Below are positions 1 to 64,000 of a stretch of DNA of 64,000 nt, in pieces. The position numbers and the translations under genes are program-made. Source of the DNA: Pseudomonadota bacterium (GTDB lineage: Bacteria > Pseudomonadota > Gammaproteobacteria > Steroidobacterales > Woeseiaceae); the NCBI GenBank assembly GCA_022563255.1, contig JADFNS010000006.1, forward strand, positions 1-64,000, written 5' to 3'. The notes under the pieces were generated by a model that was given only the letters and a program-made list of their open reading frames with translations, did no database searches and was not told where the DNA came from. How positions within the stretch are numbered: the stretch's first letter is position 1; the number at the start of each line of letters is the position of its first letter.

Positions 1-2
1 AC

Positions 3-434
3 GGCATCGACCTGTGGTTTGATGCGGACACAATTTACTCTGTAGCCGACGTCTATGCCGTTATCTATCTGAGCTACGAATATGGGCCGTGGAACGAATA
101 CGCAGTGACGGAAGACTTCACGCTCTTTGGTACGTCTGGCAGCGATGATTACGTGATCGAAACCGAGCTCATTTCCGGTTACGAGACGGGCAGCTACGAC
201 ATACTCATCGAATTGTTCGACGCATATGACGGCAGCTTTGTTGCGGACATCGGGCCCGATTTCTCGTCCGAATTGTCGCTGCTACCGCTGGAGGATGCAG
301 GCCGGGATGCCGTCGGGGAGCCACGAATCGTTGTCAATTCGGGTGGCGGGGGATCTCCGGGGTGGCCGCTGCTGCTGGCACTGACCGTGGTCTGTCTAAT
401 AAATAAACGTCATCGCATGTCGACTGAGGTTTAG
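3..434 (+). CDS. C-terminal part of a GlyGly-CTERM surface/secreted protein
   Basis: The reading frame is open from the window edge to a stop at 434, so the gene is cut at its 5' end; the ORF-track start at 105 is only an internal GTG. The visible part is acidic and rich in Tyr, Asp and Ser, as in extracellular beta-sandwich domains. It ends with a Gly-rich linker (SGGGGSPGW), a hydrophobic helix and a basic tail (KRHR). That is the layout of GlyGly-CTERM sorting signals, which rhombosortase is known to process in gammaproteobacteria. The protein is therefore probably exported and anchored or released at the cell surface. The missing N-terminus hides its enzymatic or binding role. Confidence 0.7.
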   Translation, partial: GIDLWFDADTIYSVADVYAVIYLSYEYGPWNEYAVTEDFTLFGTSGSDDYVIETELISGYETGSYDILIELFDAYDGSFVADIGPDFSSELSLLPLEDAGRDAVGEPRIVVNSGGGGSPGWPLLLALTVVCLINKRHRMSTEV

Positions 435-653
435 GTCGTTGCGTGCGCACCACGAGCAGTGTGCATGGTAATCACCCCTAAAAATAGCTGACGTCAAAAG
501 TAGAATTTTCTCGTAAACTGAACGCAGGAGATTCTCAAATGAAAACATCGAGATACAGTGATAGCCAGATTCTATCGATTCTGAAGCAAGCCGAATGTGG
601 CACGCCAGTACCGGCTCTTTGTCGGGAGCACGGTATGAGTAACGCCAGCTTCT

Positions 654-676
654 AGCGCGCAGCCTGCCCTTGGGGT
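654..676 (+). repeat. 23-bp insertion repeat, copy A (inside IS3 orfA)
   Basis: The core is AGCCTGCCCTTGGGGT, preceded by AGCGCGC. Excision of exactly 23 bases converts ttc-TAG back to ttc-tat-aag-tgg (F-Y-K-W), the conserved OrfA sequence. It differs at one base from the two copies in the IS6-family element near 12.9 and 13.4 kb. No target-site duplication is visible. The length of 23 shifts the frame and also creates an immediate stop. Confidence 0.85.
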
Positions 677-769
677 ATAAGTGGCGTGCAAAATTTGGCG
701 GGATGGATGTCTCACTGATGAAGCGAATGAAGGAACTGGTAGACGAAAACCGGCGCTTGAAGAAGATGT

Positions 770-786
770 ACCCAGAGGGCATAAAT
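770..786 (+). repeat. 17-bp insertion in IS3 orfA
   Basis: The insertion reads ACCCAGAGGGCATAAAT. Removing it restores the codons for KKMYADERLK, the expected OrfA zipper region. Its first bases (ACCC..AGGGCA) loosely resemble the reverse complement of the 23-bp repeat, which begins ACCCCAAGGGCA. That relation is tentative, and no second copy of the 17-mer was seen in this window. Confidence 0.6.
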
Positions 787-838
787 ATGCCGATGAGCGA
801 CTGAAAGCAGAAATTGTTCAGGAGGCGCTTGCAAAAAA

Positions 839-1658
839 GTGGTAAGGCCGTCTCACCGTAAAGAGATGGCCCAGAAGGCGGTTTCAGCACGCGGCCTCAG
901 TGTTCGCTTGGTGTGCCTGGCATTTGGCATCAGCGAGACCTGCTACCGTTACCGGCCGATACTGTCGGACGAAAATGCGGAGATTGCAGACTGGCTTATT
1001 CGCCTGACCGACAACCACAAGGATTGGGGCTTCGGTCTATGCCGTGATTACTTGCGTAATGTGAAAGGATTTGAGTGGAATCACAAGCGTATTTACCGCA
1101 TTTACTGCGAGCTGGAACTAAACCTGCGGATCAGATCCAGGAAACGAATACAGCGAGAAAAGCCGGTGCCACTGGCGGTACCTGATGAGCCCAATGACGT
1201 TTGGTCAATGGATTTTATGCATGACCAATTGAGCGATGGTCGTTCGTTTCGCCTGCTCAACGTGCTTGATGACTTTAACCGCAAGGGATTGGGCATTGAG
1301 GCAGACTTTTCATTGCCGGCGGCGCGTGTTATTCGTGCTCTGGATCAGATTATTGAATGGCGCGGAAAACCCAAGCGGCTGCGTTGCGATAACGGCCCGG
1401 AGTTCATCAGCCAGGATCTGGAGAAGTGGGCGGACAAGCACGACATCCGACTTGAGTTTATCCAGCCTGGCAAACCGCAGCAGAATGCCTACGTCGAGCG
1501 CTACAACCGCACGGTACAGCTGGCTAAGCCAATACCTGTTTGAGTCCATCAAAGAGGTGCAGGACTATGCCACCGGGTGGCTTTGGTTTTACAATCATGA
1601 ACGGCCCAACAAGGCCAATGGTGGCTTGCCACCGAAACATATGCTGAGTGCAGCATGA
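839..1658 (+). pseudogene. IS3 orfB integrase-type transposase, frameshifted
   Basis: The frame from 839 reads as the DDE (rve-type) catalytic subunit: the HTH-21-like segment [17 protein letters not shown], the first catalytic Asp in VWSMDFMHD, the second in RCDNGPEF, and the Glu in [11 protein letters not shown]. Near 1517 the frame shifts. The C-terminal part ([16 protein letters not shown].., ending HMLSAA) continues in another frame to the TGA at 1658. Comparison with the family suggests loss of a few bases between YNRTV and the following Arg-Tyr residues. All three catalytic residues survive, but no full-length protein can be made without frameshifting. Confidence 0.85.
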
Positions 1659-1970
1659 TCTCTGCTTTTGGTGTCAGTTAAAAAAGGGGGGATTACCCTA
1701 TGGCCACGAAAGCGGATAGTGGATTTCTAATTCGCCTCGGATTCCGGTTGGTCAGTGACTTCACGGTCATCGAGCTGTCGTTCGCCTTCGAACCCTCACG
1801 CATGGCCAATCGCATTTGCCGTCAGGATCATTACACCTGGAAGACAATATGCGAAACAGGCGAAGCCGTATCTGCAAGTGATGGAATTAGTATCAATGTC
1901 GAATTCGGCATCGAAACCATCGGCGCACTCACTTGCCGGGAAGGATCCTTAGAGATAGGAGGTATGATGA

Positions 1971-3239
1971 TCACAGCTTACTTCCCATGGTTGACAAACC
2001 GGTGCCAGGCGCTTCTGGTTTTTTGAAAGGTGTGGATACGGTTTCCGCCCAGACCAGTTCCTTGGCATATTGATCATCCAGTTTGACCTGCAATTGGGTA
2101 CCCAGTTCCGTGAGCTCTACTGGCAGCATTGCATACCCTATATTGCAACCCATCGCCGGGGAATAGAAGCCGGACGTAACATAGCCAACAACATTATTAT
2201 CATGAAAGACATGATAAAAATCGGCCGGATACCAGTCAATTGGCTTGCCGCCCATCTTAATACCCGCCAACTTGTGCGTGATGCCTTTGTCCGCAATATC
2301 TTGCAGTGCATCCTTTCCTATGAAATTTTCTTTTGAAAAATCTACTTGCCAGGCAAGACCACATTGATAAGGATTAGTTTCAACATCTATATCTTGACCC
2401 CAGGATAGAATGCCGGCCTCGATACGACGGATATGCCCAGGTGCGATGACTCGCAAGTTAAACTCTTCCCCTGCTTCTAATACCGCATTCCACATTTCAT
2501 CCGCATGTATTGTGGCGTCATAGAGAAAAATCTCATATCCCTTTTCCGCAGAGAAACCCGTTTGACTGAGGATCACTTTGAGTCCATTTAGATCTGTTTC
2601 CATGAGGCCGTAATACGGAATATTCTTTACGCTATCGTCAAACAGCTTAACCATTAGGTCTATGGATTTGGGACCCTGGATCTGTACTGGGCAGACATCG
2701 ATTTCATTGACATCGACATCGTAATCTGTAACTGCCTGAATGCCTTGCAGATAAATGCCAATGTCACTATCTGAAAGTGAGAACCAGAATTCGTCATCCG
2801 ATAGTCTGAGCAAAACAGGATCATTAAGTATTCCACCATACTGGTTGCACAAGATCACATATCGCGCTGTACGAGGACTAATTTTGTCCACTGATCGGGT
2901 AATAACCAGATCGACAAATTTTGCGGCATCAGATCCAATCACTTGTATTTGGCGTTCCACAGCGACATTCCACATCGAAACATGCTCGGTCAGATACTCA
3001 TATTCCTTCAATAAACCGCCTTCTTCTTTCGGTATATAGGCTCTTGGGTGATAGATGCGATTATATATTGTATAACACCACGCTCCAGCTTCCTGCGATA
3101 GATGATGGAAAGGGGATTTGCGGATACGCTGAGATATCAGCATCTTTGCGTCATGATCGCCACTGTTACGGAGATTTACCGGCACACGGCGTTCGCAACT
3201 TACTTGGTTTGAACTTACAATACGTTTGTTCGGCGACAT
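1971..3239 (-). CDS. GcvT/DmdA-like tetrahydrofolate-dependent aminomethyltransferase or demethylase
   Basis: GcvT-fold proteins move one-carbon units from a substrate to tetrahydrofolate in the cytoplasm. The segments RIRKSPFH, YTIYNRIYHP, WNVAVERQI, GGILNDPVLL, FWFSLSDSD, VQIQGPKS, GYEIFLYD and IRRIEAGILSWG are arranged as in DMSP demethylase DmdA and related aminomethyltransferases. At about 420 residues it is longer than typical DmdA because of extensions at both ends. I chose the ATG at 3239, which has GAGG upstream, over the track start at 3344. Base composition is visibly A+T richer than the core genes, and the gene sits between two IS remnants, so recent acquisition is likely. No glycine-cleavage partner genes are nearby, so the substrate is open; DMSP is one possibility. 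Confidence 0.65.
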   Translation of the reverse strand: MSPNKRIVSSNQVSCERRVPVNLRNSGDHDAKMLISQRIRKSPFHHLSQEAGAWCYTIYNRIYHPRAYIPKEEGGLLKEYEYLTEHVSMWNVAVERQIQVIGSDAAKFVDLVITRSVDKISPRTARYVILCNQYGGILNDPVLLRLSDDEFWFSLSDSDIGIYLQGIQAVTDYDVDVNEIDVCPVQIQGPKSIDLMVKLFDDSVKNIPYYGLMETDLNGLKVILSQTGFSAEKGYEIFLYDATIHADEMWNAVLEAGEEFNLRVIAPGHIRRIEAGILSWGQDIDVETNPYQCGLAWQVDFSKENFIGKDALQDIADKGITHKLAGIKMGGKPIDWYPADFYHVFHDNNVVGYVTSGFYSPAMGCNIGYAMLPVELTELGTQLQVKLDDQYAKELVWAETVSTPFKKPEAPGTGLSTMGSKL

Positions 3240-3381
3240 GATAAATGCCTCGATATTGTTTAGGTTGTCGATTGTTTTTGATTTAAGAGATGTTCGTAAA
3301 ACACTATAATAAAGTCTCCTAAGATGACATATTATTTTGAACAAATTGCAAACCTAATGCGACAAAACAAGTTCTATTTGC

Positions 3382-3414
3382 GACCTTAAACCCATTGTTC
3401 TTGGAGTTAAGGTC
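3382..3414. repeat. Inverted repeat near the IS256-fragment end
   Basis: GACCTTAA and TTAAGGTC form a perfect 8-bp inverted repeat with a 17-bp spacer. It lies just past the stop codon of the IS256-type transposase remnant. It may be part of the element's end or a small hairpin terminator; there is no clear U-tract. The rest of 3240-3438 shows only A+T-rich upstream DNA for the GcvT-like gene. Confidence 0.35.
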
Positions 3415-3438
3415 AAATCTGGTGTTTCAGAAGTTTCA

Positions 3439-4080
3439 TCAAGCGGCAATCTGATCGACTTGCATCACTTCGACTCCGTCCTTAAATTTAATTCCGGTGA
3501 CCAGTTTGGCGAGGTAATCGAAACCGCGTAGTCGTCTCCAATTCTTCTCGGCGCACTGACCGAGTTTGAACATCATGTGCAACATGCCGTCACGAGTCAG
3601 GCAGCCTTTCGAGCGTTTGGTCCGATGTCGGATGGTCGCGAAGGTGGATTCAATCGGGTTGCTGGTTCGAATGCTCTGCCAGTGCTGTGCCGGAAAATCG
3701 TAAAAAGCCATGAGCTCCTCGCGATCTTTTTGCAGACAAATGGTGGCCTTCGGATATTTGGCCTCGTAGGTTCGAATAAACAAATCGAATGCCTTCTCCG
3801 CCTCTGCCTGGGTGGCGGCCTGCCAGATATTATGCAGCGCCTGCTTCGCTTTTGCCTGGCCCGATTTCGGCAGGCAGTTGAGCACGTTCATGGTCTTGTG
3901 CATCCAGCAGCGTTGCTGGCGAGACTCGGGATAGACCTCCTCCAGCGCTGCCCAAAAACCCATTGCGCCATCGCCGATAGCCAATTCAGGAATATTCATG
4001 CCGCGTGATTTGAGCTTCAGCAGCACCTCGCGCCAACTCTGTGTCGATTCCCGCACACCGTCTAATACTACGATGCTTTT
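3439..4080 (-). pseudogene. IS256-family (mutator-type) transposase, C-terminal fragment
   Basis: The translated segment DGVRESTQSWREVLLKLKSRG, the acidic GDGAMGFWAALEEVYP, the metal-site-like RCWMHKTMNVLN, and the conserved SNPIESTFATIRHRTKRSKG followed by MMFKLGQCAEKNWRRLRG are hallmarks of IS256-family transposases. Only about the C-terminal half remains; the usual N-terminal region with the first catalytic Asp is missing. The reading frame is fused upstream to unrelated sequence, which gives the 291-residue ORF in the track. The element probably inserted into the small gene that follows on this strand and then lost its 5' half. Confidence 0.85.
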
Positions 4081-4269
4081 TTTGATCGATTCGAGGAGTT
4101 GGCGGAACAACCCTATTTGTACCAAGCTGTTGATGAGTGGATCTAGTGTGCGACATCTTGGGTGAGAATCTCCGATAGTTGCCGTTGGGATTTCTGTAAT
4201 CCTCAACCAATTACGCAAAACTCCCGCAAGATCATTTTGAATTCCAGTGCTGCCGCGTTGGATGTTTGC

Positions 4270-4521
4270 GATCGCATGAACCGCATCGTGACGATCGAGA
4301 TTCTCATCGGTCAATCTGTGAAGCGCTGCTTCGACGGGCGTTTGTTATCCCAGTGCTATCTGATTCTCAACAATTACATGCAGCAGGGCATGGGTGTATT
4401 CGTCCGGCAGTTCTATGTCTGCCTCTTGGTGGTACTTCATCACCATGCTGACGCGCTCATCCTCATCGAGCAAGCCCCATAGCTTGGCGTCGACTTCGAG
4501 CATTGGGTCATAATTCTGCAT
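4270..4521 (-). pseudogene. Small conserved protein (DUF1841-like), with premature stop and truncated by the IS256 fragment
   Basis: The two track ORFs at 4345-4536 and 3439-4314 are in the same frame, separated by a single TAA codon at 4342-4344. Reading through gives one protein: an N-terminal LLDEDERVSMVMKYHQ segment, then HALLHVIVENQIALG, then LTDENLDRHDAVHAIANI. This repeated His-rich helical pattern is typical of small conserved hypothetical proteins that often follow MbcA-domain genes. The ATG at 4521 lies next to the stop of the upstream gene, so the two formed an operon. A nonsense change and the downstream transposase junction make it non-functional. The DUF1841 assignment is from memory and tentative. 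Confidence 0.6.
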
Positions 4522-4522
4522 A

Positions 4523-5883
4523 TTATTCGGACACATCTGTCAGTGAAGTTAATTTCAGTTCATTCCACATCCAGCTGCTGTCATACGGTTCCTGTCCAGC
4601 TTCCGCAGCACGGTGCAGTTCATTGTTTTCCAGATATTTTAACCACTCGATGACTTTTCGCCGCCCAGTTTTGTTCCTTGCACTTTGCCGCGGGGTCTTG
4701 TTACCAAGCGCTGGAATGGGTTCATCCAGAATTTGGCGGTAATGCTGATCCAATGTGTTATGGACAATCTCCTCCTCGATTCTCGGATCGATGGTGTTTG
4801 CAGCATGCTTAGGGCAGGGCCAATGAGGTTGTCCAGTAGCTCCCGCAGTACATCTGTTCCTCGCTCCGCTCGTTCCAGCGAGTTGGTGAAGAGCGTAAGC
4901 ACGTCCTTCAGTTCCAGCGTGCCACTGATCGGGCGTTGTCCTTCGAGCGACGTGTCAAAGCCCATACCACCTGGTGGCTCTTCACATATTGCTTTCGGTT
5001 CCGGTAGCCAGATCCAGGCATCCTCTTGCGGGCCGCTACGATTCCATTCAGCGGCGGCGTCCAACCGCCCTGCAATATCCGCAGCCTTTCCCTTCAGAAA
5101 TGGAAATCGGGTTTCACAAAACACAAGAGAAGCACCGTCACGATTAACTATTTCAGGCAACGGCGCTTGCATTTGTTCCAGAATGTGTACTAGCCAGACG
5201 GCAGTGAAGGCGGGGCAGGCATCCCTGAGAAACAGGTCATCCGGACTCTCCGGAGATGGCAGGTTTGCCTTGGGGTTCGTGTCAGATATGCGTGAGCGCC
5301 TTCTACGAAATCTTTTTCGCGATTTCGTCAGCACACTTAGTAATTCTTGCGATGCTTCGTGGGGGAACGGAAGGATGCCACCGGAAAAAGTATACTTGCC
5401 ATTCGTATTCAAGACGCGAGCCGCGATCCGATCCCACTTGACCATGTTAAGGGTGCCCATATTTTCATGAACGCGGATCGCTTTTCCGCCACGGACCAAG
5501 TCGGTCAATTCACAATGTTTGCCGGGGAAAACCTGGGTCACTTCGTAAAGACTAAGAACGGAATTTCGAAGCTGTTGCAAATAGCGGCGGCTGACTACGC
5601 TCTCGCGCCAGCCACGACGTGCCAAGTAATCGTCGACTATGTTTTTGTTACTCGGTGACAAATTTTGGCTGAGAAAATCTTCGAACACAATACCAAACAG
5701 CATGCCGCCGTAATCGCTCTCCACAATATTCTGGTGGAATTCCCCTGGACTGATGTCGACATGTTTGCGAACGGCCGCAAAATGGGCATCGAAGACAATT
5801 GATAGTTCATCCGACCATTCAGGTCGGTCTGCCCAATTCTTCATATTGCGCACGGCTTTATCGATATCGTGTCGTTTTCCCAT
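4523..5883 (-). pseudogene. Protein with C-terminal MbcA/ParS-type toxin-binding-like domain, frameshifted
   Basis: The frame from ATG 5883 encodes about 370 residues of a soluble protein (GKRHDIDKAV.., DAHFAAVRKHVDISPGEF.., RRRRSRISDTNPKANLPSP..). Near 4785 the frame shifts. The continuation in the neighbouring frame reads LDQHYRQILDEPIPALGNKTPRQSARNKTGRRKVIEWLKYLEN and ends DVSE at 4523. That C-terminal module (LDEPIPALGNKTPRQ) is what databases commonly label an antitoxin Xre/MbcA/ParS toxin-binding domain. It is usually found at the end of longer proteins, as here. The frameshift could be a sequencing error, but decay is likelier because both neighbours are also broken. Its role is unknown. 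Confidence 0.6.
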
Positions 5884-5952
5884 GCGCTAGCTCCGCGTGC
5901 GAAATTGCACCTAACTCAGATTACAGATATTCCCTTGTGCGCATTATCGAAT

Positions 5953-6596
5953 TCATGGTCTGAAATTCTTGACCGTTGTTCTAGTTCGTACCTCTACTTG
6001 CTCGGGCCGTAAGTGCGTGTACCGGCTCAAGGTTCCCCAGCTATCGTGTAACGTGAATTGTTGTACCTCGACAATGGAATACCCCGCCTCGAATAATCGA
6101 CTCGTGGCTTCATGGCGCAGGTCATGAAAACGTAGGTCGTGAATTTCAAGGAGTTTGCACGCCTGGCGGAAGGCGCTGCCGATTGATCGCGGTTCATACG
6201 GAAATATCCTGTCCTTGTCGTGCAACTGCCAACATGCGATTTCCCACGCATCCGGCGTGTATTTGAAACGTCGAATTAGGTCTCGTTCGGTTGGGTGTTT
6301 GAGATCACGGACGGCTACAGTTTGCGATTCTTCATCGTTATCGCTGAAGAGGAGGTCAGTGATTTCGCTCTGTCGTCGTGCGGAGAAAATCGCAAACCAC
6401 ATGATGTCATTCATCGGTATGTTCGAACGTCGCTTGTCACGACGCTCGAATAACTCAGTCAGTGCGTTGAGTTCATCAGCGGTCGGTCAAACGTCCTCGA
6501 CTCTCGATGAACGATCTCGCCGTCACGCTTGACTCGAACTTCGCCGAGATACGCTAGACTGCCGTCTTTGCGTTGACGGGTTCTGATTGTGGCCAT
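5953..6596 (-). pseudogene. Tyrosine recombinase/integrase with internal deletion
   Basis: The N-terminal piece (MATIRTRQRKDGSLAYLGEV, ATG at 6596) is a phage-integrase arm-binding domain. The C-terminal piece has the catalytic set: Arg in FSARRQSEI, the HDLRHEATSRLFEAG box, the His in FTLHDSWGTLSRYTHL and the nucleophilic Tyr in that same motif. The two are joined near 6485, where RTFDR is followed directly by ADELNALTELFERRDKRR in another frame. The whole core-binding domain is therefore missing. The gene ends at 5953 and its start faces dusA. Integrases of this type beside dusA are known to target the 5' end of that gene. The catalytic half alone should not support recombination. Confidence 0.85.
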
Positions 6597-6659
6597 GGAA
6601 ATACTCTCAAATCTGCTGATTTCGGTGCGACATGAGCCGATTTCTGGTGCGACACGGTG

Positions 6660-6775
6660 CGACATGCGCTCGAAGTCATACTAAAAGGACGACAACAGGT
6701 ACAAAATCAGTACAAAATAGTTAACAATAACTTGTTGATTTAAAATAGAATATGACCAATAAGGCCGCTATGCAA
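6660..6775. other. Probable integration junction at the 5' end of dusA
   Basis: This short spacer separates the integrase remnant from dusA. It is strongly A+T rich and carries a direct repeat (GTACAAAAT twice, near 6699 and 6711). Integrative elements that use dusA recombine within its first codons and replace the upstream promoter and start. The extra N-terminal residues before the conserved MRSRIAVAPMMDW segment of DusA fit such a replacement. I could not find the matching second att copy in the window. Confidence 0.4.
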
Positions 6776-7774
6776 ATGCGTTCAAGAATAGCCGTCGCCC
6801 CCATGATGGACTGGACCGATCGTCATTGCCGCTACTTCCTGCGCCTGCTCAGTCCGAGCGCGTTTCTGTATACCGAAATGGTAACGGCAGCTGCCATTCA
6901 TCACGGCGATGCCGAACGATTTCTGCAATACAACAAAGACGAACACCCCATCGCGCTGCAATTGGGTGGCAGCAATCCTGAGTGGATGGCGAGTGCGACC
7001 AGAAAGGCGGCCGCATACGGTTACGACGAAATCAATATCAATGTCGGTTGTCCGAGTGATCGTGTACAGAGTGGTCAGTTCGGCGCGTGCCTGATGGCCA
7101 GTCCCACAACAGTTGCCGATTGTTTCCGCGCCATGCGGGAGCAGGCAGACACCCCGGTTACCGTCAAGACACGCATCGGTATCGATGACAGGGACAGCTA
7201 CGACTTCCTCAAAACGTTTGTCGATGCGTTGGTCGAGGCAGGTTGCCGCAAGTTTGTCGTGCATGCACGCATCGCAATACTGGATGGCTTGAGTCCGAAG
7301 GACAATCGCACCGTACCGCCGCTAAATTACGAACGCGTGTATCGCCTCAAACGTGAGTACCCGGATCTTGAGGTCGTCATCAATGGCGGATTGGCAGATG
7401 TCCATCAGGTCGACGAAGTTCTACAGCACGTCGACGGTGCGATGATCGGTCGTCAGGCCTATCACCAGCCGTATTTTCTCGCTGAGCTGGAGCATCACTT
7501 TAATCCTGACCGGTCACTGCCGGAAAGACGCGAGATCGTTGAGCAGATGTTGCCATACATCGATTCCGTTGTTGCCGCTGGCGTGCCATTGGCGCGAGTG
7601 ACCCGGCACATGCTGGGCTTGTTCGCAGGTCAGCCCGGGGCCAGGGCCTGGCGGAGATACATCAGCGAGCACGCCCACGTCCACGGTGCCGGAACGGAAG
7701 TACTGGTCAATGCACTAAACTCTATGCCTCTCGCCGCCCAGACCGCTACAATGCAGGCCATTCGGAGAACCTGA
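6752..7774 (+). CDS. dusA: tRNA-dihydrouridine(20/20a) synthase DusA
   Basis: This flavoenzyme reduces uridine to dihydrouridine in the D-loop of tRNAs, using FMN and NADPH. Hallmarks are the N-terminal APMMDWTDRHCR, the NVGCPSDRVQSGQFGACLM segment with the catalytic Cys, VKTRIGIDD for phosphate and tRNA contacts, HARIAILDGLSPKDNR, and the FMN-phosphate loop VINGGL..GAMIGRQAY. The length of 340 residues is normal for DusA. Three in-frame ATGs (6752, 6770, 6776) are possible starts; the conserved core begins just after the third. The upstream region belongs to an integrase-bearing remnant, so the original promoter may have been replaced. Confidence 0.95.
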   Translation: MTNKAAMQMRSRIAVAPMMDWTDRHCRYFLRLLSPSAFLYTEMVTAAAIHHGDAERFLQYNKDEHPIALQLGGSNPEWMASATRKAAAYGYDEININVGCPSDRVQSGQFGACLMASPTTVADCFRAMREQADTPVTVKTRIGIDDRDSYDFLKTFVDALVEAGCRKFVVHARIAILDGLSPKDNRTVPPLNYERVYRLKREYPDLEVVINGGLADVHQVDEVLQHVDGAMIGRQAYHQPYFLAELEHHFNPDRSLPERREIVEQMLPYIDSVVAAGVPLARVTRHMLGLFAGQPGARAWRRYISEHAHVHGAGTEVLVNALNSMPLAAQTATMQAIRRT

Positions 7775-7795
7775 AAAACGGACGCAGTCAGACCT

Positions 7796-8620
7796 ATGAG
7801 TGCCAAATCTGCAAGTAAACACCTGACCATGGCTGAGCAAGCGGACATCCATGAACTCTACGAGTTGTCGGTGCAGAACGTGGAACACGAAGTCGAGTTT
7901 CTGCAAACGACGTTCAAACAGCTGACTGGCCGTACGGCTTACCTGTTTCGTGAAGACTTTTGCGGTACCGCGAGTGCTTCGTGCGAGTGGGTCCGTCAGG
8001 GCAAAGAGTTTCAGGCGATCGGTGTCGATATTGACGCAGCGGTGCTGGAGTGGGGCCGCGCCAATCGTGTCGGCAAGCTAGACATCGAGGATCGGGCCCG
8101 GGTCAGCCTGATCGAGGCGGACGTCATGGTGGTCGACACGCCCAGGGTTGACGTGCTGGCTGCATTCAATTTCAGCTATTTTATTTTCGATACGCGCGAC
8201 ACACTGCGGGCGTACTTCGAGCGTGCTTACGAGGCAACGAACGACGGTGGTGTATTTTTCTGCGACATGTTTGGCGGCCCCGAAGCTCAGGAAGAGCTCA
8301 AAGAAAAGACCAAGTACAAGAAACACGGTTTTTCATACATCTGGCATCAGGCTAAATTTCACCCGGTCAGCAATTTCATTCGTTGCCATATCCATTTCAA
8401 GTTCAAGGATGGCTCGAAAATCAAGAAGGCCTTCACCTACGAATGGCGGTTGTGGTCAGCTCCCGAGATTCGCGAGCTGCTGCTGGAAGCCGGATTTCGC
8501 AAGGCGACGCTCTACTGGGAGGGCGAGGATGAGGACGGCGAAGGCAACGGTGAGTTCACGCCGGATGAAAAAGGCGAAGCCGATCTTGCATGGATTGCTT
8601 ATATCGTCGCTGAAAAATAG
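7796..8620 (+). CDS. Class I SAM-dependent methyltransferase
   Basis: The 274-residue soluble protein has a Rossmann methyltransferase core. The segment LFREDFCGTASASCEWV occupies the position of the SAM-binding motif I, followed by AIGVDIDAAVLEWG (acidic ribose-binding position), the VSLIEADVM loop, and FNFSYFIFDTRDTLRAYFERAYEATNDGGVFFCDMFGG for the catalytic-side strand. A C-terminal acidic tail (EGEDEDGEGNGEF) is typical of this conserved but uncharacterised group. It starts 22 bp after dusA and is probably cotranscribed with it. The substrate cannot be read from the sequence. Confidence 0.8.
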   Translation: MSAKSASKHLTMAEQADIHELYELSVQNVEHEVEFLQTTFKQLTGRTAYLFREDFCGTASASCEWVRQGKEFQAIGVDIDAAVLEWGRANRVGKLDIEDRARVSLIEADVMVVDTPRVDVLAAFNFSYFIFDTRDTLRAYFERAYEATNDGGVFFCDMFGGPEAQEELKEKTKYKKHGFSYIWHQAKFHPVSNFIRCHIHFKFKDGSKIKKAFTYEWRLWSAPEIRELLLEAGFRKATLYWEGEDEDGEGNGEFTPDEKGEADLAWIAYIVAEK

Positions 8621-8651
8621 TAGTACTATTAGTGGCTTGTCGCTATAAGTT

Positions 8652-9560
8652 GTGGGCCGTGTAATGGCGAAAGATCTCGAAGTTGCAATTCTGTTTGCCG
8701 ACGTTGTCGGCAGTACGCAACTGTATGACAAATATGGCGATACCAGGGCCAGCGAGACGGTGGCGGCGTGCCTGGACATCATGAAAGACGCGACTTTCCA
8801 GTTCAGCGGCACCGTTATCAAAACCATTGGCGATGAGATCATGGCGACTTTCGGCACGGTCGACGAGGCCATGGGCGCGAGTGTCATGATGCAATCGCGC
8901 ATTACCACGGTGGGCAAGAAAGAAGGCGGAATCCCGGTACAAATTCGCATCGGTTGTCATTTTGGCCCGGTGGTTCAGGAGCAGAACGACATTTTTGGTG
9001 CCGCGGTACACACGGCCAACCGCATGACGTCACAAGCGAAAGCCGGACAAATCGTTATTTCCGGCTCTACGGTCGAGCACATGAGCACCGAGCTTCGCAA
9101 TCAAGCCAGGCAGATCGATGTCGCCACGGTACGTGGCCGTCTCGACGAAGTCGCGTTGTTCGAATTGGTCTGGCAACCGGACGAGGCAACCAGCATGTTG
9201 CCCACGATCGAGTGGGAGACCCGGTCGCGCAGGGCCTCGAAATTGCTCTTGAATTTCCGCGATAAAACAGTGGAAGTCAGCGATAAGCGCAAGAGTATTA
9301 ACATTGGGCGCGCCGACGACAATGATCTGGTCATCAAAGGCAATCTGATCTCAAGAATTCACGCGAAAATCGAAATGCGGCGCGGCAAGTTCATGCTCGT
9401 GGATCAGAGCACGAATGGTACTTTCCTGCAGAGCGCGCAGGGACAGGAAATCTTCGTGCGTCGGGATTCAACGGTGCTTGGCGATGAAGGCACGATCGGA
9501 CTGGGCCGCACCGAGGCGCCTGATTCAGACCGCGCGATTCGTTACAAGACGCTGGAATAG
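8652..9560 (+). CDS. Class III adenylate/guanylate cyclase with C-terminal FHA domain
   Basis: Residues about 5-175 form a class III cyclase domain: FADVVGSTQLYDKYGD carries the first metal-binding Asp, KTIGDEIMATF the second, and GIPVQIRIGCHFGPVV and FGAAVHTANRMTS the later conserved strands. Residues about 205-295 form an FHA domain (INIGRADDNDLVIKG, SRIHAKIE, STNGTFL) that binds phosphothreonine. The product is predicted to be a cytoplasmic signalling enzyme that couples nucleotide second-messenger synthesis to a phosphorylated partner. It starts at GTG 8652 or ATG 8664; neither has a strong ribosome site. Its 3' end overlaps the convergent pckG by 19 bp. Perfect CRP sites lie upstream of pckG, so cAMP signalling is plausible here. 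Confidence 0.85.
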   Translation: MGRVMAKDLEVAILFADVVGSTQLYDKYGDTRASETVAACLDIMKDATFQFSGTVIKTIGDEIMATFGTVDEAMGASVMMQSRITTVGKKEGGIPVQIRIGCHFGPVVQEQNDIFGAAVHTANRMTSQAKAGQIVISGSTVEHMSTELRNQARQIDVATVRGRLDEVALFELVWQPDEATSMLPTIEWETRSRRASKLLLNFRDKTVEVSDKRKSINIGRADDNDLVIKGNLISRIHAKIEMRRGKFMLVDQSTNGTFLQSAQGQEIFVRRDSTVLGDEGTIGLGRTEAPDSDRAIRYKTLE

Positions 9561-11302
9561 TGTAGGAGCGCTTTCACGATGTCTTGCTGCTGCTGGCGCA
9601 GCGCCTCGGGCAAACGGTCGCCGTAGGTGTCGAGATACTCGCCGATGGATTCCATTTCTGCTCGCCACTGATCCCGATCGATAGAGGTCAAGGTCGTCAT
9701 AGCCGCATCGCTGATGTCGAGGTCCGTTGTGTCAATATCGACCGGATGCGGCAGATAGCCGATCGGCGTTTCATTGGCTGCAACGCGGCCTTCGCAACGG
9801 TCTATGATCCAGCGCAGTACCCGCAAATTTTCACCGAAGCCTGGCCACAAAAATTCGCCGTCATCATTTTGGCGAAACCAGTTGACGTGAAAGATCCTGG
9901 GCAGCTTGTCAGAGCGCTTCGCGAACGACAGCCAGTGGGCCCAATAATCAGCGAAATTGTAGCCACAGAAAGGTTTCATCGCCATCGGGTCGCGCCGCAC
10001 GACTCCGACTTCGCCAATATTGGCAGCCGTCGTCTCCGATGCGACACCAGCACCGATGAGCACGCCATGCTCCCAGCTCTTCGCCTCGTATACGAGGGGT
10101 GCCAGTTTTTTGCGGCGGCCGCCGAAGACGATAGCGGAAATCGGCACACCTTCCGGGGCCTCGGCGAGGCTTGAGTAACTCGCATTGTTGGTTGCGGCTA
10201 CCGTGAAACGAGAGTTTGGGTGCGCAGCTGTGCCATTCGCCGCGTCGTAGTCCCGACCTTGCCAGTCTATGGCTGGCGAGCCGTCTTTCTTGCCCTCCCA
10301 CCACGGTTCATTATTCTTCGTGATTGCGACGTTGGTGTAGATCGCGTCGTGCTTGATCATGTCGTAGGCATTCTTGTTGGTTTTCTCGTTGGTGCCTGGC
10401 ACCACGCCAAAGTAGCCGGATTCCGGGTTGATGGCACGCAGCTTGCCGTCATCGTCGAGATGCAACCATGCGATATCGTCGCCCAGCGTCCAGACTTTCC
10501 AGCCCGGCAGTGATGCCGGCGGTATCAGCATCGCCAGGTTGGTTTTGCCGCACGCGGACGGAAATGCGCAGGCAATATAGTGCATGTCGCCGTCGGGGCT
10601 TTCCAGACCGACGATCAGCATGTGCTCGGCGAGCCAGCCTTCCTGACGTGCCTGGTAGCTGGCGATACGTAACGCATGGCATTTCTTGCCCAGCAGCGCG
10701 TTGCCGCCGTAACCCGAGCCGATGCTCTTGATGCTGAGTTCGTCCGGAAAATGCATGATCAGGCGCCGTTCGGGATGGAGATCGCCCGTCGAATGCAGGC
10801 CTTTGACAAAACTCCCGTCAGATTCAATGCGTGTCAGTGCCTTGTTGCCCATGCGCGTCATGAGTTTCATATTGACAACGACGTACGCGCTGTCCGTGAT
10901 TTCGACTCCGCAGCGCGAGTAGGGTGAATCAATCGGGCCCATGCAGTACGGAATGACATACATCGTACGACCCTTCATGCAGCGGTCGAACAGCGCATCG
11001 ACCTTCGCGTGGGCCTCCGCGGGTTTCATCCAGTGATTGTTCGGCCCGGCGTCATCCTCGTTGTCCATGCAGACGAAAGTCAGGTGCTCAACGCGAGCCA
11101 CGTCGCTGGGATCGGAACGGTGCAGGTAGCAATTCGGATACTGTGTTTCGTTGAGCGCGCTCAACGTGCCATCCGCCAGCATTAACTCGATCATTTCCTG
11201 GTATTCGGTGTCAGTTCCCGTGCACCAGTGCACAGCGTCAGGCTGTGTGTGACTTGCAACCTGGTCCACCCAGGTCTGCAGTGCCGAATGCTTGGTCGTC
11301 AT
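9542..11302 (-). CDS. pckG: Phosphoenolpyruvate carboxykinase (GTP)
   Basis: This enzyme decarboxylates and phosphorylates oxaloacetate with GTP to give PEP, the entry step of gluconeogenesis. Signatures are SIGSGYGGNALLGKKC for substrate and metal binding, FPSACGKTNLAML, which is the P-loop with the GTP-type reactive Cys, TLGDDIAWLH for metal binding, and NPESGYFGVVPGTNEKTN. The length of 586 residues matches the GTP-dependent family and not the ATP-dependent PckA. It is monocistronic on the minus strand, converges with the cyclase gene, and is preceded by two consensus CRP boxes, which fits carbon-source control. Confidence 0.97.
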   Translation of the reverse strand: MTTKHSALQTWVDQVASHTQPDAVHWCTGTDTEYQEMIELMLADGTLSALNETQYPNCYLHRSDPSDVARVEHLTFVCMDNEDDAGPNNHWMKPAEAHAKVDALFDRCMKGRTMYVIPYCMGPIDSPYSRCGVEITDSAYVVVNMKLMTRMGNKALTRIESDGSFVKGLHSTGDLHPERRLIMHFPDELSIKSIGSGYGGNALLGKKCHALRIASYQARQEGWLAEHMLIVGLESPDGDMHYIACAFPSACGKTNLAMLIPPASLPGWKVWTLGDDIAWLHLDDDGKLRAINPESGYFGVVPGTNEKTNKNAYDMIKHDAIYTNVAITKNNEPWWEGKKDGSPAIDWQGRDYDAANGTAAHPNSRFTVAATNNASYSSLAEAPEGVPISAIVFGGRRKKLAPLVYEAKSWEHGVLIGAGVASETTAANIGEVGVVRRDPMAMKPFCGYNFADYWAHWLSFAKRSDKLPRIFHVNWFRQNDDGEFLWPGFGENLRVLRWIIDRCEGRVAANETPIGYLPHPVDIDTTDLDISDAAMTTLTSIDRDQWRAEMESIGEYLDTYGDRLPEALRQQQQDIVKALLHYSSVL

Positions 11303-11417
11303 TGAAAAATCTCTGCAAGTGAGATGTGCGTCTGGCCGATTTTATCAGCCGTCTGATTCAGGTGGCGAATTATACTGATGCGGCGCCGAATTGCAGAGTG
11401 AATTGCGAATTGTAGTA

Positions 11418-11433
11418 TGTGAACTACTTCACA
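11418..11433. promoter_or_regulatory. CRP/FNR-type operator, upstream copy 1
   Basis: TGTGAACTACTTCACA matches the TGTGA-N6-TCACA CRP consensus perfectly in both half-sites. It lies 116 bp upstream of the pckG start and 162 bp before the divergent TTG start at 11595, so it could serve either promoter. Confidence 0.7.
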
Positions 11434-11440
11434 GTTCAAG

Positions 11441-11456
11441 TGTGAGGACGATCACA
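11441..11456. promoter_or_regulatory. CRP/FNR-type operator, upstream copy 2
   Basis: TGTGAGGACGATCACA is a second perfect TGTGA-N6-TCACA palindrome. Its centre is 23 bp from that of the first copy, close to two helical turns, so two dimers could bind side by side. An occupant could control pckG, the divergent surface-protein operon, or both. Confidence 0.7.
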
Positions 11457-11594
11457 ATCTGGGCACATACACGCCGTAATTATGGCAAATCGACGGCGTT
11501 TCTGGGAACTTGACAGTCATGAATTGTGGCGCGCCAATTTGGCGCGTTTTGGCGTTCTGGCGCCTGACATTCTGATGCTGTGGAGGCACCGACT

Positions 11595-12092
11595 TTGATT
11601 TCATTGCTGCGGGCAATGTTAAGCGCTACGCGAGCACTTCTCGCGCGCGCAGTCATGTGCGCTGTCATGACATTGGCGTTAACGCAGCATGCCTTTGCTG
11701 TCGGTACCGTAGTTGGCACGATCATCGAGAATACGGCCACGGTCGACTTCGTGTTCGTCAATTCTGCCGAAAGGGTCGTTTCCAATACCGTCACATTCCT
11801 GGTCGCCGAGCGTGTTGACGTAGTGGTGACGCCGCAGAGTGGCCAGGTTGTGGTGCTGCCCAATGGCACCGCGCGCTCGCTGTTGTTCACAGTGACGAAT
11901 ACGGGCAACGGCACGGAAACTTATCAGCTGGCGATAAACAGCATTGTCGTGGGTGACGACTTCGATCCAATACCGGCACTGCCGAATTCGATCTTCTTCG
12001 ATACCGGTGCACCCACTGTCGTTGTCCGACTTGGCGATCTGACGCTGATAGACGGGCTTCAGACCGTGGTCTTCCAGGTAACGATCGATTGA
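11595..12092 (+). CDS. Exported DUF11/surface-repeat-associated protein
   Basis: A ribosome site GGAGG sits 8 bp before a TTG codon at 11595, so I prefer this start over the track's GTG at 11580. The N-terminus is a signal peptide (SLLRAMLSATRALLARAVMCAVMTLALTQ, then AFA). The mature part (IIENTATVDFVF, VVVTPQSGQVVVLPNGT, FTVTNTGNGTETYQL) is an Ig-like beta domain of the kind found with DUF11 repeat proteins. It is the first gene of an operon with the next two frames, the last of which is cut by an IS6-family element. Its role is probably structural, at the cell surface. It shares its upstream region and the CRP boxes with pckG. Confidence 0.65.
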   Translation: MISLLRAMLSATRALLARAVMCAVMTLALTQHAFAVGTVVGTIIENTATVDFVFVNSAERVVSNTVTFLVAERVDVVVTPQSGQVVVLPNGTARSLLFTVTNTGNGTETYQLAINSIVVGDDFDPIPALPNSIFFDTGAPTVVVRLGDLTLIDGLQTVVFQVTID

Positions 12093-12130
12093 TTGTTTTA
12101 AACGATAGAGATGCAGAGTGAGGAGTGATT

Positions 12131-12601
12131 ATGAAAATTTTAATGAGTTTGATCCTGACCCTTATGGCCTTTGCGGCCGTAGCCCAGGGCCATCTGGATA
12201 TGCAGACCACTGTGCAGAAACAGGAGACGTTTGTGAACGAGGCCGGCGAGACCGAACAACGTCTTGTCGCGGCCGATGTCGTGGTGCCGGGTGAGCGCGT
12301 TATTTACACGATTACGTTCACCAACATCAGTGACGAGTCCGCCGAAAAGGTCGTGATTACGAACCCCATTGAGGACGGCCTGGTGTACGTCGACGGTTCG
12401 GCTTTTGGGGCGGGTACGGACATCACGTTTTCCGTGGACGACGGCGCGAGCTTTGCGGCGGCGAGCGACCTGACGGTAACCGAGGACGGTGAGTCACGCC
12501 CGGCTGAAGCTAAAGACTACACGCACATTCGCTGGGTCATGAAAAATGATTTGGCTGCAGGCGCGCAGGCAACTGCGCGTTTTGCAGCAATTTTGGAATG
12601 A
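12131..12601 (+). CDS. Secreted DUF11-like repeat protein
   Basis: The ATG at 12131 follows GAGGAGTG at good spacing; the track's GTG at 12125 lies within that leader. A short signal peptide (KILMSLILTLMAFAAVAQG) precedes one domain with VPGERVIYTITFTNISDESAEKVVITNPI, the typical conserved-repeat pattern of DUF11 proteins, then ITFSVDDGASF and IRWVMKNDLAAGAQATARF. The protein is 157 residues long and complete. It lies 38 bp after the previous gene and about 76 bp before the truncated third gene. These small proteins usually accompany a large surface protein, which is missing here. Confidence 0.7.
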   Translation: MKILMSLILTLMAFAAVAQGHLDMQTTVQKQETFVNEAGETEQRLVAADVVVPGERVIYTITFTNISDESAEKVVITNPIEDGLVYVDGSAFGAGTDITFSVDDGASFAAASDLTVTEDGESRPAEAKDYTHIRWVMKNDLAAGAQATARFAAILE

Positions 12602-12677
12602 GGAACTGCTTTCGCAGAACTTCGTTTTGGCAACCGCCGGCAATGCCAGCATTTAGTGAAAGGTAAGGAGTACCATA

Positions 12678-12770
12678 ATGAAAATCGTAACTGGAAAGAT
12701 AGGCCTGATACTCAGGCTGGGTAAGACGGCAGTCGTCTTGTTGCTTGGGCAACAGGCGATGGGGTACTGA
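12678..12770 (+). pseudogene. 5' stub of a third surface-protein gene cut by the IS6 element
   Basis: The ATG at 12678 follows AAGGAG at proper spacing. It encodes a basic, hydrophobic start (KIVTGKIGLILRLGKTAVVLLLGQQAMG) that looks like a signal peptide about to be cleaved. The frame stops at TGA within the left inverted repeat of the IS6-family element. No continuation is found beyond the element, so insertion plus deletion removed the body of the gene. It was probably the main repeat protein of this operon. Confidence 0.6.
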
Positions 12771-12867
12771 CAAATTAACGGCGGCTGAGCGACAATGGCG
12801 GAATGAGTACACCCAATAATCAGTGCAAACGCCACCGATTTCCGCCCGAGATCTTTCAACACGCGGT

Positions 12868-12890
12868 ACCCCAAGGGCAGGCTTCGCGCT
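12868..12890 (-). repeat. 23-bp insertion repeat, copy B (inside IS6 transposase)
   Basis: On the minus strand this has the same core, AGCCTGCCCTTGGGGT, preceded by AGCGCGA. Excision of exactly 23 bases rejoins HAV to (W)LYHRFSLS, the conserved IS6 N-terminal segment. It is identical to copy C and in inverted orientation to it. There is no visible target duplication. Confidence 0.88.
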
Positions 12891-13399
12891 CTGACTCTAT
12901 CATCGCTTCAGTCTGAGCAGCCGCGACATCGAGGATCTTATGGCCGAGCGAGGTATTGGGATCAGCTACGAGTCGATCCGGTTGTGGTGTATCAAATTCG
13001 GCCCGAAGTATGCGCAGCGACTTCGGCGCCGGCACCAGGGTTTCGGTGATACTTTCTTTATCGACGAAGTCTTCGTTAAGATTCAAGGGCAGCAAAGCGA
13101 TTCTTCAAACGCCTACTACGTGCGAGTGGCAGTGAACCCAGACGAGTCGTCACCGACAAGCTGAGAAGTTACGGTGTCGCTCACCGCGAACTCATACCGG
13201 ACACGATCCATGACACCTCCCAATATGCCAACAATCAAGCAGAGCTTTCACATCAACCGACCAGGGTCAGGGAGCGAGGTATGCGGCGGTTCAAATCCAC
13301 TCATCAGGCCCAACGGTTTCTGAGCACTCACACGGCTGTCTACAATCTATTCAATCTGGGGCGGCATTTGATATCGGCCAAACACTATCGATTTTTCCG

Positions 13400-13422
13400 A
13401 GCGCGAAGCCTGCCCTTGGGGT
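13400..13422 (+). repeat. 23-bp insertion repeat, copy C (inside IS6 transposase 3' end)
   Basis: The core AGCCTGCCCTTGGGGT is preceded by AGCGCGA. Removing 23 bases changes the frame from RARSLPLG to RFFRQRAFASWNCATAS-stop, the expected IS6-family C-terminus. It lies 509 bp from the inverted copy B. No target duplication can be recognised. Confidence 0.88.
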
Positions 13423-13547
13423 GCAGCGCGCCTTTGCGTCTTGGAATTGCGCAACGGCCTCATAACCGAATCAACATTGGGAGCCTCGTCGTGCTCGGAC
13501 ATTGATTTGTCAACACCGTGGCTTGAACAATAATTCGCCACAGACAA

Positions 13548-13898
13548 CTAATCCAACATCATTAACACAGTAGTCTCTCGTCCTTGGGATTGTTCGTCGA
13601 AGAATTTGAAGCGATTCCAACCGATCGCCACGACATCGTTTGGATGCAGTTGACAACGCTCAACTTTTCGATCGTTTACGACTACCCCGTTTGTGCTCTG
13701 CATGTCGTAAATAACGACATCGTCATGTCCGTCTAACAGCTCATTGGGCGTGATCTTGATCAGAGCATGGATCGAACTCACGCTCTCGTCATCTATGCAG
13801 ATATCGCATTTTGGTAATCGGCCAATAGTCACGGACGACTTATCCAGGGGAAAAACTTGTACAACAACATCATCAATCAACAGCGCGAGGTGGGCCAT
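13548..13898 (-). CDS. Stand-alone FHA domain protein
   Basis: The 116-residue cytoplasmic protein is essentially one FHA domain: VTIGRLPKCDICIDDESVSSIHALIKI holds the phosphopeptide-binding Arg and the Ser-x-x-His motif, and DMQSTNGVVVNDRKV the conserved Asn-Gly turn. A short tail (SQGRETTVLMMLD) follows; a TTVL-like tail with Thr is often a phosphorylation target in FHA proteins. It begins at ATG 13898. The neighbours are the IS6 remnant and a LysR regulator, so its kinase or phosphatase partners are not local. Confidence 0.8.
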   Translation of the reverse strand: MAHLALLIDDVVVQVFPLDKSSVTIGRLPKCDICIDDESVSSIHALIKITPNELLDGHDDVVIYDMQSTNGVVVNDRKVERCQLHPNDVVAIGWNRFKFFDEQSQGRETTVLMMLD

Positions 13899-13972
13899 GG
13901 GAGATACTCACATTTATCTAGTCAATAGAACTCGATGATTGCGCCTGAGTAGGTACGGTTATCTTTTGATAA

Positions 13973-14962
13973 TCACGCGACATTAGGGCGAACAATACTG
14001 GGATCGCTTTGATCCACTTCGTCTGTCGCACTGGAGTCATGCTTGGACAAGGGCTTCCATCGATCAACAGTCGCCATGATTCCTAATTCGGCCTCGATAA
14101 AGTCCACCAGTACTTTCACCTTGGCTGCCGCATTACGATGCGGGTAAACGGCATAAACTCCGTACGATTTCGGATCAACAAATTGGGGTAAAACTTCCTG
14201 AAGTCGTCCTCGAACGAGCTCGCTGCTGATGCAAATCTCTGGCAAGTAGACGATGCCATCGTCCAGGCATGCGGACAGAATCAGTACAAGATTGTTATTC
14301 GCCGAACTGCTAAATGTGATCGGAACGTCGACGATCTCACCGGACTCCAGGAATCGCCAAGTTGTGCCAAGATTGACGGCATCACCAAGGCCGAGGCAGC
14401 GGTGATTTTTTAGGTCAGCGAGGTGCTCAGGTACACCGTATTTATTCAGATAGCCGGGTGAGGCAGCGAGTACGTTGTGGGTCGTATACAACCGCCGCGA
14501 CACGAAGCTGGAGTCCTCTAGCTTTCGAGATATTCGAATCGCGAGGTCGAAGTTCCCGGCAATCATATCCACTATGTGGTCACCAAAGTGAGTGCTGAGT
14601 TTCAGTTCTGGCCAGTCCTGTTGAAACTTACTGATAAGGGCCGGCATTAGTGCGGCACCTAGACTGGAAGGTATCGTTAACGCCACCGTGCCCTGCGGAT
14701 TTTGCTTCGTGCTGCGCACAATTTCTGCAGCATGCTCGATTTTCGTGTCAATCTCAGACGTGTACTGATCGAATGTACGCCCTGCTTCGCTTAAATTGAC
14801 GCTGCGGGTTGTACGGTTGATTAGTACAACTCCAAGGTCTCTTTCGAGTCGATTAATTTGCTTGCTAACAGCAGATCGGCTAACGCCAAGCTGACGCGCC
14901 GCATCGGAAAAGCTTAACGTCGCAGCTACTTTCTTAAAAGTGTAGACATCGGAGAGGTTCAT
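13973..14962 (-). CDS. LysR-family transcriptional regulator
   Basis: The N-terminal winged helix-turn-helix is clear: DVYTFKKVAATLSFSDAARQLGVSRSAVSKQINRLERDLGV, then INRTTRSVNLSEAG. The remaining 230 residues form the two-lobed effector-binding domain (GTVALTIPSSLG.., FDLAIRISRKLEDSSFVSRRLY.., GVYAVYPHRNAAAKVKVLVDFIEAEL), resembling the LysR subgroup that includes CrgA and YafC. I prefer the ATG at 14962 to the TTG at 14974. The upstream gap has no divergent gene close by, so its target is not evident. A 25-residue charged tail follows the domain. Confidence 0.9.
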   Translation of the reverse strand: MNLSDVYTFKKVAATLSFSDAARQLGVSRSAVSKQINRLERDLGVVLINRTTRSVNLSEAGRTFDQYTSEIDTKIEHAAEIVRSTKQNPQGTVALTIPSSLGAALMPALISKFQQDWPELKLSTHFGDHIVDMIAGNFDLAIRISRKLEDSSFVSRRLYTTHNVLAASPGYLNKYGVPEHLADLKNHRCLGLGDAVNLGTTWRFLESGEIVDVPITFSSSANNNLVLILSACLDDGIVYLPEICISSELVRGRLQEVLPQFVDPKSYGVYAVYPHRNAAAKVKVLVDFIEAELGIMATVDRWKPLSKHDSSATDEVDQSDPSIVRPNVA

Positions 14963-15376
14963 AATAGGTTGCAAGTTTGCTCTTTGAAAGTCGCTCTTTT
15001 AAGTAATGTCAATATTCAACGGGGTACAGCACCGAGCCCAGTTACAATGCGGTGGAGCATATCGCATATGGTCAATTTGGTAATTTGATTATGGTCATTC
15101 CGTCGGAAACACTGTGTGTCCATTAAATCTACTCCTCCAGTTTGTGATAACCGTGCGAATCAATCCGACCGTCCATCAGTACAATTCATGCTGCCTGCGT
15201 GTGGCGAATTGATAATCACTCGCTATCGTTCGGTTTCTGCCCTGTGTGAGAATCGTGTGACACGGCTCTGCACGGTTGTGATAGGTACCGCATTTGCAAC
15301 GGGCGCCTTGCGCCAGACTATTAATTTAATCAAATACTTACAGGTCTATTTCCGTTTTCGGGAGGCAGGGGCCGGA
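14963..15376. other. Intergenic region with no convincing gene
   Basis: It holds the LysR promoter and A+T-rich direct-repeat-like bases near 15060-15105 (CATATCGCATATGGTC, then GATTATGGTC) that could bind a regulator. The 121-aa ORF at 15116-15481 runs through the structured repeat that follows and has no recognisable protein features, so I do not call it. Confidence 0.5.
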
Positions 15377-15455
15377 GGTTCACAAAATGCGATAGCATTT
15401 TGGACGCCGAAGGCGCCCTTTAGGGTGAGGATCGCCCTAAGGCGAGCAGTGAACC
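15377..15455. repeat. 79-bp cloverleaf-like palindromic element
   Basis: An outer 7-bp stem, GGTTCAC/GTGAACC, closes a set of inner hairpins: AAAATGC-gata-GCATTTT, CGCC-gaa-GGCG, CCCT-tta-GGG and TCGCC-ctaa-GGCGA. The arrangement uses nearly every base and lies in noncoding DNA. It looks like a dispersed bacterial palindromic repeat or a structured RNA. It lacks tRNA consensus bases such as the T-loop. It is 40 bp from the stop of the AttH-like gene, so it could also act in 3'-end formation. Confidence 0.6.
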
Positions 15456-15494
15456 CCAGAAGACCAGCAGGTTCGTATTGATCGGGCGTCGCTG

Positions 15495-16661
15495 CTATCC
15501 GGGGTCCCGGCGCGCGTAGCCCGTCAGTTCCACATAACCACGTCCTTCAACAGGCATGCCTGCCTTTTGCCCGACGACATCCACTGCGCCTTCCCAGTAG
15601 CGTACTGTCGTGCGGAGTTCCTGGGCGTCGAGGACCGGTCTCAGACTCAGATGGAGATCGATCTGCGGAATGCGGAGGTGCCAGGCCATCGGGTAAGTTC
15701 CACCAAGGGGGCTATCCCAGTAGTCCTCGACGCCGATGTCTACGTCATCGTTACTCAGATGCACGCTGTGTCCGTCGGCCGTGATCCAGGTGCCAGCGCT
15801 GTACGGATCGCGGCTGCCGTCGTTTTTTCTCAAGCTGTAGAACATCAGGTCGCTGCCATCGGAAAGCTGTATTGAGAACCAGTCCCATCCTTGATGTTCA
15901 TTGGACAGGCCACTGCTGCCCCACTCGTGATCGAGCCAGGAGAGGCCGGTGACGGAGTAATCCTCGTTCTCAATTTGTAGCGTACCAACCGTTCGCAGTC
16001 TCGGGATGGAGTAATAGTAGCTGGCGTTGCCGCGCTCGGACGATTTTTGCGACAGACCGTCGATGCCGTTCAGGACCGGTGGCTTGAGCGGGCTTAGGGT
16101 CAGGTCAATTGCGATGTCCTTGTCGCTGGCATTGATTTGCCAATTATCATTTTTGAATTTGATGGTCCAATCTTCGAGCCAAATCTGGAAAGGATCTGCC
16201 TGTGCCCCGGCGAGGCCGAGACTGCCTCTCGCGTAGCGTTGCGCGACGTGGAAGTTCGCGTTCCCGACATCGGTTATCGCGAAGTGGCCAATGTAGACTT
16301 GGTTGGTTTTCCAGGCGGACGCATTGGGATCATGGTCATGTACCGGCGTCAATGAGAAGCGAAATATCGTCAGTTCGAAGCCGAAGCGCTCGTCGTTCTC
16401 ACCGTCGAGATTGCCAGTGATGTACCACCATTCGTGACGGAAGTCCGGATGGGACCCGTGGTCTTCAGGGAAGGCAAAGTCTCTGGGCTCGGTAGCCTGA
16501 GCATAAGCTCCGATCCCCCGATCGCTCAGGAGTTCAGCAAGGCGCGAGGAGCCGACGACGTATCGGGGATCGGTGCCAATCGTATCGGTCGGTGGCCAGA
16601 GTTGGCTCACCGTGATGCCGAGAATCAGCGTGATAAGAATGATGAAGATACCCTTCTTCAT
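15495..16661 (-). CDS. AttH/CrtC-like lipocalin-fold secreted protein
   Basis: The protein starts at ATG 16661 with a signal-anchor (KKGIFIILITLILGITVSQLW) and is about 388 residues long. Conserved features are FPEDHGSHPDFRHEWWYITGNL near the start, FGFELTIFRF, the mid-protein YYYSIPRLRTVGTL and SWLDHEWGSS, and GWDWFSIQLSDGSDLMFY. These define the AttH/carotenoid 1,2-hydratase-like family with two lipocalin-type barrels. It follows the permease by a few bases, so the three genes form one operon. AttH-type proteins are exported partners of ABC systems; the substrate is unknown, and a lipid or hydrophobic ligand is plausible. Confidence 0.8.
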   Translation of the reverse strand: MKKGIFIILITLILGITVSQLWPPTDTIGTDPRYVVGSSRLAELLSDRGIGAYAQATEPRDFAFPEDHGSHPDFRHEWWYITGNLDGENDERFGFELTIFRFSLTPVHDHDPNASAWKTNQVYIGHFAITDVGNANFHVAQRYARGSLGLAGAQADPFQIWLEDWTIKFKNDNWQINASDKDIAIDLTLSPLKPPVLNGIDGLSQKSSERGNASYYYSIPRLRTVGTLQIENEDYSVTGLSWLDHEWGSSGLSNEHQGWDWFSIQLSDGSDLMFYSLRKNDGSRDPYSAGTWITADGHSVHLSNDDVDIGVEDYWDSPLGGTYPMAWHLRIPQIDLHLSLRPVLDAQELRTTVRYWEGAVDVVGQKAGMPVEGRGYVELTGYARRDPG

Positions 16662-16662
16662 G

Positions 16663-19176
16663 TCATTCGTCGCGCATGGCCAGTGCCGGCTGGCTGCTGG
16701 CCGCACGGTAGGCAGGGAAGATACCGGCAATCAAAGCGGCGATCACGGATAAGGCAACTGCCGTGACGAGAACGTCGGGCGAGACTTCAATATCCATCTG
16801 CCAGCCGAAGGAACGGCGGTTGATGACGTCGATGAGCACCCAGGCCATCAACAAGCCCAGGGGGATCGCCGCGAGACCACTCAGAAGACCCATGAAGCCC
16901 GTTTGCACTGTCACCATGGTGCCCAGCTGACCCGGGGTCATACCAATGGCTCGCAAGACAGCGAATTCCCGTCCCCGTTCGAGCTCCAGCGCCAGCATTG
17001 CACCCAGGATGCCGATGATCGCGACGCCGACCGCCAGCCAGTACAGGACATCAGTGATGATGAAGGTACGGTCGAATATTTGCATCGATATATCCCGGAT
17101 CTCCCTATTCGAGTGGATCAACAAAGACTGGCGGCCTTCGCTGACTTTGCGCAGTTGTTCGATGACCTCATCGGGTTTGGCGTCGGGACTCAAGTAAAGC
17201 CCGATCGCGCCGATGGTCGGATCGTTCCAGTGGGATTCATAGGTGTGGCGGCTCATCAAAACGCTGCCCGCATTAGCATCGTAACTGCGGTAGGTTGCAG
17301 CGATCTGAAAAACTTTATCGCCGTGCATGGTGTTCAGCGACAGCGTATCGCCTCGTCGAACATCATGTCGATAGGCATAGGGTTCGGAGACGATGACGGC
17401 GCCCTCCTCGTCAAATGAATTCCAGACGTCTTGCGGCTCGGCGTCGAGCAGATCGACGCCGGCGTAACTCCCCGGTGCCATTTTGAGCGCAATGATGCGA
17501 GTGCGGCCGGTTTCGGATTCGAGCCAGACTCTCCGGCTGCTGCTGTGGTGCGCAACACCGGGTACGCGCACGAGTTCGTCGACCAAATCCGTATCGAGCG
17601 TGCCGCGGGCAACACTGATATAGATGTCGGAGCGCAAGGTGTTGCCGAGCCAGTCGCTGACCGAGCCGCGAAAACTGTCGACCATAATGCTGACACCCAC
17701 CGTTGCCGAGACGGCGACGGCAAGTGCGACTATCGCAACGCTGGTACGGCTTAAGGACGCGCCGACGCTGGAAATCGCGAGTCTGGCCGTGGTGCCGCCG
17801 ACTTTGTTGGCCATTGGCGCGATCAGACTGGCGCAGGCGCGTACGGTGATCGGAATGCAGAGCGCCAGACCCAAGATCATCAGAAAAAGCGCCGTCAAAC
17901 CGGCAACCAGGCTGGTGCCGGAGACTTGGATGAGGATTACGGCCAAAACGACCATGCCGATGCCGCCGACAGCGATGGCAGGCATGAGTTTGCTGGTCTT
18001 GTGCTCCAGCACCGAGCGCGAAAGTGCGAGCCGCGGCTGGTAGGACGCAGCCTCCATGGCGGGCACGATGGCCGAAATGACGGTCGCGCCTAATCCCGCG
18101 ATCAGTCCCTTGGCGGCGGAGAGTGGACTTAAGGACACATCTGTCACGTTGACCACGAAGTAGAGATCATTAATCGAGCGTGAGACCAACACCAGCAATT
18201 GTTGGCCGAGCCACATGCCAATCAGGACACCGAGTGCGGCGCCGATTGTTCCCAGCACCAGGCCCTCGGTCAGGATCAGCGTGAAGATTTGGCGGCGCGT
18301 AAGCCCGAGTGCCCGAAGCACACCGATCAGCCGTCTTCGCTGTAATACGGCGAAGCTGACGCTGTTGTATATAAGGAATACGCCAACGAGAAGCGCTAAG
18401 AGACTCATGGCCGTCAGGTTCGTCATGAAGGCCGCACTCATCGCAATAACGGACCGGGTGCGGCCGGTGGCGTTTAGGAGTTGGCCATCGATCGGCAGTG
18501 CATTACGTATTTTGTCAGTGATAACTGTTGCGTCGTCCTGCGGGATCTTGACGTCGATGCGGGTGAGCCTGCCGAGCATGGCCAGCCATAGTTGCGCGGT
18601 CGAGATGTCAGCGATGATGAGGTTGTCAAGCCCGCGATCATCACTGCCACCGACGATAGCCACAAGTTCGGCGCGATAGGCCCGCCCCCCTGCGGAAACG
18701 TCGAATCGATCGCCGGGACTCAGATTTAGCGATCTAGCCGTTTGCTCCGACATCAGAACCGCGCCAGAGACGGTCAGCACGCGGCGGTAGGTATCATTGA
18801 CACTGACGACGGAATCCGACATCGAATAGTTACGAAACTCGCGCTCGGCGAACGGGTCGATGCCAAGTACCTTCATTGTAATGTTGCCGATGTCGACATA
18901 GCCCTCGACGACCGGGGCGATCGATCGAATGCCCTCCTTTAGGCGGAGTCTCACATAAAGGGTTTCGTCGACACCCGCGGGGCCCTGGACAATTTGATGC
19001 GTCGCCTCGCCGTTGATCGTATCCATCGACAGCCGAAATGCCTGTCTTGAACTTTCGTTGGCGAGATCCACTGCGACCATGACGGCCACGCCGACACAGA
19101 TCCCAAGCAGCGCCAAGGCGAGCTGCCACGGGTGCCTCAAGAGGTAGCCAAAGCTTGCGCGATAGAGCGCCGGCAT
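16663..19176 (-). CDS. ABC transporter permease, duplicated FtsX type
   Basis: Starting at the ATG 19176 that overlaps the ATPase stop (TGATG), the protein has about 837 residues. An N-terminal membrane helix (LALALLGICVGVAVMVAVDLA) precedes a large periplasmic domain. An FtsX bundle follows (AMSLLALLVGVFLIYNSVSFAVLQRRR..ALGLTRRQIF), then a central hydrophobic region and a second extracytoplasmic part. The last FtsX bundle contains LERGREFAVLRAIGMTPGQL and ends AMRDE. This double-FtsX layout is typical of MacB/LolE-like exporters of the AttFG class, which act mechanically on lipids or lipoproteins rather than by classical transport. Confidence 0.88.
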   Translation of the reverse strand: MPALYRASFGYLLRHPWQLALALLGICVGVAVMVAVDLANESSRQAFRLSMDTINGEATHQIVQGPAGVDETLYVRLRLKEGIRSIAPVVEGYVDIGNITMKVLGIDPFAEREFRNYSMSDSVVSVNDTYRRVLTVSGAVLMSEQTARSLNLSPGDRFDVSAGGRAYRAELVAIVGGSDDRGLDNLIIADISTAQLWLAMLGRLTRIDVKIPQDDATVITDKIRNALPIDGQLLNATGRTRSVIAMSAAFMTNLTAMSLLALLVGVFLIYNSVSFAVLQRRRLIGVLRALGLTRRQIFTLILTEGLVLGTIGAALGVLIGMWLGQQLLVLVSRSINDLYFVVNVTDVSLSPLSAAKGLIAGLGATVISAIVPAMEAASYQPRLALSRSVLEHKTSKLMPAIAVGGIGMVVLAVILIQVSGTSLVAGLTALFLMILGLALCIPITVRACASLIAPMANKVGGTTARLAISSVGASLSRTSVAIVALAVAVSATVGVSIMVDSFRGSVSDWLGNTLRSDIYISVARGTLDTDLVDELVRVPGVAHHSSSRRVWLESETGRTRIIALKMAPGSYAGVDLLDAEPQDVWNSFDEEGAVIVSEPYAYRHDVRRGDTLSLNTMHGDKVFQIAATYRSYDANAGSVLMSRHTYESHWNDPTIGAIGLYLSPDAKPDEVIEQLRKVSEGRQSLLIHSNREIRDISMQIFDRTFIITDVLYWLAVGVAIIGILGAMLALELERGREFAVLRAIGMTPGQLGTMVTVQTGFMGLLSGLAAIPLGLLMAWVLIDVINRRSFGWQMDIEVSPDVLVTAVALSVIAALIAGIFPAYRAASSQPALAMRDE

Positions 19177-19883
19177 CAGTCGCGTCCGTCGGCGGCAACG
19201 AGCACGCCGTCGCATAACTCGAGCCCTCGATCGCAAAACGAAGCCACCCGGGCACTGTGTGTCGCCACGATCATGGTGCCCCCTGCCTGACGAACGAGTC
19301 CGTCAAGCAATTCGAGTACGCCTTCGGTTGTTTTGTCGTCGAGATTACCGGTCGGTTCATCGACGAGTAACAGCGAGGGCCTGTGGGCAATCGCCCTCGC
19401 TATCGCAACCCGCTGTTGTTCGCCGCCCGACAGCACGTCCGGGTAGCTGTTCTTTCGGTCCGCGAGCTCGATTGAGGCCAGAAGCTCCTCAATACGCTCG
19501 GCGATTTCCGGCTCTGATACGCCGTTAAGTTCGAGGACGAGCCGGATGTTATCCGCCACCGTCAGTGTCGATATGAGGTTGAACGCCTGATAGACGAAGC
19601 CAATGTGCTCACGCCGGAATAATGTCCGGTCGCGCTCGGACATGGCGGTGATATCCAGGCCCGCGACCTCGACCCGACCGGAATCGGGCTGATCGATGCC
19701 GCTGATGATATTCAGCAGTGTCGATTTGCCCGAGCCACTGCGGCCTTTGAGCGCAACCGTCTCGCCCCGAATGAACTCGGCATTGAGATTTTTGAGTACG
19801 GAGTGCAGCTGGTCACCTTCCCGAAAGCTGCGGCTGACGCCCTGGATGCAGACCTGGATGTCGTCTTGTATGCTGCTCGCCAT
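19176..19883 (-). CDS. ABC transporter ATP-binding protein (MacB/LolD type)
   Basis: The 235-residue ATPase has Walker [13 protein letters not shown]-loop [14 protein letters not shown], signature [17 protein letters not shown], Walker [14 protein letters not shown] and H-loop [10 protein letters not shown]. The EPTGNLD motif is typical of the MacB/LolD/FtsE class that pairs with FtsX-type permeases, as the next gene confirms. It is the first gene of a three-gene operon (ATPase, permease, AttH-like protein). The ATG at 19883 is the only good start, and the end overlaps the permease by one base. Confidence 0.93.
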
Positions 19884-20017
19884 ATTCGGCTCAGTCTAAC
19901 GCCTGAATGAAACCGGGGTCGAACGTTATCAAAAAACATCCTATGTGAATGTTAAGGCTCGCAGCAGACTACACATGCTGAAATCGCAGCAAATCGGATC
20001 ATCGGCCTTGTGTCAGC

Positions 20018-20420
20018 ATGTCGCCCCAACCAAAATCAGTCGCTCTTATCGGCTCGTACCTACCGAGACAGTGCGGAATCGCGACCTTTACGGCTGATCT
20101 TGCCGCGGCGATTCTTGAGAACAACCCGAGAATTGATTGTCCTATCGTAGCTATGAATGATCGACGGGATGGCTACGAGTATCCGGACGAGGTGCAATTT
20201 CAAATCGGCCAAGACAATCTGAGCGAGTATCGTCTCGCTGCCAATTTCCTGAACCTGCGCGATCCGGAAGTAGTCTGCCTACAACACGAATTCGGGATAT
20301 TCGGCTGAAGGGCGCAAAAACTCTACCGAAACTATAGATTTGCCCATAATGCGATGCCACGTCCTTTTGCACCAAGCCCACGCATCGTCGGGCTGATAAC
20401 CGCTTTTAGAGTGCCGGAAA
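20018..20420 (+). pseudogene. Group 4 glycosyltransferase-like gene, N-terminal remnant
   Basis: The start (SVALIGSYLPRQCGIATFTADLAAAIL) followed by PIVAMNDR, YPDEVQFQIGQDNLSEYRLAANFLN and VVCLQHEFGIFG is characteristic of the N-terminal domain of a GT4-type glycosyltransferase family, which is usually over 350 residues long. Here a TGA follows at 20306. The expected continuation is only faintly visible in shifting frames (GAKTLPKL.., then LPIMRCHVLLHQAH). The gene is therefore decayed. It lies just past the ABC operon promoter and opens an accessory patch. Confidence 0.65.
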
Positions 20421-20512
20421 ATTGCCGGGATCAGTCCTGACCCGTTATGACCTGTTAGGCACTTGCGTCCGCGAGCGTCTCCAGCATGCCTATTAATAAC
20501 AACTACTTATAA

Positions 20513-20880
20513 ACGCCCAACTGCCTTCGGGAAGCAGTGCTCTATGTGCCGGTATCAAGCGCGCGCTATCTGTCGCGCACCGACATTGAGATGTCTTTGC
20601 AAAACGATCCTCAGCTGGATCCTAGATGCCACAGCTTGTTGTGATACCGCTGGTGAAAGGCGGCAACACAGTGTCAGTGGTGGTGCGTTAGCCGAGGATT
20701 TCGTCAGGCGAGGTCTAGGGGCCAATCACTTTAAGCGCGGGTCCTTCCTGGCCAACGAGCCGTACGGGGCTACGACGCTCGCTTTTCGTGTGTGTTTAGA
20801 AGTTGAAACACCCATTTCCGTTTCCGCACGATGCGGAAATCTAGGTGATCGGTGTGACAGACCGGTGCAATTTGGACGGC
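20513..20880 (+). pseudogene. Remnant coding segments of unknown origin
   Basis: Two short stretches read like real protein in shifting frames: EAVLYVPVSSARYLSRTDIE from about 20534, ending at a TGA near 20640, and ALAEDFVRRGLGANHFKRGS at about 20690-20750, within the 150-aa track ORF. Neither is complete and I do not recognise the family. They are probably fragments of one or two genes lost when this patch was rearranged. The rest, to 21054, shows a G+C-rich inverted-repeat-like stretch and the promoter of the next gene. Confidence 0.35.
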
Positions 20881-21054
20881 TGAGTTACAAACACTGGCGG
20901 GGACTGACGAGGTAAGTGACCCAAAAAGCGGCCGCTCGCGTGACAGGATTCTGACGGGCCGCAAATGACCCGAAGCCGACGTTCGGATCGTCGCGATAGG
21001 CCAAATACGCGGGTAGAATCCACGCAAGAACGATTTTGGTCGTCAGGAGGGGTT

Positions 21055-21663
21055 ATGAGACAAATCGTCGTAAAACTCTGCACGAGGATAATCTTGATAG
21101 CAGTAGTTGTTGGTGCGGGTTGGGTTCACGTCGTCTTGGCACAATCCACTGCCGATGAGCATCTCCCAGAGGGCTTAGGAATCGCGCAATTCACACCGTC
21201 GGATGAATTGATCTACCCTTCGGACACAGACAGGTGGGTAGTCGTTGGTGCGAGTATCGGAGGAGACTATTCTGAGACCGAGTTCGATCCAAGTAATCCA
21301 GGCCCTATCAGTGTGGTGCAATTGGAGCTGAACGCGTATACCTATCTGCTGGAAAATGGAAGGTATGCAGATGGAACAATGTTCCTCTTGTCCTTTTATC
21401 AGACTCAGGAAAAGCCCGAACCAGGCTTAAACGGATTCGTTCAGGGAGATCTTATGGCCCTCGAAATGCATGTCATCGATCGAGTGAAGTATCAGGATAA
21501 TCGTGGATTCTATATGTTCGCCGCCGACGAGCGCGGACCTAGTGCAATGCTTCCGGCTGGTAATGAATGCGTACAGTGCCACGCTGAACACGGAGTCTTC
21601 GACAGTACGTTTACCCAGTTCTACCCGACAATTCGTCATATCGTTACTCAAGGCCCGGAATAG
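21055..21663 (+). CDS. Cytochrome P460-family periplasmic haem protein
   Basis: The ATG at 21055 follows AGGAGGGG, so the track's 20965 start is too early. A signal peptide (LCTRIILIAVVVGAGWVHVVLA) leads to a mature domain with RWVVVGASIGGDYSE, the strand YADGTMFLLSFYQTQEKPE, and GFYMFAADERG. The haem-binding motif CVQCH lies near the C-terminus at about residue 180. That layout is typical of the cytochrome P460 family. The family includes hydroxylamine-oxidising enzymes and NO-binding cytochrome c'-beta; the presence of a given catalytic residue cannot be judged here. The gene stands alone in an accessory region. Its role in nitrogen-oxide chemistry is only an inference. Confidence 0.75.
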   Translation: MRQIVVKLCTRIILIAVVVGAGWVHVVLAQSTADEHLPEGLGIAQFTPSDELIYPSDTDRWVVVGASIGGDYSETEFDPSNPGPISVVQLELNAYTYLLENGRYADGTMFLLSFYQTQEKPEPGLNGFVQGDLMALEMHVIDRVKYQDNRGFYMFAADERGPSAMLPAGNECVQCHAEHGVFDSTFTQFYPTIRHIVTQGPE

Positions 21664-21689
21664 ACGATCTCCACCGACGGCGAATGACT

Positions 21690-21891
21690 GCTTTTGGCCG
21701 AGGCTGTGTGAAAACTCAAAATTGACCGCTTGAGATCGTTTCCACGCTAGACGAATTATCAGTTGAGGTCAGTTGCTTACTAACAGGACGTTATCGGCTC
21801 GTAAGCCAGTCAATAGCGTCTCACGTTGTATTTGAAGGCGACCTCTGGGGTGAGATTGTTTCGGAGTTTTCACACAGCCTCGGCCGAAAGC
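21690..21891. mobile_element. MITE-like element with ~28-bp terminal inverted repeats
   Basis: The left end GCTTTTGGCCGAGGCTGTGT continues into GAAAACTC. The right end is its near-perfect inverse (GAGTTTTCACACAGCCTCGG, then CCGAAAGC), with a single mismatch. The interior of about 145 bp has no ORF. The GGCTGTGTGAAAACTC end resembles termini of autonomous DDE transposons, so this is probably a non-autonomous miniature derivative. No obvious target duplication was found. Confidence 0.7.
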
Positions 21892-22180
21892 GACCGTTCA
21901 ACGCAGTAATTTTGGAGTCTTCTGAGCGGCCGCTTTGTGGATGAATAAATAAGCTAGGGTGAACAGTGGACACTGACCGGAGCGGACAGCGGTTCTGAGC
22001 TAGAATCCTGCCTATGTATGGTGGAGAGTGGGCTGCTTTAGCTACAAGACCGGCAGTCGATCGTTTAGAAAAAAAATGAAGCGGCCAGCAAGAGTCGATC
22101 TAAAGCAGACGTACACGCCTTATATTGCACGACATCATATGTAGCACTTTTGCAGGATAATTATCCGCCGAGGAGTAGTC
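21892..22180. other. Spacer with a repeated promoter-like block
   Basis: No gene is called here. At 21989-22016 lies a block (GGTTCTG.., TAGAATCCTGCCTATG) that recurs at 22870-22897 in front of another small gene. A 21-codon frame from ATG 22014 ends at TGA near 22080 and may be the stub of a lost gene. The next real start is ATG 22181. Confidence 0.4.
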
Positions 22181-22813
22181 ATGCGTAGCAAGGGACTTTT
22201 CAACTGGATCGAAGTCTTTGAGACAGGCCTGTCCGCTGCAGAGCGGGTGTGGCGGATTATGATCTTCGTTTTTGTTGGCGGAAGCAGCGCTCTGACTGCA
22301 ATTATCGCTAAATCCGACCCGATTTTCGAGAATCTCGGGCCGATATATTGGATTGCGGTAGGTCTAATTACAGCAGTCGTAATTTCGGTAATTCTGTTTC
22401 TAATCAAGTCGTCTCACTTAAAAGACTCTGAAAGACATTTGAACAATGCATTGGCAAAGCCGCGAACTGCTATCAACCCACTTGCGCATAGTTTTTCTGA
22501 CTTGATTATTCCTGTCGAAGATCTAAGGTTGCCGACCTTACAGCTTCACGAAAATAAGCACTTCAAGAATAGTAAATTTGTTGGGCCAGCCGCACTGGCC
22601 ATCATAGGCGGCAATTACATCAACTCCGGGTTTATTGACTGTGGGGATGTAATAGCGCTGCCTGACAAGGTTCGTTTGACTGGAATTGTCGTATTGAAGA
22701 ATTGCACTGTTGAAGATTGTGAATTTATTCGAACAACGATTCTTGCAGACCAACGTACTGCAAAAGCGCTCGCTAGCGTACCCGGCGTGCAGATTAGGGG
22801 ACTCAGCGCATGA
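22181..22813 (+). CDS. Orphan two-helix membrane protein
   Basis: The protein is 210 residues long and I recognise no family. Two membrane segments are predicted in the first third (MIFVFVGGSSALTAIIAK and GPIYWIAVGLITAVVISVIL). A basic linker and a soluble C-terminal domain follow (FVGPAALAIIGGNYINSGFIDCGDVIAL, IVVLKNCTVEDCEFIRTTIL) that looks like short beta-helix coils; such cores are often found in phage or accessory membrane proteins. The ATG at 22181 follows GGAG-like bases. It is flanked by direct repeats (21989 and 22870), suggesting that it arrived as a module. Confidence 0.55.
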   Translation: MRSKGLFNWIEVFETGLSAAERVWRIMIFVFVGGSSALTAIIAKSDPIFENLGPIYWIAVGLITAVVISVILFLIKSSHLKDSERHLNNALAKPRTAINPLAHSFSDLIIPVEDLRLPTLQLHENKHFKNSKFVGPAALAIIGGNYINSGFIDCGDVIALPDKVRLTGIVVLKNCTVEDCEFIRTTILADQRTAKALASVPGVQIRGLSA

Positions 22814-22894
22814 CAAATCGCCGTGACCCGAGGGCGACTGCCTGATATGAGCGCAGCCGAGAGTGGGCCGCCGTTCTGCGGTAGAATCCTGACT

Positions 22895-23092
22895 ATGGTG
22901 AGCTCGACCCACTGGACATCAAACACACCAATTGAATCTGGCTGGTATTGGTTCAGAGCCCGATCGCATCGGGCACTAATGCTTAGGATTGATGATCATG
23001 GTCTCGTTGATTCGCATGGAGAGTTCGACGGTATTCCGGCTGCCAAATTAGCCGGTGACTGGTGGACGCCGCAGATCCAGGTCGCTGACTAA
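22895..23092 (+). CDS. Small orphan protein with Trp-rich substitution-like fold
   Basis: I start the gene at ATG 22895, which leaves 65 residues: NTPIESGWYWFRARSHRAL.., then GEFDGIPAAKLAGDWWTPQI. The pattern PxxxGWYW..GxWWxP is common in small phage or accessory proteins that describe conditions of a surface or tail part, but no named family can be assigned. It is followed immediately by the next gene. The promoter-like TAGAAT block directly precedes it. Confidence 0.45.
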   Translation: MVSSTHWTSNTPIESGWYWFRARSHRALMLRIDDHGLVDSHGEFDGIPAAKLAGDWWTPQIQVAD

Positions 23093-23093
23093 C

Positions 23094-23699
23094 GTGAACA
23101 AACGTAGGGTTCAAGTCACCATTACGGTCGGCGCGCTCGTTGCTGCACTAGTTCATCTGATCTGGCCAGATATTGCGATCGACAGTGTGACTCTTGCATT
23201 ATTGCTGTTAGCAGCAATTCCGTGGCTTCTCCCACTTTTCAAGTCTGTGGAACTTCCCGGTGGTTGGAAACTCGAGTTCCGGGACTACGAAAGAGCAAAG
23301 AAAAACGCGCAATCCGCTGGCCTATTGGGAGTTCCAGAGGTGCCAGCTGCATCCGAGAAACATTTGCTCGAATCACTCGCGTACCAAGACCCGAACCTAG
23401 CTTTGGCCGAACTTCGCAACCAAATCGAACGACGGCTTCTCGAACTAGCCGCTATCGGAGGTGTTGATTTGAAAATCAGCGGGCTTGGATATCTTCTGAA
23501 GACTCTGGAGAAGCATAATCTACTGACGTCTGAACAGCAGAGCGTACTCGCTGAAATTACCGGAATGTTGAATGCAAGTATCCACGGAGGTGTAGTTAAT
23601 TATTTGGCGGTTGCATGGGTACTCGAGACCGGCCCGAAGCTTCTGCAAGGGCTCGACGTGCAAATTGAAAAAATCCGTCAAAGCAGTAACGACGCATAA
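23094..23699 (+). CDS. Orphan membrane-anchored helical protein
   Basis: A GTG at 23094, next to the stop of the preceding frame, is the likely start and gives 201 residues. Two adjacent membrane helices (ITVGALVAALVHLIW and SVTLALLLLAAIPWLLPLF) are followed by ELPGGWKLEFRDYERA, which occurs in several uncharacterised membrane-bound accessory proteins. A helical C-terminal domain follows (ELRNQIERRLLELAAIGG.., LNASIHGGVVN). The C-terminal part resembles HEPN-like helical bundles only loosely. Function unknown; it is probably translationally coupled to the gene before it. Confidence 0.55.
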   Translation: MNKRRVQVTITVGALVAALVHLIWPDIAIDSVTLALLLLAAIPWLLPLFKSVELPGGWKLEFRDYERAKKNAQSAGLLGVPEVPAASEKHLLESLAYQDPNLALAELRNQIERRLLELAAIGGVDLKISGLGYLLKTLEKHNLLTSEQQSVLAEITGMLNASIHGGVVNYLAVAWVLETGPKLLQGLDVQIEKIRQSSNDA

Positions 23700-24061
23700 G
23701 AACACGACGGCGGAATGACCACTGACTGACATGATCACGGGCCGTCCCTGGCCGGTTGAACGCCGTTTCCCTGTCTCTTGATTCGACCAATTGCAATATT
23801 GGCGCCTTAATCTTGGGCATTGGCCCGTAGTATCCATAATTTTTTATCGTCCGATAGGCGAACGAGCAGCTTGTGACGTCTGCAGAATTTGTAAATATTG
23901 ATAGCCGGGTTCTAGTCCACTCTCACTGTAAGATTTTCTTCAGCTGCGCTTTCGATGCGTCTCTCTTGTTGGCTTTTCACCAATCCTGTGATCACGAGTT
24001 CAGAGCGTTAACGATGCCAATTGAGATGTGTGGAATAGTCCGGAAATATGCCGGAAAAACA
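23700..24061. other. Intergenic region without a gene
   Basis: No convincing coding frame, RNA or repeat was seen; the short ORFs on both strands lack ribosome sites and conserved features. It separates the orphan genes from the tRNA-Glu fragment and its hairpin. Confidence 0.5.
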
Positions 24062-24093
24062 AAAAGCTTTCAGAATAAATTCTGCAAGCTTTT
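24062..24093 (-). terminator. Hairpin terminator downstream of the tRNA-Glu fragment
   Basis: AAAAGCTT-t-CAGAAT-aa-ATTCTG-c-AAGCTTTT is a near-perfect 15-bp hairpin. On the minus strand it is followed by TTTTTGTTTTT. This fits an intrinsic terminator of the tRNA gene whose 3' part lies just upstream. Confidence 0.7.
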
Positions 24094-24101
24094 GAAATCA
24101 T

Positions 24102-24150
24102 TGGTACTCCCTGGGGATTCGAACCCCTGTTACCGCCGTGAGAGGGCAGG
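24102..24150 (-). pseudogene. 3' half of a tRNA-Glu gene (anticodon CTC)
   Basis: The minus strand reads CCCTCTCACGGCGGTAACAG, then GGGTTCGAATCCCCAGGGAG, ending TACCA. This matches the anticodon loop, variable region, T-arm and acceptor 3' strand of bacterial tRNA-Glu. The 5' half is absent; the sequence beyond 24150 does not pair. Such 3' halves are left when an integrative element recombines in a tRNA gene, so this may be an old attachment site. Confidence 0.7.
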
Positions 24151-24326
24151 GTTTCGATTGTTAACCTCCATTTGAAGTCGCAACGCATTGTTCAACATCT
24201 TGAGAAGCGATGCTCTAACCTCCGGCCGATATGCAATAGAGGCAACGCTAAGCTGTAGGTGTTTCTGTAGGTACGATTTACAATAATAATATTTTTCATT
24301 ATTTATCAAAATGTTATGAAATAATT

Positions 24327-24417
24327 TGGCGGAGAGGGTGGGATTTGAACCCACGAAGGGCTACTAACCCTTGCTGGTTTTCAAGACCAGTGCATTCAAC
24401 CGCTCTGCCACCTCTCC
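24327..24417 (-). tRNA. tRNA-Ser (TGA)
   Basis: The minus strand begins GGAGAGGTGGCAGAGCGG, has the anticodon arm around CTTGAAA (anticodon TGA), a long variable arm typical of serine tRNAs, the T-loop GGTTCAAATCC and an encoded CCA end. The acceptor stem pairs GGAGAGG with CCTCTCC. It reads UCN codons. Confidence 0.95.
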
Positions 24418-24623
24418 GGTGTCAGGTCGAGCGCCGCGAATTGTGCTTGCAGTATTGGGAGGATTCAAGCCGTTCTAGCGAGTAATATTGAAAATAGTGC
24501 GAATGATCCCCACAATTTAGGGTCTGAACGCTCCGTGGCGGTCGCGAAAATAGTGATTAATATTTTAAGAAAAGTACATAAAGCAATGATAATACACTGT
24601 TTATATACAAGGAAAAAGGAACA

Positions 24624-24917
24624 ATGACTTCATCGCCCAAGTGGGGAATGCCTGCGGGAAGTCCGATTACGAATATTTTCGTAATCATTTTCGGCACGTT
24701 GGCGATAGGGGCGTCGATCGTGCTGGGTTTTTTCGCGTTGGTGATTATCGGCAGCATCATATTGGTACTGGCCGCAATCGTCGCACTGCGCCTGTGGTGG
24801 TTCAATCGCAAATTGCGCGGTCGTGCCAGGTCCAGCGCATCGCAGGCGCAAAATTCCAACGGCGGCATCATCGAAGGTGAATATCGGGTCGTTGCCGACG
24901 AGGACGATGACGAGTAA
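24624..24917 (+). CDS. Small conserved membrane protein
   Basis: The ORF encodes 97 residues. Two closely spaced hydrophobic helices (NIFVIIFGTLAIGASIVLGFFAL and VIIGSIILVLAAIVALRLWW) are followed by a basic turn (RKLRGRARSS) and an acidic C-terminus (GGIIEGEYRVVADEDDDE). The ending GxIIEGEYxVV is shared by small gammaproteobacterial membrane proteins of unknown function. AAGGAAC precedes the start. Its stop overlaps the start of the phosphatase gene (TAATG), so the two are translationally coupled. Confidence 0.7.
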   Translation: MTSSPKWGMPAGSPITNIFVIIFGTLAIGASIVLGFFALVIIGSIILVLAAIVALRLWWFNRKLRGRARSSASQAQNSNGGIIEGEYRVVADEDDDE

Positions 24918-25516
24918 TGTCGCATCCTATGTCCAAACCCAAGATCGATGTTGATCGTCGCCGCCGCCGTCGTCGTCGCCGAATCCAGATTGTCGTCATC
25001 TACTCTGCCATTGCGCTGGGTCTGGCGTGGTTTTTTGAATTGCAGGCAACTACGACCGTAATTTTTGTGCGTCATGCTGAAAAAGCGATGACGCCCGCAG
25101 ATGATCCTGGCTTGAGCGAAGCAGGGCAACGGCGCGCGGCAGAACTTGCAAGGCAGTTGCTTGATGCCGACGTTATCGCTGGCGTCGACGCGATCTATGC
25201 GACGCCGTATCGGCGTACCGAGGAAACAGCCATGGTGGTCGCCGAGGCTTTGGGGCTGGCAATTACCTCATACGATGCAGCCAATACCGAGACGATCATG
25301 GACCGGATCGTCAAGGATCACAAAGGCGAAATAATTCTCGTCGTTGGCCACAGCGATACGGTTCCGGCGATGATCGGGTTCATGGGCGCGAGCAAAAAAG
25401 TGCCTGCGATCGACGCAGGCGAATACGACAACATCTACATCGTTTCGATTCCCTGGTTTGGCAAGACCAAGACCATTCGCTTGCGTTACGGCGAGCCGTA
25501 CATCCCCGCGCAGTGA
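24917..25516 (+). CDS. Membrane-anchored histidine phosphatase (phosphoglycerate-mutase superfamily)
   Basis: An arginine-rich N-terminus and one membrane helix (IQIVVIYSAIALGLAWFF) precede the catalytic domain. IFVRHAEK carries the phospho-accepting His, LSEAGQRRAAEL and YATPYRRTEETA the conserved Arg, and ILVVGHSDTVPAMI the second His. This arrangement is the short SixA-like branch of the superfamily. The domain should face the periplasm. The substrate is unknown; phosphosugars or phosphohistidine peptides are possible. It is coupled to the small membrane protein just before it. Confidence 0.85.
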   Translation: MSHPMSKPKIDVDRRRRRRRRRIQIVVIYSAIALGLAWFFELQATTTVIFVRHAEKAMTPADDPGLSEAGQRRAAELARQLLDADVIAGVDAIYATPYRRTEETAMVVAEALGLAITSYDAANTETIMDRIVKDHKGEIILVVGHSDTVPAMIGFMGASKKVPAIDAGEYDNIYIVSIPWFGKTKTIRLRYGEPYIPAQ

Positions 25517-25581
25517 TTTCTCAGGCTACGACATAACCGCGACGTGTTTAAATGCACCTTGTAGCAGCACCTTGTAGAATA

Positions 25582-25658
25582 TGGTGCGCCCGGCAGGATT
25601 CGAACCTGCGGCCTCAAGGTTAGGAACCGTGCGCTCTATCCAACTGAGCTACGGGCGC
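25582..25658 (-). tRNA. tRNA-Arg (CCT)
   Basis: The minus strand reads GCGCCCGTAGCTCAGTTGGA, with the anticodon loop TTCCTAA (anticodon CCT), the T-loop GGTTCGAATCC and an encoded CCA. The acceptor stem is GCGCCCG paired with CGGGCGC. It reads AGG. Confidence 0.96.
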
Positions 25659-25720
25659 GGCGGGGGGATACTAGCAAACTGACAAGGGCTTCGTTGCTCC
25701 AGTAATGCCATAATGTCCGG

Positions 25721-26098
25721 ATGCAAGGTATTTTCGTCAGAACGCTCATTGCCATGCTAGGCCTGTTTCTGGCCTCGCGCATAGTGCCCGGCATCTGGAT
25801 TGAGGGCACGGGCAGTTTCATACTCGCGGCATTGTTGCTGGGCCTGGTCAACGCGTTCGTGCGTCCGGTCATGTTCCTCCTGACTTTGCCGTTGACGATA
25901 GTAACGCTTGGCCTGTTCGTCTTTGTTGTCAACGCGGCGATGTTTGGACTGGTCGCAGCGATGCTGGATAATTTTTCCGTCAGCGGATTCTGGTCCGCAC
26001 TTTTTGGAGCAATCATCGTGAGCATCACCGGTACTGTGGCGTCCTGGTATGTCGGCCCCAAAGGCCGATACGAAGTATTCGTTGTCCGACGGCGTTAA
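25721..26098 (+). CDS. Phage-holin-family four-helix membrane protein (YvlD-like)
   Basis: The 125-residue protein consists of four hydrophobic helices with the family pattern ALLLGLVNAFVRPVMFLLTLPLTIVTLGLF and ending WYVGPKGRYEVFVVRRR. The NAFVRPV and LPLTIVTLG segments identify the phage holin superfamily IV/YvlD group, which is chromosomal and widespread and not part of a phage here. Exact function is not established for most members. It lies just beyond tRNA-Arg on the opposite strand and probably has its own promoter. Confidence 0.85.
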   Translation: MQGIFVRTLIAMLGLFLASRIVPGIWIEGTGSFILAALLLGLVNAFVRPVMFLLTLPLTIVTLGLFVFVVNAAMFGLVAAMLDNFSVSGFWSALFGAIIVSITGTVASWYVGPKGRYEVFVVRRR

Positions 26099-26159
26099 CT
26101 GCTGGTCAGACGAACCTGTCTACAAATACACTTTGAATAATCTACTGCGGAGTCATCAG

Positions 26160-27872
26160 GTGAAACACAATACAGCACTGTTACTTATGGCCGTGAGCGG
26201 CCTGTTGCTCGCTTGCAACCCGCAAGATGCAAACATCGAATCGGACGACGCGCTTGCAGAAGCCGGTCGTGGATATTCCGCCGCTGAGGACGCAGCGCTG
26301 CAAATTGACGGCGAATACATGCGTGAAATTATCGTGGAGATTTCGGACGACAGCTACGAAGGCCGTGGGCCCGGCAGTCAGGGCGATGAGAAGGCGCGGC
26401 AGTATCTCGCCGAGCAAATGGCAGCACTGGGTCTGGAGCCTGGCGCTGCGGATGGCAATTGGCAGCAACCGTTTGATCTCGTCGGGATCAACGCGTCACA
26501 GCCGGATGGGTGGGTTTTCTCCGGTCACGGCACATCGCTGACACTGCAGCAGTGGGAGCAGTTCATTGTCGGTAGCGCCGTACAGGAAGAGCGCGCGGCA
26601 TTTTCCGATGCTGAGGTCGTTTTCGCGGGTTACGGCATTCGGGCGCCGGAGTACGACTGGGACGATTACAAAACTGTGGACGTCAAGGGCAAAGTCGTTT
26701 TGTTGATGAATAACGATCCGGACTGGGATCCCGAATTATTCGATGGCGAGACACGGCTTTGGTATGGCCGCTGGGATTACAAATACATGACGGCCGCCCG
26801 GCAAGGGGCCGTAGGCACCATCATCATCCACACATCGCCATCTGCGGGTTATCCTTTCCAGGTTGTGCAAACATCGTGGACTGGCGTGCAATACGAACTG
26901 CCGGCAGGGGATGAGCCACGCAGTCAAATCGCTGCATGGATCACCGAGGAAGCGGCGCGGAGCCTGGTCGAGATGGCCGGCATGGATCTGGATGAACTTC
27001 GGGAGCGGGCGTACAACCGTGATTTTGAACCGGTTCCGCTGGGTATCACGACGTCGATCGATATGGACGTTGAGATTACGCGAGTTCAGTCCGCGAACGT
27101 GCTTGGTCTGATCCCGGGCAGTGATTCTGAACTTAAAGACGAGGTCGTTATTTACACGGCACATCACGATCATCTGGGTATCGGCAAGCCGAACGCGGAT
27201 GGCGATGCGATCTACAACGGTGCGATGGACAACGGCACAGGCGTCGCGCAGGTAATGGCAATAGCCAGGGCGCTCAAGGCACTGCCAAAGGCGCCGCGGC
27301 GCTCTGTGTTGATCGCGCTCGTCGGCGCCGAGGAGCAGGGATTGCTTGGGTCGGAATACTATGCGACGCATCCGACCTTTGCGGCTGGAAGAATCGCCGC
27401 AAATATTAATTACGATGGCGGCAACATCTGGGGTCACGCTCATGACGTTACCTACGTCGGGCTCGGTAAGTCGTCGATCGATGAGATCGCAATATCGATT
27501 GCCGGAAAGCAGGGGCGGGTGGTCAAGCCTGATCAGTTCTCGGACAAGGGTTATTTCTATCGCTCGGATCAATTCAACTTCGCCAAGATCGGCGTGCCTG
27601 CGATGTATCTCAAGACTGGCACGGATTTTGTTGACCGTCCGGCGGAGTGGGGTCGCGAACAACAAGATCATTACACCTCAGTGAACTACCACCAGCCGTC
27701 AGATGAATACGATCCGAGCTGGAATTTCGACGGTATGGTTGACGATGCGCTGCTCGGCTTCTGGACCGGACTGACGATAGCGAACGCCGACGAGATGCCG
27801 GCATGGAACCCCGGTGACGAGTTTGAGGCGGCGCGCCTGAACGCGCTGGCCGCAAGCGATTCGACTGAATAG
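26160..27872 (+). CDS. M28-family zinc aminopeptidase lipoprotein
   Basis: I take GTG 26160 as the start, because it gives a lipoprotein signal (NTALLLMAVSGLLLAC) with Cys at the end of the lipobox; the track start at 26049 lies inside the previous gene. The catalytic part has ANVLGLIPGSD.., then AHHDHLG with the first zinc His, GAMDNGTGVAQVM with the bridging Asp, GAEEQGLLGSEYY with the Glu pair, and a late His region. A protease-associated-type insert (VKGKVVLLMNNDPDWDP) lies between. It is predicted to release N-terminal amino acids at the outer envelope, feeding peptide use. Confidence 0.9.
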   Translation: MKHNTALLLMAVSGLLLACNPQDANIESDDALAEAGRGYSAAEDAALQIDGEYMREIIVEISDDSYEGRGPGSQGDEKARQYLAEQMAALGLEPGAADGNWQQPFDLVGINASQPDGWVFSGHGTSLTLQQWEQFIVGSAVQEERAAFSDAEVVFAGYGIRAPEYDWDDYKTVDVKGKVVLLMNNDPDWDPELFDGETRLWYGRWDYKYMTAARQGAVGTIIIHTSPSAGYPFQVVQTSWTGVQYELPAGDEPRSQIAAWITEEAARSLVEMAGMDLDELRERAYNRDFEPVPLGITTSIDMDVEITRVQSANVLGLIPGSDSELKDEVVIYTAHHDHLGIGKPNADGDAIYNGAMDNGTGVAQVMAIARALKALPKAPRRSVLIALVGAEEQGLLGSEYYATHPTFAAGRIAANINYDGGNIWGHAHDVTYVGLGKSSIDEIAISIAGKQGRVVKPDQFSDKGYFYRSDQFNFAKIGVPAMYLKTGTDFVDRPAEWGREQQDHYTSVNYHQPSDEYDPSWNFDGMVDDALLGFWTGLTIANADEMPAWNPGDEFEAARLNALAASDSTE

Positions 27873-27882
27873 GATCTTCAAG

Positions 27883-29658
27883 GTGAAGTGTTTTCTGGGG
27901 CGCTTAACGTTTGGCGCAATCGCGCTGCTTCTTATGGCGGGCCCTGTCAACGCAGACATTTCTGCGTCCGAGCGGCGGCTTGACGCCGTGATGGCTGAGT
28001 ACTGGGAATTCACTTTGCGTGAAGAACCGATAGCGGCGACCTCGGTGGGCGTAAATGATTTCAACGACCGGATGCCGCACGTGACGCGCGCAGACCAGCT
28101 ACGCCGGCTTGCGGTCGAGAAAGGCTTCTTGCGACGCGCGCGCGACATCGACAGCGAGTCCTTAAATGTCGACGGGCAGATCAACCTGGCATTGTTCGAA
28201 TGGGTGCTCGAAGACTCGATTGGCGCCTATGGGCTGAATCTGTCGCGAATTCCGTTCAATACCTTTTCGGGCTTTTTCATGAGTGCATTGACGGCGAGTG
28301 ACGGCGTCACGATGGCCAGCGTTGGGGATTACGAGGACTATATTTCCCGCATGGCGGATATTCCGCGATACTTTCGTGAGAATCTGGACAATATGCGCGA
28401 AGGCGTCAAAAGTGGTTTCGTATTACCGCAAATCGTGATCGCCGGCGTGTTGCCGACCATCGAGGCACAACTCAAGGAAGAACCGCAAGAAAGCAGCTTT
28501 TTCACTCCCTTTCTGAAGATGAGTGATCGAGTATCAGAAGTCGATCAGGAAAACCTGCGGCAACGGGGCGCGGCTGTAATTCGAAATGACGTGCTGCCCG
28601 CATTTTCCGAACTAGCTGAATTTCTTCGCTGTGAATACCAGGCAAGCGAATCGATCGCTGCCGAAGATCTGCCGGATGGCAAGGACTACTACGCTTTCAA
28701 CATCAAACGCTATACGACGTTAACGAACACCAGCGCTAAGGCCATTCATCAGACGGGTCTGAAGGAGGTCAAACGCATTCGCACGGACATGGATGCGATC
28801 ATTGCGGAGTTGGACTTCGCTGGCGATTTCGCCGCATTTGCTGATTTCCTGCGTAATGATCCGCAGTTCTACGCAACCAGCGGACTGCAGTTACTCAAAG
28901 AAGCGGCATACGTGGCCAAACGCATCGACTATAAAATGCCGGGCTTTTTCGGGAAGTTGCCGCGCCAGTCTTACGGTATCGTTCCCGTGCCTGAGGAGAT
29001 TGCGCCCAACTACACGACGGGCGCGTATTACGCCGCGCCGCCCGGAGGTAGCAATGGTGGCGCGTTTTGGATAAACACTTTCGCGCTCGACCAACGACCT
29101 TTGTATGAAATACCTGCGTTGACTTTGCATGAGGCCGTTCCCGGGCACCATCATCAGGCCGCGCTCGCAATGGAAATGGAAAATGTTCCAGCATTTCGTC
29201 GTAGCCTCTATTTCAGTGCGTATGGTGAAGGCTGGGCGTTGTACAGTGAAAAACTGGGTGTGGAAATGGAAGCGTATCAATCGCCTTACGAGCATTTCGG
29301 ACGGTTGAGTTACGAGATGTGGCGCGCGTGTCGATTGGTCGTGGACACGGGGTTGCATTCGCAGGGTTGGTCGCGCCAGCGGGCAATGGATTATTTCTTT
29401 GACAACACATCATTGTCTGCGGCAAATATTCGCAGCGAAGTTGATCGGTATATATCCTGGCCGGGCCAGGCGCTCGCCTACAAGCTCGGCGAACTGAAAA
29501 TCTGGGAACTGCGACGGATCGCAGAACAAGAACTTGGTGATCAATTCGAATTGCGGGATTTTCACGATGTTGTGCTGGGTAACGGGGCCGTGCCGTTGGC
29601 GATGATCGAGGACATCGTCTTGCGGTGGATTGATGCGACGCTCGCAAACGAATCCTAG
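27883..29658 (+). CDS. Secreted DUF885 family protein (copy 1)
   Basis: A signal peptide (RLTFGAIALLLMAGPVNA) starts at GTG 27883, ten bases after the M28 peptidase, so the two are one operon. The 591-residue protein carries the DUF885 landmarks: LREEPIAATSVGVNDFN near the start, then LTLHEAVPGHHHQ with a HExxxGH-like metal site, EGWALYSEKLGVEM, and a C-terminal YISWPGQALAYKLGELKI. Members are likely zinc-dependent peptidases, though few have been tested. A second family member lies at 47835. Confidence 0.85.
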   Translation: MKCFLGRLTFGAIALLLMAGPVNADISASERRLDAVMAEYWEFTLREEPIAATSVGVNDFNDRMPHVTRADQLRRLAVEKGFLRRARDIDSESLNVDGQINLALFEWVLEDSIGAYGLNLSRIPFNTFSGFFMSALTASDGVTMASVGDYEDYISRMADIPRYFRENLDNMREGVKSGFVLPQIVIAGVLPTIEAQLKEEPQESSFFTPFLKMSDRVSEVDQENLRQRGAAVIRNDVLPAFSELAEFLRCEYQASESIAAEDLPDGKDYYAFNIKRYTTLTNTSAKAIHQTGLKEVKRIRTDMDAIIAELDFAGDFAAFADFLRNDPQFYATSGLQLLKEAAYVAKRIDYKMPGFFGKLPRQSYGIVPVPEEIAPNYTTGAYYAAPPGGSNGGAFWINTFALDQRPLYEIPALTLHEAVPGHHHQAALAMEMENVPAFRRSLYFSAYGEGWALYSEKLGVEMEAYQSPYEHFGRLSYEMWRACRLVVDTGLHSQGWSRQRAMDYFFDNTSLSAANIRSEVDRYISWPGQALAYKLGELKIWELRRIAEQELGDQFELRDFHDVVLGNGAVPLAMIEDIVLRWIDATLANES

Positions 29659-29780
29659 TCGGAAAGGTTGGTCGCGTTTCTGCCGGATCGTTTAGCCCGG
29701 TACAACGCCTTATCGACTCTTTGTAACCAATCACTTGCAGACTCATCGACTTTCAGCTCGGCGAGATGCTCAGCGCGCCT
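29655..29780 (-). pseudogene. C-terminal remnant of a GGDEF (diguanylate cyclase) gene
   Basis: On the minus strand the frame ending at TAG 29655 reads DWLQRVDKALYRAKRSGRNA. This is the signature C-terminal helix of GGDEF domains (the ALYRAKRxGRN motif). The GGDEF core, RxxD site and sensor are missing, and upstream sequence does not continue the domain. It is a leftover between two convergent intact genes and overlaps the last bases of the DUF885 gene. Confidence 0.7.
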
Positions 29781-29883
29781 AAAGCGCTCAGCACCAGCGG
29801 CAGGTAACTTTCAATGAACTTGGGTTGTGATTCTGACTGGACGATGTAGCGCCAGGCGTCCAGACCGGAGTGCAGTCGTTTTA

Positions 29884-31731
29884 CTAAGAGCGCTTGAAAC
29901 GACCGAGCAAACCGCCTTTGGAGTCTGCCTCGTCGTCTGCATCATCTTCATCCGTCGGTGCCTGGGCGTGCAACACCTTAAGGGTTGCGGTCATCGATGT
30001 ATTTATCTGATCCTCAATCGAATCGGGAACTTTTGGTGGTGCAGGCTTTGCTGCGGGTGTCGCTGTATTGGTGTTTGCGGCGTTGGGTTTGCGCTGCGGG
30101 ACCGGTTTTGGTTTCTCGCTGTTCATCTCGCGAACGGTCTTCAGCCTTCGTTGCGTGGGTGAGAGCTCCGTTCCGTCACCGGCGGTAGCTGCCTGCGGCA
30201 GGTGGACCGCTCCTGGAGCGACCGGTGCGGCAGGAGTGGGTTTGTTATCACCGTTGCCCGGTGTTAGATCCTCATTCGCCGACTTTGCGGCTTCCACTTT
30301 GGCGACGACTTGCGCGGCGATAAGACTGAATTCTTCGCCGAACAATGTCTCGGCTGCCTTACCGTCGACATCTTCGATGGATTTGGCTTTACTCAACTCG
30401 GCGGCGATCTTTTCGATCTCCGCTTTGTCCTTCGCGTCGTTTTCCCGTGCGTGATTTTCAACGGGCGCATTTTCTTCCGCGGGGTCTGCCGGGACGTTTT
30501 TCGATCCTGCCGGACTTATCTCACCCGGCTCATCGATCAAGTTGTCTTCTATGCGCTGTTTGATCGCGTGGTCGAGTGTAATTTCGGGAATTTTTTCGGG
30601 CTTTGTCGTTGGGGCGGTCTTTCGTGTAACGAATTTGGCCGTTGGGGGCAGAGTATCGCCGCTTTTCGCGACGGCCATAGCTTGTTCCAACGCGTCGAGA
30701 TCGGGTCGAAGTTGCGCAAGCGTAGGATCACGTTCCCACTCCGGAATTTCGCGAGCTGGATTCAGGTCTTTTTCGACCGCAGCGGCGGCAAGCTCTGGTG
30801 AAAGGATTTCAAGATCCGGCAGCGTGTCTTGTATCAGCTCGGGAGCCGGTTCTGCCTGCCGCGCTTCTTGCCGGGTGGCTTCTGCAACGGGCGCGGGCGC
30901 TGGCGCTGATTTCGGACTTTCAGCGCTGAGCCCAAACTCGTTTTCAGCGATTCTGGTCAACAGGCTGGAGGCCACCAGCTCGAGATCCTGGCCGGCCGCC
31001 GCCGTCAAAGCAGATTCGGCAAGGTTATTCGTGATGCGCGGTATGCCGCCGCTCAGCTGATGCAGAAGAATCGCAGCATCCGCTTCGAAGAGTTTCTCGA
31101 AATCGCCGCCTGCCAGGCGAAAGCAATGTTGCAGATATCCGCGCAGCTCAGCCGGGTTCAGCGGGGCGATGATCTGGCGTTGCCGGACGCGTTGTCGAAT
31201 GCGAGCCAGCTGCGGGTCGCGCAAAACCTCGTCCAGACGCTCGTCGCCCATGAGCACGACGTTGGCTCCCTCCGAATGGCCCGCATCGGCTGCAGTGAGC
31301 GCCTCAAGCTCGGCAAGCGTATCGGCGCCCAGACGGACACCGTCTTCGACGACGACGATAACGCCGGCATCGTTGTCCTGGAGTTCTTTGAGTTTGCGAC
31401 GGAACGCTACAAATTTTTGAATGGCGCCACTCGGCGGATCTTTCTGCCCGAGTTCTGCCAGCAGCAAGTCCAGGACATCCATGGTGTTCAGCCGCAAGCG
31501 AGCGACCGAGATGATTTTGCGATTCCCGCCGATAGAGTCCAACGCATGTTGAACCAGCGTGGTCTTGCCACAGCCGACAGGGCCGGAGATCGTTACGATC
31601 GCGTCGCTGATCGCCAGTGCCGTCTTGATGCCGGACATGGTCGTTGCTGCCTGTGGTCCAACGAATACATCGGCATTGGTTGGCGTGGCGCGGAATGGTC
31701 GCTTCTTTAGCCCAAAGTGTTGTTGGTACAT
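29884..31731 (-). CDS. ExeA-like AAA+ ATPase with long acidic/Pro-Ala-rich tail
   Basis: The start at ATG 31731 (MYQQHFGLKKRPFRATP) is typical for ExeA/GspA-type proteins. The AAA domain has Walker A GPVGCGKTTL, a Walker B-like GVIVVVEDGV in which the usual second acidic residue is followed by Gly, then GDERLDEVLRDPQLARIRQRV and GIPRITNNLAESAL as sensor II. Residues about 270-615 are a low-complexity acidic, Pro/Ala-rich region with no membrane helix or peptidoglycan-binding domain. GspA normally works with GspB in assembling the type II secretin; no such partner is here. It may serve a related polysaccharide or export system. No gene downstream is cotranscribed. Confidence 0.8.
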   Translation of the reverse strand: MYQQHFGLKKRPFRATPTNADVFVGPQAATTMSGIKTALAISDAIVTISGPVGCGKTTLVQHALDSIGGNRKIISVARLRLNTMDVLDLLLAELGQKDPPSGAIQKFVAFRRKLKELQDNDAGVIVVVEDGVRLGADTLAELEALTAADAGHSEGANVVLMGDERLDEVLRDPQLARIRQRVRQRQIIAPLNPAELRGYLQHCFRLAGGDFEKLFEADAAILLHQLSGGIPRITNNLAESALTAAAGQDLELVASSLLTRIAENEFGLSAESPKSAPAPAPVAEATRQEARQAEPAPELIQDTLPDLEILSPELAAAAVEKDLNPAREIPEWERDPTLAQLRPDLDALEQAMAVAKSGDTLPPTAKFVTRKTAPTTKPEKIPEITLDHAIKQRIEDNLIDEPGEISPAGSKNVPADPAEENAPVENHARENDAKDKAEIEKIAAELSKAKSIEDVDGKAAETLFGEEFSLIAAQVVAKVEAAKSANEDLTPGNGDNKPTPAAPVAPGAVHLPQAATAGDGTELSPTQRRLKTVREMNSEKPKPVPQRKPNAANTNTATPAAKPAPPKVPDSIEDQINTSMTATLKVLHAQAPTDEDDADDEADSKGGLLGRFKRS

Positions 31732-31968
31732 AACAATCCAGTCACCCCGATATAGGACCGACATCCAGTCGCGGCCTCGGCAGAGAGCCAGTTTGGGTGT
31801 AAAGCCACTCGATTTCAGGGAGTTATGTCACAGAACTGCGTGAAAACCAGTGATTTTCGGCGATTTGCTTTCATTTCGCCCTGGGCGGAATAAATGACTG
31901 AATTGACTGTCAAAAACCTTCAGAATAAGCGCTCGCTCGCAGTACAAAAAACAAATAATCAGGGGAAT

Positions 31969-33066
31969 ATGAAAATGCGCATCATTCTCGTCCTGGGAAT
32001 CCCGATTCTGGCGTTCCTTGCCGCCGCGATGCTCACGAATATGCGTCCAGAGCCACCGAAGAAGGAACGGGTCAATTTGGATCCGCTCGTCGAGGCGATT
32101 GTGCTCGAAACCATGACTGAAAATTTCAGGGTTCGCAGTCAGGGCACTGTACGTCCCAAGACGGAAACCATATTGAGCGCCGAAGTGTCAGGAACGATCA
32201 CTGAGATATCCCCGCAGTTCGTTGCTGGCGGAGTATTTCAGGCGAACGACGTTCTGCTGCGTATCGATCCGACCAATTACACGGTCGCCGTTGAGCAGGC
32301 GCAGGCGCTGGTTGCGCAGCGCGATATCGAACACGATGGCGCGAAGAAGTTGAAGAGTCAGGGCTACCGCGCGGCGGCGGAGTACGCCTCCGCCGTTGCC
32401 GCGCTGGCAACGGCCAGAACGGAACTGGTTAGAGCGCAACACAATCTGGAGAAAACGTATATTCGGCTGCCGTACGAGGGCATGGTACGCGCGAAAGAAA
32501 CGGATATTGGCCAGTACGTAAGTCCCGGTGTGCGGCTGGGCGTCGTATTTGCGACGGACTATGCCGAAGTCAGGCTACCGCTGACCCAACTGGATTTAGC
32601 GTTCGTGGATCTTCCGGACGGTAGAGGGGACGGTCCGACGGTAACATTGAGTGCCGTGAAAAAGGGCCGATCGACTGAATGGGCGGCTCGAATCGTGCGT
32701 ACAGAAGGCGTTGTCGACGAGAAAAGTCGTGTTACTTATGTCGTGGCTAGCATCGCGGACCCCTATCGCCAGCATACCGACGGCGTCCCGCTGCCGATGG
32801 GAACCTTCGTCTCTGCTTCGATATCGGGGTCAAAGGCCGACAACATCATTCGTGTTCCCCGAGCCGTCTTGCGGGGCTCGAACCAACTCATCTTCATCGA
32901 CGAGAAAAACACATTACGAATCCGGAATGTCAATATTGTTCGATCGGATGCTGACTATGTCTATGTGGACGGCGGCGCGGCAGTTGGCGAACGGGTTGTT
33001 GCGACGGCGCTGGAGTCCCCGGTTAACGGCATGCTGGTCCGGACGACAACTGAGAAAATTGACTGA
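31969..33066 (+). CDS. RND efflux periplasmic adaptor (membrane fusion protein)
   Basis: The ATG at 31969 follows AGGGGAAT and is preferred to the earlier ATG 31894. One membrane helix (IILVLGIPILAFLAAAML) anchors the protein. The lipoyl-like half-motif is VRSQGTVRPKTETILSAEVSGTI, with DVLLRIDPTNYTVAVEQAQ and a short coiled coil. The barrel-sandwich return is NLEKTYIRLPYEGMVRAKETDIGQYV. It links an inner-membrane RND pump to an outer-membrane channel. It lies 2 bp upstream of the pump gene, so the two form one transcript. No outer-membrane factor gene is present in the window. Confidence 0.92.
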   Translation: MKMRIILVLGIPILAFLAAAMLTNMRPEPPKKERVNLDPLVEAIVLETMTENFRVRSQGTVRPKTETILSAEVSGTITEISPQFVAGGVFQANDVLLRIDPTNYTVAVEQAQALVAQRDIEHDGAKKLKSQGYRAAAEYASAVAALATARTELVRAQHNLEKTYIRLPYEGMVRAKETDIGQYVSPGVRLGVVFATDYAEVRLPLTQLDLAFVDLPDGRGDGPTVTLSAVKKGRSTEWAARIVRTEGVVDEKSRVTYVVASIADPYRQHTDGVPLPMGTFVSASISGSKADNIIRVPRAVLRGSNQLIFIDEKNTLRIRNVNIVRSDADYVYVDGGAAVGERVVATALESPVNGMLVRTTTEKID

Positions 33067-33068
33067 TC

Positions 33069-36000
33069 ATGTCGATACCTAGCGTCACCGCGGAGAAAGG
33101 CATTATTGCGTGGTTTGCGGCAAATCACGTCGCGGCAAATCTGCTGATGTTCTTCATCGTCGTCGCGGGCGTTTTGTCGGCGTTTTCGATACGCCAGGAG
33201 ACCTCGCCCGAATTTGAACTCAATTCGATTCAGGTGCAAGTGTCGTACCTGGGTGCGGCCCCACAGGAGGTCGAAGAGGGCGTCGTCATTAAAATTGAGG
33301 AGGCCATTCAGGATCTGCAGGGGATCAAGCGCATTCGGTCACGCGCAATTGAAGGGTCAGGCGTCGTCACCATCGAAGTAGACCTTGATGCCGACCTCAG
33401 CTCAGTTCTCAGTGAGGTTAAAACGCGCGTTGATGCAATTTCGACGTTTCCGGCGCTGACCGAAAAGCCGGTCATATACAAGCAGGAGGTCCGCCAGCCC
33501 GTTGTAATGATCGCAATTCATGGCGACCTCGATGCATTTGCCAGAAAGGCGATCGCCACGGAGGTGCGAGATGACCTGATGCGCCTCCCTGCAGTAAACG
33601 ACGTTCGCTACCTGGGCGATCGTCCGTTCGAAATCAGCATTGAAGTGTCGGAACACACGCTGCGTGAGTACGGACTGACATTGAGCGAGATTTCGCAGGC
33701 CATAAAGAACTCGTCCATTGATATGCCGGGGGGCACGATCAAGTCCGAAGGCGGCGACATACTGTTGCGTACCGAAGGACAGGTTTATACGGGGAAGGAA
33801 TTCAGCCAACTGGTTCTGCGCACCTATCCCGACGGCACGCGGCTGACGCTGGGCGATATTGCGACCGTCAAGGATGGCTTCGTCGAGTCTGACAGCTACG
33901 GCCGTTTCAACGGGCGGCCAACAGCAACGCTGCAGGTGGTTGCCGGCAGTCAGCAAAACGAAATCGAGACGGCGGCGGCGGTCAAAGATTACCTTTTGAA
34001 GAAATCGAAGACACTGCCAGCCGGCGTCGAGATAGATATCTGGATCGATTTGCCGCAATACCTTGAAGGCCGCCTGAACATGATGCAAAGCAACATGGTC
34101 ACCGGTGCGGTACTCGTGTTCGTTGTGTTGTCGTTATTCTTGCGCATGAAGGTCGCTTTCTGGGTCATCGCCGGGTTGCCGATCACGTTTCTGGGCGCCC
34201 TGTGGCTGATGCCTGCCTGGCCCGTCACGATCAATACGATCAGCCTGTTTGGCTTCATTGTCGTTCTGGGTATCGTCGTCGATGACGCCATCATCATCGG
34301 TGAGAGCGTTTACACGAAAATTCGGGCAGATGGCCACACTCTGGACAATGTCATTCGGGGTGCGCACAACGTCGCGATTCCGGCAACGTTTGGCGTTCTC
34401 ACGACGATCGCCGCTTTTGCTCCGATGATGTTTATCGGGGGAGTTGTGGGGCCGTTCTTTGAAGCGATGGGCGTCGTCGTGATCCTGTGCCTGATGTTCT
34501 CGCTGGTCGAATCAAAATTGATATTGCCGGCGCATCTGGTCCAGGCGCATATTCCGCCAGTGGACGAAGACGATCTTTTCCGTCCACAACGCCGCATTTC
34601 GGCGTGGGAGAAGATTCCTCGTTTCTTTCTCAAGATTCAAAGACGTATTCAACATGGTCTCCATTCCCTGATCTTCACGCGATACAAGCCGTGGCTTGAA
34701 CGTGCCATAGACAACAGGGGCCTGACGCTTTCAATATTTGTAGCAGTTTTGATCCTGACTCTCGGGTTGTTAACCAGCGGCATTGCAAGAGTTGTGATGT
34801 TCCCGGAACTGGCATTGGACTTCATCCAGGTGGATATGAAAATGCAAAACGGTACGACGCCCCAGGCAAGAAACGATGCGATCGATTTCCTGGAGGGCGC
34901 GATACTGGAACTGAACAGGGAATACGCCGACGCGCATCCGGATTCACTGCCGATGATCGAACATCTCGGAGTCTTCACGAGTGGCGATACCGGCGCCGTG
35001 ATGTTCGTGGAAATACCCATGGACGAAAATCGGCCGTTTGAGATGAACGAAGTTACAAAAATGTGGCGCGACAAAGTGGGCGAAATGCCCGGACTGAAAG
35101 AACTCAAGTTCAGGGCCGCAGGCCATATTGGCAGCGGCGTGCCATTGAGCTTCCGCCTCAGCGGTGCGAACTACGAAATGCTGGAAAAAGCGGCCGCGGC
35201 GCTGCAGGCCGAGCTCGCAAATTATGAAGGTGTGTTCGATATCACGAATTCGGCGTCCACAGGCGGCGACGAAATCAAGCTGACCATCAAACCGGCGGCT
35301 GAGGCGCTGGGTCTGACGATGTCGTCACTGGGGCGCCAAGTTCGCCAGGCCTTCTACGGCGAAGAAGCGCAACGCATTCAACGCGGCAAAGACGAACTTA
35401 GGGTCATGGTGCGGTATCCGCTCGAGGAGCGACGATCCATTTCGGACCTTGAGAATATGAGCATACGCACGCCGAATGGCGACGAGGTTCCGTTCGAGTC
35501 AGTGGCCGAGGTTTCTTTTGGCAAGAGTTTTTCGAGTATCACCCGGCTCAATCGGGAGCGCACCGTCACGGTATCTGCCGATATCGACCCGGATCTCGTT
35601 GAGCCGCAACAAATCATCCGCTCCATCTCCGCGGATTTCATACCCGCTTTGCTGGCAGCGCACCCGGGCGTAAAATACGGTCTCGAAGGTTCCAGTGAAG
35701 AGCAGGCGGAATTCATCTACGATATCGGCGTCGCGTTCGTCGTGGCGTTATTTCTGATCTACGCGCTGATCGCCATCCCGCTGCGTTCTTATTCCCAGCC
35801 CTTGATAATCATGTCCGTCATTCCCTTTGGCGCGATCGGCGCCGTTATTGGTCACATAGTTATGGGCAAGGCTATCAGTATGTTTTCCCTGTTTGGACTG
35901 GTTGCACTTGCGGGCGTGGTAGTTAACGACAGCCTGATTTTCGTCGACTTCATCAACAAGGCGAGAGCGCGCGGACTTGCTGTCCGCGATGCAGTAATCG

Positions 36001-36245
36001 AATCCGGCACATCCCGATTTCGGGCGATTGTCCTGACGTCGTTTACGACTGCGGTCGGCTTGTTGCCGATAATGTTTGAGGGCAGTGCTCAAGCGCAATT
36101 CGTTATTCCGACTGCGATATCGATTAGCTTCGGTATTGTTTTCGCAACCGTGATCACGCTCTTTCTGGTGCCGGCATTGTACATGCTGCAGATCGACCTC
36201 TTCGCCCGAACGACCCGCGCGAAGAATTGGCTACTGCATAAATGA
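33069..36245 (+). CDS. RND efflux transporter permease
   Basis: This is a proton-driven pump of 1058 residues with the usual duplicated layout: 12 helices and two large periplasmic loops. The N-terminus (VAANLLMFFIVVAGVLSAF) and first porter part (EVEEGVVIKIEEAIQDLQGIK) are typical. Helix 4 carries the ISLFGFIVVLGIVVDDAIII motif with the proton-relay Asp pair. The second half has ISMFSLFGLVALAGVVVNDSL and LTSFTTAVGLLPIMF. It belongs to the HAE-type AcrB-like group, not the metal-ion CzcA group, as judged by these motifs. The substrate is unknown. It forms an operon with the adaptor and overlaps rarD by four bases. Confidence 0.95.
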   Translation: MSIPSVTAEKGIIAWFAANHVAANLLMFFIVVAGVLSAFSIRQETSPEFELNSIQVQVSYLGAAPQEVEEGVVIKIEEAIQDLQGIKRIRSRAIEGSGVVTIEVDLDADLSSVLSEVKTRVDAISTFPALTEKPVIYKQEVRQPVVMIAIHGDLDAFARKAIATEVRDDLMRLPAVNDVRYLGDRPFEISIEVSEHTLREYGLTLSEISQAIKNSSIDMPGGTIKSEGGDILLRTEGQVYTGKEFSQLVLRTYPDGTRLTLGDIATVKDGFVESDSYGRFNGRPTATLQVVAGSQQNEIETAAAVKDYLLKKSKTLPAGVEIDIWIDLPQYLEGRLNMMQSNMVTGAVLVFVVLSLFLRMKVAFWVIAGLPITFLGALWLMPAWPVTINTISLFGFIVVLGIVVDDAIIIGESVYTKIRADGHTLDNVIRGAHNVAIPATFGVLTTIAAFAPMMFIGGVVGPFFEAMGVVVILCLMFSLVESKLILPAHLVQAHIPPVDEDDLFRPQRRISAWEKIPRFFLKIQRRIQHGLHSLIFTRYKPWLERAIDNRGLTLSIFVAVLILTLGLLTSGIARVVMFPELALDFIQVDMKMQNGTTPQARNDAIDFLEGAILELNREYADAHPDSLPMIEHLGVFTSGDTGAVMFVEIPMDENRPFEMNEVTKMWRDKVGEMPGLKELKFRAAGHIGSGVPLSFRLSGANYEMLEKAAAALQAELANYEGVFDITNSASTGGDEIKLTIKPAAEALGLTMSSLGRQVRQAFYGEEAQRIQRGKDELRVMVRYPLEERRSISDLENMSIRTPNGDEVPFESVAEVSFGKSFSSITRLNRERTVTVSADIDPDLVEPQQIIRSISADFIPALLAAHPGVKYGLEGSSEEQAEFIYDIGVAFVVALFLIYALIAIPLRSYSQPLIIMSVIPFGAIGAVIGHIVMGKAISMFSLFGLVALAGVVVNDSLIFVDFINKARARGLAVRDAVIESGTSRFRAIVLTSFTTAVGLLPIMFEGSAQAQFVIPTAISISFGIVFATVITLFLVPALYMLQIDLFARTTRAKNWLLHK

Positions 36246-37150
36246 CCGACAACAAAGATGTGCGAGACGGCATCATCGCCGCGCTCGCGGCGTACCTGAT
36301 ATGGGGTTTTCTGCCTGTGTACTTCAAGATCGTCGGTGCCGTCGATCCGCTGGAGGTACTTGCGCACCGGGTGATTTGGGCCTTGCCGTTCGGCGCGTTG
36401 ATCTTGCTGATTCGTCGTCAGTGGCCGGAAGTAAAACGGGCGCTGACGAATAAATCGATGCTCGGCTGGCTGGCTTTGTCCGCCCTTTTTATTGCGCTCA
36501 ACTGGTTCGTTTACATCTGGGCAATTCAGGATGAGCGCATATTTGAAACCAGTCTCGGCTATTACATAAATCCCCTCACGAACATGCTCGTCGGCGTCTT
36601 GTTCTTTGGAGAAAGGCTAAGACGCTTTCAAATCCTGGCGGTCGCCCTGGCGACGATTGGGGTTCTCGTGCTGATTTTCAGTGGCGGTCAGGTGCCCTGG
36701 GTTTCGTTCTTTCTCGCGATCAGTTTCACCGTCTACGCAGTCATCCGCAAGAAAGTGATTATCGGCGGCATGCCCGGCCTGTTTGTCGAGACGATATTGC
36801 TGGCGCCGTTCGCTCTTGCCTGGTTCGCCTACATCTCTACATCGGGGCAGGCAGCGTTCATGAGCGGTGATTCGAGCCTGATGGTCTGGCTGGTCATGGC
36901 GGGCCCGGTAACCGCCATTCCATTGCTGTGTTTTGCGCTTGCTGCGCGTCGTTTGCCGTTAACCACGATCGGCTTCTTGCAGTTCCTGGCGCCGACTCTG
37001 CAATTTGGAACGGGCATTTATTACGGTGAACTCCTGACGACAGCGCACATAATTTGCTTCGGATTTATCTGGTCAGCTGTACTTTTCTTCAGCTTCGACG
37101 CCATCAGGACCACAAAAAAGCCCCTGCAGGTAAAACCTGCAGGGGCATGA
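36242..37150 (+). CDS. rarD: EamA-family transporter RarD
   Basis: The protein has ten hydrophobic helices and 302 residues. Family features are AYLIWGFLPVYFKIVGAVDPLEVLAHRVIWALPF, WFVYIWAIQDERIFETSLGYYINPLTNMLVGV, and GFLQFLAPTLQFGTGIYYGE. These define RarD of the drug/metabolite transporter superfamily. The substrate is not firmly known. Its ATG overlaps the RND stop (ATGA), so it is likely the last gene of the efflux operon. Its 3' end contains the fusA-side terminator hairpin. Confidence 0.92.
   Translation: MTDNKDVRDGIIAALAAYLIWGFLPVYFKIVGAVDPLEVLAHRVIWALPFGALILLIRRQWPEVKRALTNKSMLGWLALSALFIALNWFVYIWAIQDERIFETSLGYYINPLTNMLVGVLFFGERLRRFQILAVALATIGVLVLIFSGGQVPWVSFFLAISFTVYAVIRKKVIIGGMPGLFVETILLAPFALAWFAYISTSGQAAFMSGDSSLMVWLVMAGPVTAIPLLCFALAARRLPLTTIGFLQFLAPTLQFGTGIYYGELLTTAHIICFGFIWSAVLFFSFDAIRTTKKPLQVKPAGA
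37114..37146 (-). terminator. Perfect hairpin terminator shared by rarD and the EF-G gene
   Basis: GCCCCTGCAGGT-aaa-ACCTGCAGGGGC is a perfect 12-bp stem at 37120-37146. On the minus strand it is followed by TTTTTT, a classical intrinsic terminator for the EF-G gene. It is embedded in the last codons of rarD. Confidence 0.85.
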
Positions 37151-37165
37151 TGCAGAGGCCAGCTG

Positions 37166-39250
37166 TTACTTCCTGGCTTTTCTTTCCGCCGCTTCTTTGA
37201 TGACTTCATCCGCCACATTTTTCGGACACGGTGAGTAGTGCGAGAACTCCATCGAGAACTGCCCGCGACCTGATGTCAGCGTACGCAAATGAGATATGTA
37301 GCCGAACATATCGGCCAGCGGTGCATCGGCCTTGACCCGAACGCCGGTAGGACCGGCCTCCTGAGATTTGATCATGCCGCGGCGGCGATTCAGGTCGCCG
37401 ATGACGTCTCCCACATTGTCGTCGGGAGTAAATACGTCGACCTTCATGATGGGCTCAAGAATTTGGGGTCCGGCTTTGGGAATCGTCTGCCGGTACGCGG
37501 CTTTGGTCGCTATTTCGAATGCGAGCGCCGAAGAGTCGACGGCGTGGAAGGCGCCATCGAGCAACGTGAACTTCACGTCGAGCAGCGGATAACCGGCCAA
37601 CGTGCCTTCGGCCATGCAAAATTTAAACGCTTTCTCAATGGCGCTCCAATACTCGCGCGGTACGTTACCGCCAGTTACCTTGGACTCAAACTCGTAGCCA
37701 ACGTTTTTCTCGGCAGGTTCGATCCGGTATTCGATTTTGCCGTATTGGCCAGAACCGCCCGATTGTTTCTTATGGGTATAGGTGTCTTCGATCGTCTGCG
37801 TAATGGTTTCGCGGTAGGCGACCTGAGGTTTGCCCATTTCGACGTCGACGTTGTGCGTGCGACGCAGAATGTCAACCTTGATGTCGAGGTGCAATTCGCC
37901 CATGCCCTTGATCAGCGTTTCGCCGGAGTCCTCATCGGTGGCCACGTGGAATGACGGGTCTTCCTGAACCATCTTGTTCAGTGCGATTCCCATCTTTTCG
38001 TTACCTGCCTTGTCCTTGGGCGAAATCGCAATGGAGATTACCGGATCCGGAAAGACCATCGGCTCCAGCGTCGCTGGATGATCGGCGTCGGCCAGTGTGT
38101 GGCCCGTACGAGTGTGCTTCATGCCCAGGAGCGCGACGATGTCGCCGGCTTGGGCGGATTCGAGTTCCTCGCGTGAGTTGGCGTGCATCTCCACGATGCG
38201 GCCGATGCGCTCATTCTTGCCCGTGAACGTGTTGATGACATTGTCGCCTTTCTTCAAGCGACCGGAGTAGATGCGAGTAAAGGTCAGGGCGCCGAAACGG
38301 TCATCCATAATTTTGAATGCGAGCGCTCGCAATGGCCTGTCGGGATCGACGATTGCGAAACCTCCGGTCGGATTGCCCTCCAGATCGATTTCCGCTTGCG
38401 GCTTGACTTCGGTCGGGTCCGGCAGATAGTCAATAACTGCATTAAGAATGTTCTGTATACCTTTGTTTTTAAAGGCAGCACCACAGTAAGTCGGGAAAAA
38501 GTCGAGCGCGATCGTACCTTTGCGCACACAGCGTTTAATATCCTCTACGGAGGGCTCCTCACCCTCGAGATATTGCTCCAGAAGGTCGTCGTCTTGCTCA
38601 ACAGCCGTTTCGATCAGCTTCTCACGCCACTCCTCGACCAGATCTTTCATGTCCTCGGGAACGTCCGATATCTCGTAGGACTCAGGATCGCTCGCATCCT
38701 TCCATATCCAGGCCTCTCGCGTAAGCAGGTCAACCACACCGACGAAGTCATCTTCGATACCGATCGGCACAACCATGACCAGCGGGACTGCCGCCAGCAC
38801 GTCTTCGATTTGCTTCACGACACGGAAAAAGTCCGCGCCAATGCGATCCAATTTGTTGACGAAAATGATCCGTGCGACTTCCGAATCATTCGCGTAACGC
38901 CAGTTCGTTTCGGACTGGGGCTCGACGCCACCCGAGCCACAGAAAACACCGATGCCTCCATCGAGGACTTTCAGGGATCGGTAGACTTCGATCGTGAAGT
39001 CAACGTGTCCCGGCGTGTCGATAATGTTCAGGCGATGATTGTGCCAGTGGCAACTCGTCGCAGCAGCCTGAATCGTGATACCGCGTTCCTGCTCCTGCTC
39101 CATGAAGTCTGTTGTGGCTTCGCCATCGTGAACCTCACCGGTCTTGTGGATCTTGCCAGTGAGTTTGAGAATGCGTTCGGTCGTGGTCGTCTTGCCCGCG
39201 TCTACGTGAGCAAAAATGCCGATATTTCGGTAAGTGCTAAGGTCTATCAT
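37166..39250 (-). CDS. fusA: Elongation factor G paralogue
   Basis: This translational GTPase moves tRNAs and mRNA on the ribosome or aids ribosome recycling. G motifs are [15 protein letters not shown] (G1), the switch segment [27 protein letters not shown] (G3) and [12 protein letters not shown] (G4). Domains II-V follow, with [30 protein letters not shown] and the C-terminal [20 protein letters not shown]. The length of 694 residues is full. It is not in a str operon (no rpsL, rpsG or tuf nearby), so it is probably a second EF-G, of the EF-G2/FusA2 kind. A strong terminator follows. Confidence 0.92.
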
Positions 39251-39559
39251 CTTCAGTTCTTCAGTTCTTCAGCTCTGTTGGTTCATTTCAGGCACCGACC
39301 ATTTCCAGCCACTATAGCTTTGGGTGCTCTCATAGCCCGGCCAAAGCGAGAACCCGGCAACATGAAACAGGTCGATGCACGTAAATCCATGCCGGTCCCT
39401 GAGGTGCTTCCCGGCAGCGGGTGCGGCGCTGCAAATCGGGCAGGACGAGCTTTCGGGCGCGGATAATAGCAGTGCGCGGCGGCCTAAACCAGTCAAAATC
39501 ACGCGTCCCTGTTGAGGCCGGTTCGTATCACATAAAAACTATTATAAAACAGCGAGTTA

Positions 39560-40243
39560 CTAGCGACGTAGAATCGCCAGCCAGCGCGCAATATTGAGCA
39601 GGCTCATTAACGACGCTGACACGTAAGTGAGGGCGGCAGCACGCAGTAATTTTCGCGCATGCGGGCGGTCCACTCGCCGCAGAATTTTGTGTTCGTCGAG
39701 CAGCGGCAGCGCGCGGTTAAAGCTGGCGTCGAATTCAGTTGGCAAGGTGACGAAATGCACCAGCGCGGAGGTAGCAAGAGTGAGTAGGCCCGCTGCAAAC
39801 ATCAGCAAACTCAGTGCTGGCACGCGCGTAACAATTCCAAGAAATGGCGAAACCATCAGTATGCCCGCACCGAGTTTTTCGATGCCGCCGGTGGCCCGGA
39901 CCAGCCGTGTTCGCCACTTCAGCGGCGCGTAGTGGGTGTGATCCTGTATAGCATGGCCGACCTCATGGGCTGCGACCGTGATGGCGGTCAATGAGTGCCC
40001 GTCGTGTTTGTCGGGTGTGAGCCGCACGGCTTTCGCGATCGGGTCGTAGTGATCGCCGCTCTCGGATGACTCGACGACGACGGATTGCAGCCCGTGCTTG
40101 TCCAGCAACTGGCGTGCGAGACTCGCCCCGGTCGCGGCATATCGGTTGGCGGGTTCGGCGTAGCGGGTCATGACTCGTCGCACCCAGATGCTAGGCCCGA
40201 AGACCAGTGCCACTATGGTCGTGATGGCGATGATGTAAGCCAT
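39560..40243 (-). CDS. Membrane zinc metallopeptidase (YugP-like)
   Basis: The 227-residue protein has an N-terminal helix (YIIAITTIVALVFGPSIWV), the substrate-side segment GASLARQLLDKHGLQSV, DHYDPIAKAVRLTPDKHDGHSLTAITVAAHEVGHAIQDH with the HEVGH zinc motif, and two more helices (GAGILMVSPFLGIV, LLMFAAGLLTLATSALV). This is the conserved neutral zinc metallopeptidase/YugP family. I prefer ATG 40243 to the GTG at 40249. It is monocistronic; the physiological substrate is unknown. Confidence 0.9.
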   Translation of the reverse strand: MAYIIAITTIVALVFGPSIWVRRVMTRYAEPANRYAATGASLARQLLDKHGLQSVVVESSESGDHYDPIAKAVRLTPDKHDGHSLTAITVAAHEVGHAIQDHTHYAPLKWRTRLVRATGGIEKLGAGILMVSPFLGIVTRVPALSLLMFAAGLLTLATSALVHFVTLPTEFDASFNRALPLLDEHKILRRVDRPHARKLLRAAALTYVSASLMSLLNIARWLAILRR

Positions 40244-40279
40244 ATCCACATCGTAGCGCGCAATTCGCGCCGGTGAAAA

Positions 40280-41509
40280 CTACTTTCTGGCCGATGCAGC
40301 CGCGTAGTCCTCTACTTTTTTCCAGACGCGCAGAAGGTTCTCGCCGAGAATTTTCCGTATGTCGTCTTCGCTGTAGCCGCGCTGCAACAGCCCTTTGACC
40401 AGGTTCGGATATGACGAGACATCCTTTAAGCCAACGGGCAACGAATCGCCGACACCGTCGTAATCAGAACCGATACCAACATGATCTATGCTGGTTAGCG
40501 AGACCACGTGATCGATATGATCGAGTACGTCGTCGAGTGTTGCGTAAGGAAGCGGGCCGTTTTCCTCGGCGTAAATCGCCGGGTAGGCTCTATACAGGTC
40601 GAGCTTGGATAATTCCGGATGCTCGACCGTATACAATTTTTTGGCAGCTGATCTGGCGTCGCTGTAAGCGCGAGCCTCCGCAGTGACAAAGGACGAGCCG
40701 AAATTGATCTGCACCACGCCGCCGTTGGCGGCGAGTGCGACGATCATTTCGTCGTCCATATTGCGCTCAAAGCCTGGCGTGAAATGCCTGGCCGACGAGT
40801 GCGACGCGATGACAGGAACCTCGCTGATCTCGATGACCTGCCAGAACGCTGCGTCGGAAGCATGACTGATATCGACCATGATACCGAGTCGGTTCATTTC
40901 CCTGACTACCCTGGCGCCGAATTCGCTCAGACCGTTCCACTGCCGATTCTCGTCGTATGAGGAATCGGCGATGTGGTTCGACAGGCTGTGCGTGAGCGTG
41001 ATGTAACGGATGCCGCGATCGTAAAAATATTGCAGATTGTCCAGGTCGCCTTCGATCGGCGAGCCATTTTCCATGCCCATGGGCAGGGAAATGACGCCGG
41101 CTGCAAATTGCTCACGAACGTCGCTGGTCGTGCGGGCGAGGGCAAATTTTTCGGGCCACTGTTCGACAAAGCCCTCAATCATATCTATCAGTCCATCCGC
41201 GGATTCTTTGGAGTCTCCTGCCGCTTCCAGCTCGGCCGGAGTGTAGATCGACATGAACGGTGCGTTTAACGCTCCGGCCACTGCGCGCGGATAATCAAAA
41301 TCTCCACTTTCAGTCGCCTTCGATATGTCGTCAGGTGCGATCGTCAGCCGAAATGGAACATCAATGTGAGTGTCGACGATGATGCTCGAGCGGGAAATTC
41401 GGGCCGCTTCGGCACTGAGATCGATCTCGGTGGACTCGCTACAAGCGAATAGAAACAGGGCCGAAAGGACGGCACCGCAGAGTTTGTTCAGCATTATCGG
41501 AACCGTCAT
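40280..41509 (-). CDS. M19 membrane-type dipeptidase, lipoprotein
   Basis: The start at ATG 41509 (or ATG 41494) gives a lipoprotein signal (LCGAVLSALFLFAC). The track start at 41791 overlaps two small genes and adds an unlikely leader. The amidohydrolase-type catalytic core shows SIIVDTHIDVPFRL with the His-x-Asp zinc pair, GMENGSPI with the bridging Glu, ITLTHSLSNHIADSSYD, MVDISHASDAAFW, VIASHSSARHF, and HVGIGSDYDGVG with the last Asp. This is the renal dipeptidase (M19) family, which cleaves dipeptides, often with D-residues, in the periplasm. It fits the peptide-scavenging theme of this genome. Confidence 0.9.
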   Translation of the reverse strand: MTVPIMLNKLCGAVLSALFLFACSESTEIDLSAEAARISRSSIIVDTHIDVPFRLTIAPDDISKATESGDFDYPRAVAGALNAPFMSIYTPAELEAAGDSKESADGLIDMIEGFVEQWPEKFALARTTSDVREQFAAGVISLPMGMENGSPIEGDLDNLQYFYDRGIRYITLTHSLSNHIADSSYDENRQWNGLSEFGARVVREMNRLGIMVDISHASDAAFWQVIEISEVPVIASHSSARHFTPGFERNMDDEMIVALAANGGVVQINFGSSFVTAEARAYSDARSAAKKLYTVEHPELSKLDLYRAYPAIYAEENGPLPYATLDDVLDHIDHVVSLTSIDHVGIGSDYDGVGDSLPVGLKDVSSYPNLVKGLLQRGYSEDDIRKILGENLLRVWKKVEDYAAASARK

Positions 41510-41540
41510 GCTGTGAAGGGCCGGGGATTGTAACAAGACT

Positions 41541-41795
41541 CTAGACAGATAGTTCACGTTGTTTGGGTTGCCAATGTGCGAGGCTGACCTGCGCGTTGCC
41601 GATGCCAAGTCCGCGCACCCAGCGAGCCGCCGCATCGAGCGTGGCCCAGGTCCGCACCTTGCCCTTGCGTGTTTCTGCCGTGATCGGCCCGTTTGGCGTT
41701 TTTGCTTCGATGTGAAAACGTGCGCCACTGGCGATGATGTTGATGTTCGTGATGGCGCCGGCGGCCACCATAGCGCGTAACATGCGTTCATCCAT
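41541..41795 (-). CDS. ParC-family partition-associated small protein (plasmid type)
   Basis: An 84-residue soluble protein beginning MDERMLRAMVAAGAITNINI. It contains ARFHIEAKTPNGPITAETRKGKVRTWATLDAAARWVRGLGIGNAQVSLAHWQPKQ. The TWATLDAAARWVRxLGIG and AxWQPxQ segments are those of small proteins called ParC-type or partition-associated, usually coded on plasmids and integrative elements. Its start overlaps the end of the upstream ribbon-helix-helix gene, so the two are coupled. There is no ParA gene in the neighbourhood. The assignment is from memory and the cellular role is uncertain. Confidence 0.55.
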   Translation of the reverse strand: MDERMLRAMVAAGAITNINIIASGARFHIEAKTPNGPITAETRKGKVRTWATLDAAARWVRGLGIGNAQVSLAHWQPKQRELSV

Positions 41796-41982
41796 TGGAC
41801 GTCTCCGGGAATAAATCGGTTTGTTCCGGAATACTTATGCCGCTGCGGTCGCAGTGCCTGCGGATCAACATTTCGACCATGTTGGCTACGCTGCGGTGTT
41901 CCCGCGCTGCCGCTTCTCGCACAGCTTCCTTGAGTCCGGGCTCAATTCGCAGGTTAAGGGTGGATACCTTGGTCTTCGCCAT
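41788..41982 (-). CDS. Ribbon-helix-helix DNA-binding protein
   Basis: I start at ATG 41982 (MAKTKVSTLNLRIEPGLKEAVREAAAREHRSVANMVEMLIRRHC). STLNLRIEP is the beta ribbon and the two following helices complete the RHH fold, as in Arc, CopG and ParG. The C-terminus (SGISIPEQTDLFPE) is short and acidic. The gene overlaps its small partner by 8 bp. Such pairs act as partition proteins or as antitoxin/autorepressor units. The track start at 42006 adds eight residues without a ribosome site. Confidence 0.75.
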   Translation of the reverse strand: MAKTKVSTLNLRIEPGLKEAVREAAAREHRSVANMVEMLIRRHCDRSGISIPEQTDLFPETSNG

Positions 41983-42081
41983 GCGACACATTGTATAGGA
42001 GAACAACAGCGAATGTAACGCGTTTCGCAGTAGGTGTTTTCCCCAATATCTCAGCCGACCGGCGTAGCGTAAAATGTCGGT

Positions 42082-42186
42082 ATGGAACAGATTTTCTTTA
42101 TGATATGCATGGCTCTAGGCGTTGGCTCGGTCGCAATGATAGGCCTTACCCTGCTGGCTATTGTGATGGGTAAAATAGACGTCTGA
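42082..42186 (+). CDS. Predicted 34-residue single-helix membrane protein
   Basis: The frame ATG 42082 to TGA 42186 encodes EQIFFMICMALGVGSVAMIGLTLLAIVMGK followed by IDV. It is almost entirely one hydrophobic helix with Gly spacing, as in small membrane proteins. There is no strong ribosome site (only weak purines), and the ORF track omits it because of size. It lies just before the MOSC remnant. Confidence 0.4.
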   Translation: MEQIFFMICMALGVGSVAMIGLTLLAIVMGKIDV

Positions 42187-42193
42187 CGAAGCC

Positions 42194-42618
42194 ATGCAGC
42201 TCGCAAGCGTGAACCTAGGGCAGGTCAAAACGATCGCCCACGGCAAAAAGCGATTTTCCACAGGTATTTGCAAGCGTCCGGTGACTGCTCCGGTCTTCCT
42301 GGGCGAAATGGGCGCGCGTGACGACGCGATTGCCGATCTTGAGCACATGGCGGTCTGGATCAGGCGATCTACGCGTACAGCGCTGACGACTATGACTGGT
42401 GGCGCGTATTGAACCAAGGCCATGTGCAGGTTGATGATACGGTGACACTCGTCGAAAACGACACCGCTATCGTTTCGATATTGAATCTCTTCCGGTTTTC
42501 ATATGACGTTAAACATGACGCGGAAGAACTGTGTCGATTTTTGCCAGCGCCTATTGCTGAACGGTTCCGGACAAAAATAGAAAGCAAACTTGAGAATCTG
42601 CAGCGGGCTTCAGATTAA
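42194..42618 (+). pseudogene. MOSC-domain protein (YiiM-like), internally deleted
   Basis: The N-terminus (MQLASVNLGQVKTIAHGKKRFSTGICKRPV) and, after a one-base slip, GLDQAIYAYSADDYDWWR match the first part of MOSC/YiiM proteins. The frame then jumps directly to QGHVQVDDTVTLVEND and the 3-alpha domain (LNLFRFSYDVKHDAEELCRF), which normally follows about 90 residues later. The central MOSC core, including the conserved Cys region, is missing. The family handles molybdenum-cofactor chemistry, detoxifying N-hydroxylated bases in the case of YiiM. It is non-functional here. Confidence 0.75.
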
Positions 42619-44829
42619 TTCTGCTTTTTCGAGCAAAGCGCTCCAGTCTTCCCTGGATCTGGCATCCTCGACATTTCGCCGCATGCTCTCGATCTTTTCA
42701 TTGATTCGTTGTTCGACCAACTTGAATCTCGGGTCGCTCCGCAGCGGCTCAATAATGGGGTCCTCATCGAAGGGCCAGCCATCAAATGCCTGCGAACTGA
42801 CATAGCCATTATCGACCGCCTCGATCAAAGCCTCCATGGCCGCATTGGGTCGACCGCGAAGCGTCAGAATGTGGACGTCACTGAGGCCGCGTCCGGCCAA
42901 TCCCAGTCTCGGTAAATCATGCACCACAGGTTCGGCACCGTCCAGAAGCGTTCGTGCCCGACCGGGCCTGTCCAGTTTTTGTTCAACGAAGGCCAGCAGT
43001 ATGGCCGCCTGCACGTTGTTTGTGTCGACAACTATCTTCACATCGCCAACTAGCCTTGGACTCATATCCACCAAGTCTCGATAAGCGCGCTCGTAATCGT
43101 GTGTTATCAGCGCCGAGTTGATGGCAATATCGCGTCTGAAACCTATCGGCACTGACGACTCCGCAGCAATATTATCCAGAGCTACCAAGGTTTCTTCGTA
43201 GTTGCGGGTCATGTACTTCAGGATGCTATCGCCCAGCGGGTACACCAGATGGTCTGCAGGGAAATCGTCAAGGAAGTCGATGATTGCATCGTCATCGCCG
43301 AAAGTCTGAAAAATTCCAAGCAGGTCGCCGCCCGTTAGAGGATCAGTGGTCAACGCGCTTTCCCGCCTGCCCCATGCGATCGCCTCATCAAGCCGGCCAA
43401 GTTTTTGCAGGTGCGTGCTCAGGCTGCCATATGGAGTAGACCAGTCAGGAAAAATTGAAATGGCCCTGAGCAGAAAGTCGGTAGCTCTGTCATTCTTGCC
43501 AACCAATGCATACAAATTTGGCAAGTTGACATAGGGGATGCGCCCGCGCGGGTCTATGACCAGCGCTCGCGTCAATAATTCGATTGCGGCATCAATCTCA
43601 CCTTCCGCCTGGTGCAATGACGAAAACCAGACATAGGCATAGGCGAGATTAGGATTGAGTTCGATCGCAGTTCGGAACGATTGGGCGGCGTCGATATTGC
43701 CAGTACCGATGCCCGCTCTTTGCCACTGCATCATCTCCAGGAGACCCCTGGCGGCGAAAGCTTCGGCTAACTGCGGGTCAACCTGCAGAGCTTTGTCGAT
43801 TGCAGCGGCGGCCGTGTCAAATGCAACACTCGGCACTAGCGACGCGTGGTTTGACAACGTGACCAAAACGGTTTCAGCCAGGGCTGCGTGCGCTTGTGCA
43901 TAGTCTGGATCCAGCGATATCGCGCTCTCAAACTGTTGACGGGCGTCGATAAGGCTCTGGAAAGATCGTTCCGACAAGTTTCCCCGGCCTTTCACATACT
44001 CGGTATACGCCTCAATATTAACAGTCGGAATACTCGCAATCCGCAGCTCTTCTTCAGGCGTCAGGGCCGCTCTTAAAGACGTCGCTATTTGTGCGGATAT
44101 TTCGGATTGCAGCTCGAAGATATTCTGCATGGTGTATGCGCGGTCGAAGGAGCTTGCCCAAATATGTTCATCTGTTTTGGCATCGATCAACTGCACTGTT
44201 ATCCGTACCTGATCACCTGAGCGCTGCACAGCCCCTTCAAGTATCGTTGAGACGCCCAGCTCTTCGCCTATCTGACGCATATTCTTGGTGGTATCCCGAT
44301 ACTCATTCATCGAAGTTCGGGAAATGACGCGCAGAGATTCGATATTCGAGAGTCGTGTCAGAATGTCGTCATGGATGCCGTCTACAAAAAAACGATCATC
44401 CTTATTTTTACTTCGACTCGTAAATGGCAGTACCGCAATGGAATCCAGTCTGTTTGCTCGGGTAATTTCAATCGGATCGCCGCGTATCCCGGTAATATTG
44501 AAGGTAATTGAAATACCTAATGCAAACACAAGCAACGCAATAATTATTTTATTCATCTTGTTGCTGGAAGTGGGCTGCGCCGCCGCGGCATCGACGTTGC
44601 TTTCGATTGCAGAACCTTCCGGCGCCGTATTGAATACCCATGCGACGATTATCGATACGAAAAAACCGACCAGGACGATAATGACGTAAATCTTAAAAAA
44701 CCACTGCGGGACACCGAATGTTGGTAACAGGACGGAACCTGCTTCCACAAGTATCCATGAAGCGAGCGCGTAGGCTGCGGCGAGCCGCGGAATATTTCTG
44801 CGTTTTAGATCTGACAAGAATGAGCGCAT
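42610..44829 (-). CDS. Membrane-anchored TolB-like/TPR protein (FlgO-like domain)
   Basis: The 739-residue protein starts at ATG 44829 with FLSDLKRRNIPRLAAAYALASW, found at the start of many TPR signalling proteins. Two membrane helices follow (FKIYVIIVLVGFFVSIIVAWVF, IIIALLVFALGISITF). The middle (LDSIAVLPFTSRSKNKDDRFFVDGIHDDIL..) is a TolB-like or FlgO-like domain with GVSTILEGAVQRSGDQVRITVQLIDA. The rest is a TPR array (ARQQFESAISLDPDYAQAHAALAE and others). It resembles proteins usually fused to cyclase or winged-helix domains but has neither. A second member is at 54146. Probable role: scaffold or stress-related regulator in the inner membrane. Confidence 0.8.
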   Translation of the reverse strand: MRSFLSDLKRRNIPRLAAAYALASWILVEAGSVLLPTFGVPQWFFKIYVIIVLVGFFVSIIVAWVFNTAPEGSAIESNVDAAAAQPTSSNKMNKIIIALLVFALGISITFNITGIRGDPIEITRANRLDSIAVLPFTSRSKNKDDRFFVDGIHDDILTRLSNIESLRVISRTSMNEYRDTTKNMRQIGEELGVSTILEGAVQRSGDQVRITVQLIDAKTDEHIWASSFDRAYTMQNIFELQSEISAQIATSLRAALTPEEELRIASIPTVNIEAYTEYVKGRGNLSERSFQSLIDARQQFESAISLDPDYAQAHAALAETVLVTLSNHASLVPSVAFDTAAAAIDKALQVDPQLAEAFAARGLLEMMQWQRAGIGTGNIDAAQSFRTAIELNPNLAYAYVWFSSLHQAEGEIDAAIELLTRALVIDPRGRIPYVNLPNLYALVGKNDRATDFLLRAISIFPDWSTPYGSLSTHLQKLGRLDEAIAWGRRESALTTDPLTGGDLLGIFQTFGDDDAIIDFLDDFPADHLVYPLGDSILKYMTRNYEETLVALDNIAAESSVPIGFRRDIAINSALITHDYERAYRDLVDMSPRLVGDVKIVVDTNNVQAAILLAFVEQKLDRPGRARTLLDGAEPVVHDLPRLGLAGRGLSDVHILTLRGRPNAAMEALIEAVDNGYVSSQAFDGWPFDEDPIIEPLRSDPRFKLVEQRINEKIESMRRNVEDARSREDWSALLEKAELI

Positions 44830-44934
44830 GCAGCGATTATGGCGCGGAATGAAGAAAATCGCAGCTATATCTTCATATGATATCGAACTAAGAGACGATT
44901 ACGGGGTGGGCGAGCGGGGTGCTACAATTCCCGC

Positions 44935-45060
44935 ATGCGCAGCATTCTTCCAATCGCGTCTGTAATTCTCGCCCTCATCGCGGCAGGCTGCATCGCCTAT
45001 ATCGCGTGGGAGTTCACCAAAGAAGCCTCGGGCGAGAATAATTCGGGCGATGAAGAGTGA
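44935..45060 (+). CDS. Small predicted lipoprotein or membrane protein (41 aa)
   Basis: ATG 44935 to TGA 45060 reads RSILPIASVILALIAAGCIAYIAW.. with an acidic tail GENNSGDEE. LIAAGC could be a lipobox, or the segment is a single membrane helix. It is squeezed between two minus-strand genes and was too short for the ORF track. The codon use looks like that of a real gene; the upstream bases (GCGGGGTGC) give only weak support. Confidence 0.45.
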   Translation: MRSILPIASVILALIAAGCIAYIAWEFTKEASGENNSGDEE

Positions 45061-45064
45061 GCGC

Positions 45065-46504
45065 CTAGCGTCGGCGCTCCCGGCTTTCACCCCGATCATG
45101 TCCGGATTGGCGAGAATGAGATTCCGAGCTGCCGCGACTCTCGCTGCTTCTGCTGCTTTGGTTATCACGACTTCCTGATTGCTGCTGCCGCGGCGCTTGC
45201 TCGCGACGTACAGGTTCGCTTTGTCGATGAACTTGCGCTGCAGGCGCGCGTTCCCGGGTCTGACGAACGGGTTCCTGGTGTCTTGTCGTACCAGATCTGA
45301 CGACCGGCTCCTGACGATGTGAATCGCGTGAGCGTACTACAGGCTCCTGGCGACGAGTATCGCGAGTTCGAACGACGGTTTCCTGACGGCGAGATTCGCG
45401 CGAACGAAAGACCGGTTCTTCGCGATGTGAATCGCGTGACTGAACGGTCGAATTGTTGCTGCGAGTTCGCGTGGTCCGCGTTTCGTGCGACCGAATTGCC
45501 GGTTGCACCTCTCTATCGCGAAACGCAATTGGCTGATAGTCGCGGCTTTGCGTTCCACTGCGGTGCGACGACCTGACGCCTGCTCTGACGTAGCCCTCGC
45601 GTCGCACGAACTGGCGCCGATTGCTTCTCGGTCTCCACCGATCGCCGTTGGAATAATGATTGACGGTGACGGTCCTGCCGCCAACGTATGTCGTGTTGTA
45701 GACGTTGATTGTCGGACGCCGGTACCACCAGTTATCCCGGTAGTGGTGCCCATAGTAAGGGTGCCCGTGGTAGCTGTGGTGATAGACGTGCAGGCTGTCG
45801 GAAAACCAGCCAATCGAAAATGCCGTCGTAACGCCCCAGAAGAATCCATGGTCGAAGTGATGGCCCACGGAGTACGGGTAGTAGTAAACAGGGTAGGCGT
45901 GCGGATAGTAGTGATAGACCGGGTACGGCTGATACACGACGACCCGGCTCGGCTCATAGTACGGCACATAAATGACATCTTCAGCGACCGGTGAAATTTC
46001 GATCACACCGTCATCGTTCGACACCGTCTGGTACTCGTCACTCTTCAAATTGCCCGCCGCATACGCGGTGTCACGAAATGTTTCGATTGCGGCGATGACG
46101 TCGGCCTGTTGAGCGACAATCGCCTCGCCCAGTTTCCATGTCCAGTCGAGATCGTTATTCAACAGGTCGATGACCTCAGGATAATTCGTTAGCGCCACAA
46201 CGGAGTCATCCCAGTCCGGATCGGGCTGCAGGGATGAATCGTTTTTCAAAGCCTCAAGAAAACGAGCCGCCTGCACGATTTGCAGCGGATAAGCAGATGC
46301 CGGCAATACGATCGCAAGCAAGTCATCCGGATAAAGAGCAACGGGGCCGACCAGTTCCTGCAACTCGGCAGCAGAAAGGATTGGCGTTATGTCTGCCTGA
46401 GATTCGGACTTGCCGATAACATTGCCATCATCGTCAACAGGTACCTGCGCCTGCGAAAGCACGGGTATCAGTAGGAGTAATGCAGTAGCTAGTAGGGCTC
46501 TCAT
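45065..46504 (-). CDS. DUF3300 protein with Arg/Ser/Gln-rich repetitive tail
   Basis: A signal peptide (RALLATALLLLIPVLSQAQ) precedes the DUF3300 domain: LSAAELQELVGPVALYPDDLLAIVLPASAYPLQIVQAARFL, then WDDSVVALTNYPEVIDLL and VEDVIYVPYYEPSRVVVYQ-like segments. A Tyr/His-rich middle (HYYPHAYPVYYYPYSVGHHFDHG) follows. The last 170 residues are a degenerate repeat of about 14 residues (RDTRRQEPVVRSRDSHRQEP and variants), strongly basic. DUF3300 proteins are exported and of unknown function. A basic low-complexity tail suggests binding to polyanions or the cell surface. Confidence 0.85.
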   Translation of the reverse strand: MRALLATALLLLIPVLSQAQVPVDDDGNVIGKSESQADITPILSAAELQELVGPVALYPDDLLAIVLPASAYPLQIVQAARFLEALKNDSSLQPDPDWDDSVVALTNYPEVIDLLNNDLDWTWKLGEAIVAQQADVIAAIETFRDTAYAAGNLKSDEYQTVSNDDGVIEISPVAEDVIYVPYYEPSRVVVYQPYPVYHYYPHAYPVYYYPYSVGHHFDHGFFWGVTTAFSIGWFSDSLHVYHHSYHGHPYYGHHYRDNWWYRRPTINVYNTTYVGGRTVTVNHYSNGDRWRPRSNRRQFVRREGYVRAGVRSSHRSGTQSRDYQPIAFRDREVQPAIRSHETRTTRTRSNNSTVQSRDSHREEPVFRSRESRRQETVVRTRDTRRQEPVVRSRDSHRQEPVVRSGTTRHQEPVRQTRERAPAAQVHRQSEPVRREQAPRQQQSGSRDNQSSRSSESRGSSESHSRQSGHDRGESRERRR

Positions 46505-46609
46505 AGGGCCTCCCGGTCCTGGTCGATGCGGACTGTTTGATATTGCTGACGATGATATCGCAGCCTAGCTGAACGGACCCTTAACGGCTGTTAACTATCG
46601 CTATTTTTG

Positions 46610-47071
46610 CTACTCGTCGTCGCCGCCGTGCCAGGCCAGGAACTTCCAGCCGTCGTCGGTCCTGACCAGAATATCGGTGTATCGGCCATTGCTGCGCGCG
46701 AAATCACCGTCTTTGGTCTCGTAGGCTGTGGAGTACAGGTAATGAGCGACTGCGACGTCATCATGTACGATGATTGATAATGCATACAATTCATGCGCGA
46801 CCCGTTTTTCCGTGCGCTGATCGAACCGATACCACATCTCCATGGAATCCTTATCGCGCGGCACGGGTGAGCTCTTTTCCCAGGCGGACAAATCATCATG
46901 CATCAACCGCTGCGGCCACTTGGGGTTCCTTTTTTCAGAAGCATTCCATTCTTCTTCAATCGTTGACCAGACATCGGCCTCATCATCTCCGGGTTCCTCA
47001 GCAAAAGCGCAGTTAAGACCCAGAAAAAAAGCACCCGTCACGATTACCTTTAGCATGTCGATATTATTCAT
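46610..47071 (-). CDS. Secreted SnoaL/DUF4440-like protein
   Basis: From ATG 47071 a signal peptide (DMLKVIVTGAFFLGLNCAFA) precedes about 130 residues: DVWSTIEEEWNASEKRNPKWPQRLMHDDLSAWE, MWYRFDQRTEKRVAHELYALSIIVHDDVAVAHYLYST, and GRYTDILVRTDDGWKFLAWHGG. The final GRYTDxxVRxxDGWKF.. pattern is typical of the NTF2-like SnoaL/DUF4440 fold. Exported members bind small hydrophobic ligands or act as inactive scaffolds. An ATG at 47080 is the alternative start. Confidence 0.75.
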   Translation of the reverse strand: MNNIDMLKVIVTGAFFLGLNCAFAEEPGDDEADVWSTIEEEWNASEKRNPKWPQRLMHDDLSAWEKSSPVPRDKDSMEMWYRFDQRTEKRVAHELYALSIIVHDDVAVAHYLYSTAYETKDGDFARSNGRYTDILVRTDDGWKFLAWHGGDDE

Positions 47072-47143
47072 AACTCGCATCCCGATGATTTTTCGGAAAA
47101 AGCCTGGCGTGAGTTTAGTCTCAACAGGCAGGCACGACAAACG

Positions 47144-47812
47144 TCACTCGTTACGGTTGTTTATGATCAGACCTCCCAGTTCCGCCAAATACCCCGCAGA
47201 GAGCGATTCCGATTCGGTGTATCGATAGATGTCGAGAAGATCAGACTCCGACAAATAGTCTGGATGGTGCGCTTCTACGATCATTGCGTATTCGAATATG
47301 CGGTCGCCTTTGGCGAGCAGCAGTTGGTAAATATGGAGTGCCAGACTGCGATTTTCCGACAGGTTCATCAATTTGACGATGGACGAGTTGCCTGCGCCCA
47401 TATCGAGCGAGCCGATATGCAGCGTCTGCTTGTGAATTTTCCAGCCATTGGCCCTGAATACTTCGCCCAGGGAATTGCCAGCCAGGACTTTCGTGTGTTC
47501 CGGGCTGTAACTTTTGTCCGGCTCAGCGGTGAAACGCACTACGGCGTATGTACGGCAGATTCTGGACTCGCCGCTCGCGCTGTAAAGGCTGGAGCGGCGC
47601 ATCCCGGCCTCGCTTGCCAATACGTCGATGCCATAGCTACCGAAGCGACGCTCGATTCGCTCGCTGTTCAGGAGTACTGTCTCCGTCGCGCAGGCACTGA
47701 GAGCCGCAACCAGCACTGCCGGTGCCAGTTTGTTGTCGCGGACAATGTCATCAAAATAACTTAGCAATCCTGAATCCTTTTCAGTAGCAGCCGCATCTTG
47801 TTTGTAATGCAT
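47144..47812 (-). CDS. Putative lipoprotein of unknown function
   Basis: The ORF holds a lipobox-like segment (APAVLVAALSAC) at about residue 41, which suggests that the true start lies downstream of 47812, at a rare codon; no ATG or GTG in the right place was found. The mature part (SERIERRFGSYGIDVLASEAGMRRSSLYS.., AVVRFTAEPDKSYSPEHTKVLAGNSLGEVFRANGW, ALHIYQLLLAKGDRIFEYAMIVEAHHPDYLSESDLLDIY) is conserved-looking but unnamed. Its start faces the DUF885 gene at 47835 and shares a 22-bp gap. Confidence 0.6.
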   Translation of the reverse strand: MHYKQDAAATEKDSGLLSYFDDIVRDNKLAPAVLVAALSACATETVLLNSERIERRFGSYGIDVLASEAGMRRSSLYSASGESRICRTYAVVRFTAEPDKSYSPEHTKVLAGNSLGEVFRANGWKIHKQTLHIGSLDMGAGNSSIVKLMNLSENRSLALHIYQLLLAKGDRIFEYAMIVEAHHPDYLSESDLLDIYRYTESESLSAGYLAELGGLIINNRNE

Positions 47813-47834
47813 CGCACATAAGGGAGAATTTTAC

Positions 47835-49586
47835 ATGCGAAAACCGATCACTATCAGCCTATTTGCCGTTTTTTGGGTCATGTTTTCAGCGCAGGCGCTG
47901 GCTTCCGACTGGGTTGAAAAGAGTAATGAGCATGCGCAAATCGTGCTCGACCTGTTGGCCAAGCTCAGTCCTGAGGGCGCCGGGCGACTTGGTGTGGATG
48001 GTCTTGATGAGGAGATTTCCGATCTAGGGCCGGGCATTGTGGAAAGATCGAAGCAAATGTCCGAAGAGTTGCTGGCAGAATTGCAGCGCCGCCTCGCCGA
48101 AGAATCGGACACCAAGGTCAGGCAGGACCTCGGAATTCTGATCAAGGTGATCGAAGACAGCATTCGCAGCTCCGATCTGATCTACGCGCAACTGTTGCCG
48201 TACTTCAACATCAATCAGACCATATTTTTCGGCATTCGCGGCATTATCGACCCGCAAAATGCGCGCGATCGTTATCCGGCCGCAATCACAAGGCTCGAAA
48301 AGTATGCTGGTATCGCCGCTGGGCACACGCCGTTTACTGAACTGGCCAAAGACCGGACGCGCGAACGTTTTGACGTCGCAGGGTTGGTCGGACCCTACCG
48401 TGGCGAAGTGGAACAGGATCTCGAGCGGGCCGAAACCATGATCACGGGTATCGAAGAGTTATTTGCGGGCACGGATTTACAGGGCTGGGAGGAGAGTTAC
48501 GAGATGCTTGCCGACCAGTTGCGTGACTACAATGACTGGGTGCGCGCGGAAATATTGCCCCGCGCCCGGGATGACTTCCGGCTGCCCGCGGAGCTTTATG
48601 AAGACGCTCTGCGCAATTGGGGTGTCGATGCCTCTCCGCTGGACCTCATTGAGCAGGCGACCAAGGGCTACATGGATATTCGCGGCGAAATGCAGGCGTT
48701 GGCGCCATTGGTTGCTGCCGAGAAAGGCTACGACACGAAGGATTACCGTGAAGTGATAGCTCTTCTCAAGCGCGATGGTGCGATTGACGGTGATAAATTG
48801 CTGGATCACTACAATGCAGTTCTGCGCGACCTCGAAGAGATCATCGTGCGTGAGAAACTTGTTACGTTGCCAGATCGCGATGCGGGGATTCGTATTGCGT
48901 CGGCGGCCGAGACAGCCGCACAACCTGCGCCGCACCTGCAGCCACCACGTCTGATCGGCAATACCGGGGAATATCCGTTCTTTGTTATTCCATTGCTGGA
49001 ACAAAACGATGACGGCAGCTGGCCGCAGAGCGACGATACTTTCGAGGCCGGCGCCTGGACGTTGACGGCTCACGAGGCGCGACCCGGTCACGAGATGCAA
49101 TTCTCCAGTATTGTCGAATCCGGGGTTTCGATTGCACGTGCCGTATTCGCGTTTAACAGCGTCAACGTCGAAGGCTGGGGGCTGTACGCCGAGGCAATCG
49201 TCAGGCCGTATTTGCCGCTTGATGGGCAAATGATCAGCCTGCAGTATCGGCTATTGCGTGCTGCTCGCATGTTCCTCGATCCGATGCTGAATCTGGGCAT
49301 GATCACGCCGGAGGAGGCCAAGGATCTGATCGTGTCGGATATGGCGATCGGCGAATCCTGGGCGCAGAACGAAGTGGAGCGATACACGTACCGTATGCCG
49401 GGTCAGGCGACTGCGTACTACTACGGTTACAGCAAGATGCAGGCACTGCGTATTCAAACCGAGCTGAAATTAAGTGACAAATTCGATCAACAGGCATTTC
49501 ACGATTTCATTCTGGAGCAGGGAATGTTGCCGCCGCAGATACTCAAAGACGCAGTCATGAACGAATTTGTGCCGAGTCAACTCTAG
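47835..49586 (+). CDS. Secreted DUF885 family protein (copy 2)
   Basis: The signal peptide (PITISLFAVFWVMFSAQALA) begins at ATG 47835 after GGGAG. The 583-residue protein has the DUF885 features: LGPGIVERSKQMSEELLAELQRRL, then AWTLTAHEARPGHEMQFSSIVE with the HExxxGH metal site, EGWGLYAEAIVRPY, and the C-terminal RMPGQATAYYYGYSKMQALR. It differs enough from the copy at 27883 to be an old paralogue or a different subfamily. A zinc-peptidase role is likely but unproven. It has its own promoter in the short divergent gap. Confidence 0.85.
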   Translation: MRKPITISLFAVFWVMFSAQALASDWVEKSNEHAQIVLDLLAKLSPEGAGRLGVDGLDEEISDLGPGIVERSKQMSEELLAELQRRLAEESDTKVRQDLGILIKVIEDSIRSSDLIYAQLLPYFNINQTIFFGIRGIIDPQNARDRYPAAITRLEKYAGIAAGHTPFTELAKDRTRERFDVAGLVGPYRGEVEQDLERAETMITGIEELFAGTDLQGWEESYEMLADQLRDYNDWVRAEILPRARDDFRLPAELYEDALRNWGVDASPLDLIEQATKGYMDIRGEMQALAPLVAAEKGYDTKDYREVIALLKRDGAIDGDKLLDHYNAVLRDLEEIIVREKLVTLPDRDAGIRIASAAETAAQPAPHLQPPRLIGNTGEYPFFVIPLLEQNDDGSWPQSDDTFEAGAWTLTAHEARPGHEMQFSSIVESGVSIARAVFAFNSVNVEGWGLYAEAIVRPYLPLDGQMISLQYRLLRAARMFLDPMLNLGMITPEEAKDLIVSDMAIGESWAQNEVERYTYRMPGQATAYYYGYSKMQALRIQTELKLSDKFDQQAFHDFILEQGMLPPQILKDAVMNEFVPSQL

Positions 49587-49917
49587 GGAAGCTGTGCTCA
49601 CCAAGACGCTATACGCGGGTATTAAAGCGACTATCGGGGCGGTCTCGTGACCGATAAAATTGACTGACAAAGCGCTGGTCGTTCTGTCGAGCTGGCTATG
49701 GATCTTGGCGCATTACCAGTGATGGCGCTTACACATACCTGCTACAACGGCGCGCGCCCGCCCTGCGGGGAGCGCCCGGCAGTTTTTCTGTGGTTCGCGG
49801 GCTGCAAACTTTGGTCGGGCCGGGAAGAGCACCGCGAGCAGGCTGTTTGTCGTTCTTGCGAAACCCTCATTGGCAGTTCAGTCTGCAAATGCACAAAACA
49901 CTTGGAATTGATTGATT
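49587..49917. other. Intergenic region with a G+C-rich palindromic block
   Basis: The ORF at 49698-50198 crosses a real gene in another frame and looks spurious. At 49750-49800 there are G+C-rich partial palindromes (GCCCTGCGGGGAGCGCCC and CGCGGGCTGC..) that look like a REP-type hairpin block. No RNA gene could be identified. Confidence 0.4.
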
Positions 49918-50325
49918 ATGAATCATCGCCTTGGGCGTACTGCGTTTGCGTTGCTTGCAGGCTTGCTGGTTGCCTACCTGTCGTATCAGTGGATTACGAA
50001 TCCGGAGGGCCGGGCAGAACGAGCGCTGCAGGTCAATGTCGTCGCAGCCGCGCGGACTGTTCTCAATGCCGCAATAGGCGCAGGCCCGCTCGAGATCGTG
50101 GATCCGGTCGCGCCCAATCGTCGGGTCGGAAAAGCCTACATTTACCGCGAGGGCGAAAATTGGGCTGTCTCAGGGCATTATCGCCGCGGCGAAGGTGATC
50201 GCTGGCACGCATACCTGATGCTGCTGGGTCCGGACGACGCTGTTTTGTCGCTCAAGGTTCAGGATACCGATCCGCAGCTGATCGAACGCGCCGTTACGAA
50301 TCAACAGCTCGAAGTTCGTCCATGA
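49918..50325 (+). CDS. Small membrane-anchored conserved protein
   Basis: ATG 49918 (NHRLGRTAFALLAGLLVAYLSYQW) begins with one membrane helix; the preceding TTG in the track is less likely. The remaining 110 residues are mixed alpha/beta: NVVAAARTVLNAAIGAGPLEIVDPVAPNRRVGKAYIYREGENWAVSGHYRR, then WHAYLMLLGPDDAVLSLKVQD. The pattern of a cytochrome-c-oxidase-assembly-like or YcfP-like small protein is not specific enough to name. It overlaps the end of a minus-strand remnant. Confidence 0.5.
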   Translation: MNHRLGRTAFALLAGLLVAYLSYQWITNPEGRAERALQVNVVAAARTVLNAAIGAGPLEIVDPVAPNRRVGKAYIYREGENWAVSGHYRRGEGDRWHAYLMLLGPDDAVLSLKVQDTDPQLIERAVTNQQLEVRP

Positions 50326-50537
50326 CTTCCTGCCGCCACTCGACTACGTTGAGTTCGATGAAGGCGAAGGCGACCAGCCAGACCGCCGCATTGATGATGA
50401 TGACATCGACCCACGCTAGATAACGAGCGTCTGCCAACCCCTGGGTGTCGGCGATCAGGGAACTCAGGATCGCGATGTAACCGTAGAAGGCGTAGACAAT
50501 AAACGTATAACAAAGAACCCGAATACCTTGCAGCGTC
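50294..50537 (-). pseudogene. C-terminal remnant of a membrane protein
   Basis: In the minus-strand frame ending at TAA 50294, the sequence reads TLQGIRVLCYTFIVYAFYGY, IAILSSLIADTQGLADARYL, then AWVDVIIINAAVWLVAFAFIELNVVEWRQE. It contains two or three membrane helices and a charged end, the look of a real small integral membrane protein. An in-frame TAG lies just upstream and no start is visible, so the gene is truncated. The track shows a different frame here. It overlaps the preceding plus-strand gene by about 30 bp. Confidence 0.55.
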
Positions 50538-50625
50538 TAGGTTACCGTTGGACTGTAATAGTGTACTTGAATAGTTGAAACAGCTTGCTGCTGTTAATGC
50601 TCAAACGGTGGCTTCCGCGCCAAAC

Positions 50626-51774
50626 TTACAATTCGGCGTGATTTGCCGTTTCCGTTTCGACGCCAGAGTAATAAATCCAGACATTTTCCTCGGCCGTGAG
50701 CAGTTCGATGTATTTCGGGTGTACAAATAAATTCTCGCGACCCGATTTCAATTCTCGCAATACACCCAGATCACATAGCTGTTTCAGGTACACAGATGCC
50801 GTTTGTCGTTTCGCGACGTTGGCTTCGACCAAATTGCCAATACGACAATACGGTTGCTTGAACAATAACTCAACGAGTTCCCAGGAATAGGTTTTTGGCA
50901 ATCTTTTTTGCACAAACTCGCCGGTGTGTTCCATCAGTTCACGAATCGACTTGATCTTGTCTGTGGTCCAGGTACAGGTCTCCTCCACCCCTGCGAGGAT
51001 GAAGTGGATCCAGGGCGCCCAGTCTTGCTCTTTCGTCACATTTTGCAGCAGCTGGTAGTACGCGGCCTTGTGCTGAATGATGTAGCGACTGAAATACAGA
51101 ATAGGGGAGTCCAACAGGCCATGTTCGACCAGGAACAATATATTGAGGATGCGTCCTGTCCGGCCGTTACCGTCGGAGAAAGGATGAATAGCCTCGAACT
51201 GGTAGTGTTGCACCGCCATGCGGACCAGCGGATCAATTTCCTGGTTGCCGTGCATGAATTCGGCCCAGTTGTCGAGCATTTCGACCAGCAGTTTTTGGCC
51301 GACCGGTGGCGTATAGATCGTCTTTCCAGAGCCACGGTTTTTGAGAGTTGTCCCAGAATCAGATCGAATATCGAGATCTACGCCTTTGATAGTGCTGCAT
51401 ATTTGTATGGCCATATCGGTGGTTAGCATGCGTCGCTGGACCATTTTGCTGCCTTCGTACAAGGCCGTGCGGTAGCGCAGGGCCTCTTTGGTCGCCGCGT
51501 CCGCGCGGTCTTCGGCGATATCGGCGAATTCGAAGAGTTTGTCCGTCGTCGTCACTATGTTCTCGATTTCGGAACTGGCGCGAGCCTCCAGCAGAGGCAG
51601 TGCGTTGACGAGCACAGCCGAATTCGGGATCAGTTCGGCGGCTTGCTTGAGTTCCGCCAGCGCCACGCGTGCGGTGATGCAGCTTTTGAGGATTTCAGTC
51701 GTCTCGATCTTGTGTGTGGGCGGTGGCAGTAACGGCAGGGCGTTGTAGGGCACTTCGGGATTAAAATCAGTCAC
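50626..51774 (-). CDS. Fic-family protein with C-terminal winged helix
   Basis: Fic proteins transfer AMP (or other phosphates) onto hydroxyl side chains. The active-site motif HPFSDGNGRTGR is intact, preceded by VQHYQFEAI and followed by ILNILFLVEHGLLD. The N-terminal region has EARASSEIENIVTT, which is the inhibitory-helix-like (S/T)xxxE(G/N) segment of class II Fic proteins and suggests self-inhibition. The last 80 residues (SWELVELLFKQPYCRIGNLVEANVAKRQTASVYLKQLCDLGVLRE) are a winged helix that probably binds DNA. The 382-residue length matches this common architecture. A dense array of TGTCGAT repeats lies directly upstream, so autoregulation is plausible. Confidence 0.92.
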   Translation of the reverse strand: MTDFNPEVPYNALPLLPPPTHKIETTEILKSCITARVALAELKQAAELIPNSAVLVNALPLLEARASSEIENIVTTTDKLFEFADIAEDRADAATKEALRYRTALYEGSKMVQRRMLTTDMAIQICSTIKGVDLDIRSDSGTTLKNRGSGKTIYTPPVGQKLLVEMLDNWAEFMHGNQEIDPLVRMAVQHYQFEAIHPFSDGNGRTGRILNILFLVEHGLLDSPILYFSRYIIQHKAAYYQLLQNVTKEQDWAPWIHFILAGVEETCTWTTDKIKSIRELMEHTGEFVQKRLPKTYSWELVELLFKQPYCRIGNLVEANVAKRQTASVYLKQLCDLGVLRELKSGRENLFVHPKYIELLTAEENVWIYYSGVETETANHAEL

Positions 51775-51803
51775 GTAGAGTCACTCCAGAACATTCGGGT
51801 AGC

Positions 51804-51979
51804 TGTCGATTGCATCGACATCAACGGTCCATATGTCGATAAAAGTTCGATTTATCGACACATCAAACTGACGTGTCGATTGCGTCGACTGGAATCGTCG
51901 ATATGTCGATATTTACCATAATTTTCGACACGTTTGCAGTATATGTCGATTTGGGAGACACGTTTGTGACACATGTCGA
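51804..51979. promoter_or_regulatory. TGTCGAT operator-like array between fic and fhs
   Basis: About ten copies of TGTCGAT or its inverse occur in 176 bp: 51804, 51814 (inverse), 51834, 51854 (inverse), 51874, 51904, 51944 and partial copies at 51883, 51895, 51925 and 51974. Some are paired as palindromes, for example TGTCGAT-tgc-ATCGACA at 51804 and TGTCGATAAA-n7-TTTATCGACA at 51834. The density is far above chance. The array lies between the divergent fic and fhs genes, so it may control either or both. Confidence 0.75.
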
Positions 51980-52075
51980 AAAACGGCTGATAAATCATCC
52001 TGCAGGACAGCGCCCGGACAGGGCGATTGCTATAGAATTCGCTGCCAGATTCGGCGGTGATGTAAAGGAAGCGCT

Positions 52076-53752
52076 GTGGTTGTGAAAAGTGATATTGAAA
52101 TTGCGCAGGCGGCTGATATTCGGCCCATTCAGGAAATTGCCGAAAAAACAGGCATTCCCGCTGACGAGTTGATTCCCTATGGCCACGACAAGGCAAAAAT
52201 CAGCGCGGATTTCATCCGGGCGAACGGGAAGTCAAAAAATGGCAAGCTGATCCTGGTTACCGCCGTGTCGCCGACGCCCGCAGGCGAGGGCAAAACGACG
52301 ACGACAGTCGGGTTGGGTGACGGCCTGAACCTGATCGGCAAGAAGGCCGTGATTTGCCTGCGTGAACCGAGCCTGGGGCCGTGTTTCGGTATGAAGGGCG
52401 GCGCGGCGGGCGGCGGTTATTCCCAGGTTGTCCCGATGACCGATATCAACCTGCATTTCACCGGTGACTTTCACGCGATCGGTGCGGCAAACAATTTGCT
52501 GGCTGCGCTGATCGACAATCACATGCATTGGGAAAACCAACTGAACATCGATCCGCGCCAGGTAATGTGGCGTCGCGTGGTCGACATGAACGATCGCGTA
52601 TTGCGATCGGTGACGTCCGGCCTCGGAGGATTTCACAACGGGGTCGTCCGCGAGGCCGGATTTGATATTACGGCTGCCTCGGAAATCATGGCGATATTTT
52701 GCCTGGCAACCGACCTGCACGACCTGGAGAAGCGACTCGCGAATATCGTCCTTGGTTACACGCGGGATAACGACCCGGTCACCGTACGGGAACTTAACGC
52801 CCATGGCGCGATGACGGCGTTGCTGCGCGATGCGTTTCAGCCAAATATTGTGCAGACGATGGAAAATAATCTGGCGCTCATGCACGGCGGCCCGTTCGCC
52901 AACATTGCGCACGGTTGCAATTCCGTTATCGCGACCAAAACTGCCTTGAAGCTTGGTGACTATGTCGTGACTGAAGCCGGTTTTGGCGCCGATCTGGGTG
53001 CCGAGAAGTTCTTCAACATCAAGTGCCGCAAAGCAGGGCTGTCGCCGGACGCGGTGGTTCTTGTTGCGACGATCAAGGCGCTAAAAATGCAGGGCGGGGT
53101 TGCGAGGGATAAGTTGGGAACAGAAAATATTGAGGCCCTTCAGGATGGCTGCAAGAATCTTGAGCGCCACATCCGCAATCTCGGCAAGTTCGGCGTGCCG
53201 CTCGTCGTCGCGATCAATCATTTTACGGCCGACACCGATGCTGAAATTCAGGTTGTAAAGGACTTCTGCGACAAGTACGGCGTGGTCGCGATTAAGTGCA
53301 CACACTGGGCGGATGGTGGAAAAGGCGCGATCGAAATGGCCGAACACGTCGTGGCTCTTTGCGATAGCGGTGCGGCGCAATTTCGCATGTTGTACGACGA
53401 CGAATTGCCGCTGTGGGACAAGGCGGCAACCATCGCCCGGGAAATCTACGGGGCGGATGACATTATTGCGGACAAGAAAGTGCGTGAGCAATTTGCTCGA
53501 TACGAACGCGAAGGCTATGGAAAATATCCCGTTTGCATGGCCAAGACACAGTACAGTTTTTCCACCGACCCAAATTTACTCGGCGCGCCGTCGGGTCATG
53601 TCGTCCCGATTCGTGAAATTCGCCTTGCTGCAGGCGCCGAATTCATCGTCGTTGTATGCGGGGCGATCATGACCATGCCGGGTCTGCCGCGCGTGCCTGC
53701 CGCAGACGCGATCCGGGTGAATGCGGAGGGTCGTATCGAGGGGCTGTTCTAG
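52076..53752 (+). CDS. fhs: Formate-tetrahydrofolate ligase
   Basis: This enzyme makes 10-formyl-THF from formate, ATP and THF for one-carbon metabolism. The 558-residue protein has the P-loop [61 protein letters not shown], and [21 protein letters not shown]. The C-terminal [25 protein letters not shown] contains the folate and substrate contacts. It starts at GTG 52076 with AGGAAG upstream; a second GTG at 52082 is possible. Fhs is more common in anaerobes and some marine bacteria that use methyl or formate carbon. It could link to the GcvT/DmdA-like gene near the left edge. Confidence 0.97.
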
Positions 53753-53758
53753 GCGCTC

Positions 53759-54007
53759 TCAACTTTCGACGAGTCGGTGGCTGTCGGCAGCCGTCAGTTT
53801 GCAGCCGTAGACTTCTTTTAATTGTTCGATAACGCGGAGAGTTTTGGACGAGAAGGGTGCTTTGCCCTCGAATGCGTGCAACACAATGCCCTCCAGTAAA
53901 TCGCCGAGCGTGAGATCGGTGTATTCGGCGACACCTTTAAGGACTTTGAGAAGCGAAGATTCTATGCGGACGCCGGTCTGGGTCCGCTTGATCACAGTTT
54001 CAGGCAC
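53759..54007 (-). CDS. Small conserved protein, RHH-like or helical
   Basis: A GTG at 54007 with GAGGTAAAG upstream is a better start than the track's ATG at 54079. The 82-residue protein (PETVIKRTQTGVRIESSLLKVLKGVAEYTDLTLGDLLEGIVLHAFEGKAPFSSKTLRVIEQLKEVYGCKLTAADSHRL) has a short strand and helices. The N-terminus resembles a ribbon-helix-helix segment (TGVRIESSLLKVLKGVAEYTD). It could be a DNA-binding regulator. It converges with fhs and is divergent from the wHTH-TPR gene. Confidence 0.6.
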   Translation of the reverse strand: MPETVIKRTQTGVRIESSLLKVLKGVAEYTDLTLGDLLEGIVLHAFEGKAPFSSKTLRVIEQLKEVYGCKLTAADSHRLVES

Positions 54008-54145
54008 AGTCTTTACCTCGTTATAAATGGTAGTAAGGTAGATTGGTAACAATATAACAAGTTCTGATCGAATGGGCAATCCCCGTTACAGTTTGTTTGC
54101 GCCAGAATTACCAGTTATAAATAAGATTCGTCGCGGAGCGAAGGG

Positions 54146-56005
54146 ATGCCGACCAAGGAAGAGCTTCTGGAAGGATTTGACCTGGGTGAATGGGAAATTC
54201 TGCCGGGCAAAGGACTTCTGCGGCGAGGCGATCAGGAGGAGCGGCCAGAGCCCATGGTTTTCGAGGTGCTCATTGCGCTGGCCAAACGTGACACCGACCT
54301 TGTCACCAAGCAACAACTCATAGACGAAGTCTGGGATGGCCGCCCGATGGGTGATGAGCCGATCGCACGTTGCATACATTTACTGCGCGGCCATCTTGAC
54401 GATCGACAGAAACCCCATTTGTTGATCGAGACACTACAGCGACGCGGCTACCGGTTAAAGCAACCTGTGAAGTTGCACAAGCAACAGGAAGTGCCGTTGC
54501 CTGCGCCAGGTCCGCGGAAGCGGAAAAATGCCGTTGCATTGCTTGCGATCGGTTTGGTGACAATAGCGATCTACATCTGGCCGCCAACAGATTCGCCACC
54601 GCCCGTTCGTTCGATCGCCGTCATGCCGTTCGACAATCTCAGCGGTGCAGCAGGCGACGAGTATCTTGCCCTGGGCTTCAAGGAAGTTCTCGTACAGACG
54701 CTGCGCAGAATTGACGATTACATCGTCAAGAACGGTCGCGTTAAGTACAACAAGGAAGCGGTTGAGGTCGCAGAATTGCTGGGCGTCGAAAAAGTACTTT
54801 TCGGTTCCTTGCGGCGCGAGGGAAATATGCTGGTGATCAGCTATCACATATCGGCGGGCCGGAGAGGGGTGGTTTTTAGCGACAACGTCAGGGGGCCCGT
54901 GGAGCAGTTGTTTGCTCTGCAGGAATCGCTGGCCGAGATGGTTCGTGGCAATTTAGACGGCAAGTCAATGCAGACGCTGTTCAAGAGCCGTCCGTCGAAC
55001 AGCGATGCCTACGACAGTTACATGCGTGGCGTGTATGCGCTCGAACACCGCGGCGTCGAGGACAACCTGACGGCGGCAATCGAACTCTTTCTGACCGCAA
55101 TCGATTTGGACGAGAGCTATGGGCCGCCGTACCTGGCTCTGGCTACGGCTTATGCCCTGATGCCGGATTACCGCCGCGCGCCGCTGGAAGAAATGAACCG
55201 GCTTGCTTTGGAGACGGTCGAGGCCGGTATCGCAGCAGATCCGATTATCGAAAATGCGGCGGGCGCTATCTATGGATTCGTTTATCACAAGCAAAAATTC
55301 TGGCGAAAAGCTGAAGAGGCGTACTTGCGGGCGGTGAATGCCGACGTTGTCGATTCCAACGCGTTCAACTGGTATTCAAGAATGCTGGCCAGTGTAGGAA
55401 GATTGGATGACGCGCTCGAGCAGGCGTTACGCGCCGTCGAGATCGATCCGAGTAACGCCGTGATCAATAGCCGCATCGCGATAAATTACTCGTGGCTGTT
55501 GAACTCCGATAAAGCCAATGAATTCTTCGCCCGTGCCGATGACCTCGGTGCAAGTGGCGCTACTCATATGCTCGCCTATGCGCTATTGCTCGAAAGAGAC
55601 GGTCAGATTGAAAAGGCGCTAAGCGCTACAAAAGCCGCCGTTCAGATAGCGGGCGGTCGTGCTAACTGGATCGAACCGTTGCTCGGTGCCCTGCATGACC
55701 CGAGCAAAGCGGTCGCCGCGCTGCGTTTATTGGATGAAGTGGAAGCGGCCGACCAGTTGCCGACGCAGGTGAGTTTCGTGGCAAGGGCGATGCTTGGCGA
55801 CGTCGACGGTGCGATGAGGATCGCTCGCCAGCTTGAAAAGCCGGGCGAGATATTCGAAATGGATTTGCTGTTCATCCCCGAGTTACGGGCATTCCGGCAG
55901 CATCCGGAGTTCATGCCGTTGCTGGATCGACTCGGGGTCACGGATTACTGGCAAAGTGAAGGCTGTACCTGGATGGACGACCGTGTCGTGTGTACAGCGG
56001 ATTAG
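54146..56005 (+). CDS. wHTH-TPR membrane regulator (CadC-like) with TolB/FlgO-like domain
   Basis: The N-terminal 110 residues are an OmpR/CadC-type winged helix (DLGEWEILPGKGLLRRGDQEERPEPMVFEVLIALAKRDTDLVTKQQLIDEVWDGRP.., then LIETLQRRGYRLK). One membrane helix follows (AVALLAIGLVTIAIYIW). The periplasmic part starts with VRSIAVMPFDNLSGAAGDEYLALGFKEVL (TolB/FlgO-like) and continues with TPRs. This is a membrane-integrated one-component transcription factor of the CadC type, sensing envelope signals. A related protein lacking the DNA-binding domain is at 42610. Start ATG 54146. Its end overlaps arfB by 4 bp. Confidence 0.88.
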   Translation: MPTKEELLEGFDLGEWEILPGKGLLRRGDQEERPEPMVFEVLIALAKRDTDLVTKQQLIDEVWDGRPMGDEPIARCIHLLRGHLDDRQKPHLLIETLQRRGYRLKQPVKLHKQQEVPLPAPGPRKRKNAVALLAIGLVTIAIYIWPPTDSPPPVRSIAVMPFDNLSGAAGDEYLALGFKEVLVQTLRRIDDYIVKNGRVKYNKEAVEVAELLGVEKVLFGSLRREGNMLVISYHISAGRRGVVFSDNVRGPVEQLFALQESLAEMVRGNLDGKSMQTLFKSRPSNSDAYDSYMRGVYALEHRGVEDNLTAAIELFLTAIDLDESYGPPYLALATAYALMPDYRRAPLEEMNRLALETVEAGIAADPIIENAAGAIYGFVYHKQKFWRKAEEAYLRAVNADVVDSNAFNWYSRMLASVGRLDDALEQALRAVEIDPSNAVINSRIAINYSWLLNSDKANEFFARADDLGASGATHMLAYALLLERDGQIEKALSATKAAVQIAGGRANWIEPLLGALHDPSKAVAALRLLDEVEAADQLPTQVSFVARAMLGDVDGAMRIARQLEKPGEIFEMDLLFIPELRAFRQHPEFMPLLDRLGVTDYWQSEGCTWMDDRVVCTAD

Positions 56006-56427
56006 TCTTCGTCGATTTTGCTTCGTGATTTCTTGAGTTCGCCGCGGCGGCTTTTTTCCGTCAGCCGTTTTTGCTTGGCTTTCTTGCTTGGTTTGGTTCG
56101 GATTCGACGCTCGGGTTTGTGCAGGGCGCTGCGCAACAATTCGGCCAAACGGCGCAACGCCGCCTGCCGATTTCTGTCCTGGCTGCGATAGGCCTGCGAC
56201 TTGATATTGACGACGCCGTCGCCCGTGATCCGGTGGTCGGATAATTGCAGCAACTTGTGTTTGAGCGGGTCGGGGAGATGGTCGCTTTTCCGCACGTCGA
56301 AACGCAGGTGAATTGCGGTCGCCACTTTGTTGACGTTTTGCCCGCCTGCGCCTTGCGAGCGGATCGCCGTCAACTGAATCTCCGACATTGGAATACGGAT
56401 GTCGTCCGAAATGTCGAGAGTGTCCAC
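56002..56427 (-). CDS. arfB: Peptidyl-tRNA hydrolase ArfB (alternative ribosome rescue)
   Basis: ArfB frees ribosomes stalled on non-stop mRNA by hydrolysing the peptidyl-tRNA. The catalytic AIRSQGAGGQNVNKVATAIHLRFDV contains the GGQ motif. The C-terminal basic tail (RIRTKPSKKAKQKRLTEKSRRGELKKSRSK) inserts into the mRNA channel. I start at GTG 56427 (VDTLDISDDIRIPMSEIQL), matching the known N-terminus; the track ORF starts far upstream. The 141 residues are normal length. It is divergent from the MFS gene and converges with the wHTH-TPR gene. Confidence 0.95.
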   Translation of the reverse strand: MDTLDISDDIRIPMSEIQLTAIRSQGAGGQNVNKVATAIHLRFDVRKSDHLPDPLKHKLLQLSDHRITGDGVVNIKSQAYRSQDRNRQAALRRLAELLRSALHKPERRIRTKPSKKAKQKRLTEKSRRGELKKSRSKIDED

Positions 56428-56479
56428 GTCGCCTCCGATATGTGAGAATGCGCCTCCATGATCCGCATCGGCGCACCGA

Positions 56480-57679
56480 ATGCAAGTTCGTAATTTGATT
56501 ATTCTCGTCATTTGCCAACTGATTTCGACCAGCGGCTCAATAGTGATGGTAATGCTCGGAGGGATTATCGGCGCCACGCTCACGGCGAATAAGGCATTCG
56601 CCACTTTACCGATGTCCGTAATGGTCATTGCCGTGGCTGCGACAACGATTCCTGCGGCCATGCTGATGCGCCGGATCGGCAGGCGCAAGGGCTTTGCGTT
56701 GGCATCTGTAACATCTGTTTTGGCGTTGCTGGTTGCCGTTGTCGCGTTGCGACAATCGAGTTTTCCGCTTTTCATCGTTGCGGTGATGTTGTTTGGTATC
56801 AACATGGCATTCACGCAACAATATCGTTATGCCGCCGCCGAAAGCGTCACGGCCAAATACGTACCCCGGGCCATCTCTTTGGTCCTCGCGGGTTCTATTG
56901 GCGCAGCTTTCGTGGGCAAGGAGCTGGCAACACGCGGGCAGTTCTGGATCGAGAGTATCCCGTACGCCGGTACGATGGTTGTTCTGGCTTTGATGTTCGG
57001 AATTCAGGCGCTGCTTTTTTTGTCGATGGATGCGGCGCAGGACCATGATCAGGATCAGGACGACTCGCCGCGGTCGCAACGAGCGCTTGGCGAGATCGCG
57101 CGCCAGCCGTTATTCATTGTTGCAGTGCTCGGCGCGGCAGTGGGTTTTGGGCTGATGACTTTGGTTATGACGGCAACGCCGTTGAGTATGCACATCAATG
57201 ACGGCTACTCGCTTGAGCAAACGGCGCTGGTCATTCAGGCGCATGTGCTCGGTATGTACGTGCCGTCACTTGCGACGGGCTTTCTTATCGAAAAAGTTGG
57301 CGTGGTCAAGCTGATGTTTGTCGGCGCACTGTGCTTGTTGGCAGCCTCGATTGTCGGGCTACAGGGACACGCGGTGTTGCATTATTGGTGGGCGCTCGTA
57401 TTGCTCGGCGTGGGCTGGAATTTTCTCTATGTCGGTGGGACGACGATGCTGACCTACACATACAGAAGGGCGGAACGCTTTCGTGCACAGGCTGTCAACG
57501 AGTTTCTGGTCTTCGGTATGTCCGCCACTGCCTCGCTGCTTGCCGGTTCGGTGATGCATTTCTACGGCTGGGGAACGTTGATGCTGATACCCATTCCGAT
57601 CTTGATCATCATATGCGTGGCGCTGATCAAGGTACGCAAGGAACCGCTGCTAAGCCACGAGGGTTGTGCCGGTGAGTGA
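56480..57679 (+). CDS. Major facilitator superfamily transporter
   Basis: Twelve hydrophobic helices in 399 residues. The cytosolic loop MLMRRIGRRKGFALAS is the MFS loop 2/3 motif (G..RR.GRR..), and the second half begins after a long charged linker (SMDAAQDHDQDQDDSPRSQRALGEIARQ). ALVIQAHVLGMYVPSLATGFLIEKVG carries the loop 8/9 motif. It resembles the YgaY/DHA-like drug and metabolite exporters, but no substrate can be named. Its last 14 bp overlap the decarboxylase gene, so the two are cotranscribed and probably handle the same compound (for example an amine exported after decarboxylation). Confidence 0.88.
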   Translation: MQVRNLIILVICQLISTSGSIVMVMLGGIIGATLTANKAFATLPMSVMVIAVAATTIPAAMLMRRIGRRKGFALASVTSVLALLVAVVALRQSSFPLFIVAVMLFGINMAFTQQYRYAAAESVTAKYVPRAISLVLAGSIGAAFVGKELATRGQFWIESIPYAGTMVVLALMFGIQALLFLSMDAAQDHDQDQDDSPRSQRALGEIARQPLFIVAVLGAAVGFGLMTLVMTATPLSMHINDGYSLEQTALVIQAHVLGMYVPSLATGFLIEKVGVVKLMFVGALCLLAASIVGLQGHAVLHYWWALVLLGVGWNFLYVGGTTMLTYTYRRAERFRAQAVNEFLVFGMSATASLLAGSVMHFYGWGTLMLIPIPILIIICVALIKVRKEPLLSHEGCAGE

Positions 57680-59039
57680 AGTTTCGAAAGTTCGTAGTTT
57701 GTTGGCAGATGCTGCGGAGCGCGGCATCCGTTACAGGGAATCCGGCGACCAGCGTCGAGTTGCGCCGACTGCTGACGCTGTCGCCGCTGTTGCTCGGTTT
57801 ATCGAGCCGCTGCCGGACAAAGGCAGCGACGATGCTGACGTGCTCGCGATGCTGGATGAAATCGGTTCACCCGCAACCGTGATGATGAGTGGACCGCGAT
57901 ATTTTGGCTTCGTGATCGGTGGCTCACTTCCGGTGACCGTGGCGACGAACTGGCTGACCACCGCCTGGGATCAGAACGTCGGCATGCATGAGGTTACGCC
58001 GGCGACAGCAACGCTGGAACAGGTGGCGATGGACTGGATGATCGACCTGTTTGGGTTGCCATCCGGAACGGCGGCTGCCTTTGTAACCGGCGCAACCGTG
58101 GCAAACTTCACGGCACTTGCCGCTGCGCGCAATCGCATCTATTCGGATCTGGGCTGGAACGTCGAGGCGGATGGATTGCATGGCGCGCCGCCCGTGACAA
58201 TTGTCGTTTCCGAAGAAACGCATCCCACCGTCATCAAGTCCCTGGGTCTGCTCGGGTTCGGGCGAAATCGAGCCATTCGTGCGCCGGTGGACAGTCAGGG
58301 GCGCATCGATATCAGCCGCTTTCCTCAGTTCGATGGTCCCTGTATTATTTGCACACAGGCTGGCAACCTCAATACGGGATCATTCGATCCGGTTGGCGAA
58401 ATCTGCGAAATCGCGAAATCCAAAGGCGCCTGGGTGCACGTTGACGGCGCATTCGGCCTTTGGGCCGCCGCGTCACCGGATCGTAAGCATCTGTGCGCCG
58501 GATTCGCTGCTGCGGATTCATGGGCCACTGACGCGCACAAATGGCTGAATGTTCCGTACGACAGCGGGATCGCCTTCGTTCGCGATGCGGGGGCATTAAA
58601 GTCGTCCATGGCGATCACGGCCGACTACCTGCTGACGGACAGTGAGTTCAGGAACCCGTCCGATTTCACACCGGAATTATCGCGCCGAGCTCGCGGTGTC
58701 GACGTATGGGCGGCACTCAAGTCTTTGGGCAGACAGGGAGTTGCAGAAATGATTGAGCTCTGCTGCCGCAATGCGCGTCGATTCGCGGACGGGTTGAGCA
58801 AGGCCGGATTCGAAGTGCTCAATGATGTGGTTTTAAATCAGGTGCTGGTGTCGTTCGGTGACGACGCCACGAATCGAAAAATCATTGCAGAGATTCAGGA
58901 AGATGGAACGTGCTGGTGTGGCGCGACTCTCTGGCAGCAAAGATCTGCGATGCGGATCAGCGTGTGCAACTGGTCGACGACGGCAGAGGACGTCGATCGC
59001 AGTCTCGACGTTATCGTCGAGATCGCGAATCGACATTAG
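57666..59039 (+). CDS. PLP-dependent group II decarboxylase (aspartate aminotransferase fold)
   Basis: The 457-residue protein has the group II amino-acid decarboxylase layout: TVMMSGPRYFGFVIGGSLPVTVATNWLT, LFGLPSGTAAAFVTGATVANFTALAAAR, VSEETHPTVIKSLGLLGFG, WVHVDGAFGLWAAAS (Asp for the pyridine nitrogen) and DSWATDAHKWLNVPYDSG with the Schiff-base Lys. Related proteins decarboxylate tyrosine, DOPA, glutamate or aspartate-type acids; the specificity cannot be told. It starts at GTG 57666 or 57672 inside the end of the MFS gene. Coupling to an exporter suggests amine formation and release. Confidence 0.88.
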   Translation: MPVSEVSKVRSLLADAAERGIRYRESGDQRRVAPTADAVAAVARFIEPLPDKGSDDADVLAMLDEIGSPATVMMSGPRYFGFVIGGSLPVTVATNWLTTAWDQNVGMHEVTPATATLEQVAMDWMIDLFGLPSGTAAAFVTGATVANFTALAAARNRIYSDLGWNVEADGLHGAPPVTIVVSEETHPTVIKSLGLLGFGRNRAIRAPVDSQGRIDISRFPQFDGPCIICTQAGNLNTGSFDPVGEICEIAKSKGAWVHVDGAFGLWAAASPDRKHLCAGFAAADSWATDAHKWLNVPYDSGIAFVRDAGALKSSMAITADYLLTDSEFRNPSDFTPELSRRARGVDVWAALKSLGRQGVAEMIELCCRNARRFADGLSKAGFEVLNDVVLNQVLVSFGDDATNRKIIAEIQEDGTCWCGATLWQQRSAMRISVCNWSTTAEDVDRSLDVIVEIANRH

Positions 59040-59049
59040 CCGTTGCCCG

Positions 59050-59709
59050 TTAAAAGTTGTAAACGACGCCCAGCGAAATTACGGGCCAGGCTTTGTAGTC
59101 GCTGACCGTATTTTCAAGCTCAAGACGTTCTAACTCCAGAGCGTCCTGGAATGCGGGTACATTTGCCGCCAGACCGTCAGCTTCCATGGTGACCGTCGGC
59201 GAGCCTTGCCACAGCACACCGAAATCGAGGTTGATGCCCGCTTTGCCGAATATCTCGAAATCGAAGCCGACGCCCAGGTAGGGCGCGGTGTTGGCGAACG
59301 ACGTGACGCTTTTCAGCGTACCGACGTCGGATGAACTGTAGGTGGCGCCACCGATATCAAAGTCAGCGCCACCGGTATCCTGGCTGGACATCTGCAACTC
59401 GTTGCCATTCGAGAATGCTCCCACGGTGATGCGGAATGGGCTTAACGGAAAACGGAAGTTGCCCGTCAAATAAAGCGTATCCAGCGAGAGCGTCGCATCG
59501 TAATCGATGCCCGCTTGTGTGCCGGTGTTGTCGTAGTCGAAGCGATTGATACCAATTCGCATGTCCAGCCACGGTATCGGCCGCCAGCGGCCTTCCAGGC
59601 CGAAGCCGAGTGTACCGCCCTTGATGCCAACACCGAGGTCGGCGTTGGCGGCGCCTGACGCGCACAGCGCGAGAGCCACCAGCGTGGCCTTGAAAGTTGC
59701 GTTATCCAT
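59050..59709 (-). CDS. Outer-membrane beta-barrel protein (TIGR04219-type)
   Basis: From ATG 59709 a signal peptide (NATFKATLVALALCASGAANA) leads to alternating beta strands: GVGIKGGTLGFGLEGRWRP, MRIGINRFDYDN, YDATLSLDTLYLTGNFRFPLSPFRITVGAF. A later YLGVGFDFEIFGKAGINLDFGVLW and C-terminal WPVISLGVVYNF, ending in Phe, are as in porin-type barrels. It belongs to a conserved gammaproteobacterial outer-membrane family of unknown function. A GAAG ribosome site precedes this start; the track start at 59790 is too early. It is monocistronic on the minus strand. Confidence 0.85.
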   Translation of the reverse strand: MDNATFKATLVALALCASGAANADLGVGIKGGTLGFGLEGRWRPIPWLDMRIGINRFDYDNTGTQAGIDYDATLSLDTLYLTGNFRFPLSPFRITVGAFSNGNELQMSSQDTGGADFDIGGATYSSSDVGTLKSVTSFANTAPYLGVGFDFEIFGKAGINLDFGVLWQGSPTVTMEADGLAANVPAFQDALELERLELENTVSDYKAWPVISLGVVYNF

Positions 59710-59852
59710 GATTTCTTCAATCCTGCCCGATGTGAGGTAACACGCCTGAGCGTAACCGCGTGTCACAGGAGCGACTGTGCGATGCATCACAGGCGGCGAT
59801 TTCGGCCGTAATATGTCAAATAAGGAACAAACAGCCAGATACAGGCTGTCAG

Positions 59853-61070
59853 TTACAGGTCTGGCAGGTCGGTGCAGGTTGGCTCAATCATCTTGTCACG
59901 GCCCCATTTCAGGAAAATGGAAGGGTGCGCCGCCGGGTCGATGTTGACGTTGTCGAGATCGCCACGAACGTGCGGGAGTTCCATCAGTCGCGGGTCCATG
60001 ACTTTGAACCAGAGCCAGGGCATGTACGCGAGCACATACATGCCGAAATAACCATTGGGCAAGCGCGGCAGGTTTTCGAAGTGGCGCAGCGATTGGTAAC
60101 GCCGCAACGGATGCGAGTGGTGGTCCGAGTGTCGTTCCAGGTGAAACAGCACAAGATTGCTGAATATGTGGTTGCTGTTCCACGAATGATGCGGCTGGCA
60201 TGGTTCGAGTTTCCCGTCATCGCCGATCTTGCGCAGCAGGCCGTAGTGTTCAACGTAGTTCGCGCTCGTAAGCTGCCAGTAGGCGAAGATGTTGTGGATC
60301 ATCAGGAACGGCACGACCTTCCAGCCAAACGCGACCAGCAAGAGCACACTTAGCAATGCTGTGAGAGCATACGGCTGGAGTATCTGATTGTTCGCGCTCC
60401 AAACGGTTTTTCCGCGACTTTCCAGGCGTTCTCTTTCCACGGCCCAGGCGGACAGGAACGCGCCTGGAATTTCCCGGAACGCGAATTTATAGATGCTTTC
60501 ACCCATGCGCGCGCTGGCGGGATCATGATGGGTCGCGACGTATTTGTGATGACCCCGATTGTGCTCGACAGTGAAATGTCCGTAAGCGGGAACCGCGAGC
60601 ACTATTTTTGCGAGCAATTTCTCGAGTTTGGAATTCTTGTGTCCGAGTTCATGCGCAGTATTGATGGCCAGACCGGCGGTCAAACCCGTGAAGGCGGCCA
60701 GTACCACGAACGCCCACCAACTCATCGGCTGCGTTGCGGCGTACCACACAGCGAAAATCAGGGTGATGAAGTGCAGCGGCACGGCGGCGTAAGTCAAGCG
60801 GCGATAGTACGGGTCCCGATCGAGCTGCATCACGACTTCTTCTGGCGGATTGTTTCGATCTTCACCGATGGCCCAATCGATGATCGGCGCGATCAAATAG
60901 TTGGACAGGAACGGCAACACGATCCAGGCCTCATTTCCGGTGCGGGCGTGCAACCAGATTGCGATGAATGGCTGTAACGGATAGAACACGGACAGCAACC
61001 ACAGCCAGCGTTTCTTGTCGACGTAGTGAATTGCGCGTCCGTCCCGTAATGCTCCGGTATAAGCTTTCAC
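59853..61070 (-). CDS. alkB: Alkane 1-monooxygenase AlkB
   Basis: This integral-membrane non-haem di-iron enzyme hydroxylates terminal methyl groups of medium-chain alkanes. All histidine boxes are present: NTAHELGHK, FTVEHNRGHHKYVATHHDPASARMGES, ANYVEHYGLL and LERHSDHHSHPLRRY. Six hydrophobic segments surround them. The 405 residues match the usual AlkB length, with no fused rubredoxin. No rubredoxin or rubredoxin reductase gene is next to it, so electron donors come from elsewhere. It fits hydrocarbon use in a marine bacterium. The gene is monocistronic. Confidence 0.96.
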   Translation of the reverse strand: MKAYTGALRDGRAIHYVDKKRWLWLLSVFYPLQPFIAIWLHARTGNEAWIVLPFLSNYLIAPIIDWAIGEDRNNPPEEVVMQLDRDPYYRRLTYAAVPLHFITLIFAVWYAATQPMSWWAFVVLAAFTGLTAGLAINTAHELGHKNSKLEKLLAKIVLAVPAYGHFTVEHNRGHHKYVATHHDPASARMGESIYKFAFREIPGAFLSAWAVERERLESRGKTVWSANNQILQPYALTALLSVLLLVAFGWKVVPFLMIHNIFAYWQLTSANYVEHYGLLRKIGDDGKLEPCQPHHSWNSNHIFSNLVLFHLERHSDHHSHPLRRYQSLRHFENLPRLPNGYFGMYVLAYMPWLWFKVMDPRLMELPHVRGDLDNVNIDPAAHPSIFLKWGRDKMIEPTCTDLPDL

Positions 61071-61228
61071 AGCTGATGTTCCCTTAAAAGGTCTGCCGTC
61101 GGCAAATTATACAAAATCACGGACCTCAAATCACTGCTAAAGCAAAAAAACGCAAGAAATCAAAACGATGGGGCGCTGGTACAAAAATTGCTTTATATTT
61201 ATGCGGGTACTGATTCGGAGCGCATCGG

Positions 61229-61720
61229 TTGAGAAGTGATTTAAAACTACTGGCAGTCGCAGCGCTATTGACGCTTGCCGCGTGCACAAGTGATCAGGAT
61301 GACGCGCGGTCAAATGAGCAGGAAATACCGCGACTTACAGCGGCAACACTCGGGGAACAGACTGTTTTGGAGGTTTCGGAATATCTTGCGCAAGTGCAAT
61401 ACAGCAGGGCGAACAGGAAAAATGGTGCGGCACAGGCGCAAATTTGCAAAGCCTGTCACACCCTTACTGAGGGTGGCCAGAATATGATAGGCCCGGACTT
61501 GCATGGGTTTTTCGGTCGGAGCGTCGGTGCACGCGATGGGTTCGATTACTCGCCGGTCTTGCGAAATGCCGACTTTCGATGGACGCCCAGAACGATGGAC
61601 GCATGGCTTGCGCAGCCGGGACGTTTCTTGCCCGGCAACAGGATGATGTTTGCCGGCATCATGGAGAGCGGAGACCGGGACGATCTGATCGCCTATTTGC
61701 TGGATGTGACGTCCGATTGA
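61229..61720 (+). CDS. Class I cytochrome c, lipoprotein
   Basis: The TTG at 61229 (RSDLKLLAVAALLTLAAC) starts a lipoprotein signal with Cys at residue 19. The haem motif is CKACHT; the distal ligand is probably Met in GNRMMFAGI. The order ICKACHTLTEGGQNMIGPDLHGFFGRSVGARDGFDYSPVL, DFRWTPRTMDAWLAQPGRFLPGNRMMFAG is that of mitochondrial-type or c2-type cytochromes. It is anchored to the membrane, so it should carry electrons in the respiratory chain. It lies divergent from alkB, 158 bp away, and 20 bp before the next gene. Confidence 0.9.
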   Translation: MRSDLKLLAVAALLTLAACTSDQDDARSNEQEIPRLTAATLGEQTVLEVSEYLAQVQYSRANRKNGAAQAQICKACHTLTEGGQNMIGPDLHGFFGRSVGARDGFDYSPVLRNADFRWTPRTMDAWLAQPGRFLPGNRMMFAGIMESGDRDDLIAYLLDVTSD

Positions 61721-61740
61721 AGATGGCAAGATGAATTGAT

Positions 61741-62217
61741 ATGACGCAGGAAAACTTGGAAATCAGCCGGGCGGTTGCCGACAATCGGTCAGACTACGAT
61801 CGTCGTTTTTTCACGTGGCGAACGGTGGTCTTCGGATTTGTTCGCTCTCGCCGGCTTGTCAATCGTCGTGCCGAAGACGAAGACGTCATATTTCTGGATT
61901 GGCATCATCCGTGGTTGTTTTTCCTCGCGACCGGGACGATGCTGCTGTCTTGCGTCGACGCTTTCCTGACATTGCAACTTCTGGACCGCGGCATGGTCGA
62001 GGTGAATCCATTCATGCAGGCCGCCTTGAGTCAGGGCACATTGTTGTTTACGAGCACCAAGCTCGCAATGACCGGGTTCGGTATTTTGGTGCTCGTATTT
62101 CTTGCCAAAGCGCGCTTTCTGAATCGCATCCGTACGGGAATTTTGCTGACGGTGTTTTTCAGTTGCTATGCTTGTCTCGTCTGCTACGAGTTTGTGAATC
62201 TAATAAAGTTGATGTAG
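61741..62217 (+). CDS. DUF5658-type membrane protein
   Basis: The 158-residue protein has three to four membrane helices (WLFFLATGTMLLSCVDAFLTLQLL, FTSTKLAMTGFGILVLVFLA, LLTVFFSCYACLVCYEFVN). Between them DRGMVEVNPFMQAAL, with the Glu-x-Asn-Pro motif, is the mark of DUF5658, a family of unknown function. The N-terminal part is soluble. It lies 20 bp after the cytochrome gene and is probably cotranscribed; a role in the membrane electron chain is not established. Confidence 0.8.
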   Translation: MTQENLEISRAVADNRSDYDRRFFTWRTVVFGFVRSRRLVNRRAEDEDVIFLDWHHPWLFFLATGTMLLSCVDAFLTLQLLDRGMVEVNPFMQAALSQGTLLFTSTKLAMTGFGILVLVFLAKARFLNRIRTGILLTVFFSCYACLVCYEFVNLIKLM

Positions 62218-62342
62218 ATCCGGCGCAGGCGCTGTTTCGATTCCCTCTAGTGTGCGCTTGAGATAAACTGGCGCCCCAATTCCGAAACGCAGCGAGAGTC
62301 ATCTGACTCCGGGTCGCTCTGGCCACACCAGCTTCTGAAACC

Positions 62343-64000
62343 ATGAGACCTTCTCTTAAAGAACAACTAGCGTCGACCCCGCTGTTCGGCAGCAATGCGA
62401 GCGCGGTCGAAATGCTTTATGAGCAGTATCTCGAGCAGCCCGATGCAGTGTCCGGAGGCTGGCGAGAGTATTTCGAGTCTCTGGGTGACGCCGGGGATGA
62501 AGTTGCACACTCGGTTATACGTGAGAAATTGCTGCGAGAAGCCCGCAGTGGTCGCAGGCCAGGCCGGATCGTTGCACGCGCGGCCGGCAAATCGGTCAGC
62601 GCGGACGAAAAGCAAGCCGCCGTTTCGAGATTGATTCAGGTTTACAGCCTTCGCGGCCATCAGATCGCCACTATCGATCCGCTCGGCCTGATGGAACGGC
62701 CCATGCCGGGTGTTTTGAAGCTCGACTACCTTGGCCTGACCGAGGCAGATATGGACGCTGAATTTTTTACCGGCGGCCTGGCGGGTATGGGCAATGACCG
62801 CATGAAGTTGCGCGATATTCTTGCGCTGCTGCAAAATATTTATTGCGGCAATATAGGCGCCGAATTCGCACATATTTCGCGTGCCCGGGAGCGGCTCTGG
62901 CTGAGGAAGCGATTCGAACAAGGTGCCGCTGCGGATACTCTAAGCGACGACGAGCGTTTGTGCATCCTGGAAAAGCTGACTAACGCGGAGGGCATCGAAC
63001 GTTATCTGCACACCCGCTATGTGGGCCAGAAGCGTTTCTCGCTGGAGGGCGGGGACAGTCTGATACCGATGCTCGATGACATCATCCAGCAGGGCGGGTC
63101 GTCAGGCATACGGGAAATTGTAATCGGCATGGCGCATCGCGGCCGTATCAACGTCCTCGTCAATATCCTTGGCAAATCGCCGGAAGAGTTATTTGAGGAG
63201 TTTGAGGGCAAGTACGATCCAGACGAAATACAAGGCTCTGGCGACGTCAAATACCACAAAGGTTTTTCCGCGGACATGAAGACGCCAGGCGGCAATGTGC
63301 ACATTGCGCTTGCGTTTAATCCGTCACATCTCGAGATCGTGAATCCGGTTGTTGAAGGTTCGGTGCGTGCCCGACAGCAACGCCGAAACGACAAGGAACG
63401 GCAGGAAGTACTGCCAGTGCTGATTCACGGTGACGCTGCGTTCGCGGGGCAAGGTGTCGTCACCGAAACCTTCCAAATGTCGCAGACGAGCGGTTTTCTG
63501 ACCGGTGGTACAATACACATCGTGGTGAATAATCAGATCGGCTTCACGACGAGCCGACCGTCGGATGCCCGCTCCACCGACTACTGCAGCGACGTCGCCA
63601 AAATGATTGAGGCGCCGATATTCCACGTCAACGGCGACGACCCGGAGGCCGTAATATTCGTTACGCGCCTCGCGTTGAATTACCGGCAGAAGTTCAGGAA
63701 AGATGTCGTGATTGATCTGGTTTGCTACCGCCGTCATGGGCACAATGAGGCGGACGAACCGGCTGCAACGCAGCCGATAATGTATGGCCAGATCCGGAGC
63801 CAAAAGACGACGCGCCAGCTTTACGCACAGCGGCTGATCGATAATGGAGTGACGACGGCTGCCAGGGTTGCGGAGTTGCAGAATGAATACCGTGACCGGC
63901 TGGATCGCGGCGAATCCGTGCAGAAAGCGTCGTTGGGATTTATCGGCAACGCGTTTACCGTCGACTGGACGCCGTTCCTGAATACACAGTGGGATGATCC
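62343..64000 (+). CDS. sucA: 2-oxoglutarate dehydrogenase E1 component (5' part)
   Basis: The thiamine-diphosphate enzyme of the citric-acid cycle converts 2-oxoglutarate with release of CO2 and feeds the E2 subunit. It is absent from the ORF track because it runs past the window. The start ATG 62343 gives RPSLKEQLASTPLFGSNASAVE, a normal SucA N-terminus. Further landmarks are VYSLRGHQIATIDPL, YLHTRYVGQKRFSLEGGDSL, GIREIVIGMAHRGRINVLVN, HIALAFNPSHLEIVNPVVEG, HGDAAFAGQGVV, the ThDP segment NNQIGFTTSR and DLVCYRRHGHNEADEPA. About 553 of the usual 930-950 residues are inside. sucB probably follows outside the window. Confidence 0.97.
   Translation, partial: MRPSLKEQLASTPLFGSNASAVEMLYEQYLEQPDAVSGGWREYFESLGDAGDEVAHSVIREKLLREARSGRRPGRIVARAAGKSVSADEKQAAVSRLIQVYSLRGHQIATIDPLGLMERPMPGVLKLDYLGLTEADMDAEFFTGGLAGMGNDRMKLRDILALLQNIYCGNIGAEFAHISRARERLWLRKRFEQGAAADTLSDDERLCILEKLTNAEGIERYLHTRYVGQKRFSLEGGDSLIPMLDDIIQQGGSSGIREIVIGMAHRGRINVLVNILGKSPEELFEEFEGKYDPDEIQGSGDVKYHKGFSADMKTPGGNVHIALAFNPSHLEIVNPVVEGSVRARQQRRNDKERQEVLPVLIHGDAAFAGQGVVTETFQMSQTSGFLTGGTIHIVVNNQIGFTTSRPSDARSTDYCSDVAKMIEAPIFHVNGDDPEAVIFVTRLALNYRQKFRKDVVIDLVCYRRHGHNEADEPAATQPIMYGQIRSQKTTRQLYAQRLIDNGVTTAARVAELQNEYRDRLDRGESVQKASLGFIGNAFTVDWTPFLNTQWDD

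Follow-up and report, generated by a model that had tools for sequence, protein, structure and literature searches.

A probable 23-nt mobile micro-element with a one-sided target, inserted in transposase genes and REP-like palindromes of several bacterial phyla

The minimum length of DNA that can still be mobile is an old question. To our knowledge, the sole precedent in the size range considered here is cyanobacterial, and we know of no mechanism for it. The small dispersed repeats (SDRs) of Nostoc, reportedly described by Elhai et al. in 2008, are said to be dispersed sequences of 21–27 nt that are intercalated in other repeats or mini-transposons. They reportedly form predicted stem-loops and are believed to be mobile; spread through an RNA intermediate is said to have been proposed. 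Among larger systems, the Y1 HUH transposases of IS200/IS605 insert a defined unit beside a short one-sided sequence without duplicating the target, and the byps of Magnusiomyces mitochondria are small, hairpin-bearing mobile inserts in coding genes. Insertion of IS200/IS605 family members involves a tetranucleotide and hairpins (PMC6006769), and related Y1 enzymes are believed to mobilise REPs in trans (PMC3116915, PMC8266576); the SDRs of Nostoc are cited in PMC3116915. Here, we describe a 23-nt sequence from a member of the Woeseiaceae, where it is found, how it was gained, and how it might move.

The window, i.e. the whole stretch of DNA that was analysed, comprises the first 64,000 nt of contig JADFNS010000006.1 from an 84%-complete draft genome, and contains three copies of the 23-mer. 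Copies B (12868–12890, minus strand) and C (13400–13422, plus strand) lie in a decayed IS6-family transposase gene on the plus strand (12803–13465, ends approximate; DDE_Tnp_IS240 match, E 3e-18), with copy B in the N-terminal part, antisense to the gene, and copy C in the C-terminal part (RFFR-QRAFASW). A sequence-only reading of the same DNA had reported these two as identical 23-mers, and their coordinates and identity were reproduced. Both inserts that it counted are real, but it omitted a third, copy A (AGCGCGCAGCCTGCCCTTGGGGT; 654–676, plus strand), which differs from copies B and C at one base. Copy A lies in codon Y of NASF-Y-KW in the orfA of a decayed IS3-family element (539–1662, plus strand; orfA/orfB, rve domain), which also houses a 17-nt insert discussed below. 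The four bases following copy A are ATAA, compatible with the RYAA target described later. The IS3-family and IS6-family hosts are unrelated to each other, and these hosts bear other lesions too. Across the 2.45 Mb assembly, the 16-nt core of the 23-mer has three exact matches in the window and none elsewhere when 0–1 mismatch is allowed; with up to three mismatches, the core matches four times in the window versus 0.41 times expected.

The element is gained as a unit of exactly 23 nt that neither duplicates nor removes target bases, directly 5′ of R-Y-A-A on the top strand, and such gains are seen between filled and empty sites in IS6, IS3, and REP contexts. For the IS6 host, relatives were drawn from 107 genomes of the window's bacterial family and aligned; the sole difference from uninterrupted relatives at both sites is a 23-nt gap, with no base duplicated or missing. 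The relative L196, which is 93.5% identical to the window's IS6 element over 307 compared bases, reads TTTTTCCG directly followed by ACAACGCGCC at site C, where the window has TTTTTCCG, the 23 nt, and then GCAGCGCGCC. Copy C shows the exact gap against L196, L199, L219, L201, L202, and L022, and copy B, at the N-site, against L199, L219, L201, and L034; L199, L219, and L201 are empty at both sites. Site C is also filled in L034, L023, L024, and L037, and the N-site in L022 and L017, so that L034 is filled at site C and empty at the N-site, and L022 the reverse. For copy A, alignment with L256 (a match of 89% identity), L257, and L258 reveals a gap of exactly 23 nt. The empty sites in relatives rule out that the 23 bases are a natural part of the host genes, and the earlier claim of clean 23-base insertions without target duplication is borne out and extends to all three sites of the window. 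The two conditions under which that reading would have fallen, namely homologues that naturally have the 23 bases or a genome with no further occurrence, did not apply. In a FastTree tree of the IS6 sequences, the filled window copy adjoins the empty L196, and the filled L034 adjoins the empty L199. Because filled and empty states are interleaved among such close relatives, the sites were gained or precisely lost more than once, or were converted.

Cultured carriers comprise the isolate Xanthomonas sp. GPE 39 (L125, 3.5 Mb contig) and eight plasmid records of Xanthomonas citri. In the cases examined, the Xanthomonas copies lie inside an IS3 transposase at conserved W/H-D-N-A codons; in other X. 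citri pv. citri strains, plasmid pXAC64 has the same IS3 without the insert. Outside the insert, a filled X. citri sequence (L194) and an empty one (L343), both on finished plasmids, agree at 477 of 478 positions, and the comparison with a second empty sequence (L340) gives 472 of 473; the insert is also missing from A306 (L341) and from the annotated IS3 transposase of pv. vignicola (L342). By parsimony, the insertion in X. citri is the derived state. The lone substitution is a T/C change 2 bp from the junction, where the outgroup L342 has C; the element in the filled IS3 ends in C, not T. In one X. citri plasmid, the 30-mer is matched at three positions.

The sequence of the element, [A/T]GCGCGNAGCCTGCCCTYGGGGT, is nearly constant across phyla. 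Scanning one genome per species (85,462 species) yielded 94 contigs, true copies being told from chance matches by their [A/T]GC start and flank, and further copies were added from multicopy genomes. This resulted in 97 distinct copies, which fall into 65 site clusters after de-duplication; once three doubtful clusters had been set aside, 62 were kept. These correspond to roughly 62 different kinds of site, spread over several phyla (Pseudomonadota, Campylobacterota, Myxococcota, Fibrobacterota, Nitrospirota, and others). Carriers, mostly MAGs, include Woeseiaceae, SUP05/Thioglobus, Thiodiazotropha, Campylobacterales, Myxococcales, Fibrobacteria, Manganitrophaceae, Alphaproteobacteria, Planctomycetota, and Anaerolineales; no cyanobacteria are among the listed carriers of the 23-mer. 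At one mismatch or fewer, the genomes G107, G108, and G113 contain 11, 17, and 7 copies, respectively. Its distribution is patchy: when the window's class was sampled evenly, only one of the 368 other genomes contained an exact copy. No matches were found in 5,426 E. coli genomes, and phages and IMG/VR yielded no convincing copies, the viral matches being without the flank rule. The many loose matches in isolates (Streptomyces, Herbaspirillum, and others) are due to chance, without the [A/T]GC start and RYAA flank, and one match (L086) is ordinary coding sequence, read as argininosuccinate lyase. In a Helicobacteraceae MAG, two copies (L040 and L047) have a common 3′ flank of at least 60 bp and different 5′ flanks, of which one runs into an IstB-like gene and the other into an IS256-type gene.

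By hand count, transposase genes account for around half of the 62 clusters, and REP-like or other palindromes for around a third. Pfam scans of the flanks identified IS6, IS21 (IstB), IS256, IS3, IS1182-type (DUF772), IS110, RAYT/IS200, and IS66 transposases, and visual inspection of reading frames added further IS3, IS110, IS256, and IS21 hosts. In all, the element occupies at least eight IS families plus REP loops. Two non-transposase hosts emerged from the Pfam scans, namely queF, hit at its end, and a Gp49/HigB-like gene, hit at its start, and some copies are located upstream of transposase genes. Host frames often stay in phase over the junction once the 23 nt are set aside, while the IS6 N-site copies are antisense in three genomes. 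In a Campylobacterales MAG (L083), a copy breaks a Y1_Tnp (RAYT-like) gene. The suggestion in the sequence-only reading of a process that disrupts transposases found no support, as many sites are REP-like palindrome loops or gene ends; transposases are abundant and dispensable, so that no dedicated function is required to account for the transposase sites. Frameshifting 'small indels' within transposases can be element insertions.

To define the target, the element was set by its first 22 bases only, with the right flank left free. R-Y follows the insert in all 41 site clusters (p 2e-25), and RYAA in 23 of them (p 4e-31). The right flank has no signal from base 5 on, and the left flank is near-uninformative, with a weak G at −1. 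Given R-Y-A-A after the insert and so little on the left, the target is read from one side only. Viewed on the bottom strand, the element lies 3′ of TTRY, as TTRY^ACCCCRAGGGCAGGCTNCGCGCW (TTRY^ACCCC). One REP loop of G107, GATTCCGG joined to ACAAGCCGGAATGAC, is present in empty and filled versions within the same genome. The joined flanks pair across the junction (2.6 pairs versus 1.16 expected at control positions, p 0.01), a modest excess that is partly REP-driven. Within the element, mini-hairpins are predicted in both halves of the bottom strand (CCC-CRA-GGG and GC-TNC-GC), and are weak, at about −4.4 kcal/mol. Variation of the element is confined to predicted loop positions (GCGNAGC, CCCTYGGGG); because the copies are almost invariant, compensated stem pairs were not observed. 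A GC-skew proxy for strand preference, i.e. for a lagging-strand template, was not significant (p 0.098).

A second, shorter insert is present in the IS3 that houses copy A, 93 bp downstream of it. This 17-nt insert (ACCCAGAGGGCATAAAT; 770–786, plus strand) corresponds to a 17-nt gap against L256, with borders that are ambiguous by up to 2 bases (772–788 according to the aligner). It has a head, ACCC-NNN-GGGCA, in common with the bottom strand of the 23-mer. As a pattern (TTRYACCCNNNGGGCA), this head has 79 matches versus 2 for a reversed control in 24 genomes, nearly all of which were picked as carriers of the 23-mer, and about half of the head-pattern copies collected are not the 23-mer. The 17-nt type, searched as RYACCCNNNGGGCATAAA, has 49 matches versus 0 for the reversed control in the 107 Woeseiaceae genomes; 19 of the 49 are in a single genome (G058), and many are in REP palindromes. 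RY was included in this search pattern, and the 49 matches are therefore no test of a target rule for the 17-nt type. The common head suggests that the 23-mer and the 17-nt type are two families of one kind of micro-element, and we infer that they have a moving enzyme in common. Longer and further dispersed forms were also observed. The Fibrobacteria MAG G107 contains a longer dispersed hairpin repeat beginning TTATACCCAAAGGGCATAAGTTTCATTGAAG (L316, L308–L318), which starts with the micro-element head. More dispersed forms, beginning TTGCACCCCRAGGGCAC and TTGCACCCWAAGGGCAYAC, occur in G113 (L321–L331) and G059 (L334–L339), some of them in REP loops; these are probably further tails of the same kind.

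We consider it very likely that the 23-mer is a non-autonomous mobile micro-element. The same had been proposed from the sequence alone, and is strongly supported by the exact gain without target duplication, the unrelated hosts, and the near-isogenic X. citri pair. As for how it would move, we judge a Y1 HUH step to be the likeliest mechanism, a tentative choice made by analogy, in which our doubts outweigh our confidence. Both halves of the element would fold into the predicted mini-hairpins, and an enzyme supplied in trans would act on single-stranded DNA, cutting and joining it at TTRY in the manner of IS200/IS605-type and RAYT-type Y1 HUH transposases. Such cutting and joining would account for the one-sided target, the lack of duplication, and the modest preference for hairpin loops. 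Of the 20 carrier genomes searched, 16 have Y1_Tnp, but its presence in 66 of the 107 family genomes means that it does not discriminate; the window's own genome, 84% complete, yielded none, and no linked gene pattern (RAYT/Y1) was seen beside the element. Only one base (A) separates the junction from the predicted head hairpin, which leaves no room for a canonical IS608-style guide tetranucleotide 5′ of the hairpin foot. More broadly, the two families may belong to a superfamily of 17–23 nt mobile DNAs with the head TTRY^ACCC-NNN-GGGCA and varied tails, moved in trans, crossing phyla on IS elements and plasmids, and still mobile in cultured bacteria; we regard this as an almost evenly balanced possibility, with doubt slightly the heavier. 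If true, no smaller mobile DNA would be well documented outside cyanobacteria.

A sequence that stays fixed over phyla would also fit an RNA template, with a small RNA transcribed from the element entering DNA by reverse transcription or splicing, and its length, predicted structure, and nesting in repeats are like those of SDRs. We nevertheless hold RNA-intermediate spread to be unlikely: reverse transcriptase (RVT_1) is rarer than Y1_Tnp and not associated with the element, being present in just 16 of the 107 family genomes and 2 of 8 carriers, a count limited by draft genomes, and no conserved promoter-like flank was seen. The reuse of sites raises another explanation, namely that a few old insertions were carried by their host IS and spread among copies by homologous recombination, and that the element now moves little or not at all. 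The same IS3 codon is reused (the W/H-D-N-A site, at about 14 or more loci), as are the same two IS6 sites, and the three 30-mer matches in one X. citri plasmid point in the same direction. Against this stand at least eight unrelated IS families and REPs with empty copies in the same genome, the X. citri pair that differs by one base and the insert over about 480 bp, and the interleaving of filled and empty states among close relatives, which together make this account distinctly unlikely.

The remaining explanations concern the transposase genes and the genomes themselves. A dedicated anti-transposase defence that inserts sequence to kill transposons could be read from the fact that about half of the sites are transposase genes, but the element is equally seen in REP loops, at the end of queF, and upstream of transposase genes, and target choice obeys RYAA, with transposases merely being abundant dispensable DNA; we regard such a defence as very improbable. 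Several host frames being in phase over the junction would also be expected of a translational bypass or splicing element (such as byps or T4 gene 60) that is skipped in translation or cut out of the mRNA and so leaves the host transposases working. Since the IS6 N-site copies in three genomes are antisense, removal in translation cannot be a general explanation, and the non-coding REP loops and the other lesions of the window hosts further make it extremely improbable. Lastly, the 84%-complete draft status of the window's genome and the predominance of MAGs among carriers could hint at a sequencing, assembly, or binning artefact of metagenome-assembled genomes. An assembly artefact is refuted by isolate genomes: finished X. 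citri plasmids of cultured strains and the contig of the isolate Xanthomonas sp. GPE 39 carry the element, and the same sites were found again in independent studies, so that an artefact is next to inconceivable.

A non-autonomous mobile micro-element thus being the preferred reading, the 23-mer is among the smallest mobile elements seen. A text search of papers for its 15-nt core, in both orientations, gave no match. Its mechanism is open to direct test, since its target rule is clear, empty sites can be found in a genome that also has filled ones, and finished plasmids from culturable Xanthomonas carry both alleles. Like the REP/REPIN and RAYT/TnpA-REP systems (PMC3116915, PMC3733652, PMC8266576), it is short, palindromic, dispersed, and putatively moved in trans; unlike these, it is largely intragenic, follows no rule of inverted pairs, has a near-identical sequence in several phyla, and inserts into REPs. 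REPs proper are excluded by the missing GTAG or CGTC tag, as the consensus has neither, and only a rare N=T variant contains GTAG, in a predicted loop. MITEs are also small and non-autonomous, but no empty/filled pair of the 23-mer has terminal inverted repeats or a target duplication, and it is several-fold shorter. Unlike byps, it occurs antisense and in non-coding REPs as well, and signs of bypass are absent. With IS200/IS605 members (IS608, ISDra2) it shares a conserved tetranucleotide on one side only, the lack of a target duplication, and hairpins near the ends; it differs in being geneless, in not being flanked by tnpA, and in having no space for a guide tetranucleotide. The closest known kind appears to be the SDRs of Nostoc, and the earlier likening to cyanobacterial small dispersed repeats was apt. 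Like SDRs, which are 21–27 nt long, the element is 23 nt, has dispersed copies within a genome, and is intercalated in other repeats (IS, REP loops) without target duplication; unlike those cyanobacterial repeats, it occurs in several other phyla as one near-constant sequence, with a defined one-sided RYAA target and a near-isogenic pair of filled and empty sites.
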